From contig CM065878.1 in the NCBI GenBank assembly GCA_033439255.1, forward strand, positions 1,550,001-1,614,000: DNA of 64,000 bases, read 5' to 3'. The notes beneath the pieces were generated by a model. It had not been told where the DNA came from, made no database searches, and saw only the letters and a program-made list of their open reading frames with translations. The position numbers were made by a program, and so were the translations under genes. Position 1 is the stretch's first letter. Every line of letters begins with the position of its first letter. This document shows positions 1 to 64,000 of this stretch, piece by piece. This stretch comes from Hericium rajendrae. Lineage: Eukaryota > Basidiomycota > Agaricomycetes > Russulales > Hericiaceae.

Positions 1-494
1 GCGAGAGACATGCGGAGGCAATTGAGCGACGCGTCTTTCCCAATCCCAAACAAAGTCCAGCTGAGACGGAACGAAAGTCACCACGAAGCGCCAGTACAGC
101 CAACGCTTATCCCGCCATCTAACATACTTCGATATCATGATGCGAACTGTGCGCTCGCTTTCTTGCTCTCCCAACCGACCGCTAGCCCGCCAGATATCCC
201 GTCTGACCTACTCGTGGTCATCCCGACCATCCTGATCCGAAACTTTTTTAGGATTCATTTTCATCTAATAGCTTGGGGGCATCGTTGCCCGCTGAACTAG
301 CGTATCCGCCAGATACCATATACGCAGTGTCAATTTGTCGCTTGGACGTTACATTATTGAAGGTATGCCCCATTGTCTCGATATCTTTGTGGCCTTCACC
401 TCGTGTGGGGGCCATTAACAAAGCCGAAGCCACAGCTCATGACCACAACCGCTTTGACATCTTCAGTTATATAAACTCATCATTACCAATAGCG
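1..494. other. Upstream flank without a recognised gene
   Basis: No frame here resembles a known family or can be joined by splicing to a neighbour. An open frame runs from about 273 into the methyltransferase, but its first residues look random, and the stretch just before 495 fits a 5' leader and promoter. The 3' end of another gene beyond the window edge cannot be excluded. Confidence 0.5.
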
Positions 495-3373
495 ATGGAG
501 GGCTCTCCGACGTCTGCGCGTCCTTTCTCATCACTGCTGTTTCGCTCCATCTTACAATCCGAGGACTCCGAACCCTCCAGACCCTTCTCATTCTGTTACG
601 CCAATCCTTTAGCACCTCTTGAATCTTTCCAAGAACTTTCCGCAGATATGTCGCCCTTTTGCAGGGCTAAGGAGAAGAAGAGCCTAGCGATCAAGCAGCC
701 TCCGACCTCGTTGACGGCTGAGCCACTCCCCATGGAAGGCAGCAGCTCCGTGGTCAACGATGTAGCGGGCGAGCGAACGTCAGGCACGATAAAGCGTAGT
801 CTGGATTTTGTGACCAAGCGTGTAAAGAGGCATCGATCTTTGTCGTCTCTGGTTGCTCTGAGCGACTCGAACCTCCCTTCACCGTCTCACTCGCTTTTCT
901 CCCACCACTCTCCACAGTCCAGCGCGTCGTCGATCCACGAGTTCCACGACATAGAACCTGCGAAGGGTGGCTTCCAGGAGCTGAAGCATTTTAAGGTCAG
1001 CAAGAATGGCATAAAGACGCATCCGTACAACTTCAAGGATGCACCTTACATGCAATGCTATGATGATATGGCCCTAAAGAAGTACGATTCTCCTCGATGC
1101 ATGTTACACCCAACTAACAAGACTTCTAGCGATTGGTATACCCTTTCCTTGCTGAAGAAGCTAATGCCAAAGCACTCTCCTACATTCCACGACTATAGGC
1201 ATAGACCTCCAGCACGTGTTCTCGATCTTGGCTGTGGTCAGGGCTATTGGGTCGTGGAGGCCGCAACTGCTTGGAAGGCATGGAATGTCAAAGTCACTGG
1301 GCTTGACTTGGTCGACTTAACTACGAATGCGTGGGACCTCGAGAAACAGGTGGCAGACAATGTCACATGGGTCCGCCATAACTTGTACGTCTTCACTTGA
1401 TCTTGCTTCATTCTCAACCTATGATCGACTGACCATTCTATAGCGTCCAATATCGGCTACCTTTCCCGGATAATTCATTCGATCTGTTCGCATTGCGAAC
1501 ATGAATCTAGCTGTTCCTTTCGACCGTTGGTCATTCATCTTTGTTGAGGCCAACCGTGTCCTTAGCGATGGTGGGAGGCTGGAGTTGATTGACGACCATA
1601 TGTTTTTCCCATACGTCTCCCCTCCGTCTATGCCCTCGCCCGTGCCATCCCCATCGAACTTTGAAGTCTTCACCTGCGCCATCGTCTTCGATGTCTACAC
1701 CTTCAACATCCCTCAGCTCGCGCGATCGCGTCCGCTCACACCGTCTCCGCTCGCGCAATCTCGTCCACTACCGCCATCATCTCCGAACGCGCAGACACGT
1801 CGGCTTCCACAGTTGCCGTCTCCTGCTTCACCGCCTGTAGCTAAACCATCTCGCCCATCCAAATCGCCAGCGCGGCCCTCGACTGCACCACTGCTTGCGC
1901 CTACGTCGAAGTCGCTTGCTAGTTCGCCTCGCGCAGTGTCTCCTGCGCTACGGTCAAGTCACCCATCCAAGTCTCCGGCACGACCCCTTCCGCTTGCGCC
2001 TGGGTCGTCGTCACACACCTCTTCCTCTCCCTCACCATCTTCTGCGATCAAACCGTCACTTCCGCCCAAGTCTCCGGCGCGACCTCTGAACGCGCTTCCC
2101 AAGGCGGCGCCGTCTCGCGCAACATCTCCTGCCCTCAAATCGTCCCGCCCATCCGAGTCGCCGGCACGATCCTCGACTGCACCCCCGCCTGTACTTGTGC
2201 CACCGCCGCGCGCCTCATCGTCTGCCGCATCAGCGTCGCCACCTGCCCCGCCCCGCCCACTCAGAAAGCGCCCGCCCACACCCATGCGTCCACTTCCATC
2301 TCCCCCTCACAAAGAGATGCAGGCGCAAGAGAAGGACACTAGCTCCGATGAAGAATGGGGCAACAAGCCTAGTCCGAAGGCGTTGGCAGATCCATATGAT
2401 GACTGGCGCTATGAGATGAGCAACTGCAACGATCTGGAGACCATTTTCTCCCGCATGATCTGGTCCAAGTATGGTGTGCACCCTCGTCCGGCCGAGGTTA
2501 TCGGCAAAATGGTCGAGTTTGCTTTCGGCGGCGCTCCCAAGATGACATCGCTCAACGTTTGCCTGCCTTCCCGGTCGTTCATAGACAACCAGGCGCGCGA
2601 GATGAAGGCGAGGAAGGTGCCTGAGTTCGAGGCGCGGATTTCCTGGTTCGTCAATGTTGACTGGGGGAAGGAGAAGGAGGAAGGGAAGGAGAAGGCGGAC
2701 AAGGAGCGCAGGGACAAGGACAAGGGCCAGAAGGACAGCGTCCGAGTCACGGATCTCCCTGCAGCTGGAATCAGTGGGAAGGCCGCGAAAATGCTTGGGA
2801 CTTCGAACCTATCCCCTGCAGGCCTTCCTTACCAGCAGTCTGGACTGGTCCTCTTCCCCGCCACCTTCCTTCACATGTCGCCTGCGGAAGTGGAGATGCA
2901 TACGTGCCGCAACTTGCATCTTCTCATTGGCTGCTCTGCTGCGCTTCACGAATACATGCACGAGTTCAAGGATAAGGACGGCAAGCCCATGGTTTCGTCA
3001 AAGGACCTGGAGCACGCCTTGTGGGACTACCAGACGTCAGTCCTTTCCTGTATGTTACATTTATGATGTGGTGCTGATCAGTCTCACTAGATTCCGACGG
3101 AAGCGTTTCAATTGGCCGAGCGATCTCCCAGAGCTGAGGATGTTCGACCTCGTCCCGGAGAAGGAGACTCAGAAAGACCCGCGTTCATCGCTTGATTCCA
3201 CGCGCGCAATGCGCGCTTCGATCGACTCCGTCCGTCCGGAGCGAAAGGGAGGTCCGCCCTCCAAGTCACAGCTTTTCAACTCGAGGCAGAGCTCGGAGGG
3301 CCTCACCACCGTCCGTTCCTTCCGGATCTTCGAGGCGTACAAGGGCGGCCCTCCGCCGAAGCGTGCTCCATGA
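495..3373 (+). CDS. SAM-dependent methyltransferase with long Pro/Ser-rich insert (frame break near 1500)
   Basis: Exons 495-1384, 1444-3035 and 3091-3373 encode about 920 residues. The first exon ends in a class I methyltransferase fold: the SAM-binding motif I VLDLGCGQGYW is at about residue 245, followed by an acidic strand-2 loop (TGLDLVDL). The second exon continues with FPDNSFDLFAL, then FVEANRVLSDGGRLELIDDH, the usual post-motif segment of fungal Methyltransf_25-type enzymes. After that comes a Pro/Ser-rich insert of about 230 residues with repeated SPAR units, then a conserved-looking alpha/beta C-terminal part. The substrate is unknown. The frame changes by one base between FDLFAL and the following MNLAVPF near 1500. 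Exon 2 is also one base short of the phase its splice sites need, so a base is probably missing. The start at 495 is the first Met after low-complexity sequence. Confidence 0.7.
1847..2170 (+). repeat. Four degenerate SPAR repeats inside the methyltransferase
   Basis: Within the Pro/Ser-rich insert, PSKSPAR, PSKSPAR, PPKSPAR and PSESPAR occur at about 1847, 1957, 2065 and 2146, each followed by a short Pro-rich linker. Spacing is roughly 27-37 codons. The repeats are visible in protein and partly in DNA. SP dipeptides next to Arg/Lys could be kinase sites, but that is inference. Confidence 0.7.
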
Positions 3374-3708
3374 GAGCTAGGATAAGTCGTTCATGGAGTG
3401 GACGCAGCATACTTTGTATCAATAGCGCTAACATGGGATTCAGGTGACACGTCTGTAGCATCATTCATTTGCATTCGATTTCGCTTCATCTACCTTCAAC
3501 ATCTGCATTAATACCCCCTTTTCGGCCACACCCTTGCACGTTCATTTGTGTTTTGCATTCACGTACAGGTTGGATCAGGTTATGTATCACACATGTGTAT
3601 GTTGTGCATTCGCTCGTTGTCCACTATATTTACTGTACAATAATGTATGATTTTGTTGTACCGCGTGCGATGTAAGGATACATCTAATCGGGCAAGGTGG
3701 GTGCTTGT
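3374..3708. other. Convergent 3' intergenic region
   Basis: This AT-rich spacer lies between the stop codons of the methyltransferase and the eEF2 methyltransferase, which face each other. It presumably holds both 3' UTRs and polyadenylation sites. I saw no coding signal, tRNA or strong repeat. Confidence 0.6.
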
Positions 3709-5096
3709 TCAGGATTTGGCGGTCAACTTGAATATCCGCACTTCTTGGTCGTGTCCTTCCGGTGACGGCAATAGCAGATTGTCTCCGCGTTCCGTCCAGG
3801 ATATGGTCTCTACATTAAGAACCTCACCTGGCATCATCGAAGCCTGTCAGTACGACGGTTGCTCGAAACTGCTTGTACGTGAACTCACCTGCAGCGCTGA
3901 GGAACTGGTTCAAAGTATCTTCATTTCGAACAGTCAAGGCAAGGAAGGTCATCTTGGGCTGTTGGTCTCTTGCTCGTAATGCGAGGTCGAGGGTAGCAAC
4001 GAGCGCAGGGATAATATCAGGATGGTAGACCTGTCGAACAATGTTGATGTAAGAACTTAGGCTAACTGAGCTATATCTTACTATGTCTGCGCCCAGTATG
4101 ATATCTGGACTAAGTGCATCAAGTGTCTTCTCAAGGTTTGGAATGCCATTGAGGGCGTCATTCCAGTCGAGACCGCGAACCGTGATGTTGCCATGCTGAG
4201 ATGATATATCTGATGAACCTTCGTCTCAGTTCTTAAGCAAGCAACGCAGAAGTCGCACGGACTGCATGGTAGATGAATATTGGCGCTACATCGCTGTAGT
4301 ACCTCCTCGTTCACGTCGGTGAGATAGATGGAAGGCTTCTTGTCGCTGCTGCCGCCGGTCATCTGGAGGTCTGCCGTCACGATGCCGACAAAGCCAACGC
4401 CCGCACCGAGCTCGAGGACGGTTTTATGTTGCACCAGGTCTTTAAGTGCGGTATTTCAGCCGGGCTGTACGAACGGAGAATCCAAAATGAGAATACCAGG
4501 CGAGGAAATCAAGAATTGAGCAAGGACCAGGCTGGCTCCCCAAGTTCGCAGCCCAGTGGTACCGCTTTCAATGGTGGTGCGTGACTCAAGCAGAGTTATT
4601 CTGCGGCGAGCTGGTGGAGCAAAGCCACAACTCGAAGCCTCCTCAGGGGAAGGCTCTGGTCGATAGTAATAGGTCACGAAAGATGGTGGAGGCGCCTGTG
4701 ACCTGCTCAGAAAGCTCAGACGATCTTCATTAGAACAATTGGCTCACGCACATGGGACTTTTAGAATGTAACAAGGACACTTGCCGATCATAGAAACAAT
4801 GATCTATCTCTACGTCCTGAACGTGATCTGCTTCATGCCGGAAAAGACATATCCTGCATACTGACCTCATCATCGGGGATCGCAGCTTCCAAGCAAGCAA
4901 GAGCCCATTTCCAGAAGCTAGCTTGATAATAGTTGGAGGGAGGATACTCCGTTAAATGGCTATCCAGGAGGACCGTGTTCAGAAAGAAATCGTGCACGCG
5001 CATGAACGGCAGGTGCACTGGAAATGCCAGACGCTTTGGCGGAACAAGAGCAGAATAGCCCTGTAAGATATTGAACAGCTCATCAGTCAACTCCAT
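3709..5096 (-). CDS. EFM3: eEF2 lysine methyltransferase (FAM86/EFM3 family)
   Basis: Seven exons (5096-4866, 4816-4785, 4714-4497, 4439-4263, 4209-4082, 4030-3889, 3827-3709) give 348 residues with every phase matching. The N-terminal part carries the FAM86 helical region (TEYPPSNYYQASFWKWAL). The catalytic part is a class I methyltransferase: GTTGLRTWGASLVLA, motif I VLELGAGVGFVGI, and the acidic YLTDVN loop. GLDWNDAL and ILGADIVYHPDII are typical of Methyltransf_16 protein-lysine methyltransferases. The yeast and human relatives methylate elongation factor 2. The intron at 4715-4784 has a GC donor (GCAAGT), and the exon at 4785-4816 is only 32 nt. The Met at 5096 was preferred over an in-frame upstream Met because the family similarity starts there. 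Confidence 0.85.
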
Positions 5097-5225
5097 GATC
5101 TGTGTTGCGAAAATCGAACGTGAGGACGACGGCAGATCCTGAAGATGGTTGACGTCGGCGCGCCGCGGCATACCACGTAACGCGTAGGCGCCTGCCCTAA
5201 ACTGAACACGTGACTCTCCCAAGAA
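5097..5225. promoter_or_regulatory. Short bidirectional promoter between EFM3 and mS45
   Basis: Only 129 bp separate the proposed start codons of two divergent genes, both concerned with protein synthesis. Each 5' leader and the core promoter must fit here or overlap the neighbour's coding sequence. I could not assign a specific factor site. Confidence 0.5.
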
Positions 5226-6804
5226 ATGACCTCCAAATTTTCGCAGGCTGGCTTGTCCCAAATGCTTGCCCACTTGCGAACCGCTGCCTGCCGGACGTCT
5301 TGCAGGTCTCCTACGATTTCCACCGCCGTCCGGGGCCTCTCATCTACGGCTGTTGCTCGTGCAGAGCAACCCAGGCGTGATGACGAAGACGACGACGAAA
5401 ACTCGGATGACAGCCGGCGCTCTGCAAGGCCTGAGGACGCGAACTGGAACGAATGGAAGAACACCATAGGCAAGCAGTTCGAGGAGGCTCATCATCCTAG
5501 GAACTGGCTCAGTAAAGAGGGAGTTGAGTTCGTCTTTCTTCCCCGACAGTTTCTGAGAGGTACTTACGTGTTGCTACGTGTTAGCCTTTCCCCCTGAACA
5601 AGTCCTTCCAGCCACCAACCCCTGTCTCCGACGCCATGCGCACGTCTATCTACAAGCAGTTCATGGCTAGTCCTGACGCGAACTCGATTCGCAACCTGTC
5701 CGCGCGATATCATATGAGCATCAAACGCATAGAGGCTATTCTTAGGCTGAAAGGGCTGGAGGAACACTGGATCAAGGTTAGTATTCGCACCTATCTTTGA
5801 TGAATACGTCCATCCGTATGGGGGGCGTCCTTCTATGATGAATAAATCGATTAGTCTTAAAGACAACTACATGGTTAATTTTTTTTATCTTCTGAACCTT
5901 CCATCGCGTCACCCAACCATTGCACTTATACTGACATTTCCTTCCTTTAGGTAAATTCATTCTGCTCTGTTGATGACAAGCTTTGCTCATGAAATCCCTT
6001 TCTGCTTTCGCCATTGCTATCACATAGGAGGTGTGTATCTTCGCGCCCATTGTTTCTTCTACTCTTTCGACGATGAGACATTACTTCATTCGCGAAATTG
6101 AACGACCTCTGTGGTGCCTTACATCACCCAGACAATGGTTATGCCGTTTTCAACCCCATCTGATATTCACTGTTCCTTGTATTTTCTCGTTCACTATGCT
6201 AATTCTCTTGCTTCAGGGTAAACAAATCCAGACTGGCTTCCGCGAAGGCATGGAACGGATTCTTGGCGTCAAGATCGAGGCAGTGCATCAGAAGTCTCAC
6301 GAGGACTGGGTCCTTTCCAGAATGAACGTCGTCGAAGCGGATGTTTTGGATCAGGCCGAGGGTAATGATCCTGCCCGTGCACGGTACCGTCGCATGTTCT
6401 GGGAGCCTGTAGCGGAGGGAGATGTGCGTCACCCAATCGGAACTTTCTGCATATTCAACGATACTCATTGTTTGTTTGTAGGAGCCCATGATGCCAGGCG
6501 CCCTGGACCAGGCGCAGAAGGATATGAAGCTCATCTAGCTCGAGATGAGGCCGCTAAATCTGGCGACTTGATGCTCGGTCACCATCATGACAGTGCTCAG
6601 AGTCGTGAGGTTGTAAGCGAAAGACCTGGACGTCCCACTCTCAAATTCGTTGATGTCGGAGGCAAGTTTGTTGATCCGAAGGATCGCCAGCGCAGAATGA
6701 AGGAGAGTGAGCGTAGAGCACGTGTACGGGCCAGGAAGGCTGGTGCAAGCACTCCCTCTTCGTCCGTCCCTAAGACGGCGACCGAGGTTTCTGCGACTGC
6801 TTGA
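5226..6804 (+). CDS. MRPS35: Mitochondrial small-subunit ribosomal protein mS45 (Mrps35/Bot1 family)
   Basis: Exons 5226-5522, 5585-5776, 6217-6423 and 6482-6804 encode about 339 residues. The first 45 residues are rich in Ala, Arg and Ser without acids, as expected for a mitochondrial presequence. Family signatures follow: WNEWKNTIGKQFEEAHHPRN, PFPLNKSFQPPTPVSDAMRT, IKRIEAILRLKGLEEHW, and the QTGFREGMERILGV block. This matches the fungal Bot1/mS45 family of the mitochondrial 37S subunit. The third intron is about 440 bp, far longer than its neighbours. After MMPGALDQAQKDMKL the frame shifts by one base near 6530. The C-terminal PTLKFVDVGGKF block continues in the shifted frame, and the last exon is one base short, so a base is probably missing. 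Confidence 0.82.
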
Positions 6805-7049
6805 TTTCCCCGCCCCTCTACTCTAGTTGCCATTGCCGTAGTTTATTTGTGTAATCACTCCTGCTCACTGCTTCATACCATGGTTTCATTCGGAGAAATC
6901 TGGCCTGAGATTGAGATATGATAATATGCTATGCATGTCAAATGCATGTCGTTTTTGTACGCGTAGCAATGCGTGATATAATACATTTATATTTATATGA
7001 ACCCGTGGTGAAATCATAGACAAGTCACCAGGGCTATTGCTCGTGAGGT

Positions 7050-9313
7050 CTAGTATGCAAAACGGAAGTCTAATCTTTGGTTTCCAACGTCCTTCGTGGT
7101 TTCCAGATACTCGCTCTGCTCCTGTAGCAAATAAAAATAAAAATGGAGAACGAGGAAACCCGCTAACATACGTACCTTCTGCGACATGGCGCTCCATTTC
7201 TTATCCCGTCGCGTGTTTAAAGTGCGATAGAAATAGAATGTGAGGGCGTAGAGCGCGAGATTCATAACGTTGATGCCGATGAGGGCACGATTGCCAGCTT
7301 TGTCTGTACGGACGAAGTCAGTCACGACCAAACACCACATGAAGCAAGTCGACGGACATAAGGGCTTGTCATTATTTTGGTAAATATTAGCCTGCAGTTC
7401 AAAGCAGAAGTCAGACGGCGTCCATTTCAGAGAAGCGGAATGGATTCACATAGATGATAGCGCCTGCTTGCACGAATACGTTATACATGGACGCGGAAAT
7501 CGTCCTCATGCGCACGCTGTGCGAATTGCGCGATGCCCATGCCACTTGAATGGGATGCACGTAGGGAAAACCGACAATGAGCATCACGACCACGTAGTAT
7601 ACCCATTGCGATGTGTTCTTGTCGAATGTGTAGAGCGCGATCAGCAGCGGTAGTGACCAGATTTGCAGGATCACGGTGGAAAATACACGGCTGTCGATGA
7701 CTTCGCTGAGGTACGCCGTGAAGAGCAAGCCAATTGTGCCGATCACGTAGGCGGGGATGCTGAGCAGGTTGGATTGAGTGGTGGAGAATCCAAGATTACG
7801 GAGCGAAAGGGTCAGGTAGACCTGCGGGGCGCCGGTAGGTACTGCAATATATTTGTTAGAAAGGCCTGGATCGAGATCTCGCACAACTTACTCATGTGAG
7901 TCAGCCCAAGGATGTACAGAGGCCACATATGCCAATCGCAAAGCGCCTCCCATATCATCTTGGGGTTCAACCCTTGGCGGTTATGCATGTCCGACTTGGA
8001 AGGGTCATCGCGGAGTACTCTTCAGGAAGAGTGAGCATGCAGAGAAAGACAGGCGGACGCTACGATGCTCACCTGTTCACCATTATGATTTCATCTCTAG
8101 AAAGAAAGAGCATTCAGCAAGAATCATCAGACGATCAGCCAAAATAACGCACCGTTCAGTAAACCATCCCTTAGGTCGGAACCATGCCTTGGTTTGTGTC
8201 GGTCCCGCAGGCATCAAGAAGTACGCCATAACCCCGGTGAGGAAAGTAAACAGGCCTTCGATGAGGAAAAGGTAGCGCCATCCGGATTGACCATTGACGC
8301 CCCGAAGTCGCAAAATACCCGTCGCTAAGAAGGCAGCTACGATGTCGGTGAGGTAGTTGGACACCCAAAACCATGCAAGACGGATTGGAACTGTGATATG
8401 GTCAGCAACAGTCCAACTGCGTGTGCCAACACAGAATACTCACGCTCAGTCTTCGTGTAAAAATAAGAAAGGTAGAGGACGACATCGGGAATGAAGCCTC
8501 CTTGGAGAAAGCCGAGGAAGAATCTGGAGTCGGGATGAGAGATGCCCCGGAGAAACCTGTCGATAAATCTATCGCACCTTGTGGCAAGGAAGGATGCGCG
8601 CCCTTTCAACCAAAATTGGCTCCATGAAACGACACTCCACAATACCATCTAATGACTTATAAGTCGGGGGAACAATCGAATTTTCAATTTATAATATACT
8701 GCATACCTGTGTTGGAATCCAGATGTCGGGGCCTACACGTTTTGACACAAGTTGGGAAGGCAGCTCTGCGATGAGGAAGGCCAGGCGGAACAAGGTGTTT
8801 CCCAAATTAAAATCGTCCGTGGTCATGTTCAGATCTTGGAGAAAGTTGTCCGTATTCGCCTGTGAGATGTTGCTTCGGTCGAGGTCCAAGGCGAAGAACA
8901 TGATGAAGGCCCAGATCATGATCTTGTAGTCGATTTTCCGAACCACACGCTGCAGGAGAAGATTCAAATTAGCTCAATGCAATGGTTCGAAGCTAGTAAC
9001 GCACCTTCTCTTCCCTCCAAGTCCATCGTGCGTCGGCATCGAACCGATGAGCGTTCTCGTATTGCGGAGGCGGACGATGTACCTCGAGGGTAAGAGGGTC
9101 GTCGAAAACAGAAGGCTGCGTCGCGATTGCGTCGAGGTCTCTTGGTGACCGCCGCCGCCGCCCGAAAAGTCGTGAGCCTTGCTCGGTAGGTGCGCCGAGA
9201 GGCAGCGGTTCCGCCTTTAGCGAGACGGAATCGGCAGGGTCATGCTTCTCGTCCACGCTGCCGTCCACTTCAGACGAAGGGGCGCTCTTGAGAGAAGACT
9301 TCTCGATAGACAT
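7050..9313 (-). CDS. MFS permease of the anion:cation symporter (allantoate/nicotinate permease-like) family
   Basis: Eleven exons (9313-9005, 8949-8707, 8648-8578, 8523-8444, 8390-8153, 8096-8073, 8019-7892, 7841-7450, 7391-7358, 7303-7176, 7121-7050) give 572 residues with no frame problem. A polar N-terminal tail of about 100 residues precedes [20 protein letters not shown] and [12 protein letters not shown], both hallmarks of the Dal5/Tna1-like family. [20 protein letters not shown] and [20 protein letters not shown] are the conserved loop and helix around TM4-5. About 12 hydrophobic helices can be counted. Substrates in this family include allantoate, nicotinate and vitamin-like anions; this one cannot be predicted. 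One exon is 24 nt. The 54-nt last intron is in frame without a stop, so its retention would add 18 residues. Confidence 0.85.
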
Positions 9314-9674
9314 CGTTAGCGAAAGTGAGCGTTAACGGTGCCTTGAGGACGACCAATTGTACTGGAAAATGGCGGTTGAGAAGATATCACGATAAGTCGC
9401 CATTTTATAGCTGTCCAGGCAGATAAGACGTGCAAAACCCGACGCATAACGAGCGTCAGTGTTGGCTACTTCGCATTGCGCTCTATTGCGCTTTCCAGTT
9501 CCAAATTGCGCGATTGAAGAAGTATCACCCGAGCGTGCAATATATGCTTCTGATGATCACGTGAGGGGTGCGTTCAGGTACAAGACACCCGCAAGATTGA
9601 TTCTTTAACGTGAATGCTATTAGTGCTTCGCATACTCAAACAGAACAGTACTCTACGATGTGTAAAATCTTCGA
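9314..9674. other. Intergenic spacer: permease promoter and CCT7 3' end
   Basis: Both neighbours are transcribed leftwards, so this spacer holds the permease 5' region and the CCT7 3' UTR. It contains no supported coding sequence. No regulatory motif was assigned with confidence. Confidence 0.5.
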
Positions 9675-11625
9675 TTATCGTCTTGGCACACCGCGGCCTC
9701 GTCCCCTCAACGCACGGGCTGCCGCTCCGGGTGGCGCTCTGGGACCAGGGCTCGGCTGGACGGGTGCGATCAGTGAAAATTTGATGAAACACCAGCTGAA
9801 CAACCTACCTGCTCACTCTGAGGGTTCCTAACAGTCTCATCCACACTAACGATCAAGCATGCAGCCTCCACAGCGCTGCTGATGGCGTTGACCTTGATGA
9901 GACTGGGCTCCCAGACGAAGGCCTCCATGTTGTCGCGAACTCCTTCCGAACCATCGACATCAACACCGATCCATTTCTCACCATTTGCGTGCTTCATGCG
10001 AAGCTTGTTCAGGATGTCCGTCGAATCGAGACCTGCGTTGTCACAGATTTGTCGGGGAATGATCTCCAGAGCTTTGGCGAAAGCAATTTGGACAAGCTGC
10101 AGTTTCCCTGGGATTGAGAGGGCATGCTTGCGAACATGGGCCGAGAGATCCATCTAAGTCAATTCATGTGAGAAAACACAAGCCCGAGTTAACGCGACGT
10201 AAAGCGCACCTCGATTGCGCCACCACCAGCGACGACCTCACCGTTCTTCACCGCACGCTTTACCACCATAATGGCGTCATGCAGACTACGTTCGACCTCC
10301 TCGATGAACTGCTCAGCACCACCGCGCAGGATGAGTGTGCAAGTTTTCGCCCTCGGGCATCCCTCGAAAACGTTGTAACGTTCGCCTCCAATCTGCCTCT
10401 CATCGAAGCGTTCGCAAGTACCAAGATGCTCCCTAGAGATATCGGCAGTCGTCGATTGGATAGATCCGCCTACCGCCTGGACAACTCGGCGCAAATCGCC
10501 AGCGGGTACACGACCAGCACAAAAGATATCCCGGTCGGCGAACCATTGCGTGGCCAGATCGCCGATAGGAAGCTTGCTGAGCACGACCTTGGCACCAGTC
10601 TTCTCTATATCCTGCAGTTTCCTATAAATGATCTCCCATTCGGCGTCCACAATCGCTTGATAATCCGAGACCGCATCGACGCGAACCTCAGCATTGTCTT
10701 TCTCGGCCTTCAGCTCGAGCTCGACATTGAGAGAAAGGATGAGTGGGTTTTGGAAAGACTTGGGCTGTTGTTCGGCACCAGCGTACGTGAACGTCTTCTT
10801 GAATGCGACACCATGGATGAGCAGGGAATCTGCCATTCCGCCTCCGGGGATCTTCTTCACGCCGATCAAGGACTCGTCCAAATCTTCGGGGTCAAGCGAC
10901 TGAACAGCGTCTACAACCATTTTTGCGAAGAAAGGCTTCTCCGAATGGATCAATTTTGATGACATCGACGTCGATGCGCACTTTAGGAGCAGTGATCGGA
11001 ATTTTCTAAGATGCAAATCAGACATTGAATCGGAGGACAGATAGTGGTATACGCACTCGGGACTGGATTTGTCCACGGTGATCTGAATTTCCTTTATCCG
11101 ATCAATGGCCTGGTAGAAATGTTATAAGATACTAGTTAACAAGATGAACGATGGCACATACGATCTGGGAGGCCTGACGGAAGCCCTTCATGATGATATG
11201 CGGGCTGACGTCCTCCTCAATATAACCCCGAATCTCCTTCAAGAATTGCGCAGCCAGAAGCACGACAGTGGTCGTTCCATCGCCCACCTCCGCGTCTTGG
11301 GCACGAGCAATGTCGACCAAAGTCCTTGCCGCAGGATGGACGATTTCGAGCAACTTCAGGATGGTCGCGCCGTCATTCGTAATCTGCGCTTCGCCTCGTT
11401 CGTTGACGATCAACTTATCCATGCCTCTTGGTCCGAGTGTGCTCGAAAGCGTCTCCGCAATTGCAAGACACGCGGAGATGTTGGAGAGCAGCTGCCCTTT
11501 TCCTTGAGAGGTATCTGTGCCCTCCTTGAGGAGGACAACAGTAGGTTGCTGTCCAAAATCAATCAGGGATATATTACCACAATGAAGATAATTCAGTAGC
11601 TCACCATCGGCAGTCCGCGCTGCAT
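9675..11625 (-). CDS. CCT7: T-complex protein 1 subunit eta (CCT7 chaperonin)
   Basis: Six exons (11625-11605, 11548-11162, 11109-11057, 11005-10210, 10153-9809, 9755-9675) give exactly 560 residues, the normal length for this subunit, with all phases matching. The equatorial ATPase motifs are present: [35 protein letters not shown], and [14 protein letters not shown] with the catalytic Asp. The apical domain contains [19 protein letters not shown]. The C-terminus ends [13 protein letters not shown], the Gly/Arg tail typical of CCT eta. The protein is one of eight subunits of the cytosolic TRiC ring that folds actin and tubulin. The first coding exon is only 21 nt (MQRGLPM), so a search by homology alone would probably miss the true start. 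Confidence 0.93.
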
Positions 11626-11843
11626 TTTTGTGGAATGTTTTGTCTATGCAATGTGAAGACTCGAACGCGCGTCTGCGAGATCTCGTCTGTATGGCCATGT
11701 TTGGCCGACGCGCCTCGACGCGTCCTTCCGTGTCGTCTCGGACGCGTCGCATCTTACTCAGTGTGCACAACGTCTCATCAGCTCGTTCACAGAAAGCGGG
11801 CGCATTTGTGGACTCTGTTTTTTTCCATATGACTCTTCCATGC
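11626..11843. promoter_or_regulatory. Bidirectional promoter between CCT7 and RAD5
   Basis: About 218 bp separate the two divergent start codons. The Rad5 frame stays open upstream, but the residues there look unrelated, so this is best read as shared promoter and leaders. No factor site was identified. Confidence 0.5.
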
Positions 11844-14800
11844 ATGTCTCCAATTCCCCTATTTTTTGCAGGCTCTGACGAGGAGGACGATGCAAAAGTC
11901 CCCGCGGGGGACACTATGAGCATCGACGCGCCGAATACGTCTATGGAGGGCGGGCCCTCAGCTACCACGGACCATCAGCCAGAGAAACGACTTTTCCTCC
12001 CGAGTAGTGATGATGAAGACGAGAACACTCCTGGTTCGCGTTTCAGGACTCCTCGCTCGCAACAACTTGACTCGTTGTTCGGAGACGAAGAGCCATTGGA
12101 TCTTGGTGAGGAAGTCGAGCTGCCTCCCTTCCAGAAATCCCCGAGAGCCAGGAGCGTATCGAGCTCTTCTTCGCATCCTGCTCCAAGGTCTTCATCCCCT
12201 GCGTCTTCTCTACATGGCTCACCACCTCCCGCCAAGAAACGTCGTCTGTCTCCTCCACGTACACAGAAGCCAGTCTTCCGGTCTGCTTACCTGGGATCAT
12301 TCATTGTGGGCAACGCCTGGAGTACTGTCAGAGGCAAGGGGTACATTAAATCGGGGGATGAGATCCGCATTGAACGAGATGATCCGGACGAGGATGTGCC
12401 TCCAGCGAAGAGCCGCCCTGCTGCGAACGGGAAGAAGGGTAAAAGAAAACAGCTCAACATAACGACAATGTTCAAGGGCCAATCGTCCAAACCCGTCAAA
12501 AAGAAGACGAACACGATTGTCCGAATCACAAACAAGCGCGGATTCGGTGCGTTCTCATCTAGCTAATCCCTATTTATCTTAATTGTCATGTAGAGTTTGG
12601 ACGTCTGCCCCAGGATGTCGCTATTTGGGTCTCAAAATTGCTCGAGCTCGGTATGATGTGACTGAATCACTTGGCTATGTTTAGCGTTACTCATGCATCG
12701 CAGGAATTATCGACTTCAGAGGGGGCACGATGATTGACTGTCCTGAGACTCTTCATTCTGGCGCAGATCTCATCGTCTCGCTTTCTCTCTATATCAAAGC
12801 CAAGGCTTTCAAGCCTGTCGGACTTTCAACCGCGGACAGGCCAAAGTCGCATTTGAGGATGGTCGTGAAACCTCCGATGAGCAAGCGCTTCGCGAGCGCA
12901 AGAGCGCATTGTTACATCTCTTCGACATCCTTTTGTTGAAGCCAGAAAGTGGCAACGACGTGTCGAAGTTGCGGAAGCAGGCAGATGGCGAGCTCGACCA
13001 CGATGATCTGAAGCAGCTCACTCAGGTGCCCGGCAAAAACGTGAAGGCCAAAAAACAGAGATCGTAGGTGATGGCGAGGAAGTCGAGGTAGAGGGAGACG
13101 GTGAGGAGCTCTCCGACGGTGAACTCAACGTTATATACAAGCGGTAAGCCAAGGCACTTCTGTTCTATTCCATCGTTCTAAGCCCTTCTGTCTGGCAGAG
13201 CCCAAAAGAATGACCAGACTATGGCTGAGATGGACGCCGCGGATACCTTCGTACTCTCGCTTCGAGGCTACCAAAAGCAAGCTTTGTGGTAAGATCAACT
13301 CTTCGCTGGTGAAACCTATGCTCATGATGCTTAGTTGGATGCATTCATTGGAAATGGGACTCATGTCTGCGCGAGAGGCCGGGTCGATGCACCCGCTATG
13401 GAACGAGTAGGTCTATGTATAATTTCAGGTTTTCTGTACTCATGTATGGTGCAAGATACCGTTTCCCCACCGAGCCCATAGATGGTGTCTATGATTTGAC
13501 CGCCGAGGAGCAGCCTTTCTACTTCAACCCGTATTCAGGCGAACTTAGCTTGGAGTTCCCGAAGGCTGAAAGGAAATGTCGAGGCGGTATTCTTGCGTGC
13601 GTTCATTGTATAATCCCATTCAAATATATGCTAAAGTCTTGATGGTCTCTACAGGGACGGTATGTCTCCACTAAAGCTTTGCCATGTCATACATTCTCAT
13701 ATGCTCGGAATTTATGGCGCCCTCGATCTTGACAGAAAGTTCGTCCAATCTGAATATTTCACTGTGCAGCTTTACTCATGCTATGATATAGTGGGAATGG
13801 GAAAGACGATCATGATATCTGCTCTGATTCACACCAATCGCGGGCCAGACACGACACCGACAGCAAACGACGAGCCGCAGGTCACCAGACATCGACAGCT
13901 AAAGCTTGACAGCACCTTTCGCGTGAAGTCCCAGACCTCCCAATTATCCAAGGGCCCCGCGGCGACCCTTATAGTGGCTCCTACATCGTTGCTAACGCAA
14001 TGGCAGGAGGAGTTGCAGAAGTGCAGCAAGGCAGGGACTGTCAAGACTTTTGTTTGGCATGGCACGAATCGACTCGACCTGGATGCCGTTATGAGTGATG
14101 ATGAAACCGTTAACATCGTCATCACTTCGTACGGTGTTCTTGCTTCGGAGCACGCCAAACCCGCGACTTCGTCGCCTCTATATCGCAGTAAGGTGACTTC
14201 TAGTTCGCACTCGCAGCATCCATTGACGAGTTGCAGATGAGTGGCTACGTGTCGTCCTTGATGAGGCCCATCATTGCAAAAATAGATCAAGTAAGACGGC
14301 GAAGGCTGTATGCGCCTTGCGTGCTCGGCGTCGCTGGGCCGTCACCGGAACTCCTATCGTGAACAGGCTTGAGGATCTTTATTCACTACTGTGGGTTCAT
14401 TCACACATGAGTGTTGACTTGGGCTTATTCTTTCGTGATGCAGTAAATTCTTGGATTTCACACCTTGGTCGGACTATGCCTTCTTCCGCTCGTACGTACT
14501 TCTCAATCTCTATTTGCTTTGTAGCGGCTTACATTCTACTTGGCAGATTCATTACCCTCCCATTCCTTGCTCACGATCCGAAGGCAATCGAAATCGTACA
14601 GGTCATCTTGGAGAGTGTTCTTCTTCGCCGAGAAAAAAATATGCGCGACAGCGATGGCAAGCGCATCGTTGAACTCCCAGCGAAAGAGGTTCGTCACGTT
14701 CTTATCTCCCCAATCAAATAATAACCAGACTTTCTAGGTTGTGGTCGAAATGCTCAAATTCTCACCCTCGGAACGCAAGATCTATGACTCGATATACAGT

Positions 14801-16309
14801 CATGCGAAGAGAGATTTCGAACAACTGGCCGCCAAAGGTCTCGTCAGCCGCAACTATACCCACATCTTGGCCATGCTTATGCGGTAGGCGGTGCCAGTCA
14901 TGATCTACCGATTCATTCTGACCCGCTTGAGCAGACTGCGTCGTGCTGTGTTGCACCCAAATCTTGTCCTGTCTGAGGAAACGACGCAACCTGCCGGTAA
15001 CGGCAGTGTCAACGTCAATACCATGATCAAACGCTTCGCCGAGTCTGTAGACGACGCCGGTACTAGCACTCAAAAGGGAAATTCGTATGCGGAGGATGTC
15101 CTGAACAAGCTGGGTACCATCGACACGGACGCAGATGAATGCCCATTGTGCCTCGACGTTATGGACGTACCAATGATGTTCCCTGAATGTATGCACCGTT
15201 GGTTAGTGTTTGGTTTGCACGTCCCAGATTTGATTTTCTGATATCTTATGGTTTGATAGCTGCAAGGATTGCGCCATTGGTTTCCTCGAATCTTGTGCGG
15301 CAAAAGAAGAGGACGGCCGCTGTCCAACTTGTAATCGTGGACCGGTAAAGGTGCGGTCATTTTCCCCATCCTTAGGGTCCGTCTCTGATTCCTGAATCAG
15401 GAGAGCGATCTGCTTGAAGTCGTCAAGCCAAGGAAGCGTGAAGAAAATGACACATTTCTTGGCTCACAGCAGTCGGTACCCGAAGTCACCCTTCGACGCA
15501 ACGACTTTCGGATGTCCACCAAGCTGGACGCGCTTGTCCAGAATCTGCGTATGTGACCCTCTCAAAACCTTCTCTGCTCACATTTATATCGATTACCAAT
15601 AGGATGTCTGCAAGATCAGGATCCATGCTTCCGCGCGGTGGTGTTCTCGCAATTCACTAGCTTTTTAGACCTCATCCAAATTGTTCTTGAACGGGAGAAG
15701 CTCCCTTGGTACCGCTTTGATGGGTCCATGGATGTCCGACGGAGAAACGAGGCTGTCACAGAGTTCAAGGCACCGTCGCGGAAGCCCAAAGTGCTCATCA
15801 TTAGTCTGAAGGCTGGCGGTGTTGGACTGAATGTACTTTTTTGCGGCTTTTGAAAAATTTTGACTTTGACTGATTGATATTTTTATGCAGTTGACTACGG
15901 CGAATCACGTTTTCATGGTACGTCGCTCAGCTGTCTGTGCTTCTGGACGCTGTGTCTTAGACTCGCATTAGATGGATTGTTGGTGGAATGCCGCGACCGA
16001 GAATCAAGGTATGCTGTTTCCATTCTGAAAAAGAATATCACTCAACTGCGACTTGCAGCCATCGACCGTGTGCACAGAATCGGCCAAGAACAGACGGTGT
16101 ATGTGAAGCACTTCGTCGTGAGTTTTCCTGAGCTGCGTGTCACTACATATTTACTCATCGAGTTGATAGGTGGAAGATACCATCGAAGGTCGCATTTTAC
16201 AGATACAGAAGCGCAAGACGGCTCTCGTGAAGGAGGCCTTCAAAGGTGGAAAAGGCGGCACAGATCCGGACAGCATAGAGAACCTGAATATCATGTTTGG
16301 AAAGCATAA
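11844..16309 (+). CDS. RAD5: Rad5/HLTF-type SWI2/SNF2 ATPase and RING ubiquitin ligase
   Basis: About 21 exons give roughly 1,130 residues: 11844-12546, 12594-12650, 12704-13143, 13199-13288, 13335-13406, 13456-13596, 13655-13659, 13736-13738, 13792-14187, 14237-14390, 14444-14491, 14547-14688, 14738-14883, 14935-15201, 15260-15350, 15401-15548, 15603-15832, 15891-15917, 15972-16008, 16059-16117 and 16170-16309. An acidic Ser-rich N-terminus is followed by a HIRAN domain ([19 protein letters not shown], about residue 150). The helicase has ADEMGMGKT (motif I), VVLDEAH (II) and VTGTPIVN (III). A C3HC4 RING (CPLCLDVM to CPTCNRGP) sits between the lobes, then come [10 protein letters not shown] and DRVHRIGQ. 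This order defines Rad5, the post-replication repair ubiquitin ligase. Two one-base losses (about 12839, and the A-run 13050-13055) break exon 3. A third near 16302 would explain why the frame overruns the expected MFGK end. The Met at 11829 is an alternative start. Confidence 0.88.
13655..13738 (+). other. Two RAD5 microexons: 5 nt (13655-13659) and 3 nt (13736-13738)
   Basis: The intron after 13596 (GTGCGT donor) ends in CTACAG at 13654. The next GTATGT donor starts at 13660, leaving a 5-nt exon. That intron ends in GACAG at 13735, and a GTTCGT donor starts at 13739, leaving a 3-nt exon. The next exon begins at 13792. Joining them gives A-D-E-M-G-M-G-K-T, the exact SNF2 motif I. Without the 3-nt exon the frame survives, but Glu-Met collapses to Val. 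Confidence 0.75.
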
Positions 16310-16580
16310 TCGGAAGATACCTCGTCTCACGACGATTTATTGCATAGCTATTTTTATGGAGAGAAAAGAACTTTATTGCCATAGAGCAGCCAAAATTTCT
16401 TGTTCGGGAAACACGAATGCATCCGACAGTCGCGATCATCGTCGTCACGATCCTCGTGCTCGGGATGGCTACATGTTAAAACGACAAGCATCCGTCGAGC
16501 CCATGCCGAGCAACCATCGCTATGATAGAGGCCTAATTAGAGGCTTTATGGACCATAAGCGCGGTGAAAAGCTGAGCAGG

Positions 16581-16858
16581 ATGGACTTCAACGTCGAGTC
16601 CGTCTCGCGCTCGACGGGCGTCGGACGTCCTACGAGTCGTTCTTCACCTACAGCAACTCTGCGTCTACGCCGGGCACCGGCAGCACTGCGGTGGACACCC
16701 CGGCCACGATATGCGCGTCGCTGGAGAAGAGGGGCATCCCGGAGAAGGGTAGCCCGGAGAAGCGGCGGGTGGGCGATGTAGAGGCGCAATGGGCGGCGGA
16801 GTACCGTAGATGCGCGTCCTTTCGATCGGTAGGAATCCATAGTGGGGCCTCGTTTTGA
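16581..16858 (+). CDS. Possible small Ser/Thr-rich protein, frame broken near 16617
   Basis: A Met at 16581 opens MDFNVESVSRST. One base off, the frame continues as RRTSYESFFTYSNSASTPG and then a charged tail ending at a stop at 16858. Adding one G to a GGG run near 16616 would join the two into about 92 residues. Composition and codon choice look more coding than the surroundings, but I recognise no family and no splice evidence supports it. It could also be an exon of a larger unrecognised gene. Confidence 0.25.
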
Positions 16859-18237
16859 CGTTCTTTTCTTGTGATTTTGGGGGTGAATGCTGACGGTTGT
16901 CCGGATTGAGACAGGCGGCACAGGTAATGATCCCGTGTGCGTATTGCTATCTATGTGATGACGACCCAATATCGTGTGCTCGATCGAGGTGACGGCGAGC
17001 GGACTGACCTCATGCATTCCAACCCGCCCAGGGTCCAACCCGCCGGGTCTGCATCGCTGGGTATAAGGGTCGCGAGGATCGCGTCGAATCCTTAACCTCT
17101 TCTTCCCTCCTCCCTTTTCTTCCCTTCCTCCACCTAGGCCCTCTTTGAATTCGAGCGTGACGACCTAACCACCCATTTTATTCCTTGGTTTTTGTGACCG
17201 ACAGCGTCAGTAAACTGATAGACCTTCTGTCATTAGGGCCTTATTCGGGCATTTGTGTTTGTTTGGACTGACATGCACGGGGTCCTGACATCAGGACAAA
17301 TGTGCCGGAAACATTCTGTTATGAATGCCGAAGGTCCCGGCAAAAGAATGATGGATCCCCGTACTGTACTTAGTTGCATCCGTAGATCGGAAGGTCTGGA
17401 CCAGATATCAGCAAAAGATCTTCAATTGATGAACCCCGCCCTTTCGCAACCAATCTTCGAAACAGCCTTAGTCTGGCGCCTTAGACCGCTCGGCCATTCC
17501 ACCGTTGGGGACGATACCTATGATGCTTACCTCGTCGTGACAAAAAAAACCTGGAATTTTTCCGGGTTTTCTACGATTTGTTTTGAGCCCGGGAGCACAG
17601 GTTGAAGATGGAAGGATGTTGACCATGGATGCTGGACGCGGGTGGCAAAGATCCGCTGTCAAATCGTCTCTTTTTCGTGAAGGAATACATCAGGACCGAT
17701 CATTGGAATTTTTTTCCATTTGTTCGTCGACTTGTACGGGCTGGAAATCGAGGAGGAGTGAAGTGCTCCGCGACGAGCCTCCGGCGCTCTTAGAACTCGC
17801 ATCCTCCTTGGATTCCTCGGTTCATCTGCTGAGCTTATAAACTCGTTGAGCAATATTTAGAACTTGTACATCTATACGGACAGTGTTGTTGGCAATTATC
17901 AGGGTGTCGGAACCACTCTTCCAAGTCAAACTAAGATGAATACCATTGGCCCGCTTTCATTGACACCCGTACTACCCCGACAAATGTCCCGCAACGACCC
18001 GTTCTGAACCTGCAATTGGATTGGTGGGAGGCGAGCAGACAATGATCGCGCATTGCAGTGCAGAGGGCGTAAGCGACTGAAATCTTCACCTAGGCTTCAG
18101 CACTGTTCCAGAGCTCCGAATTTCGGGCCTCGTCGCCATCCTTTTCGGCGCCCAGCACGCGACTCTGACACAACCACGACCACACCCTTCATCTACCCAT
18201 CCCTCCTTCCCCAGCCTCCCACTTCCACCCACCCACC
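16859..18237. other. 1.4-kb region with little coding signal; Rcf2 promoter at its right end
   Basis: Apart from a tRNA-Leu-like fragment at 17401-17503, nothing is recognisable. Open frames here are short and unlike neighbouring proteins. The last 200 bp, rich in CCCTTC and CCACCC-like pyrimidine tracts before the ATG at 18238, probably form the Rcf2 promoter and leader. Confidence 0.45.
17401..17503 (-). pseudogene. tRNA-Leu(AAG)-like fragment, 5' half clear, 3' half not found
   Basis: On the minus strand from 17503, GGTGGAA then TGGCCGAGCGGTCTAAGGCG reproduces the acceptor 5' strand and D-arm of a fungal tRNA-Leu. It is followed by CCAGA and the loop CTAAGG, with anticodon AAG. TCTGG at 17405-17401 could close the anticodon stem across an intron-like 60-nt insert. 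I found no T-arm of the GGTTCGANTCC type and no TTCCACC to pair with the acceptor within 300 nt. This is therefore either a decayed tRNA or one whose 3' half I failed to fold. Confidence 0.4.
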
Positions 18238-19049
18238 ATGAAAGTCGGCATTTCTGAAGAAGAGCTTGCAGCGCTTGACGCCGCCTCCTTGCGTGGTGCC
18301 ATCGAGGGCATCGCCACGGGCCTCGCGATCTCCGTGCCCGCCTCGATATACATGCACCGCAACTGGGCGGCATACCGCCGCCTCCCGCTGTCGCTCAAGG
18401 CGCTCGGCGTCGTGCTCGTCGTCGGTCCCGCGTACGCGATCCAGACCGAGCACCGCGGGCTCGAATTCAACGAGCAGCTGCACTGGTGCGTCCCCCGCTG
18501 ATACACATGCAAGTGCCAGCGCTGAGCGGATGCGGACTACAGGAAGGGCGCGGCGAAGGAGATGCTCGACTCTGCGAAGGTGAAGGAGCAGCAGGAGTGG
18601 GCGGCGTTGAGCACGAAGGAGAAGGTCCACACGTGGGCGCTGCAGAATCAGTACAAGGTCATCCTCGGCAGCTGGGCCATCAGCATGGGCATCGCTGCGG
18701 GGCTCATCATGCGCGACAGGTGCGTGCTGCTGTTTCGTGTTCGGGGACGGTGCTGACGCGGTGAGCAGGCACCAGTCGACGTCGCAGAAGATCGTGCAGG
18801 CGCGTATGTGGGCGCAGGGCCTCACGATCGGCGTGCTCATCGGTGCGGGCATTCTGACGCATTCGCAGCGGCAGGCGGCGGTGAGGCCGGTGGATCACTC
18901 GTGGAAGGACCTGGTGCGCGCTCTCACGAGACATAATTTCTTTTCGTCCGTGCCTAATTGTGTTCCATATGATACAGCTCGAGGCGAATGCTCGTGATGA
19001 GGAGGCACGGAAGGTGGGCCAGCTGGCCCGGGCGCAGCATGCGCCTTAG
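18238..19049 (+). CDS. RCF2: Respiratory supercomplex factor 2-like HIG1-domain protein
   Basis: Exons 18238-18485, 18543-18719, 18769-18913 and 18978-19049 give 213 residues with matching phases. The N-terminal half has two hydrophobic stretches (ATGLAISVPASIYM and ALGVVLVVGPAYAIQ). The C-terminal half carries the HIG1 hairpin: NQYKVILGSWAISMGIAAGL, MRDR, then QARMWAQGLTIGVLIGAGIL. This arrangement of two N-terminal helices plus HIG1 at about 200 residues is that of fungal Rcf2, an inner-membrane protein linked to cytochrome c oxidase supercomplexes. No classical cleavable presequence is evident, as usual for Rcf2. The gene is single-copy-looking and free of frame breaks. Confidence 0.85.
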
Positions 19050-19800
19050 ATGTTCTCTTCTTTTCATGTGCCCGTCTGCGGAAGGATTATACCTAAGACG
19101 ACATAGAGGATACCATCCTGCCGCATTCTGTACGATCATTGCTACATACTCACCACTCTATAGAACGTAGAACAGGACAAACTGAGGCCGCACGGCCGGG
19201 ACGACCCATCTCGATCAAGTCCAGGTACCGAGCTCGATTCGGACACTTGCTGTCCTGTCTGAGGATGCAGACGATCCTTCAGTTGAGTCAATCACGGTAA
19301 ATATCTTCTAAATGGCAGCTAGTAGCCCTATTCGGACAGCATGGCAACGTTTCAGGCATAATTCAAATGAAACATCAGGTTCGACAACCGGTCTCGAAGG
19401 TATTGGGGTCTCCGTAACGTGACGCCCCATGACATAGAATGACAGCTGCATTCAGTGTCAGCTGAATAGTGGTGACGTTGACCGAGTGTCCCAATGGTGT
19501 CTTAAAGCCAGACCCTATATCTGGACAGTCGGGTACAACAACCAAACAAACTGAGCCCGTCGAGCGGCGGGTGCGCAGACTCGCTCCATCACTGGCCGTC
19601 TTAAAACTCGTCTTTTGAGGAAGATGGTTGATACATATTGGGGTACACAGGTGGACCACTAGGACTAAATACAACAACGTTAAACAATATTACGAAGGCA
19701 GAAGTTCAAAGCAAGAAACCGAACAGACAGCAAGACCGTCCATAGATAAACAAGGCACTGGCGACGGCGCGGCAGGACGAAAAGTAAGAATGGACCAAAA
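19050..19800. other. Convergent intergenic region, no gene seen
   Basis: The 750 bp between the Rcf2 and Zn2Cys6 stop codons show no conserved protein signal. The region presumably carries both 3' UTRs. No tRNA or repeat was recognised. Confidence 0.5.
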
Positions 19801-20629
19801 CTATACTAACGACTCGCCGATGGTGAAGTGGACGTGGTCACCCTCGCCCAGCGTCAGGCGCACGGGCAGGCGCGGGTCGATGCGCACGGGGGCACTGTTG
19901 CCAACGTAAAAGTCGCCGCGGGAGAAATTGCGCGTGATGGCGGCGGCCTCCTCTTCCGTGAGCGGGCGTGGCCGCTTGTTGGGACGGAAGGTGGACGTCG
20001 ACGCGCCGGTGTAGGCACCATTGTACTCGTAGTACTGCTGGTGGGTGAGGCTGGGGGGTTGCATGGCGTAAGGGAGGGGTGGAGCGGCGAAGGGAGAAAC
20101 GCCGGGGGCTACGCACGTTGCTTCAGCCGGCATGGGCACGAACGATATCAGGGAGGACGAACCAGGAGTCTGTTGCTGCGAAGAGTGTTCCATGGTGTCC
20201 GGGTCGGGATAAACGCAAGTGTTGCCGAGGCCGCGCTTCAGGCAGCTCTGGATATAGATGCTCGATGGCTAGCGACGATGAGATAGCATAGGAACGTACC
20301 TGACAGGGCAGCACCTCGCTGCAGCGAGTTTTGCCTGCATGGCAAGCGGTACACGCCCGCCTCACGGCGGGTGCTTTTGCTAGAAGTCGGCGATCAGAGT
20401 CAGCAGCGGGCGGCGATGACGCCGAGAGCAACGGCGGGCTCGGTATCGGGGACGGGAGATACGCACGTTTTCGTGGAAGCTCCTGGCCGTTCTGCAGACC
20501 CTGCTGCTGGAGCTGAGGCTCCTGGATCTGAGTAAGCTGCTGTTGTTGCTGCTGGAGCTGTTGTGTATCAAGAATGGACGGCGGAGCGGTGTCCTGGGCC
20601 GGAGTGGTAGCAGGCGATGGGGCCGACAT
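19801..20629 (-). CDS. Zn(II)2Cys6 binuclear-cluster transcription factor (short form)
   Basis: Two exons (20629-20300 and 20247-19801) give 258 residues. A Pro/Gln-rich N-terminus with a polyQ run precedes the DNA-binding zinc cluster RRACTACHAGKTRCSEVLPC, which continues with SCLKRGLGNTCVYPD after the intron. The six cysteines have the spacing C-x2-C-x6-C-x5-C-x2-C-x7-C of fungal Gal4-type factors. The cluster is unusually central (about residues 90-120), and the protein lacks the large fungal-specific middle homology region, so it is short for the class. A C-terminal stretch after position 200 (RNFSRGDFYVGN) resembles no domain I know. It is divergent from the bHLH gene, with 238 bp between starts. 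The target genes are unknown. Confidence 0.8.
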
Positions 20630-20867
20630 GGAGGAGGGAGACCGCAGTTTGTCGGGCGCAAGCCGTGTCTGCCCGTTTATACCCTCCCACGCCGAACTCC
20701 CTACTGGCCTCGCAAATTGCCGATCCCTAATTCGGCCCATATCCCGGCCTCATGATCTCGGGTCCGGACTCGTATCCGCCGGGGTCCCCCCGGTTCCTCT
20801 GTGCCGGATCTCACCCGGTTGCCGCCATAACTGTCCTCCAGACCTTGCTCAGGTGCTGCAGCATACC
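20630..20867. promoter_or_regulatory. Bidirectional promoter between two transcription-factor genes
   Basis: The Zn2Cys6 and bHLH start codons face away from each other across 238 bp of C-rich sequence. It must hold both leaders and core promoters. No CACGTG (bHLH E-box core) is present, so autoregulation by the neighbour is not suggested by a simple site. Confidence 0.5.
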
Positions 20868-21626
20868 ATGTCGGACGACAACCAGCGCGACCCTCCCCCG
20901 ATGCCGTTGCAGTTGCAGGACTTTGACTTTGGTTTTGACCCTTCCCAGCATGCCATGTTTCCCTCACCGCCGCCTCTCCCGCCCTCAGCAGGCCTCTTCT
21001 CGCCCTCAGAGACTACCGACCTCTTCGGCTTCCTCGACAACTTCAATTGGGAGTTCGACACGGACAACCATGCCCCGCCAGAGCTGCCCTCAGAAAACAC
21101 CTCTGCATTCCTCGACTTTGCACCCTTACATCCCGCAGCGGACAAACCGCCATCACTACCCCCACCCCCCGATTTCAGCCCTCCGAGCCTGCCCGCGCAC
21201 CCATCCTCCCTTAGCATAGACACCCAAAATACGCTACGGTCCCTCACCCGTAGCGACTCACAGTCTCTCTCCCCCACCTCTGCCTCGCCGACCCCCAGCG
21301 CCCCCGCCGCACGCAAGGCCCTCCTCTCCACCCCGCAGAAGCGCCTCAATCACATCATGTCCGAGCAGAAGCGGCGCAACGCCATTCGTGAGGGCTACGC
21401 GCAGCTCACGACGATCCTCGCGCCCGCGGGCGCGCCGCCTGGCTCGGGCATGCCCACGCGCGGGCGGCCAAAGGGCAGCGGCAGCCGGAGCAAGGGGCGC
21501 AGCAAGGGCAAAAGTGGCGTGCTCTTCCGCGCGGTCGAGTACTGCCACTGGATGGAGGAGAGCATCGACGCGCTGCGCGAGGAGGTGGCGCGCGTCGAGG
21601 CCGCGGCTGGAATTCGCGGCGCTTGA
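20868..21626 (+). CDS. Basic helix-loop-helix transcription factor
   Basis: A single exon encodes 252 residues. The N-terminal two thirds are Pro/Ser-rich and acidic (DFDFGFDP, FGFLDNFNWEF), resembling an activation region. The bHLH domain starts near residue 160: KRLNHIMSEQKRRNAIREGY is the basic region and helix 1, with the His, Glu and Arg that contact an E-box. Then comes an unusually long basic, Gly-rich loop (about residues 190-215, GRPKGSGSRSKGRSKGK), and helix 2 is GVLFRAVEYCHWMEESIDAL with a short coiled extension. The long loop recalls fungal Ino4/Cbf1-like variants. No intron is needed. The Met at 20868 is chosen because the acidic N-terminus begins there. Confidence 0.82.
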   Translation: MSDDNQRDPPPMPLQLQDFDFGFDPSQHAMFPSPPPLPPSAGLFSPSETTDLFGFLDNFNWEFDTDNHAPPELPSENTSAFLDFAPLHPAADKPPSLPPPPDFSPPSLPAHPSSLSIDTQNTLRSLTRSDSQSLSPTSASPTPSAPAARKALLSTPQKRLNHIMSEQKRRNAIREGYAQLTTILAPAGAPPGSGMPTRGRPKGSGSRSKGRSKGKSGVLFRAVEYCHWMEESIDALREEVARVEAAAGIRGA

Positions 21627-22248
21627 GCATGGAGCTGCGTAATTCGTTGCGTGTTTGAGTGTGTTCTATCTCTCCTTATGTATCGTGCGCGAGTGCCTGA
21701 TAGGTGCCTCTAGGTGCCCTATGTATCTCTATCGGAACGTGTTCACGCCATGCATGTTGCATATGCACGGAATATTGGCGTTGTATTTTTTTGTATATCA
21801 TTTCCGCCTAGTCATGGGCGTATACCCTCCAAACAATCATACGACGCATACGGTCGCGTACCCCAACGCGATGCCATGCAGCGGTCTTCCAATCTCATCG
21901 CATGTCAATCAAATCGTTCCTCGAGTGCCTGGCGCTTCCCCGCATGACGTCGGTGATTTTCCGAGCTGGCGGCGCATCCGGGCCGACCGTAATACCCTTC
22001 TTGTGTTTCTGTCTTCTCCAAGGTTCCTCCATCGCAGGGCCACCATATTACTATAGTAATGGAACATCAGTTACCGAGGCGAAAGTTACTTATCTTTGTC
22101 TCAGGCCGATGCAGCATCTCACGAACTGCGCATCTCATTTTTGTTTCAAGATATGGCTAGAACCCATGGACACAGCGATCGCGAAGATCAGTACAACTTC
22201 ATACATGCGGTCACAAATGCAGCCCTGCTCGACCTCAACAGTGACGAA
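21627..22248. other. Convergent intergenic region, no gene seen
   Basis: This spacer separates the bHLH stop from the stop of the leftward MDR gene. No frame is convincing. It should contain both 3' UTRs. Confidence 0.5.
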
Positions 22249-23620
22249 TCAAGCCGGAGTCTCGGCGATCCTGTATACAAGTTTGGTGCCCGATACCTTC
22301 ACATAGGTTAGCACACATCGCCGCGCATATATTCGCAATATCTCACTTTTCCAGCCTTCATGTACTCCAGCCCGGCTTGAACACCGCTCAGCCCATCAGG
22401 CATGACAGTCGGGGGCATCGCCTTAATTCTGCCATCGCGCAACCACTCCTCAACCCGCTTGCAGAAATCAACGCCGAACCTTGCATCCTCATCGCATTTC
22501 TGTCATCCCCACTGATAGTCAACCTCACACCCCGAACTCAAGAACCACGCGACTTACGGGGAAATAAGCGCCTGCAAAGCTGATCTCCTTCCCCAGCATC
22601 GAAATCGGCAACACCAGCCTGTACTCCACCGTCGCATCGAGCGCCGCCGCGTCCTGCAGCGGCAGCATCACAGCGACTGCGCGCGGCCCGTCCGGCCGCA
22701 GCGCCTGGGCCGCGACGTGGTAGCTCGGGGCCTCCGTGATGGCGTCCACGACGTAGTCGACGCCGCCGTGCCCCGCGGCCGCGATGATCTGCGCGATCGC
22801 GTCCGGCGCGTGGTAATCGATCACGGCGTCTGCGCCCGCGGATGTCACGAGCGCGTGGTTGTGTGGTGAGGCGGTCGCGATCACTTTCCAGCCTGTGAGT
22901 TTCGCGAACTGGATCGCATAGAACCCGACGGCCGCTGTCATCCGTTGGTCGGTCAGGGCGATTGATCACCGGTGAGAATGGGAGATACGGTACGCACACG
23001 AGCCGCCCCAGACGAGGATGGAGCGGTTGTACGGCGCGTTGAGCGGAAAGCGCACCATGTTTGCGCAGGGCGAACGCCGCGGTGGCGGCGGCGACGAACA
23101 GCGTCGCGCACTCTTCGTCCGAGATGTTGTCGGGATGCGGATAAGTGGCGCATGCGCGATGTTGGTGTACTCGCGGTATGCGGTCGACGTGTTGAGGTCG
23201 CCCTGTGCCGGGACTTGCCAGCCTGCGACCTGATTAAGAGTGGATGTCACCACATAGATCCTTTCTGTCGGGTTATTTAGCACGGATGGACGCACCCTCT
23301 CCCCCAGCTTGACGTCGTCCACGCCATCGCCGAGCGCGACGACGCGGCCGACAAAGTCGGAGCCGACGCCCTGGCCGGGCTTGACCATACCCCAATGGAT
23401 CGACTTCCCTAGGTTGCGGACAAACCGCGTTTTTAGACTGTCGTCGAGAGACGGGATAACGGACAAAACAACCTACAATCGAGGGATTCTGCGCCGCGAC
23501 AGCCACTTTGATGAGCACCTCGCCCGGGCCTGGCGGGGTCACGGGAACAGTCTGAACTGCGACGGTCTTGTCAGACTGCACGATGACGGCGCGCTGGGTT
23601 GTGGGGATCTCGGAAGACAT
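22249..23620 (-). CDS. Zinc-independent MDR oxidoreductase (enoyl-reductase-like), several frame breaks
   Basis: Exons 23620-23477, 23408-23296, 23229-22998, 22934-22558, 22499-22347 and 22296-22249 give about 355 residues. The GroES-like N-terminus (GPGEVLIKVAVAAQNPS, VGSDFVGRVVALGDGV) leads to a Rossmann fold (ILVWGGS, AVGFYAIQFAKLTGW) and the family ending GKVSGTKLVYRI. There are no zinc ligands, so this is the quinone/enoyl-reductase branch of the MDR superfamily, as found with trans-acting enoyl reductases. Exon 1 is one base short of the phase needed, and a G added near 23480 would restore the NPSDWK motif. Inside exon 3 the PDNISDEECATLF stretch lies one frame off between two compensating shifts (about 23128 and 23055). 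The same open frame otherwise runs through. The cofactor should be NADPH; the substrate is unknown. Confidence 0.72.
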
Positions 23621-24189
23621 AACGAAGGTCAATCTGTCTGAGTGCTTATAAATATGGAGCAAGTGGAGGGAAGGGCTTTCTGTGGGAAGATCATCGTTAC
23701 TGAGGCCTGCTTTTATATTTGAACTTCCCCCGAAGCAGATTGAGTTGCGACTTGGTGGGAACTACATGTTGCGGGAATCCCATGACTAGCTCTCAGCTGC
23801 TTCTTGGATGTCGATAATCAGAATTGAAGGCTTGATTGAATGACGTCGGCGTAGAACGGTGTTAAGTACCCATGGATATCGAAGGCGGATCCCCACATCC
23901 AACTTGGGGCGCTTTCGAGAGATCGATGATGCGCTGATTGTTTGAACCTACTGTATGCACTGAACGATGGACCGGTCATGAATGGGATTCATTCGGCGAT
24001 AAGTGTTGGTAAGGCCGTTGTGGGTCAACGTGATCACTGGCATTGTGGAGGCAGCAGTACTTGTTCTTGTTTCGTTCATAGATATTCATTCTACCTTGAC
24101 CTTTTCGGGTCGGTCTCGGACAGGGTGTTCCCGCTGCAATTTATCAATCGATTCCTCGTTCTTCAAATCCGGTACACATTGAACTTCGA
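23621..24189. other. Intergenic spacer upstream of the MDR gene
   Basis: It lies between the MDR start and the nitrilase stop, both leftward. The part next to 23620 is AT-rich and probably the MDR promoter. No gene or motif is supported. Confidence 0.5.
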
Positions 24190-25700
24190 TTACTGAACAT
24201 CTTCGCCTGCCGAACCTGTCTGCGCTTCTTCCTTGTCTTTTCCTCGCGGCTTGACATCCGCGACATATTGGACGGGATCTCCGTTGCTCCCAGTGACGAC
24301 CAGGTGCATGAGATCATGCCTCGAGCTGCATCCAAAAATCAGACACTACCCGGCTGCACAGAGAGAACACGACGTACTAGTTGCCCATGACGTCTGCAGT
24401 CGACTTGTTCAGCACGATCGCATCCAGCGAAATCTCGGCAATGACTATCGTCTCAGCGCCTGGATCCGTCGGTGGGGTCAGCTGCGAGCCATCAGGCCCA
24501 TACACCTGCCAGCACCTTCCAGTAAGCAAATTTCCCTTTTATATATGCCAAGAATGACGCACCGTCGCGAAGCCGCCGCCGGGAAACTCGAACCAGGGCC
24601 AATGCGCGATCTTCATAATCTCCGCGCCCTTCTGGCTCACAACCTGCGTCGACACGATTGCGAAGACGCCGCCCTCGATCGCGATGCTGCGCGACATGGA
24701 GCTAAAGCCCTCGTTGGTGGTGATCCACGGCACGCCGCCTTTCCGGGCGGGAACGCGGGCGGCCAGCTGCCGACGAAGAGCTGCGGGAGCTGCGAATAGA
24801 AGTGAAGCTTCAAGGCAGGCTGTGGCAGGCGCGTCAGGATATGGTATGGGGGTTGAAAATGTCGCTTTCCTGCATCTGTTCCCCGCAGTTGAACGAGCCC
24901 AGGCGGCCATATGGCGTTTGGACGACGTTGTGGACTGAGTTCGCTGTGCATAGGTGTATGAGATAAGTTTCTAGCATAGATGTGTGGACGAACAGTTCCA
25001 TCGCCAAAAATGGTCTTTTCATACTTTGTAGCTTTGATCTTACGGCGATAGTTGGCAAGTTCGCCACTGTGTCACATGTTAGACTGGTAGTAAATAGTAC
25101 AGTCGGAAACGGCACGTACGTTGGTGCTATAGTCACTTGGGACTGAATCGAATAAGTAAATTTGTCTGGCGGCCTTAGATGACAGCACAAGCTCACAATG
25201 TATAAGGACCCGCCGGAGCGCTCGGAAAATCCTAAGACAATCCACACGCCCGCCTCTTTGACCGCAGCGCGAATGCGTTCCATTTCAGGCGAGCAGACGG
25301 CGAGAGAATTCGCCTGATACTTGATAAGAACATCGGCAGCTTCAAGCCAATTGTTTGCCATAATTGTCCATGGATAGCCTAGGGAACTTGAGTTACAAAT
25401 TTAAAATAGTTCGCAGAGACCGAGCGACTCGCACCTGGGATGAATAGCTCCGGGAATCCGACAATCTTCGCGCCTTGTGCTGCCGCATCGCGCACAAGCT
25501 GGATGGTCTTGTCGACAGAGCCCTGGAGATCGAGCCACACACTGGTAGATGCTATACGGGTGATGCCAGATCCCGAAAGGAAACAGGACGTACGGTTCCG
25601 CTTGCACGGCGGCAACCTTGAACTTGCGAGTATCGCTGTTGCTGGGAGACAGATTGACTGGTATTGAGATGTTGCTGGGGTGATGTATGATGAAAAGCAA
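24190..25700 (-). CDS. Nitrilase / cyanide-hydratase-like amidohydrolase, three frame or splice breaks; start unresolved
   Basis: Nine exons (about 25700-25594, 25541-25435, 25378-25197, 25142-25120, 25066-24994, 24943-24870, 24819-24563, 24505-24378, 24325-24190) encode about 360 residues of the carbon-nitrogen hydrolase fold. The catalytic triad is visible: Glu in VGFPELFIPG, Lys in NYRRKIKAT, Cys in LGSFNCGEQM. The MGNYSRHDLMHL ending matches fungal nitrilases. Three places need one extra base: after FGDGT near 24993, at the donor after 24870 (GAAAGC where GTAAAGC would be canonical), and in the T-run 24740-24742 before the GGVPWITTNEGF block. No in-frame ATG precedes KFKVAAVQAEP, so the start is either in an unseen upstream exon or lost. 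The enzyme would hydrolyse a nitrile to an acid or amide; the substrate is unknown. Confidence 0.75.
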
Positions 25701-26822
25701 TGCAGAGACAAGCGTGACGAGCTAGTCTTTTAGATGATTCCTGGCTCTCATCGAGGTAGAAACGAGTTCGGGCAAAGGCCGCTAACCAGCCGCACTTCCA
25801 CCGAACCTGGGAAGAAAGTCAATGGAATGCGGCAGTTGTCAAACTCTATTCCCATGGTGCCCACGCACCTTTTTACATGTAAAGTCAGGTGTGAAGACGA
25901 GACGAGGCGTCTCGACTTAAATCAGTCAGAAGAAAGGCAGATGAGGATCGAAGAACCTAGACTTTGCCACAAAGCCAGTCGGCTGGTCTTGTCATTCGTT
26001 CTGGAGCGTATTGCAAGGATCGGGGCCGCGGGACATAAAATGGTCGATTTCTTGTGTCGGTGAGCAATCCCTCGGGGGAGCTTACAGTATACAAGCAGCA
26101 GTTCTGGCCGAAGCGGACGAAAAGAAGTATGCAGTCGTCATAAATTCTCGGGTTAACCATGATGGAGAGCTCAGCGAGTAGGAATGGTGACGACTCAGAT
26201 ATGTTTCTTCTGTGCAGGACATGGTGGTGGAAATATGCAGAGGTTCGCCGTTGGCCCACGATTCCATAGCATGCAGCTGACGCTGACACGTACTTACAAG
26301 CTAACAGAATGCAGCTGGAGCAACGGAGTCCTCTTTGGATGTTAACCATGGTAAGTGTCGGGACGTGGGCGATCCCCCATTCACGATGGTTCAGGCCTGC
26401 AAGGTGGTCGACGATACAGTTAGAGGGAAAGTTGAAGTATTCAATCCGAGGACACGGCTCGCCATGAGGGCTCGCCCCGGCCGGCCCGCTCCGTCTCGAG
26501 CTAGCTAGCACTGGATACTCACATCGTACCGACACTCAGAAGGTTGCATCAACTATCAAGGACTTAATGAAGGAGAGCCCTCATTAGATTACTAGAATGT
26601 AAGTCCTTTCGCACAAGGTTCGGCCCGCGCATCACGCATTTTGTTCCGAAGCCTACGACGCTCGCACAGCCTCATCGCGTTCCAGTGCCCCCCCTTCGTA
26701 GTCTCCGAGCAGACCTTACACAGAAGAAAGTCGTTCTGTGTTTAAGCCCCCTTCGCGCCCAACACATTCGTAGAACCGTACAGACTATACCACCCAGAAC
26801 CCCACCCAGACCATTTTGACCC
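25701..26822. other. 1.1-kb region without a supported gene
   Basis: The minus strand is open for 193 codons (26535-25957), but from a GTG and with no recognisable family. The reading is interrupted by sequences that look like splice donors. The last 100 bp before 26823 are C-rich, like the promoters of other genes here. I would not annotate a gene. Confidence 0.4.
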
Positions 26823-27654
26823 ATGCCTCCGCCCCCACCACCCCCGCCCCCGCGCCCCGATTGGCCGATGCCGACACTCAGCCTCCGCATCGAAGACCTC
26901 TCCCACCCCGGCGTCCGCATCTTCCTCCAAAGCATCGACGCAACGCGCGCCCTACACGACGCCGTCGCCGCCGTCTTCCAATGGCTCTACGTAACAACGC
27001 AGAACGCGCCCAAGCAGTAAGCCCCCCACCCCACCCACTCAGCCATACCTACCCCGCACTCACCCCGCACGCGTACCCCGCAGCGTGGAGACGATCCAGC
27101 TTATCCTCCGCCCGATGGACGGCGTCGCGTACACGACGGGCACGCACACCGCGAAGCAGATCCACCTCTCGTGCCAACACGTCGTCAACAGCGCGTCGCG
27201 CGCGCCCGCCGAGATCGTCGGCGTGCTCACGCACGAGGCCGTGCACTGCTTCCAGCACAACGCCGGCGGGACGTGCCCCGGCGGGCTCGTCGAGGGCATC
27301 GCCGGTGCGCCCGCTCCTACACTCCCGCACTGTCTCCATCTCTAACGGCAGAACGGGCTGAATGGAATTGCAGACTGGGTCCGCCTGCGCGCGGGGCTGT
27401 GCCCGCCGCACTGGCGCGAGGGCGGCGCGGGCTGGGACGCGGGCTACCAGACGACGGCGTACTTCCTGCGCTGGCTCGAGGTGCGCTACGGCGACGGCAC
27501 CGTGCAGGCGCTCAACGGGCTGCTCAAGGACGCGGTGTACGACGACGCGGTGTTCAGTGCACTCACCGGGCAGCCGGTCGGCGCGCTGTGGAAGGCGTAT
27601 TGCGACGAGCTGGGCGCCGGCGGGGGCGCCGTGGGCCGGGACCGATTTTCGTAG
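26823..27654 (+). CDS. Basic secretory protein (BSP)-family putative metallopeptidase
   Basis: Exons 26823-27016, 27084-27304 and 27374-27654 give 231 residues with clean phases. After a short polyproline start, the sequence matches the plant and fungal BSP family (peptidase-like, PF04450). Signatures are SHPGVRIFLQSIDAT, the zinc-binding HExxH as THEAVHCFQHN (about residue 115), GGLVEGIADWVRLRAGL, and GYQTTAYFLRWLE. The family fold is that of a gluzincin peptidase, but activity is rarely proven. There is no signal peptide, so despite the family name this copy would be cytosolic. The third exon is very GC-rich. Confidence 0.8.
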
Positions 27655-27903
27655 GGTAAGTTATGACATTGCATTTATTGTATGTTGTACGAGTCTAGAG
27701 GCAGTGAAAAGATTGTACGATTGTGAGATTACTGAATAATGAATAGACACGGACAGATGGTACTAGAACATCGAGATCGAAAGCAAGTCGAATAAGATAG
27801 TGGAATAGGTGTGTACACTCGAAAGCCAGTAGAGCGAGGGGTGCAATATGATACAACAAATCGACCTAAAAACACACGATTATACGGCAAATCATGCAGC
27901 GAG

Positions 27904-27925
27904 TACAGACAGACAGACAGACATA
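27904..27925. repeat. AGAC tetranucleotide microsatellite
   Basis: A run of about five AGAC/CAGA units starts just after 27904, some 25 bp beyond the FCP1 stop codon on its 3' side. It is a simple repeat in a presumed 3' UTR. Confidence 0.8.
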
Positions 27926-27948
27926 AACCCAGGGAAAGAAACCACGGG

Positions 27949-30900
27949 CTATCCGAGCTCTTCCTCGAGCTCGCGGGCCAGGAAGTCGTCGTCGATGTCT
28001 TCGGCGGCTTCCTCGTCCTCCGCCTCCTCCATCGTCTCGTCCTCATCCTCCTCGTCGCGGTCGAACTTGGGCGCGGGCAGCGTGCCTTTGCCCTCGTTCT
28101 CCAGCTCGTCCATGGAGATGGCCTCCTTGAGCTTCGACGAGTTCTTGCGGTCGGCGACGATCTTCTTCCGCTTGGCTAGCGGCGACCGTAGTACATCGTC
28201 GCCCGCGCCGTTCAAGCCCGCTTCGGACGGCGTCAAGCTGCGCAGACGTTTCCGTCTCTTGGGCGTGGAGGTCGTGCTACTGCAAGGCAAGAGATACGTA
28301 AGTCGATGCTCAACACGCAAAGAAGCACGCGCCAAACCTGATGATACTATTCGACTCATCCGTCCATCCATCATCACTCCCATTTTCCCGCCCCTCCCCA
28401 GCACGGCTCTCCGACTCGCTATCGCTCTCATTCATCGCAGCATCGACCTCATCATTCATGAGCGCCCAGTCGACCTCGTCGACGAGCTCCTCCGCGGCCC
28501 CACCTGCGCCCGCGCCCGCGCCCTCGACGTCCCAGTCATCTGCATCCGGCTCCGTGTCAGACGAGATCTGCTGCGGCTCAAGCGTGGGCGACGAACTCGA
28601 ACTCGCCTGCGCGGGGGGCTCGGGCACCATCAGGTACGGGCCCTCGTCCTGCCGCGCCCAGCGCGCGACTGAGTCTGTGAACCATGCAAGCCACACGACC
28701 TTGATCCCGGGCATCTTGCGCGCTGCGTCGACTTTCACCGTGCCGCGCTGCGTGGGGTCAAGTAATTAATGTATGAGCGTGTGAGAGGAAAACGGGCGGA
28801 CGTACCTTGGCGGCGACGACGTGGGTGACGCGGCTTGAGAGTTCGGTATGGCACGTTGCGCCAAATGCCTGTGCCATGCGCCAGATTTCTGTCGTTTCGG
28901 GTCTCACGTCCAGCGGTATAACACTAGAAAATAAGATATGCACGCCAGCGAGCGTCTCCGATCGTATCCGAGGTATTATATACTGGAAAAGTGGTCAGAA
29001 CGTGAACGTCGCGATCGGACCTGACATTTCTTACTGTAGCATCATAAGTTATAGGTGACGAAGGCCGCCGCTTGCCCTTCGATATATCGGGTTGTCGTTT
29101 GTCATACGCATCAAAGAAGCGTGTGTGCACTTCGTCCAAGAGCTGAAAACCCTAAAGTTAGCTCAGATCGTCGTCGGATATAAACCGCCACGCACCTTCT
29201 TGACTCTCTGCAGCTCATGATCGTCATTCTTGAGCAAGGCCTTGCGGTGGTGCTTCTCCTTCGGACTGACGGATCGCTTGATGACTTCCCCAGGTCTAAC
29301 TTCTTCCGGCTTCGGCGCGCCAACCTCTGCCTGCTCAGATATCTCCTCGGTCGCCTCCTCAAGCTCTTCCTGCTCTTGAAGCTCTTCCTGCTTTTTGGCC
29401 AAGGGCCGCTCCTCGACTTGTGCCTCCAAGGCTAGCGAATTTCGTGCCAGCATATCGGTGGTGACTAGTGAGGTAGAATCAGCTGCTTCTGGAAGAGAGA
29501 TCACAGATGTCGCGGGACTGGGGGCCTCCAAATCGACGGGAGGTGAAGGCACAATCGACGGTAAGGCGGGCGAAATTGCCTTCTCTGGCGTCGGTGCCGC
29601 AGCTGCTGGTGGGGGAATCACGGCTGAAAAGGCATCGACCTTCGGGAGGAAGGTAGAGTTAATGTCGCCGATGCCAATGAAGAAGTCATCTGGTGAAAAG
29701 TGTTAGAGTCTTTTATATGACGTTGGGCGAATACCGACAGGGGATAACTTTGATGAGATTGGGACTCCATTCCCAGACGTCGGCGCGATCGTCGATGATG
29801 ACGACCATGGAGGTGTCAACGGGGAAAAGGCGGCGAAGGTTCTTCTGGGTCATGCCTGCGTGCATGCATGTCAGTGACAGCAAAGAGAGACCAAAAAGGG
29901 AAGGCGCACTTCCGGATTCGTCGCGGGAGAGGATACGGCCGCCGAAGAACTTGCCGTCGGGATCGATGGCGGCGCAGACTTCCTCAGCGTAAGCACGCGT
30001 TCCCATCGTATAAACGTGCATTTCATACTTGGATGCTACGTGGCCGAGGAACTCCTGCCATCCCGGTCTGCCATCCAGTCAGTCCCTGCACAACATCGCT
30101 GACGAGCGACGTACCTCGGCTTCACATAATACAGGCAGCCCTGGCTCTCGATTATCTTCTCTTTACCTTTGCCTCGGGATCCCCGGCCTGGCTGGACCCC
30201 GAGTGCCTCAGGGCGCAATTTGAACTTCTTCACATCCTTCAACGCCTCCCAGTTCGGATTGACCTCGTCTTCGTCGTCCGAAACGGTGTCATCCGAGTTC
30301 TTCATCACTTGAGGCCTCCTTTGCCGCCGCCCTCTTGGCCTGCCGCGCTTCCCATGCCTCGCCCTCCCCGATCCATTCGCCAACAGTGGGATCAACGGTC
30401 GCGTGGACAATCGTCTGGTCGAGATCGACAATAAGAGAGAGCTTGCGCGACTTGAGCAGATACTCGGCCGTCTGGCGCTCGATGCGTTGTGCCTCCTCCA
30501 GCGAGACAGTGGGTCCGTATGCGGAATGGGTCATCTGAATCGATGCGCGCGAGGCATCAGAGAAGCCAGTGTAGTCAAAGCTGGCAGACATCCTATATTC
30601 AGACGCACATCCTTGTACGGCAACAAACAGTGTGACATACCTGGTCATGTCCTGGCCACAGAGCGCACAGAGACCCCCAATCTGCATGCCGTGCTTACAT
30701 GGTTCTGTGACAGAGATTATGGGCTTCTCCTTGGCTCTGCGCGGCGATAGAACATCCTGTTCCTTGACGTGCCACTTATCGACGGTGCCGTCGATAGGCG
30801 AGTCCCAGGTTCCGAAGCGGACCTCCGGGGCTGCGACGGGAGTAGTTGTAGAGACATAGGCGAATGAATATGTCAAGAGGCGCTCGCCGCGCTGGATAGG

Positions 30901-30984
30901 CGTATTGGGTGCGACGTGGAGGGTGGTGATTTTGATAGGATATGGAAGTTCTGGTGGGAGATAGAGGTCCGTTTGGTCGGTCAT
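27949..30984 (-). CDS. FCP1: FCP1: RNA polymerase II CTD phosphatase with BRCT domain
   Basis: Nine exons (30984-30641, 30592-30115, 30067-29910, 29855-29739, 29689-29196, 29151-29035, 28982-28806, 28747-28338, 28279-27949) give about 875 residues. The N-terminal biotinyl-like region holds CKHGMQIGGLCALCGQDM. The HAD-type phosphatase has the catalytic DxDxT as LIVDLDQTIVHAT near residue 170, then YYVKPRPGWQEFL, MHVYTMGTRAYAEEV, and VVIIDDRADVW. A BRCT domain follows (LAGVHILFSSVIPLDVRPET; WLAWFTDSVARW), then an acidic tail ending ELEEELG, as expected for TFIIF binding. Near 30305 the frame changes (two bases missing or one extra) between SSDEE and SDDTVSDDEDE. Exon 2 length shows the same error. 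The enzyme removes phosphate from the Pol II CTD to recycle polymerase. Confidence 0.88.
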
Positions 30985-31278
30985 GATTTAGTGGGGGGTT
31001 GGTGCATTCGGGCTCGGAGGAGGTGCTGAGAGCGTTGAGGAGCCCGCTATTTGAACGTCCGGCGCGTCCAAGGACCCCAAGGACCCTTCGACCCTTTAGC
31101 TTTAGTTGAACAACGCCCATGTCTCGCATCCCATCATTTCATCTACGCCAGGCTAATCTTATTGTTCTCGTTGCCAGATCGACATGTTAGCCGCATAATG
31201 ATTTCAATTCTCACTATCGAAGCATCCGTTCAATGAATGTCTGTGCCGTCCACCCGTCCGTGCCACGACTTCCGTCCA

Positions 31279-32407
31279 CTAACAAATCGATACCCCCTCC
31301 TCAACCACTTCCCGCACCCGCACCCGCACCTTCGCTCCCCATGCCACGCGTGGTGTCCAAGTCACCAGATGCGCCCCGACATGTGTGCCCGCAATGTTAG
31401 CCAGCGTCGGGTCAAACGATGACACCGCGTCATAAGCCCTCACGAAGCTCGAGATGACGCGCCCCGCAGGCTCCTTGCAGCGCTTCTCGTGAAACCGCGC
31501 AAGCAGATGCACCTCTGCAATAAACTGCCCGACATCTAGCCCCGCCAGCCCCGGCTTCGCCAGCTCCCAGTCCACCACCAAGATCTGCTCCAGCCGCACG
31601 CCGTCCACGCCATCCGCAAACCGCAGCAGAACATTCCCCGGCCAGAAATCCCCCATCACGAGTCCCTCTCGAGCATCCACCATCTCTATTGCCCTTCGTT
31701 CCGCCACCGCCTTAACCGCGTCCATCTTCTCCTCCGACAGCACCAACGGCGGATCCTCCAGTGCCGCCAGCCCACTCTTGCCGCTCAGCGTCTCGACGAG
31801 CCGGCCGTACGTCGCCCACACCGATATCTCCTTCGCGAACGCCGTCGGCGCCGCAAGCGCGGCGCCCGCACCCCCACATGCAGGCGTGCGAGCCACGCGC
31901 CGAGCGCGCTGCCGATCTCGTCCGCGAGCGCGGGCGGCAGCGCCCTCGCGAGCATGAGGTCCTTCAGCGTCGTGCTGTCCGCGCCCGCGTCGTCCATGAT
32001 GATCACGGCTGCCGCCTTGTCGAACATGTGCACGGCGGGCACAGATACGCCGCCCTGCGTGCCCAATGCGCTGCGCACACGCTGGAGGGCTTCGACCTCG
32101 GCGTCCTGCGCGCCGTGAGGACGGACTCTGGGGACGCGGAGGGAGAGGTGCGCACCTGCCGCTCGACGGGGAACGCGATGTCTTTCGCGAGTGCAACATA
32201 TGGCTCTGCGTGCTTCAGGACGAGCGTGGGCTGTCCGTTGTGTGGGGTGCGGAGGTGCAGCCGGAAGGTGAAGTTCCCGGTGCCGCCAGCGAGCTTCGTG
32301 ACGCTGGAACTCGTGAACGGCGTGCTTTCGAGGTACTGCGAGACGCCGTCTGCGGTCGTGAGATCGTATTGTGGTGAGGACATGGTGAATGTTGCTGTAG
32401 TGGACAT
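31279..32407 (-). CDS. APH/choline-kinase-like phosphotransferase
   Basis: Two exons (32407-32156 and 32105-31279) give 359 residues. Order of motifs: a nucleotide-binding Gly-rich loop (LAGGTGNFTFRLHL), an invariant Lys in TLVLKHAEPYVA, a helix lining the active site (VERQDAEVEALQRVRSALG), the Brenner-like catalytic loop MGDFWPGNVLL, and the metal-binding Asp in ILVVDWELA. This is the aminoglycoside phosphotransferase/protein-kinase-like fold, close to methylthioribose-kinase-like fungal proteins. The substrate is probably a small molecule but cannot be named. A C5 run at 31871-31875 is one base short: the frame HVGGAGAALAAPTAF is restored by one more C. Exon 2 is likewise one base short of a full reading frame. 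Confidence 0.78.
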
Positions 32408-32853
32408 TGATTGTCGTGTCGGGCCCTGTCAGTGTATAAGTACTAGGTCATGGCGCGGGTCCGCTCCGTGACTCCACAGCAATTCAATATGCAGACGTTC
32501 AGATGTTCTTAGCCAGAGAGTCATCCTGACATGAATGAAAGTGACATCTCGGATCCGCAAGAAGACACGATCACCCAGTCAATCGATCCGAATATGGATG
32601 GCCATCAACGTCGATACCGAGAAGAAGTCAAGAAAGACCGATAGCCTGGCGGTCCATCGATACATACGCAAGTTGGTGAATTGGATTCCTCAAGATGCAA
32701 GACCATTTGTTTCGTCCTCTGTCGGTCCGTCACTACGCACAGCAATAAATAAGTTCATAAAGCTCCATTCTCGACATAGGGTATACGTGATTATACAGAA
32801 CTAGGGTATAACTGCATAGATAGATAACCCGCCCACAAAACTGCAAAACCAGC
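32408..32853. other. Intergenic spacer: APH gene promoter and dynactin 3' end
   Basis: Both flanking genes run leftward. No reading frame or repeat of interest is seen in these 446 bp. Confidence 0.5.
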
Positions 32854-35800
32854 TCAGCCCAATCGCCCTGCAACCGCACTAGTCCGTTCAAGCAGGCCCT
32901 GCACGCGCCTGCTCAGCCGCTCCGCCTCCGCCTTGCGCTCCCACACCTGGTACGCGGGCATTTTCTTCTTCGGGACCCAGTTCTTCGCGCCCTTCCCGTC
33001 GTGCGCCATGCTGCGTGCGTTCATTGCCGAGAGGTCGACCACGCGCGGGCGCGCGGAGAAGTTGATCACGTCGCGGTAGAGCGCCTTGCGCTCGGTCGTG
33101 AGCGAGCGCAAAGTCGGTGGGCTGCGCGGTGCGTCGGTAGTCGGAGTCATCGGAGTCGGAGAGGCCGGAAGGGTCGAGTGAGGGCGTGGGTTCGCGCGAT
33201 ACGGGCTCGGGAAGCGGGGGCAACTCTTCCAGTTCTTTGAGCAGGTCCTGGCCCTTGAGGTACGAGTTCTCCATGCGCAAGAAACGAACGGCTCCTCGGA
33301 ATGCCTCGAGCTACGATTGTGGTTGATGAACTGATCAATCTCGAATAAATCGGATAGACTTACTTGTTCCAGGAGATGAGACGTTTCTAGACTGCCTTCG
33401 ACAGCGATGTTCTCGGATTCTACATTGGCATTTCCAGATGCTGAAAACCCTCGATGAGTTCCAACATGCAGACCAAAGAAACATTCCAGCTCACCCTTCT
33501 GCTCCGCCCCCGCATTCGCAGCCTTCAACTTGACATTGTCCTGCTCCAGCACGTCCAAATCGCTCTGCAGCTGCTCCATCGCCTCGTCGTACACCCGTTT
33601 CTGCTTTGTCATCTTCGCCAGCTCCGCCTCCAGATCTGTAATCGTGTCCGCCTGCTTCTTGACCGTCTCCATCCGGCGCTCCATCAGCTCGATCTTGACC
33701 GTCGACTCCTGGATGTGCTGGTCCTTCGCCTTGAGGTTGCGCACGAGGCCCTGCACCTCCTCGTTCAGCTGCGTCACCTTGCGCTCTGCTTCGACGTTGA
33801 TCGCCACGCTCGCTTTGATCTCCTCGATGCGATTAACCCAAGGTGCGGTGCCGGTGACTGCACGCGCTGTTGTCAGTACAGACGTGCGGGATGTATGCGA
33901 GGTTACGCACCGTGTATCACGTTCTCGTGCTCCATGATGATGGGCAGCAACGCATTCGCCTCGCTGATGACCTGCGCGATTGCGTCGCTCAGCGCCGCCC
34001 AGGACGACGGGGCCTCCTTGCGCGTCTTGCCCACGGTCGACGATACCACGTCGTTGACGAAACCAATGGCCTTGGACAGCTGGAACGGCGTGTGTGAGCT
34101 GCGCACCTCGGAGATGTATGGCATGGTCTGTTGCGCGAGCTACATGATGGGTGATGCAATGAGAAATGAAGTTGGAACAGAACGGAAAGCGAGCGCACTT
34201 GGATACCGAAATTTACAAGCTCTGAAACGAGATTGCTCAGTGCCTTGAGCTGGGGCGCAAGATAGGCCTTCAGCGCTCCCGATTCTTGTGTGAGGTCCTC
34301 AAGTCGCTTCGTCAATTTCCTACAAAATGATTAATTTCACTGATCATATTTTGTGCAGGAGCAGAAGGATCATACCTCGAGATAATTTTGCACTTTTGCA
34401 TTGATCTAAGGACTTCTGCATTGGCTCGAAAAAGGCCGAGTCGACATCAATCTCTCCCAGGTCTTTGATGATGTCGTCTGCGGGAACATTCAGATGACAC
34501 GACAGTGTGAGCAAAGGTATCCACGCACCATCGTCATTCAGAATGCTTTGCACAGCCGTCTTCGTGAGCCCAACAGACGACGCATAGATGTCCAAATCGT
34601 GATCCAGCGACAACACGAAACCCAACTCGCGTTCTCCGAGGTCAAATTCGAAGCCGTCAAAGTACGTCTCTGCAAGGTGATCGAACTGTGCCTGAATCCT
34701 ATTGATTGTACACGAAGTCAATGACCTGCATGGCAAATATACGGCCTGGACTGCACTTACTTGTTGATGTCGGTCACACATTCCATCTCGCGGAACTCTT
34801 CGCGCCGGAGGAGGTCGATGTGCATGTCGATGCGCTTCTCCATGGGCGCGATCTCAGGGTAGAGGCGTCCAATGTTCAGGAACGACTCGACATCGCAGTG
34901 GCGCAGGATTGCGGCGAAACGTTTGCATGATGTTGACAATGCTGCAATGTTTCCCCTCATCTAAAATCGTTGATTCGTTCGGGATAAGAACGTGCAGATT
35001 AGAAATAGGAAGACGTACATCGCAAACGCCGACAAGAATTTCTGAGACGCGACCGTTGAGTGCATCTGGGAGACCATGGACCTGAGCTACAACAGTGTTG
35101 ATCAGATCTGCCTTGAGCGCCATGCGTTGGAAGAACAAGTAGCATTGTGTTGCGGCGCTGTCAGACTCGACATAGATTTGCGGAAGATACGGCTGCGAAC
35201 CAACATTAGCTGGTCTGGAATGATGAAAAGGATGGCAGCATTACCTGGACGATGCTGAGCAACTCGCGCGCCTCTCTTGCCTCGATTCGCTTTATCTCGA
35301 GATCGATGTTCTTGGCTTGGTTCTTCGATGCTGTCGATTGCAGTTTGAGGTTGAGAGACATCATAGCCGCGGTTTGTGATGCCGCCTGGGCAGACTCATT
35401 CTGCGCAGTCTGAGTTTGTGCACGCAGGTAGTCGAGTTCGCTAGAAAAAAGTCAAGTGAGACGCTGACAAGTGCGTAGAGAATGACTGACCCTTGAAGAG
35501 ACATGACGAGTTCTCTGAATTGACTGATCGTATTCTCAAGATCTTGGCAGGCCTCTTCCAGGGACTCAATCTTACGTTGCTGTTCCCGCATTGCCATATC
35601 CTTCTCGTCTAGGGAATGCGTGGAATACAATCAGCACTGCTGAATAATTTGCTGAAGCCTTTTGCGTACCAATTTCTTCCTGCATGGCCTTCTCTGTTTC
35701 GACGTGATTCTCTTCAAGTTCATCGTTGAGTTCTTTGAGGGCCTCAAGGTCTTCAATGGTGATGCGCATTTCCTCGATTTTCTGGAGGACGCATCAGACA

Positions 35801-37608
35801 TATGACAAGAATGGCTCTGAGTAGATTCATGAACAGCCTACCTCTCCGAGCATCAGGTTACGTTCTGTGAGCTGCATCAGCATCTCTTCTGCACCCAGAG
35901 CATCATCGAGTTGGCTTTTCAGTTCATCAACCTGGGTCTCTGCATTTGCCAACTGGCTAAGAGTCGATTCCAGCTGGGCTGCATGGCGCTTAGTGCGACA
36001 GTATTGATACGATATGAGTAGCGTTGACTTACATTGGAGATCGTCGACAGTCATCACGTCCTTTTCCATATCTGCTATTCGGCGGCGTTGTTCTGCATCA
36101 TTCTCCTGTGTGATGTCACGCAGCCTGAAGGCAAGACGGAATTATGCCATGCTGCATACGTCGAAGATATGGACCTACCGAACAAGTGCCTCCTTCAATC
36201 GCACATTCTGCCTTTCCAGCTGAATGTACGCCATGGAGCCTGTCACCTGGGTATCTGTGCCTTCCTCGCCACCTAACAGGCTTCAGACGATGCAACACTC
36301 CACGAATAGCAAAACCTACCTCCTCCCTCCTTCATTACACCGAGTTCTACCTCGAGGACCGCCAGCTTCTCCTTGAGCTCCTCCAATTCTGCTTCAACTG
36401 CTTCCGCCCTCTCCTCTGCGACCTCTTTGTCCAACATGGACATTTCCAGCTGGTCCTGTGAGTCCACAATGCGGTTCTCAGCCAGTTCAGCGAGTTGTTT
36501 GGCTTCGGCCAACTCTCGACGGGTCTCGATGAGGTCTGTCTGCTGCTGATTGAGCTTTGCCTGCAGCTTCGGACGGAGCGCGACGAAGGATTCGGCTTCG
36601 GCGAGCTTGGTCTCAAGCTCACGGACGTGCCTTGCATCATCAGCGCGCTTCGCTTCGAACACCCGGATTTTAGCGCGAAGCTCATGGAGTTCCTGATCGT
36701 CTTCAGCAGCTTGCTGCTGCTGATGCTGCTTCTGCGTGAGGCGTGAGTGCTGCTTAACCAGGGTGGCACGTGACTTACCATTTCGGCAGACGGTGAAGGC
36801 GGCGCAAGCGCAGATATGGACAGAGGCGACGATGTACGAGGTTGTGCGGAAGCCATTGGAGGCCGCGGGGCCGGTGGCGCCGATGAGGTAGTCTGCATCG
36901 GAGGCGTGGGCTGGGGAGGCGGAGGGGAAGATATGCGCTGCTTGAATGGAAGCGAACGTGTTGGCGGACTCGCGTCATATATGGAAGCGGACAGCGGAGC
37001 CATGGATGCACTCAATGACGGAGGATTGGTCTCTTGCACGGAGGGACGTCTGCCGGCAAGCGTCTTGCGCGCAGCCAGAACACTAGCCGGCGGCGCGGGT
37101 GCGACACGCTTCGTCGGGGATGAAGGTGGAAAGCGTGACGTCGCACGCGGCGTTGCGGACGTCAGAGACGATCCCGACTTGGCTGGACTGGTCGCGCGTG
37201 GAGAGGACGGTGGAACAGATCGCATGGATGATACACGGGCGACGCCTGTACTGCCTGTCCTTTGATGGCCAAGAGTCGGTCGAGACACCGTGGGAGGTGT
37301 ACGCTGCTATAGCAGAATAAGATTCTGATGCCTTTCAAACGAAATTAACGACGTACGATAGGTGCAGGTGGGGGCGGTTCGAGTGTGATCACTTTCACTT
37401 GACTTGGCCTAACAAACATGCCGTAGGACATTCGACACGAGAAGTACGACTGTCCCTGTACAGAGCCATCGTTCTTTCCCTTCGGCTCGTAGAGCTCTAT
37501 GCCGACCCATTTGCCAGGAGCGAAAGTAGTTGCACCAGCGAAACGCACCACGCCGCGTCCGACAGGCACGTCCACAATCGCGCCAATTGGAGGGTCCGCG
37601 ACCGACAT
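32854..37608 (-). CDS. DCTN1: Dynactin p150-Glued (large subunit)
   Basis: Eighteen exons from 37608 to 32854 encode about 1,280 residues. Borders: 37608-37357, 37303-36779, 36731-36320, 36272-36179, 36124-36033, 35978-35842, 35781-35670, 35608-35491, 35440-35245, 35192-35019, 34960-34761, 34698-34529, 34477-34376, 34319-34199, 34139-33911, 33857-33495, 33440-33364 and 33310-32854. The N-terminal CAP-Gly domain (residues 8-75) contains GKNDGSVQGQSYF, the tubulin/EB1-binding groove. A Ser/Pro basic linker, a long coiled coil (about 260-560), a globular region (VVAQVHGLPDALNGRVSEIL) and a second coiled coil follow. Length and order are those of p150, which links dynein to cargo and microtubules. 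Exon 14 lacks one base in an A-run (34316-34318). Exon 18 needs two more or one fewer near 33145, before SPPTLRSLTTERKALY. Confidence 0.9.
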
Positions 37609-38021
37609 TTCACGTCGGTGTTGATCTAGTTATCCGTCTCTATAGAAAAAGAAAGTGTGAGCCGGAAAACCCAATGACTGAAAGGATTGAACAGTGGAGT
37701 CGCGTAAACGAAAGCTGGGAACTCTGAATCAAGAAGGGTGGAGGACGAGCCTTGAAGTGGACGTCGGCGGTCCGGTGAACATTCTCACGCTCTGCCTCGG
37801 TGCTGTATCCTCCACTTCAACAACTCGACAGTCAACGATTCAGAGCTTGTTTGCCTCTCCTTTGCCTACTTGTTTCTTGTCAGACGTTGGACTTATAGAA
37901 CGAGACTGGACTGTCAGTATAAAGTTTCACCGTTGTGCGGTGGATAGTGCTGAGCTGACTTGGCGTTCGTTCAAGCTCATATACTGGTCCAGTGTCGTTT
38001 GAACGTCATCTAGCTCCGCAT
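37609..38021. promoter_or_regulatory. Shared upstream region of dynactin p150 and raptor
   Basis: The two start codons diverge across 413 bp. The region has short open frames only and an AT-rich middle. It must contain both promoters. No site was assigned. Confidence 0.5.
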
Positions 38022-41000
38022 ATGTTATCGCAGCACAGTAGTCGGCAGTATGGAAATTTCGCAGGTGTGTCATAAAATTATTCCACATGGGCTATTTACC
38101 AAGCTTCTGTAAGGAACAAATGGATGGCAACTAGCTTCTGGCTCCCAGAACGGTCGACGGATCTCGGGTGACAGAGATTCCGACACTGAGCGAGGTGTGC
38201 GACTCACAAGCTCCGGTTCCAATCCTTCGCCGGAAAGTACGAGTCATGAAGTTGGTCAGACTGGAAGCTCGGAATTGGATGGGCGCGCAAATGGCTCGGT
38301 CGGGACTCTCCCAGATCCCGTCCCCATTATCCCCTACTGGTCAGCAAAACGGCATCTGACCTGTGGAAATCCAAGTCCGTCTTCCTCCAAGATGCCGAGC
38401 ATGACACCATGGAGACCTACGCCTGGCAAGTTGAAGACTTCGAATGCGGCCCTCGTGCTATGTCTGAACATAGACGTTGACCCGCCGGACATTATCAAGA
38501 CCAATCCCTGTGCTGTGTTGGAATGTTGGGTTGATCCCCATACCATGCCTTCCCATAAAGCATTAGAAGCCATTGGAACGAACCTGCAACACCAATTTGA
38601 AGGTCTCAGTCCGAAAATTCCCTATAAGCCCATTCTAGATCCTTCTTACGAGGATCTGAAGCGGTTCTGTCAGAGCTTCCGCAAGCAGGCGAAGGATGAG
38701 GCAGTTTTGTTCCATTACAATGGCCACGGCGTACCCAAGCCTACACCAAGCGGCGAGTTATGGTGCTTCAATAGGACATATACGCAATATATCCCCGTGT
38801 CTCTCGCCGAAGTCCAACAATGGCTCGGAACTCCGTGCGTCTACATATGGGACTGTTCGGCAGCTGGCAATTTACTACTTAGCTTCAATCTGTTCGCCCA
38901 GCGACGAGACAACGAGAACATGTCCAGTGGGCACCCGGAAAGCTCGCAACTCTATTCTGATTCCATACAGCTAGCTGCATGTGCAGCGAACGAGCAGCTA
39001 CCGTCCTGTCCGGAGCTTCCCGCGGATCTATTCACTTCATGCCTTACATCTCCGATTGACATTGCCCTGCGATATTTCGTAATGCATAATCAACTCCCGA
39101 ACAACATCACGGCGGATATGGTTATGCGTCTTCCTGGGGATTTGAAGGATCGTCGTACACCGCTTGGAGAATTAAACTGGATCTTCACAGCTATCACCGA
39201 TACCATTGCATGGACCACGTTCTCTCGGAAGTTATTCACCCGTCTCTATCGTTCGGATCTACTCGTCGCTTCTCTCTTCCGAAATTTCCTCCTCGCTGAG
39301 CGCATCATGAAGAATTACCACTGCACCCCTCACACATCACCTTCACTTCCCCCGACTAACACACATCCATTGTGGGCCTCGTGGGACCTAGCAGTAGATG
39401 CTTGTCTGAGGCAACTTCCTGATTTGCTCAAGAATGCTGATGCTAACGGCACTGGCATTCATTCTGGCAGCGCCTCCATGAGAGCACAACGGCATGTCCA
39501 AGCTCAGAACAACGTCCCTCCTGCTCGACCCGCCAAAGCGCCATCGACGGGAGAGAAGCCGTATACTTACATCCCTAGCCGGTTCTTCGCTGATCAATTG
39601 ACTGCATTCGAAGTGTGGATATCGCGAGGGGGTGCGGGCTTGATCAAACGCGGCCCTCAATCTCTGCCGACTTCCGGGAGTAGCGATGGCATTGAGAACG
39701 GGTACGATGCCGCTCTCGACAGCGGTGTTCCTCCAAGCCAAACGCTGTCCGTTATGGATAAAGGCGATCGCCATCTGGTCCCACGCAATCCTCCTCAGCA
39801 ACTGCCGATTGTTTTGCAGGTTTTACTTTCGCAACCCCATCGTCTACGCGCCCTGATCCTGCTCTCGCAATTCGTGGACTTGGGGCCTTGGGCAGTACAC
39901 CTCGCTCTTGCTATTGGTATCTTCCCGTATATCTCCAAGCTTCTTCAAGCAGGAGGCCAAGACCTTCGTCCGGTTCTCATCTTCATCTGGGCACGCATTC
40001 TCGCCGTCGACCATACTTGCCAGGTCGAGTTACACAACAATCAAGGCTATCGCTACTTCGCAAACGTCTTCAATGTGAACGATGATCCACAACACGTAGC
40101 CATCCCGAACAGCTCGGAACACAAGGCGATGTGCGCGTTTATCCTCTCCGCCATCGCACGCGATTTCCCCGCTGGGCAGATGGCAGTCTATCGTGAAAAG
40201 GTATTCCACTCGTGCTTTGAACGGCTAGACGAGAGCGATTTCCTGCTTAGGCAGTGGTCGGCGCTGTGCATCGGGCAGATTTGGGACAACAACAATGATA
40301 TGAAAGCGTTCGGGGTGGATAATGGGACACAGGACAAGTTCATCGCGCTGTTGTCTGACGATTCGCCGGAGGTGCGAACGGCGGCGCTGTTTGCGTTGGG
40401 CACGTTTATGGGCGCTTCTGGTTCGGCGGATCCAAACAAGACTGGCGGTGGGGGGACTGGGACGATGGAGCATCTTGAGGAACGCGTACATTTCCGCATG
40501 GAGGTGGCTGTCGTGACAGGGACCACCCTCGCTGTTAAAGAAGACGCGAGTCCCATGGTACGCAAGGAATTGCTTGTGCTAATCAGTTGCCTTGTAAAGG
40601 AGTGGAGAGGCTACTTCGTCGTCTGTGCATGGATCTATTGGGAAGAAGACAGACTATGGAAAATTGGCGGTGGCAGTACGCAGTTGCCCGAGGAGGACGT
40701 CGCTGGCCAAGCTATTGCCGAGTGGCTCGATGGCTTTGGAGATGATCAGATCTTACGGGAAGAGAACAGGGTGCTGCTGTCATCCTTCTTCACTATTTTC
40801 TCTGTCTTGCTCGAGTTATCTGTTGACCCTTACCATGAAGTAGCGACGAACGCGCAGACCATCGTCGACTGGATCATGGCTCTTCTTCTCGAATCCCCTT
40901 TCACCAGGCTTGATAGCACCTCTCTCAATGCCCCATTACCTCCTTCAAGTCAGCGCTCTGCCCGATCCCGTCGTTCATCATTCACCTCATCCCCGTCACT

Positions 41001-43293
41001 CACTCGCCCTCCATCACCTGTGCACATGCGCCCAGGCCTCACCCGAAGCGATACCATGAATTCAATCTCTTCCGGTGTGGCAAACACCCTGCGGCGCACC
41101 ACTTCCTTCGCTAATGCCCTCAAGTCGCTTGCTGGCGGTGTCGCCTTTCCCTCTCTCGAAGACGGTCGAAATTCACCGCGGCCCTCTGTCGCGTCGCATG
41201 CACCAATACATGCCTCCCCACAAATCCCACACACATCTCTTCTGGCTGATCGCCCAGACCTGTCCCGTCCACCTTCCCCGAACCTCAATGTCGCACAATA
41301 TGCTTCGCCGTATTCGCGGCCATCGACACCTCAGTTTGTGTCAGGCAGTTCCAATTATTCACGCAGCGCACCTGCGTCACCCACAATGTCAGCGCGCTCG
41401 TCAACGGACGCGGCGCCTCATCCGCCGACTATGGACTTCCTTCCGTCAGATGTGATGGAGGCGCTCATGGAAGAGGATATGGAGCGGCTGCGGGCTCGGC
41501 GGCGCTCGGGGCAGGCTCCAAGGAGGCCAGGTATGCCAGGCGGCTCGCTACACAGCCCTTCAGACAGCACGTACTCGACAGACTCGAATGGGAGCAGCGT
41601 CATTCTGGGCCTCGGCACGGGCGCAGGGATCCGTGATGTGCTACCATTGAAGAGCCGGTTCTTTGACTGGTGTTGTGAATACTTCAAGGAGCCACAGATG
41701 CGAGTGAGTCATATCAAGGCCTCATCTTTACCTCTCAATTTGCTGACTGTGATGCAGCAAGCCGAGGCGGACGAGCCTGGTAGTGTGGAGTACAACTATC
41801 AAGCATGGCGACAGCAGCGTAACGAGCGCGTGTTGTCGGAGACTCAAGCGCAGGCCGAAGTCGCTGGTGAGTCTACTCACTCTCTGTTTCATCCTAAAAA
41901 TCCTAATTCCAGCAGAGGGCCGTCGATGGGATAGGCCAGTAGCCACCCTTCATATTACCGGTGCAGCTCTGTCCACTGCGTTCCATGCGTATGACCCGCA
42001 CTTAGCAATCGCAAATGAGGCCGATACTGTCACGTACGTCGTCTCGTATCATATGTCCTGTTCTATAATAATTTTCATGAAGCGTTTGGGATTGGTCGAG
42101 ACGCCAGCGACTGTCTTCGTTCTACAACGGCAATCCCAAACAGGCAAGTATTACTTTGGTACAGTTCATCAATCAAGATGTGGGTGGAATTATTCTTGTC
42201 AGCTCCGGTGAGGAAAGCTCTTAGCCTTTGGTATATATGTATTGTTGATGTTCATGACATGCAGCGGACGGTATGATTCGATTGTATCGGAACTACGATC
42301 CTGCTACAAGCAATACACCTGTGCAGATGGTCAGCTCCTTCCGGGGTTTGAGTGACCTGGTCCAGATGCGACGAGGAAGCGGTGTTGTGGTGAATTGGAA
42401 ACAGTCCGGTGGATCGCTTCTCGTTGGAGGTGACTCGCGCATTATCAGAGTATGGGATGCTCATACGGAGTCTCAGCTCCTTGTTCGTCCTCCATCTTAT
42501 GTTTGTTATTCACCGTTGATTTATAAACCTTCCTCCCAGGATATCGAAACGCACGCTGAAAGTCCAGTCACCGCCATCACCTCCGAGCATGGATCCTCCC
42601 CGACATTCCTTTCCAGTTTCGCAGATGGCAGTGTCAGAGTGTTCGACCGTCGCCTGGACGAAGATGACGCTGTCTTGCGGACGTATCACGAGCACAACGC
42701 GTGGGTGCAGAATGTGCGCTGGCATCCGACGGTCAACGGGCAATTCTTCTCTGCTAGGTGAGTATGGATGTTTAATGGGTATCCTTCCTTTCGTCTAAAC
42801 AATTTTATAGTTTGAATGGCGAGATCAAGCTTTGGGATATCCGTGGCGCGGACCGTCCACTTGAATCATGGGACGTGTTCCCCAATGGGCTTTCCGCGTT
42901 CGACGTCCACGAACAGAGTGGCGTCTTTGCTGGGTGAGTAGTCCATGTAACATGTATTTCTTCAAATACTAATGCCTTCCTATTCGCGTAGCTCCTCTGC
43001 GATCTCTCCTTCCAGCTGGCGCTATCAGCGCACGGTTGTACATTCCATCTTCCGCCCAGACCTTCTCTCGACAGTCAACCTTCCGACGGGTCTTGCGGCA
43101 TCGCCCGCCCGTGGCCACCCATCCCAGTTCATACCACGATCGAATTCGCTCTCCTTCCACCCGACAGAGATGTTGTATAGCATAGGTGGTCCAGATGGAT
43201 CCGGTGCGTTGCAACAATTTACTGTCACTCTTTACACTTACTGAGGACTTGTTCTTCTCCACAGTTCGAATTTTCGGCTGCAAGCTTGTCTGA
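38022..43293 (+). CDS. KOG1: Raptor/Kog1, scaffold subunit of TORC1
   Basis: Ten exons (38022-38064, 38114-41703, 41758-41866, 41913-42033, 42083-42207, 42265-42482, 42540-42757, 42811-42933, 42992-43203, 43265-43293) give 1,595 residues with every phase matching and no frame break. The raptor N-terminal CASPase-like domain is unmistakable: LVLCLNIDVDPPDI, LECWVDPHTMPSHKALEAIG, EAVLFHYNGHGVPKPTPSGE, and VYIWDCSAAGNLL. HEAT-like helices follow (RYFANVFNVNDDPQH; PEVRTAALFALGTFMGA). After a Ser/Pro linker, seven WD40 blades close the protein (DTVTVWDWSRR, GGDSRIIRVWDAH, LNGEIKLWDIRGADR). It recruits substrates to TOR kinase. The first coding exon is only 43 nt. The 54-nt intron at 41704-41757 is in frame with no stop. 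Confidence 0.93.
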
Positions 43294-43517
43294 TAAGCTC
43301 TCTGCTGGCCGTATGCATCGAAGATCTGACTCCAAGGCCATGCATACTTATATCATATCGCTGCTCCAAAGTAATGACTCGCCGCTCTAAAGTGACGAGC
43401 TCTCTCCATCATTGGAATTTGGATATATACATGTATCAATTTCAGTACTCTACATTTCCCTTCACTTTTCATGACAGTGTTCTTGCCCAAGCCAGAAAAC
43501 CTTTTCCGTGGATAGTA

Positions 43518-45132
43518 CTACGGAGCTGTGGTTTGACAGCTCGAGCAAGGTGTGCCCACGCAATACCGACAGACGTGCAAAGGAGGGTCCCGCTCGAACC
43601 CATCAAGCACCGCTCGAACGTTCTTGCCGATGGACTCCAAATGGTAGCCCCTTTTCCCAAGTGCATGAGCAGAGCGTTTGTTTCGAGCAACTCTGGATTA
43701 AGACGCTCACCCTTCCATAACAAACAAAGTCGGTCGATCCAGCGTCGCTATTATCTGTCCAATCCGCGAATACCCTTCTCGAGTCAACGCGAAATCACTG
43801 ATAGGATCGTCACTGTAGGTATCGACACCCAGGCTGTGGTGCCGTAGAAGTGCTATGATTAACGTGTGTAGTTTGACGGAAATGAGAAACACACCTAACG
43901 AGGAGGAACGCTGGGTTGAATTTTCTGATTTTCTCTAATGCAGTCAATAAGGTCATGGCATACTCTTCATCTCCAGTGCCTCGAAGAAGCGGAAAGTTAT
44001 GGTTGAACCACATGCCATCGCCGGACCCTCTCTCATCCTTTGTCCCCGTAAAATCTGCAACATATAGCTGATAAAAATCAGCTCTCGCGCAATATAGCCT
44101 GACATACAAGGATAGTCATTTTCCGCATGAAGGGAGACATAAAGGACGGTTGGATCCTCGTAGAATATTTCCTGGGCTGCGCCAAACAGTCATGAGTGGG
44201 GAAGGCGTAGACTGTTAGTTGACGTACTGCCATTTCCGTGGTGATAATCAATGTCAAGTATAGCGATCGGTGATTTTTTTCCATCCAGGTGGGTGACCTT
44301 CGACTGCAGATAACGAGCAGCAACGGCCACGTTGTTAAAAAAGCAGTATCCGCCGCCAATCGCGGTGCCGGCATGATGTCCTGGCGGGCGACTGGATACC
44401 CCATGGTCAAGCCGATTATGGCATCCTGCGCAAGCAAAATTCTTACCAGAGAGCGAAAAGTCCGAACTTCGAGCCACGAGGCTTACTCTCGGAAACGAGA
44501 CGCTCTGCGGCTGAGAGCGCCACACGCAAGGATGCGATTATAGCGGCATACGTCGCTACATGGTCGACGGACTCAATACAAAACGAAGAGTTCCGACATA
44601 GGGATTCTCGCGAGTTTAAACTTACCGTCGGTGATAGGACAACTTAAGTCGAAACAATAAAAGCCTAGCAAATATTGTATCATTGTAAACACGACACGGT
44701 GTTTAGATACAAACCTGCTTTGGCTATGGGGCCCAAGATGCGAGGATCCGGTGTAATCCCATGCAACATGAGCTTCGAGTTGTGGAACGCTTCTGGAAGC
44801 ACTGAAATCTACTGGGGAACCCCGGTAAGACCTAACAAAATGGTCATTGATAATTGCTGCTTTCTACGCACCTTGTTGCCACCATCAGCAACCCAATCCG
44901 CGTATGCAGTTTCCAGATAGGATATATAGTCCTCGCTGTGCACCATTCGGAGGTACTTGGTGACATCCAACTCGCTGCATGGAGGGAGGAAATCATAGGA
45001 GCCAGCAGCTTCTAATTCATGCCGGATGATACGCAATCTTGCTGGTTTCTCGAAGTAAGGAGTTTGTTGACCATCCAAAATCTCGTAAGGAGGGTCGTGC
45101 AGGAGACATGCATCGTCATAAAAGACGATCAT
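43518..45132 (-). CDS. Histone-deacetylase/acetylpolyamine-amidohydrolase-fold enzyme (class II-like)
   Basis: Nine exons (45132-44872, 44808-44715, 44664-44626, 44571-44447, 44391-44228, 44176-44108, 44054-43895, 43833-43711, 43650-43518) encode about 390 residues. Motifs: [20 protein letters not shown] with the His pair, [12 protein letters not shown], the zinc site [28 protein letters not shown], then [13 protein letters not shown] with the third zinc Asp, and TLFVMEGGYHLE. The small size and N-terminal [13 protein letters not shown] fit the acetylpolyamine-amidohydrolase-like branch more than Rpd3 or Hda1. The substrate could be a histone, another protein or a polyamine. Exon 3 (39 nt) ends in phase 1 while exon 4 reads in phase 0 ([11 protein letters not shown]), so one base is extra or two are missing near that junction. 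Confidence 0.8.
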
Positions 45133-46076
45133 CCCAATGTTCCCTTTCCTTTATTTCAGCGATACAGTTGGATTGAAAACCCGTCCACGAGGAGGCAAGA
45201 AGAGGACATTCAAGAATGGTAGATCTCCTCAACAAGTTCCTGGATCCGATAGGACCAGGTCTTGTCAGAAGAGTTATTTCCGCATTCAGTAGGCAGGCCA
45301 AATTTCCTTTTTGAGCGACAGAAACAGGACGCCCCTGTGTTCGTCCTCATGGCCACGAGTGGAATGCGGGAGCAAAGCATGTTTCCATTCCGTGCGTGGG
45401 TGCGTATTTCGCTGCCTTGCCCACTTACGGGTGCTTCCCTTATCTACTTCCCAACCGTTATGTCTGCAATACCATGTCTGCGTACTGCCTACTGAATTTT
45501 AATCTTAAAAAAATGCTTGTCTCTGTTCGCCATTCAGAGCAATGTGCTCATCAATGTCTCTGTTATTCATCGTTTCCGTTGGCAGCGAGTTACTGTATCT
45601 TCATCATACATGCCTGTACGGGATCTTACCAAGTACGACAAGGCTATGCGCGTAGAAGAGGGCAGCTGCGTACGGTATCCTATGTTCCCTGGGAGCGCGC
45701 AAGACATTCTACCCCGTACTTATATCTACTTTGTCGATAATTAGTACTCTGCTGGTGAACGGGCAGCTGCAAATTGGGTCCAGGTAATGCCCGAAGGGCC
45801 GTGGTATTGAAGGTGTGCTTGACCGATGACTAATACCGCGTCCTTCCATTTTGAGCGGTACGTACAACAGCCAGCGCTTAGCGCTTAGCGGAGGCCCTCC
45901 TCCGCATTCCAAGCACCTTCAAAGCTTCAAGCTTCATCACGGACCACTCTGCAGAGGAAATGACAGCATCAGTATACCACTTCATCTTAATAGACATCCT
46001 CGTTAGGCCACTCTCGTCTGCCCTCTTTCTGTTTCTAGTGTCCATCTTCTCTGCACTCTTGACTTCCAACGCAAAC
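45133..46076. other. 944-bp divergent intergenic region (HDAC-like and AP-3 delta)
   Basis: No supported coding sequence. It includes a short direct duplication, AGCGCTTAGCGCTTAGCG, near 45880. The frame upstream of the AP-3 delta Met is open and hydrophobic for 39 codons but is not family-like. Both promoters should lie here. Confidence 0.5.
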
Positions 46077-49000
46077 ATGTGGGAGCGCACACTGCAGGAT
46101 CTCATTCGAGGCCTTCGCGCAAACAAAGGAGATGAGGCCAAATTCATTGCTCAGGCTGTTGAGGAGATACGGCGAGAAATAAAGAACAAAGACATGGAGC
46201 TCAAGGCGGGTGCGGTTCTAAAGCTCACATATGTGCGTCTTGCCTCCGCTGCCAAGTCCAATGCGACGCTCATGAATCACTTCTATCTAGCTGGAGATGC
46301 TTGGCCACGACATGAGTTGGGCGTCGTTTCACGTAGTGGAAGTCATGTCTTCTCCGAAATATCATCTCAAGAGTGTGGGGTACCTCGCCGCTACCCAGTC
46401 GTTCAGCCAGGACACCGACGTTCTTATGCTCACTACGAATTTGTTGAAGAAAGTGAGTAACAACGTGTCTGCCGTTTTACCTTACGCTTAATATGCAATG
46501 TAGGACTTGACCTCGACTCCGGCAGACGTAGCTGTGACCTTGAACGGCCTTACACATATTGTCTCTCCCGACCTTGCTCGCGATCTCTCTCATGATCTTG
46601 TCGCGCTTCTGAATCACTCCCGGCCCCATATCCGTAAGAGAGCAGTCGTTGCTGTGTACAAGGTTCTCGTCAAGTATCCCGAAGCCACACCCTTTGCGTT
46701 GACTCGCCTCAAGGAGAAGTTGGACGACACTGACCCAGGCAAGTACCTACTTCGTCGCGTCCCGTAGACTGCAAATTCATCCCTACCAGGTGTCGTGGCA
46801 GCAACTGTTAATGTACTATGTGAACTTGTCCGCCGAAATCCCTCGGATTATCTGACATTGGCACCTCAACTGTTCCATCTACTGACGACGTCATCAAATA
46901 ATTGGATGTTGATCAAAATCATCAAGTTGGTGAGGTTTATCAGCCTCGTTTGAAAGATGTTATTCTTATGTCCTTCCCATAGTTCGGTTTTCTATCTCCA
47001 CACGAGCCGCGTCTCGTCAAGAAGCTTCAGCCTCCAATAACTGAGCTGATTTCTACGACCGCCGCAATATCGCTCTTGTATGAATGCGTTCACACGTGTA
47101 TAGTCGGAGGCATGCTCCAAAGTGTATCCGGCCATTCATTAGCAGAGCTATGTGTCACCAAGCTTGCTGCGTTCCTGCAAGATCCAGACCAGAACTGTGA
47201 GCTATTTCGCTGTGTTTGAGTGTCTTTTCGCCAACTTAATTGTCACGGCAGTGAAATACATCGCACTTCTCGCTTTGGTCAAAATTGTGCCCACTCACGC
47301 GCATCTCCTTGCGAAATATCAGGACATGATATTCTCTAGTGTCAATGACATGGATATCAGCATCAGGATGCGCGCGTTGGATCTTCTTTCAGCTATGGTA
47401 GGACAATCTTCTCTCAATGGCATTAAATTTTTGGCTTACAATCGTCTCCAGGTGACGCCAGATAATCTGCAATCCATTGTCCAACAACTTCTATCTCACC
47501 TCGTCCCGGACCCTAACCTGGGGCAGACAGCAGCTCAATCACTTATCCAGAATACCTCATCGAATGGAAGTAGCAGAGTTGCCCTCAGTCCAAATCAGTC
47601 ACCTGCATATCGTCTGACATTGTCGCAACGTATCCTGGCAATGTGCTCGCAAGATACCTACAGCAACGTGACTGACTTCCAGTGGTACCTGTCCGTGTTG
47701 GTCGACCTAGCCTATGTGGCCTCGGTGAACGTGGGTGCTGAGATACGCGACCAGCTCGTGGATATCGTCGGGCGAGTGCGAGGAGTAAGACGATGGGGCC
47801 TCGAGCTTATGGTCAGATTGCTCAGCGATGAGACATTTCTGCTCGGCTCGAAGGAGGATGGCAGTTGTGTGGACGTTCTTTGGGCAGCCGCATGGATTTG
47901 CGGCGAGTACTGCGGGTGAGTTTTGCAATTGATTCGTTCATTGAGTTGTGATGTCTGAATAATGGGCAGAGAACTTGCCGAACCGCACAAATCCTGCCTT
48001 ACCTTTTGCAACCTTCAATATCCACCTTGACTCCGGAGACGATCGGGATGTATCTGCAGGCCGCAACGAAGGTCTTTGGTTACTGGGCAGCGGAGCTTTC
48101 TCGACATTGGGATGACGATGACCTGTCCAAGGTCAGGGACGCCGTGGAGAGCATCATCGAGCGAATGAACGACTTCACTTCCAATCCGGACATTGAAGTT
48201 CAGGAACGGGTGAGCTTGTTCGCCATTTTTGCGACGTCGACAGGTTCGCTCACGGATTACACAGGCTGCCAACGGCCTCCAGCTGTTCACATTTGTCAGG
48301 GCCGATCTCTCCTCGTATCATCCAAAGGCTCCTTCTAGTAATCTTGAATTTGACGGAGGCTTTGGGGCATCGGACAATGAGCCGGTCTTCCCAAAGAGCC
48401 TCCTGCTCATCGGCCCCCTCTCTTCTCTGCATATGAATTGAACCCTGTTGCCGCTGCTGCCCAGGCAAGCGTGCCTATACCAGATGGGCTCGACCTCGAT
48501 TCCTGGATTGGGCCACCTCCTAAGGAGCCCGTCGTGATCTCGGAAATTGTCGATGATGAGGATCGTCCAGCACGAACTAAGGCGAAAGGCAAAGGCAAGG
48601 CCAAAGACTCCAACGGCATCTCTGGAAAGAAGAGGAAAAAAGTGCGCAATGGCAATACACTCGCTCCCTCACCCGAACCGGAAAGGGAAACGGCAGAAGA
48701 AAGGGCAGAACGAGAAAGAGTAAGGCTTATTTTGATGCCATTAACCCAGAGAATGAGAACTGAATATTTCTTGAGCAGCAACGCGCGCTTCGTCTAGAAC
48801 GCCAACGCGATGATCCATACTATATCATGGACAAGTCACAACGATCTCCCGAACTCCAGGATGTCGATTCCATACCCGTCGTGCACCTTGACCTTGAAAT
48901 GCCACCCATGCCAGAAGGTATGTCGTTCACTACTTTCAAACGATTACTGTTCTCAAAATTGCCTCAGTAACACCAGCGAAAAACGCTCGTTTACCGAGTC

Positions 49001-49308
49001 TGTTGCGCGATCCTCCGTCAATGGCACGCTCAGAGATATTTATAATCGAGAAAGAAGGAGAAATGCCAGAAGGCGCTATCACACCACCACCACCTCAGTT
49101 CCAGACTGGCCTCCAAGCCCATTACGCCTATACGCAATGGCACGCCATCCACGCTCGTCCCTTCTTTCGCCGAATACGTGACCGAAGATGAGGTCCCGCG
49201 CATCGGCACACCGGAGCCCATAAAGGTGACACGAGCGAAGAAGTCAACAGGCACGGGCAAGAAGAAGAAAAGGGCGCGGGTAGTGGACGTGGAACGGGCA
49301 GCGCGGTA
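46077..49308 (+). CDS. APL5: AP-3 adaptor complex delta subunit
   Basis: Eleven exons (46077-46232, 46291-46452, 46504-46738, 46790-46929, 46983-47196, 47252-47397, 47452-47915, 47970-48209, 48265-48719, 48779-48917, 48968-49308) encode about 900 residues. The N-terminal trunk is an adaptin solenoid: TLQDLIRGLRANKGDEAKFI, SPKYHLKSVGYLAATQSF, PHIRKRAVVAVYKVL, and QDPDQNLKYIALLALVKI. This is the typical AP-3 delta N-terminus. A charged Lys/Glu hinge with RDDPYYIMD leads into a short ear-like tail. AP-3 carries cargo from Golgi or endosomes to the vacuole. The intron at 46739-46789 has a GC donor. The 54-nt intron at 47398-47451 is in frame without a stop. Exon 8 lacks a base in the A-run 47989-47991, and exon 9 near 48411. 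The poorly conserved tail needs one or two more corrections near 49100. Confidence 0.87.
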
Positions 49309-49384
49309 GATAATCAATAGCACTGATTTGACGTCGGACTGGATTGTCCCAAGAGGATGTACTGCGACGATATACAATGGCGGA

Positions 49385-51730
<2,346 letters not shown>

Positions 51731-52343
51731 GCACAAGATCGAGAGGGATCCCGAATGAAGAGAACGTTGCACTGTATGTTCAACAATGGAGCTCACCATG
51801 GGTATAATCAATGGGTGACAAGGAGGGTAAAGTGGTATCTTGCGGACTCTAGACTCGCTGGTATCCCGGAGTATCAGAGTTCAGCCGGTATGGTGGTCGC
51901 GACCGTGCGGTAGAATGGGTCTTTCGGGCGCTTGGGATGCCTATTTAGCTTTGAAGAATGCAGGGACGTCGAGTTAAGACGTACGCTCGGCGATGAGCAG
52001 GACGAGGAGGGCTGGTTGAATAGAGTGTAGCGGCCCAGTGCAGGTATTGGCAGCAGTCAGCCGCTGCTAAGTTGCATTTCGGCACTTTGCGCCAACTACG
52101 GCGATTACCCTTTTCGTCGAGGTGGCCATCGGAGGCACTTTACCAGGACGAACAACTCGATACATTGTCAGACTATGTGCGACTACAGCGCCTCTATGAT
52201 CCTAGTAGCCAATCTATCATACGTATACAGATGTTACTTGTGAGCGAGATGTCATAAAAAGTCCCTGGAGAAAGCAGTCCATAAAGCAGTACAAGCATAT
52301 AACAGCCTACGAAGCCCATAGTCAACCCGAGTCAGCCTCCAGC
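51731..52343. other. Intergenic spacer upstream of the kinase
   Basis: Both flanking genes are leftward. The region has only short frames and holds the kinase promoter and the 3' UTR of the next gene. No motif is assigned. Confidence 0.5.
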
Positions 52344-52952
52344 CTAAGTCTTCCCCTTCGCGTCCGATTGCGGCCATTTCTCGTCGAGAGGCGTGAGGGG
52401 CGAGATGGGCGACAACGGCAGCTCCTGCTTCAGGAGGACTGCTGGTGGCTTATCCGGCAGAGCGGAGCCCGGCGTGCTGCTTCCCGCCATCGAGTACTCC
52501 CTATCCCTCACCGCCAGCCATTGACCGCGATCTAACCCATCGAAGCCAAAGCCTGCCCCGTCAGGAACCCTCTCCGTCTTCGCATCGGTGGCAGCTTCTG
52601 CGGCCTTGCGGCGTGGACGGACCTGAAATGGTTGGCGTTGCAGATATCGCACGATAAGGACGCATATGGCGACAAGTGAGATGGCGAGGATGGATGCGAC
52701 GATGACATTCCGGCGGTCTTGATCGGCGACAGAGAGATGGCGGTCGGCTGACAATGGAGCGGCTTTGACAACCGTGCCAGGAGGGACGATGTACGCGGAT
52801 TGTATCGCCAGAAGCTTTGATGCATGGGTCGGGGCATTGGCTGACACTTCCCGCCGATGGAATACTGGAGATGCAGGGAGGGCGTGAGATAGGTGAAGCT
52901 GAGTAGCCACAGCAAAGGCCAACGATGAGATCCTCGAGGCGAATGGAGTCAT
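52344..52952 (-). CDS. Small single-pass membrane protein, hypothetical
   Basis: One exon of 202 codons. The first 25 residues (MTPFASRISSLAFAVATQLH, then a helix-breaking ALPAS) look like a cleavable signal peptide. A lumenal or extracellular stretch of about 55 residues follows, then one transmembrane helix (NVIVASILAISLVAICVLIV, about residues 81-100), a basic stop-transfer patch (RPRRK), and a cytosolic Pro/Ser tail. This predicts a type I membrane protein. I recognise no family. Composition and topology argue for a real gene, but the other two strands in the same interval are also open for long stretches because of GC bias, so it is less certain than its neighbours. Confidence 0.6.
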   Translation of the reverse strand: MTPFASRISSLAFAVATQLHLSHALPASPVFHRREVSANAPTHASKLLAIQSAYIVPPGTVVKAAPLSADRHLSVADQDRRNVIVASILAISLVAICVLIVRYLQRQPFQVRPRRKAAEAATDAKTERVPDGAGFGFDGLDRGQWLAVRDREYSMAGSSTPGSALPDKPPAVLLKQELPLSPISPLTPLDEKWPQSDAKGKT

Positions 52953-53696
52953 GAGCGACGACGCAGGAGCGGGTGCGTTTCAATTTCCTGCGTTTTGTCT
53001 CAAGGGCGTTCAGTTTGAGGGAGTGCGATGGACGAGTTGGGTCCATGTCTAGCCCGATAGTCAGAGCAGTCAGTAGTCTCACCAAATGCAACCGATGGTC
53101 CAAATTGCGATGACATGACAAGACTAGAGAGCAAAGATAATCATTGAGTACTCAGACGTGTTCAGAGCCAAGGAAACCTCTAAAGCAAAAACAAGTAGAC
53201 CGAGAAGTAGACACAGCTGTAGCAGGATCATTTGAGTGCAGTAGTGAAAGCAGCGAGAGTCATTGTAACTAAGTAACAACCATCTCTATGCGCACTGATG
53301 CGCCGTCGTACAATCAGTCAGCTGAAAACGGGATAGATCCCGAGCGATCCAGAAGCCAGGGGCGACGTTGCGCCCGTCGTGAGATATCCGCCAGAGAATG
53401 TCTTCGAGGAGTCTCAGAAAGCAACACTTGATGGAAAGCACCATGAGCGATTGAGAAGGCGCCAAACAAACTTGTAGACGCGATGCGTACGTAAGCACTT
53501 ACACTCGCCAAACACGTGCTTGGCACTATTTATATCCTACGCGAAAGCGCTGGTTTATGTCCTTGGACGTGTTCCTCAATCACCTTGATTTTGAAGGGAA
53601 ACCCTTCGCCGGTTCTTCGCCGGTGAAAATACTCCTATATATCTCGTTCTTTTCATCTCATCTGCACTTAACGTGACGCTACGTTGTCTTTCAGGT
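52953..53696. other. Divergent intergenic region, no gene seen
   Basis: This lies between the membrane-protein start and the E2 start and should contain both promoters. Short frames on the minus strand near 53286-53526 show no family resemblance. Confidence 0.5.
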
Positions 53697-56634
53697 ATGC
53701 CGAGAGCTGGTAGAAAGCGACAATTGTCTTTGTCCAGTGGCGATATCGACGCGCCTGGGACACGCGCAAAACATCCTCGAACTCTCTCCCCAGAACCCGT
53801 CAATGTTGGAGAAGATGAGGACTTGGAATCCATTCTGAAGCGCATCAAGGAAGCTGAAGAAAGCGAGGCATTGGCTCGTCAGCTTCAAGATGACTGGGAA
53901 CAACGAGGACGCTGCTCAATCGACTGTGGCAAGTCAGAGCACTGCGGCCTCTATTGTTAATGACGACATTCTTGATGTTGACGATGATGAAGACGACGAG
54001 ATTATCGCGTTGGACGTCATCAGAATGACCGCTTCCCGCTCTGTTCTTGGACGCGGTGTCGCAGACAGGGGTGCTGCGCCTTCTTCTGCTGGACCGTCCA
54101 ATATCCGTAAACAATCCTACACCTCTTCAAGTCCTGAGGACCCGCCGGACATCAAATTAGACCAATGATCGAGACTTGTTCACCGGCGTTAGACCCTGCT
54201 CTAAATGCGGGGCCGACATTGAGTCCCCACGAGGCTATGTATGACTCATCGATATGTCAGAGATACTTTATCCTAACATCACAGTCTGTATTCAGGTCAC
54301 ATTCTCCGCCATCAATCCACCACCTACACTTGATTACCCTCCTGCATGCGTGTTGCACTAAGTGCAAGACCAACCATTGCCGAGGATGTTTCAAGGCCCA
54401 TCCCTGCGGACCATCGTGTCGAGGAAACCCCAAAATACGCAATGCACGATCCCAACGTGCTGCGCAGAGATCAGAGCAATTGCTCTGTTCGAGGCCCTTG
54501 GTGGATTCGATCGCCAGTACCTTGGCGAACGCGCTAACTCCGACGCCCGCGCGAAAGATGCCGCTTCGCAACGTAAAAGAACAAGGCTCACTCTGTAGGC
54601 CCAGGTGGTACAGGCTACGGCTCTGGTGGTACAGATTCATACAGCTCATACAGTCATTACGACGAGGATGTCTGGCCTGGAGGAAGAGGCCGCGGCGGTC
54701 GGGGACGCGGACGTGGACGAGGCAGAGGAGCCGCGGCCGGTTCGTCTGGAGCATCAGCCTCGACCGCGCAGAGTCTGGCGGCACATTGGGACGAAGTCAT
54801 CGTCCGCGCCATGTCGACCATCGTGCTGTTCCTGCCCGATCCCTACTCGGACTCCGCCGAAGTCTACGACATGCTCCCACACGCGTCCATCCAGCCGCTC
54901 CTCTCGCTCTCCCATCTGCCCGCGCTCCTGGGTGACCTCCTGCGCAATGACTCCGTCAGCGACTGGATCTCACGCAGCGAGGTCTACTACGCCACGCTCG
55001 GCCTGCTCCGGCGGCTCGCCGACTGCGAGCTGACGCTCAAGGTGCTCATCGACGAGCAGTGGGAAAAGAGCAAGGCGCCGAGTATCGACGACTGGATGTG
55101 GGGCGACGCGCAGATCGTATGGGAGAAGGCGAATGCCAACGACAGGGCCAAGAACCCGCGCCTGTCGCGTGCACCGCCGCTCTACGCGCATTTCAAGAAG
55201 CTGACGAGGCAGTGTGAGGCGTTTCTGGCGGGCGCGTCGCAGCTGATGGACGTCGACGGTGGCGAGGGCGCGGGGGATGTCGAGGAGACTGCGATCAAGG
55301 CGACCTCGCTCTGCGGAGACATCATTGCTGCCAGAGACGATATCGACCGCGCGATGAAGACGTTAGGCCAGAGCGGCACGCCCGACGGCGTCGAGACTAG
55401 CCCTGGAAAGGGCAAGGGCAAGGGCAAGGGCAAAGGAAGAGACCCCGCCGTCGACATGGAGAAGGCGTACTCTCGCGCGTGCGAGCGTCTCGCATTCGAG
55501 CATATCAGCATCGGCGGGCCGGGTGGAAAGTATTCTGAGTACAACTACGCGCAGACCCTGAAGCAGACGGAGTCATGTACGCGAAATCCGAAGGATCGGT
55601 TGCACCTTGTCAAGGAACTGGCTGTGATGGCGACATGCCTTCCCCCGGGCGTGTGGGTGCGCGTCGACGATGTGCGCAACGATGCCATGTGAGTGCTCTG
55701 CAATTGTGTGTCCACAGGTGTTGATACGCCGCCGCTGGTTGCAGAAAGATCATGATCGCCGGTCCACAAGGGACACCGTACGAAGGCGGGCTTTTCGAGT
55801 TCGACTGCTTCATGCCCCTGGAATACCCGAATAAACCGCCGCTGATGCATCTCCGGACGACGGGAGGCGGCAGGGTACGGTTTAATCCTAATCTGTACAA
55901 CACCGGGAAAGTCTGTCTTTCGCTGCTCGGTACTTGGCCTGGGAGGTAAGCGCTTACTATTGACTGCTGCATTCTTCGGAACCAATCATTTTGGCACAGG
56001 CCTGAAGAGCAGTGGTCGTCCAAGTCGACATTGCTCCAGGTTTTGGTCAGTATCCAGAGTATGATCCTCATAGATACACCTTACTTCAATGAGTGAGTTT
56101 CCATTCTCTTCCATCCTCTTTCGGAATCTCATGTTATCGTCCTCATCCAGACCGGGGTATGGACAAGCCAATCCGAAAAGACCAGAAAGCATAGCCTACA
56201 ACAAGCGGACGTGTCTCCAGACCGTCCGCTGGGCAATGATTGAATGGCTCAAAGACGAGCATCGCAACGGCATCTGGGCCGTACGTCTCCACAGCTCAGC
56301 CGTCGCCGACGGTGTCTTACTGACACTCATTGTATAGGACGTCATCGCCTCCCACTTTTCAATCCGAAAGACTGCAATCCGGAAGACGATCGCAGATTGG
56401 GCCAAGACGCAGCCGCTCATCCGCAAGTACACATCGAGCACCACGCGCGATAACGGCTTCGGCATGTCCGTGGACCCCTCATCCATGCCCTACCCCTACT
56501 CCGCCACCGCGCTCAAACAATCGCAAGCCAACGCCGCTGCTGCTATCGCCGCCGAGGCGCCCATGGACCTCCTCGCGGAATTCGACGCGGGCGTACAGCG
56601 CGTCGAGCGCTGGGGACTGACGGACGGACACTAA
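53697..56634 (+). CDS. Large E2 ubiquitin-conjugating enzyme with Cys-rich N-terminal half
   Basis: Exons 53697-54238, 54296-55688, 55745-55945, 56000-56092, 56151-56280 and 56338-56634 encode about 885 residues. The last third is a UBC fold: [50 protein letters not shown] (catalytic Cys in the [10 protein letters not shown] motif), [12 protein letters not shown], and YFNEPGYGQ. This is closest to the BIRC6/UBE2O/UBE2Z type, whose UBC has the same long motif. Upstream lies a Cys-rich region with CxxC pairs ([47 protein letters not shown]) resembling half a RING/IBR. An RG-rich stretch ([15 protein letters not shown]) and a helical middle follow. Five one-base frame shifts (53896, about 54165, 54338, 54428 and 54594) break the N-terminal half. 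Exon lengths agree with two insertions in exon 1 and a net loss of one in exon 2. Confidence 0.78.
55405..55440 (+). repeat. GGCAAG hexanucleotide repeat coding Gly-Lys
   Basis: About six tandem GGCAAG-like units inside the E2 gene encode [11 protein letters not shown]. It is a basic linker ahead of the segment that leads into the UBC fold. Confidence 0.85.
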
Positions 56635-56896
56635 TACCGACTCTGTGAATGTGTACATTGAAGATGCGTGCGTAAGACTACATCGTGTGGCCCATCTCTC
56701 TATCTATATATGGTCCCTGTACATACTACACAGCGCGTGTGCGTTTCTGGTGGTATAGCTATCAACAATCCTAAATATGCATGCTCGGCGTTCGGTATCC
56801 CTTGTCGTGTCCCCCTCTTGCGGGCGAGACTGTCGTAATGCTCGACGTGCTTTCTCGATGCTGTTCAGACGTTTTTCCGATGTTCCTACGGTGGGG

Positions 56897-58738
56897 TTAG
56901 GCTAGCTCGACGGAGAACAAGCGGGGGACGTACGGGGTATGCGTCGTCTCGTGATCGACGTGCACAAACGCGCGCTCGACGTTCGGCAGGACCTCGATCT
57001 TGTCCTGCAGCTGCTGGCTGACGTCGTGCGCCTTCCACAGCGGCGTATCGGCGTTCATCACGATGTCCACCTCGACGAAGTAGTCCGGCCCGCTCTGCAG
57101 AAAATGAAAGATCGTGAGCGCGCGCGACATGAGGGGGGCAGGGAGGGGCGCACGTGGTAAGCGCGTACGGTGTCAATCTTCTCGATTTCGTCGCTGAAGG
57201 TCATGGCTTTGTAGATGATGAGCTGGAGGAACTCGTACGGCGCGGATTTGCCGGCGAGCAGCTCGAACTGCTGCGAGATGGTGCGGCCCCAGGCGATGAT
57301 GACTCCGGCCGCGATCTGAAAACAACGTCAGATGGGGCACAAGTGATTGTTGGTGTTGAGGACGTACGATGATAGCGCCCATGGGATCCAAGACTGGGAA
57401 GGGCGTGAGCCTCGATCAGCAGGGATTATCAAATTCAGCACGTACACCACTTGAGTTTGCTACCCCCGCCGACATCAGCAGACCTTGATGGAGAATGAGT
57501 GGGTCAATGGAGGGACGAATCTATGGCAACTCACCGAAAGAATTGATAAACAAGATCGTTGCGGTGGTCTTCCCACAACACCAGAACCTGACTTGACTTC
57601 TTCCGGAGCGAATAGCAGTAGAGGAAAAGAAGAAACTTGACGCCTGCGCTGCTATCAACACCCAGGTCATCGCCATGCAAGTGAAGACCGACCTAACGCA
57701 GCGCCTACTGCGACAAGCGACGGAACATGCAGTGTGTTCAGGTCGCCGCCGTGGTGCGCAACAAGATCGCGCGCCGACTCGACGATAACGACCAAGTTCA
57801 CGGAGCCCATCCTGTAAGAAAGTAGAATCCTTGTCTTAAAAGTCTGCATGCGAAGAGACTCACAGAAATCCTGTACACGAAGAACCGTCAGATTTGAAAA
57901 TTTCCGTCCAGAGTGGAGATGACTTACCGTATATTACGTTGCCGATAGTCTCGAGCCGCGCACCGCCTACGGGCCACTTGTTGACGTCCATTTTGCTGGC
58001 CTTCTGATGGAGCCAGTACAACAGAACGTTGCTGCCGATGTCGAAGACGGAGTCGATGCCCGTTGCGAGCAGCGATAATGATGCCGACGACGCCGCGGCG
58101 TATACTGCGATGGATGATCCACATCAAACGCCGGACCTGTATCTACGATAAGGAAGCTTACATTGCAAAACGCACAGAGCGAAGTTTGCTATGAGACTGG
58201 CTTGCACTGCGATTTTAACCTGTACTGCCGCGTAAGTCGCGTCCGGGGATGTAAGGGGCAGACTCACAGGTAAACGGGATAGTTCTTCGTCGGCCTTTGC
58301 ATCTTCGGTATGTTCTTCCATGGGTTTAAGGAAGATTAAGTATGAGCTATAAAAGTTAATATTTGAACATGAACTGTAGATGAGACGACGGCAAAACATA
58401 CTTCATTCTGTTTCCGGTGGTAATGTTCGAGCTTCTTGCCCGGACGGCGTCTACCCAGAAGAGCGAGCTCTTCTTCGGTCTTGAGGCTGCTGTTGAACTT
58501 GTACGGGTCGTGGATGGTACTCGAGCTGGCATTGGGCGAGTCCGACGTTCTTTCGATGTCATCCTCCGGAGATCTGTGATCGGAAGCCGCTGTATCGGTC
58601 TGGCGTGCGGATGAGCGCTAGCGCCAACGAGCACGATGAGCAGGACTGCGCACGGACCTTCGAAGACGAGCTCGCGACGGCGACGCCATCGTCGCCGTCG
58701 ACGTCGTCTTGATATTTAACGTCGGGCGGGAAGACCAT
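56897..58738 (-). CDS. Cation diffusion facilitator (metal transporter), with a 7-nt exon
   Basis: Twelve exons (58738-58658, 58617-58402, 58346-58268, 58219-58162, 58104-57928, 57870-57864, 57811-57693, 57643-57535, 57483-57446, 57393-57368, 57315-57154, 57094-56897) give about 423 residues. The cytosolic N-terminus ends with KLEHYHRKQNELI, typical of fungal CDFs of the MTP/Mn branch. Helices carry SLLATGIDSVFDIGSN with the DxxxD metal site, WPVGGARLETIGNVI, NLVVIVESARDLVAHH, and WEDHRND. These are followed by DPMGAIIIAAGVIIAWG. The C-terminal cytosolic domain (FLQLIIYKAMTFSDEIEKID; YFVEVDIVM) has the ferredoxin-like fold with VDHETTHTP. Such proteins export Zn, Mn or Fe. Exon 3 has one extra base (about 58335), exon 8 one extra (about 57551), and exon 9 one missing in a C5 run (57463-57467). 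Confidence 0.85.
57864..57870 (-). other. 7-nt microexon of the CDF gene
   Basis: On the minus strand, GTACAG, then GATTCCT-like seven bases (GATTTCT), then GTGAGT define a 7-nt exon. Joined to its neighbours it gives Y-G-F-L-M-G-S-V-N-L, continuous with transmembrane sequence, and both flanking phases match. Confidence 0.75.
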
Positions 58739-60238
58739 GGCTTGGTGTCTGTGTGTCAGGGTGAGAACTTGCGCGAGACCAGGATGTGGGAAAGCGAGGG
58801 GCCCAGCAGAGTGGTAAATGGTGTCAACTCAATTCTGAGTGTAGATCTTACCACTCTGCCGGGTCCCATGTGCCGCGACGCCGCCATCCTTCTCCCACTC
58901 ACCGTGTCGACGTTCCTGTGCTGCTCTGTGCTGCTACGTGTTTGTTGAGTCGTCCTGGGGTGGTGCGGAGCAGATTGCGCGTCAACGAGGCAGTTGCGCC
59001 CTTGCTTTTTAACCCAATGAATTCTCACGATCTGCCAGCGCCTTCGTTATATTGGCTGAACACGAACATTCCATTTGTACAGCTCTCAATTTAACACAAA
59101 GTCTCTAACCTGCACCACTCGACTGACGTTTCGTGGAGATACAACGCAAGTACCAATTAACCTAACCCAGAGGACGTACGCCTCGTCCTCGGCGTCCAAG
59201 TTCCCACTGCCAACTGGGAGCGGATTCCTGTATCTTACGTCATAGCATGCGCTGGCGGATGTTATCAGATAAGAAGTGTACCCGGTTCGTCCACCTGACC
59301 GTCGCCGAGGCATTCTTGCCCGACTCCGAGTCGCACTAGAGTCGCACGAACGACTCGAGGGTGCTAGTGAAGCCGTCATCCTTACCGAAGCCAGTAACGG
59401 AGAGTAGGCTCCAGTGCTCTGGGTCGACATGTCTACGACCAGTGATGACAGCTCATCCTCGTCGCTTGTCTTCCTGTTTTTGCTGCTCGCCGTCCTGATG
59501 TGAATCCATCCCTACACATCGCACCCGTTGTCTGCATTCTTATGTTCTTATGATGCAGCGTCTGGCTCTCGGTTGGTGCATGCTCTCGTCGTGCATCGGC
59601 AAGCCCATGCTCCATGCGCTATCGGAGCTGTGGGAAGCAGGCGTCGCGAGCGCGCGTTCGAGCAACGCCGTGAACGCGAAGCGACGACGCGACTACGGCG
59701 CGGAATCTGAGATTTGGGAGATGGAGGCACGCGGGCGGGGCGGCTAAGGAGCATGAAGTATCGTAGGTATGTGCACCCTTCCGAATGATACCGCCGCAAT
59801 TGGTTAGTGATGTGTGTTTCTAGATTTTTGCGTGGTCTGGATCTGCGCGTTGAGTTTAAATGTCGACCAGCCGCAATCAATCATGGATGTGTTTGTTGAA
59901 TCGAGGCTGGCAGTTGCGCAGACGCGTTGCGGATTCGTATCACGACTGTCTCATCGCCTGAATTCCGTCTGGGACTGACGTGCGCCCGCCCGACATTCGC
60001 GGTATGACCACACTGGGCCCCGATGCGCGCTAATTCCATTCAGTGGCCCATAGCGTCCCGGACTGGTGGAAATATCCAGTCTGCATCGCGCTGCAGCCCC
60101 AGCTGCAATCCCAGCATGAATACCGCCCAGCGCGCCTGCATATCTTCATTCCCTTCCCTCCATCCCCACCTCTCGACGAGGCCCATCCATCTTTCCTTAT
60201 CCTTCCTTGACTCTCCCTCTCCCCTCTTCGCTCTCACC
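58739..60238. other. 1.5-kb divergent intergenic region without a supported gene
   Basis: Several open frames of 60-115 codons exist on both strands (for example around 59086-59430 and 59548-59880), but none resembles a family or has a convincing start and splice pattern. The right end, pyrimidine-rich up to the ATG at 60239, looks like the promoter and leader of the secreted repeat protein. Confidence 0.45.
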
Positions 60239-61220
60239 ATGCGTACCCCCGCCCGCTCCTCCATCCTCCTCGTCTCCCTGGCCGTAGCCTCGCAACCCAT
60301 GGCGGCCCTGGCGGCCCCCATGGACTGACGCCATGGAAATCCAAGCCCGCGGTAACCCCCTCGCACCCGTTGGCGACCTCCTCGAAAAGCTCCCCATCCT
60401 CGGCCCCATCCTCAGGCCCGTCGTGCACGCGCTCGGCCTGGACGAGCGATGCCGCGACGATGTCCGCCGAAGAGGCGGGGCCGCCGGACCCCAACGCCGT
60501 TTACATGGCCGTGCAGCAGGCCGCCGCCGACATCCCGAACGCGCTCGCAAACCTCATCGTGGACGCGCTCAACGCGACTCAAGGCGCGGCGGCGGCCGGC
60601 GCGGGCGCACTCCCCATCCAGCTGCCCGTCCCGCTGCCCATCTCACCGCCTGCGCCCATCTCGCCGCCTACGCTGCCCATCGCGCTGCCCCCGCTGCCCA
60701 TCACGCCGTCTGCGCTCCCGGTCCCGCTGCCCGCTCTGCCCGCGCTCCCGGTCTCGCCCCCCGCGGCAGCGGCGGCGCTCCCTGTCCCGCTCCCCATCGG
60801 CTCAGCGCCCGCGCCTCCCGGCGGCGGACCACCTGCGCCTCCCAACGGCGCACCTGCGCCCCCTGGCGGCGGACCACCCGCGCCTCCCAATGGAGCACCT
60901 GCGCCCCCTGGCGGTGGACCACCCGCACCCCCTGGCGGAGCACCTGCGCCCCCGGCGGTGGACCACCCGCGCCTCCCAATGGAGCACCTGCGCCCCCTGA
61001 CGGCGCGCCCGCCCCGCCGCCGCCGCCCGCGGAGAGGCGCATGTTCCGCAAGACGGGACCAGCGATGCTCGTGAAGAAGCCCGAGGCGGATGTGTCGGTC
61101 AGCTTGGGGAAGCACCACACGAGCACGGGCACCGCGATGCACACGACTACGGGCACGGCGACGGGCACGAGCGAGCGACAGAGAGCACGACGGGGACGGC
61201 GAGGTGAGGCCTTGATTTAA
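60239..61220 (+). CDS. Secreted proline-rich repeat protein (several frame breaks)
   Basis: The Met at 60239 starts a good signal peptide (MRTPARSSILLVSLAVASQP, ending MAALA). The frame then changes by one base near 60322 into EIQARGNPLAPVGDLLEKLP, ILGPILRPVVHALGLDE, and again near 60450 into MSAEEAGPPDPNAVYMAVQQ, LANLIVDALNAT. A long Pro/Leu-rich part (PLPISPPAP) and PPGGGPPAPPNGAPA repeats follow. Near 60953 the frame returns to reach a stop at 61220. The last change coincides with one repeat copy being one base shorter than its sisters, so these are probably base errors in one gene of about 325 residues. The Ala/Pro core recalls cell-wall or extracellular linker proteins. I know no family and infer secretion only from the signal. 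Confidence 0.6.
60815..61010 (+). repeat. Tandem repeats coding PPGGGPPAPPNGAPA
   Basis: Four to five copies of a 45-nt unit (GCGCC, CCTGGCGG, GGACCACC-like blocks) encode APAPPGGGPPAPPNG. Copies are near-identical in DNA, with an alternation of GGCGGC and GGCGGT codons. The copy at about 60947-60957 reads GCGCCCCCGGCGG where the others have GCGCCCCCTGGCGG. Confidence 0.8.
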
Positions 61221-61570
61221 ATTGGGCCAGGGGCTGGGAAGTGGATAGAATAGGGAGTAAAAATAGAAAATGCAGTAGAAGGCGGTTGGCTGGTTGGTTG
61301 TTACATAAATCGTAGAATAGAAAATTAGTAGAATATTGGGTTGGTTGCTATAACCCTAAATGGATGTTGAAACGTTGATTACTGGGACGGATGGTTTGTA
61401 GTAATAGATCACGGGTTCGCAAACGGGGCTTTCGGTCTGATCTAAATGGTATTCGGCACGGGAAACTACAAGTCTGTGTCGCAATGGACGGATATTATCT
61501 ATAACATACAACACGCATGACTGCTACTCATTCCGCTGACCACCATCTGTCGTGCTTATGACAGCAACGC
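61221..61570. other. Convergent intergenic region
   Basis: This AT-rich spacer lies between the stops of the secreted repeat protein and glutaredoxin. No gene or RNA feature was seen. Confidence 0.5.
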
Positions 61571-62116
61571 CTACTGGTTGAGCAGCTCGGCGATCTTGCC
61601 CTGGGAGTGGAGGACACGACGGCGTCAGAGCCTGTCGAAGCGTTGTTAGCGACCTGACAGACATGAGAACGCAGACAGCGTACCTCCAATCTGCTTCTTG
61701 TCTATAAACAGATGGTGATTTCGTTAGATGGGTACTAGGACGACGGAGCCAGGGCGGCAGACGTACTGATGAAGACGTTGGGGACGGTGCGCTGGCCGGT
61801 GAGCTCGGCGAGGTAGTCCTGGATGGCGCTGCCGTCGTCGCGCTGGTCAAGCCTGTACATTCCTCCCGGAATCAGTTCCGCGCGGGTTATAATTAGGCAG
61901 GTCAAGCACGCACTCGAAGACCGTCGGGTTGGTGTCGGGGAAGTCGGACGCGAACAGGCCTTTGGCGCGCTTGCAGTACGGGCAGTAGGACTTGGAGAAG
62001 ATAACAAGCTTGTTCTGCGCAATGGCGTCCTACGGAGATCGATCAGCCTCAGATCTGCTAATTGCGGCGTTCCCGGCCGACGGAAGACTTACGTCGACGA
62101 GCTGCTTGACGGACAT
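61571..62116 (-). CDS. GRX1: Dithiol glutaredoxin
   Basis: Five exons (62116-62093, 62029-61914, 61852-61767, 61701-61684, 61631-61571) give about 101 residues. The active site is the classic [15 protein letters not shown] (CPYC). It is followed by [15 protein letters not shown], the cis-Pro loop [17 protein letters not shown], and the C-terminal helix [12 protein letters not shown]. Short size and no presequence indicate a cytosolic Grx1/Grx2-type enzyme that reduces protein-glutathione disulfides. The fourth coding exon is only 18 nt. Near 61605 one base appears to be missing: the frame leading into [10 protein letters not shown] is one off, and the last exon is one base short of closing in phase. 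Confidence 0.85.
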
Positions 62117-62372
62117 TTCTCTAAGTTGGCGGGGGGTTGGGGTGGACGAGGACGGGGAAGAGGCTGAGAAGGAATACAGGATGGAAGCTGAGGAGAACGG
62201 GCGGACGGCAGCCTTATAAATCCTCGGGAACATGGCACTGCAGGAATCTGAGAGGAATGGGAAGGCACGCGATGACGCGACCACCCTCCTCGGCCATGTG
62301 ACCACCGCGACGCGTTGCTCAGCAAGCTATCCTCGTCCCACTGCTCTCCATAGTTCTCCATACGGTGCAAAC
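62117..62372. promoter_or_regulatory. Bidirectional promoter between glutaredoxin and NIF3
   Basis: The start codons of two divergent genes lie 256 bp apart. GC-rich near both ends; no factor site was assigned. Confidence 0.5.
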
Positions 62373-63521
62373 ATGTCCGTGACAAGGCTTATCACAAAGT
62401 TGATGGAGCGGCTCGCTCCCCCCAGCCTCGCCGAGAGCTGGGACAACGTGAGCATTGCTAACAACCGCGTGACGATTGTAAGTACTGACGTCCATATGTG
62501 CCCATCAGGTCGGATTGCTGCTAGGTCGCGCATATCCTGCTTCTCACGATCCCCAAAGTCTGAACCTCGACATGTACAGAGGCCCCCTTCCAGCCCCAGC
62601 GTGATGTGCATAATATCTTGCTCACCATCGAGTGCGTCCCCCGACCCCGCATCTCGTCGATTAAGCCAATTAGCCCCACCCTACAGCCTAACCACCAAAG
62701 TCGTCGACGAAGCCATCGCCCTCCCCGCCTCCGCCATCATCGCCTACCACCCGCCCATCTTCAAGCCCCTCCGCGCGCTCACGCTCGCCAACCCCCTGCA
62801 GACGTCCCTCCTGCGCTGCGCCGCCGCCGGCATCTCCGTCTACGCGCCGCACACCGCGCTCGACAGCGTCTCGGGCGGGATCAACGACTGGCTCGCGCGT
62901 GGCCTCGGCGCGGGCGAGGTGCGCGTGCTGCAGCCCGAGGGCGGCGTCGGTCGTGTCGTCATACTGCGCGAGAAAGTCAGCATGGGCGTGCTGCAGGAGC
63001 GCATCAAGCGCCATTTGCAGCTCTCGCATCGTGCGCTGTCCTGTTTGTTTCTACATCTGTGCTTGTGCTGAGGTGGTTGGGTTCTGTAGTGCAGGTCGCG
63101 CTTTCGGACGCGGATCCGGGGCAGGACGTCCAGTCCATCGCGATATGTGCGGGGTCTGGTGGCTCCGTGCTGGTTGGCGCGGACGCGGACGTCTACTGGA
63201 CGGGCGAGATGTCGCACGTAGGCGATTTTGGAATTGAACAGCGCACATGGTTGATATTTTCTTTCAGCACGAAGTCCTCGCCGCCGTTGCGGCTGGTAAA
63301 AACGTTGTCCTCTGTAAGCACTTCATCTGATGTGTCCCCATTGACAACCACTTATTCTGGTGACAGGCGGTCATACGAACACGGAACGCCCGTATCTTGA
63401 CACACTCGCTCAGTTGCTCGAGTCTAATCTCAAGGGCCTCGAAGGAGAAGACAAAGTGATTGCCGAGCAATTGCGTATCCATGTCAGCAAAAAAGATCGG
63501 CATCCTTTGGACATTGTATAG
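62373..63521 (+). CDS. NIF3: NIF3/DUF34 family protein (GTP cyclohydrolase I type 2-like)
   Basis: Exons 62373-62447, 62509-62631, 62687-63030, 63090-63217, 63268-63313 and 63367-63521 encode about 290 residues. Hallmarks: LAESWDNVGLLLGR at the start, LLTIDLTTKVVDEAI, the metal-ligand IIAYHPPIFKPLRAL, ISVYAPHTALDSVSGGINDW with the second metal site, and the C-terminal VYWTGEMSHHEVLAAVAAGK and CGHTNTERPYL. The family forms dinuclear-metal hexamers conserved from bacteria to humans, with an uncertain physiological role. A C5 run at 62583-62587 has one base too many: with four C the frame reads GPFQPQRDVHNILLTI, and exon 2 then has the right length. The Met at 62373 is the first after a promoter-like stretch. 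Confidence 0.87.
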
Positions 63522-64000
63522 TGTCGCGTCGTGCATGAAAGACAAGATATGACAATAGATATTGCGTTGACTACCGTCTGAACACGGATGTGTTGGCAGT
63601 CATAGCAACACAGCTTAGCTGCAAAACGATAAGTGCCAACCTGCGCCGCCGAGCTAGTTACCAACGGGTGACCGTGGTAGGACGAGATGCACAGGTCTTT
63701 TGATGGTATTTCGATGCTGGATGGAGTGAGAGAATACATAGAAACTCTTGTCCGGGTTGTTTTCATGATGATGATTTTAGTGACATGATTTGCAATTTTC
63801 TGGGCTCGTTAGAAAAACGGCTAGATATGCTCTATTACACCGTTATAAACCACCATAATTATGAAGCCATGCCAACATAGTAAGATGACCATATTCGTAG
63901 CAACTCGTATATTGTAGCTCGTGTTTCCGTGCCCTATGCTCCTCTAATAAGTAGTTATAGGCTAACAGGTACAACCCCCTGTGCTCAGCCTGAATAACGT
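63522..64000. other. Right flank, no gene recognised
   Basis: This AT-rich sequence downstream of NIF3 should include its 3' UTR. A minus-strand open frame near 63410-63766 has no family resemblance. The next gene is presumably outside the window. Confidence 0.5.

Follow-up and report, generated by a model that had tools for sequence, protein, structure and literature searches.

Two consecutive microexons of 5 and 3 nucleotides probably complete the ATP-binding motif of a RAD5-type helicase in a basidiomycete-like genome

The closest described counterparts of the locus discussed here are plant microexons, a term used below for exons of at most about 30 nt. The plant genes APC11 and VPS55 carry exons of a single nucleotide, and a rice gene contains adjacent microexons of 5 and 12 nt (PMC4674806, PMC8831610). 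The plant exons share with the RAD5 pair a length of 1-5 nt between ordinary introns, the occurrence of adjacent pairs and the ease with which they are missed by annotation. The sequence-only reading of the present DNA had placed a 3-nt exon near the physical lower limit for recognition, a claim that is overstated, single-nucleotide exons being on record for Arabidopsis and further plants (PMC4674806, PMC8831610). A basidiomycete parallel is provided by the P450 genes of Phanerochaete chrysosporium, for which small exons are described, the shortest reported being 6 bp (PMC1184071); these genes, like RAD5, combine many small introns with microexons. Literature searches on fungal and basidiomycete microexons, on SNF2 intron positions and on fungal intron gain brought up no account of consecutive 5- and 3-nt fungal exons or of intron crowding in SNF2 motif I. 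In the gene described here, the Glu-Met part of motif I is very probably encoded by two such microexons, 5 and 3 nt long, which follow one another directly, are included constitutively and are set off by three short spliceosomal introns within four codons.

The RAD5-type gene and its predicted microexons

The window, i.e., the whole stretch of 64,000 nt that was analysed, carries on its plus strand a RAD5/HLTF-type gene with approximate ends at 11878 and 16320, assigned from the gene model, from Pfam and from the match to the solved RAD5 chain 6l8n, the source of which we take to be Kluyveromyces lactis. The domain order is HIRAN, SNF2 N-lobe, RING-like insert and helicase C-lobe. The HIRAN domain upstream of the helicase part is recognised by Pfam (PF08797, E 7e-13, 48.7 bits versus a cut-off of 24.7), as are the SNF2 N-lobe (PF00176, E 7.1e-63) and the helicase C-lobe (PF00271, E 4.4e-21) in the part that starts at 13055. 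Between the lobes, residues 497-542 match PF13923 (E 2.1e-5, 24.7 bits, under the cut-off of 27) and PF00097 (20.6 bits, under the cut-off of 21), and the metal-binding Cys/His pattern of this RING-like stretch is visible by eye. When the first 759 residues of the frame from 13055 are used as query, 6l8n is matched over query residues 35-758/759 with an E value of 2e-137. The identity as a Rad5 helicase, which had been proposed from the letters, is thus borne out by the HIRAN, SNF2, RING-like and Helicase_C matches together with 6l8n.

The gene model contains 20 introns spanning 12547 to 16169. Its spliced frame runs without stops from 13055 to 16350, across 18 introns and beyond the last helicase residues; in the stretch 16280-16350 it continues without a stop beyond the point where RAD5 proteins usually terminate (...NLNIMFG), the end being expected near 16310. 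Between the HIRAN and helicase parts the reading frame changes twice within 12817-13093 (near 12835 and 13050), and the second change adjoins a run of six A at 13049-13054. Single GT-AG introns able to close these changes number 27 for the first and 18 for the second; the changes could reflect unmodelled introns or 1-nt sequence errors, or decay. A DNA search of the own genome for a second copy or other haplotype of RAD5 found none, matching the site itself only. A gene that resembles a chaperonin (CCT), as judged by eye from its translation, neighbours RAD5 on the opposite (minus) strand, at window positions 10189-11570.

The region of motif I is laid out, all on the plus strand, as follows. 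An exon at 13456..13596 (...GGTATTCTTGC) ends with the reading C-R-G-G-I-L-A, of whose last codon only GC is present. A 58-nt intron at 13597..13654 (GTGCGT...TACAG, phase 2 in the Ala codon) separates it from the microexon GGACG at 13655..13659, which completes Ala, encodes Asp and starts Glu. Next come a 76-nt intron at 13660..13735 (GTATGT...GACAG, phase 1 in the Glu codon) and the microexon AAA at 13736..13738, which completes Glu and starts Met. Finally, a 53-nt intron at 13739..13791 (GTTCGT...TATAG, phase 1 in the Met codon) leads to an exon at 13792..14187 that starts TGGGAATGGGAAAGACG. Each of the two tiny exons, 5 and 3 nt long, has AG before it and GT after it, and their coordinates and letters agree with those read earlier. 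Joining GC, GGACG, AAA and TGG... yields ADEMGMGKT.

All GT-AG partitions of the 195 nt between the flanking exons (13597-13791) were enumerated and compared with the pattern N-GAY-GAR-A. The parse with GGACG and AAA is the sole one that restores ADEM, which confirms that both microexons are required for motif I, and it is unique at minimum intron lengths of 30, 35, 40, 45 and 50 nt; permitting GC donors (minimum intron 40 nt) adds zero further parses. Two other 8-nt inserts stay in frame at a minimum intron of 40 nt, namely TCTTGATG alone and GGACG+TTC, the latter arising from a tandem acceptor 4 nt further on, and both were rejected as neither encodes Glu-Met. A blind splice-aware search for motif I returned the same three-intron parse, again the sole one in the RAD5 locus. 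At the aligned place 6l8n reads GGILADEMGLGKT, with GGILADEMG at the position equivalent to the rebuilt motif, and the restored residues are therefore those expected. The genome has two exact occurrences of the uninterrupted pattern GAYGARATGGGNHTNGGNAARAC, one in L040 and one in L041.

Shuffles and counts in real stretches led to the rejection of chance as the origin of this parse. No N-GAY-GAR-A partition of any kind occurred in 20000 dinucleotide shuffles, and of the 432 GT...AG stretches with a length of 195 nt that the two strands of the window contain, the RAD5 site is the only one that fits. A wider count took in GT...AG stretches of 120-249 nt on both strands of 334180 nt, made up of the window and 25 other SNF2 loci, and 35 of 146234 fitted. 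Thirteen of these lie in the window, all around the RAD5 site with shifted ends; the other 22 lie in locus L049 and stem from two parses, one a single piece of 8 nt and one, on the opposite strand, a set of 4+2+2 nt. Both parses lie outside the motif I of L049, which is found with one intron, and are taken for chance.

Introns in motif I of the SNF2 family

The SNF2 loci of this genome offer a comparison for the crowding of introns in RAD5. Twenty-six loci were drawn from 57 HMM matches, with the omission of four similar ones situated close to the ends of contigs (C4:4250, C2:655, C8:55094 and C5:4540). Motif I was defined as the 12 codons G-x-x-A-D-E-M-G-x-G-K-T and searched with a splice-aware pattern allowing up to three introns, the patterns having been drawn up after the RAD5 case had been seen. 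The first pattern parsed 18 of the 26 loci, with 18 introns. A wider one with at most one intron, applied to the eight remaining loci, parsed four more (three with one intron and one without), and L046, L017, L055 and L056 stayed unparsed. Wrong-strand and reversed-sequence controls with up to three introns gave 0 of 26 loci each, and antisense controls of the wider pattern 0 of 9.

At least one intron lies inside motif I in 16 of the 22 parsed loci, the exceptions being L019, L021, L023, L029, L031 and L051, and the 21 introns found in total occupy 12 different positions. Three of them belong to RAD5 and two each to L014, L052 and L057, so that the exons enclosed within the motif measure 5 and 3 nt in RAD5, 23 nt in L014, 11 nt in L052 and 17 nt in L057. 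The first RAD5 intron position is common to RAD5 and L057, and the second to RAD5 and L013; such shared positions may represent old introns or parallel gains, a single genome being compatible with either. The nearest solved chain of L014 is lymphoid-specific helicase, by a small margin over SNF2L2. L052, which has a RING downstream, presumably resembles RAD16, and the piece of it that was searched matched no solved relative.

Three further observations concern the same motif in other loci. L048 has a likely exon of 22 nt over the second half of motif I; its second intron, which lies just past the motif (outside the 12 codons and uncounted), has two possible acceptor places. At L010:1427-1530, a GC-AG intron of 53 nt (GCAAGT...TTCAG) falls exactly between the motif-I Met and Gly, the position occupied by a GT-AG intron in L009. 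L017 approximates a near-copy of L015 and reads ADKMGLGK followed by Ala, versus ADEMGLGKT in L015, and is possibly an inactive duplicate.

For motifs II and III, also taken as 12 codons in the same 26 loci, 18 loci were parsed with 5 introns (motif II, with a widened pattern, the first version having been too strict) and 16 loci with 5 introns (motif III). Motif I is richer in introns than either: it holds 18 of 28 introns in 18 of 52 locus-windows (binomial P 0.0013) and, without RAD5, 15 of 25 introns in 17 of 49 locus-windows (P 0.0085), an excess that is suggestive because the test is post hoc, the loci are interrelated and the patterns are self-made and unequal in strictness. Seen in this way, introns crowd into a single conserved motif, and RAD5 appears to be the most extreme example.

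Splicing of the tiny exons and rival readings

Splice-site matrices were built from the 17 other introns of the RAD5 gene, which were themselves scored leave-one-out. The donors of the three motif-I introns score, in order, 5.4, 9.5 and 5.8 (the 17 others 1.7-9.4) and the acceptors 1.9, 4.5 and 7.0 (others -3.7 to 8.9). The donor of the 76-nt intron thus exceeds all 17 others and that behind AAA exceeds 9 of 17, its hexamer GTTCGT being reused as a donor at 14689 in the same gene. The three introns had been described as all of normal size, which holds for those of 58 and 53 nt and fails for that of 76 nt, the longest of the 20 (the other 19 measure 46-58 nt). The pyrimidine-T-N-A branch-point candidates of this long intron have positions -37, -22 and -4 relative to the acceptor; it is without a good candidate at the usual distance, and this counts against the explanation favoured here.

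Under that explanation, constitutive inclusion of both microexons, each short intron would be recognised as a unit across itself, i.e., by intron definition, in which case exon length would matter little and tiny exons could be spliced one intron at a time. The short introns and ordinary splice sites suggest that the three introns are removed successively. Once the 76-nt intron is out, AAA would form the end of a normal exon and supply bases -3 to -1 of the last donor, GTTCGT; the opposite order of removal would also be possible. The introns may have been gained separately at different places of the motif, the exons thus not being selected as a cassette. Inclusion would be the normal state, because the other in-frame products all alter motif I and the remainder shift the frame or meet a stop. 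Several mis-splicing products are possible. Keeping the first intron would lead to a stop at 13640-13642, skipping GGACG (5 nt) or both microexons (8 nt) would shift the frame, and use of the tandem acceptor would place TTC for AAA and give ADVLGMGKT.

Skipping of AAA alone would keep the frame, as this exon is 3 nt long, and replace Glu-Met by Val (ADVGMGKT), as the sequence-only reading had stated. The on/off switch that it built on this product is unsupported, the donors being anything but weak (the best of the gene at the 76-nt intron, and above the majority behind AAA), and constitutive splicing therefore fits at least as well. It is very unlikely that AAA is an alternative microexon whose skipping produces, in a regulated ratio, a RAD5 with a damaged ATP site. 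Besides the frame that survives skipping, precedents speak for such regulation, namely the regulated 20-nt microexon of Trichoderma virens Xlr2 (PMC11121469) and the alternative 3-bp exon of Drosophila homothorax (PMC7392893). However, the splice sites here are ordinary to strong and the neighbouring 5-nt exon is no multiple of three. The motif-I microexons of the three other SNF2 loci (23, 17 and 11 nt) would likewise shift the frame when skipped, because none is a multiple of three, and no cassette logic can be seen in these loci taken together. With sites that are not weak and these exon lengths, there is no sign of regulation.

Retention of the introns at 13660-13735 and 13739-13791 is very unlikely as the true structure. 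The reading frame continues through the 132 nt at 13660-13791 and meets no stop there, so keeping both introns would insert 43 extra residues inside motif I (ADGMSPLK...YDIVGMGKT), a choice open to a gene finder without microexon logic. Such a protein would nevertheless destroy a motif that is uninterrupted at the protein level in 6l8n and in 17 of 17 other paralogues parsed with the first pattern, and the exact restoration of ADEM, matched by none of the shuffles, would be left unexplained, as would the gene's best-scoring donor. The retained form is possible as an occasional product. A decaying or misassembled gene, in which motif I is truly lost and the microexon parse arose by chance, is highly improbable: the two frame changes at 12817-13093, one of them beside the A6 run, are what it would account for, but introns could account for them too, chance parses are rare, the spliced helicase part runs through 18 introns without a stop and resembles RAD5 over its whole length, and the assembly holds a single copy. 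It is scarcely credible that the site is a stwintron (nested twin intron), in which an external intron has one of its splice signals interrupted by an internal one and nothing remains in the mRNA, for although back-to-back short introns are the setting reported for fungal stwintrons, AAA must remain in the mRNA to encode Glu-Met in the only ADEM parse and the RAD5 introns are thus not of this type.

Significance and comparison with known systems

If RNA confirms the constitutive microexons of RAD5, they would represent fungal exons of 5 and 3 nt that lie back to back within an essential motif, and would offer a clean natural test of minimum exon size where short introns are each recognised as a unit. 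ATPases of this kind would come out of annotation pipelines broken or too long, and the enzyme would then look inactive. Moreover, the crowding of introns at one motif in many paralogues provides a route to ask whether certain sequences favour intron gain, a question that can be addressed with existing fungal genomes and RNA data. A broader idea, which we consider unlikely, is that SNF2 motif I acts as a hot spot for intron gain in this fungal lineage, with the ATP-binding loops of several repair and chromatin motors (RAD5 and three others) placed on exons of 3-23 nt. Were this true, an entire class of DNA motors would need faithful microexon splicing to be active, lower splicing fidelity would disarm several motors together, and mis-splicing of RAD5 would give an in-frame, motor-dead, RING-bearing protein.

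Set against the described systems, the RAD5 pair differs in several respects. Inclusion of the plant microexons in mRNA is shown by RT-PCR or RNA-seq, and they are conserved across plants, whereas the RAD5 pair is known from the sequence of one fungal genome; on the other hand, the RAD5 pair encodes the core of an ATP-binding motif, unlike the plant exons. The minimum in the P. chrysosporium P450 genes is 6 bp, versus consecutive exons of 5 and 3 nt in RAD5. T. virens Xlr2 is, like RAD5, a fungal protein in which a microexon encodes part of a conserved domain (PMC11121469); however, its 20-nt exon is far longer and its inclusion depends on glucose, whereas inclusion of the RAD5 pair is probably constitutive. 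Drosophila homothorax shares with RAD5 an exon of 3 nt (PMC7392893), which there results from the use of an alternative 5' splice site in an exon of 48 bp, whereas AAA of RAD5 has introns on both sides. Tiny exons as such are therefore already known. Unusual here are the occurrence of a 5- and 3-nt pair in a basidiomycete-like genome and the many introns crowded into motif I.
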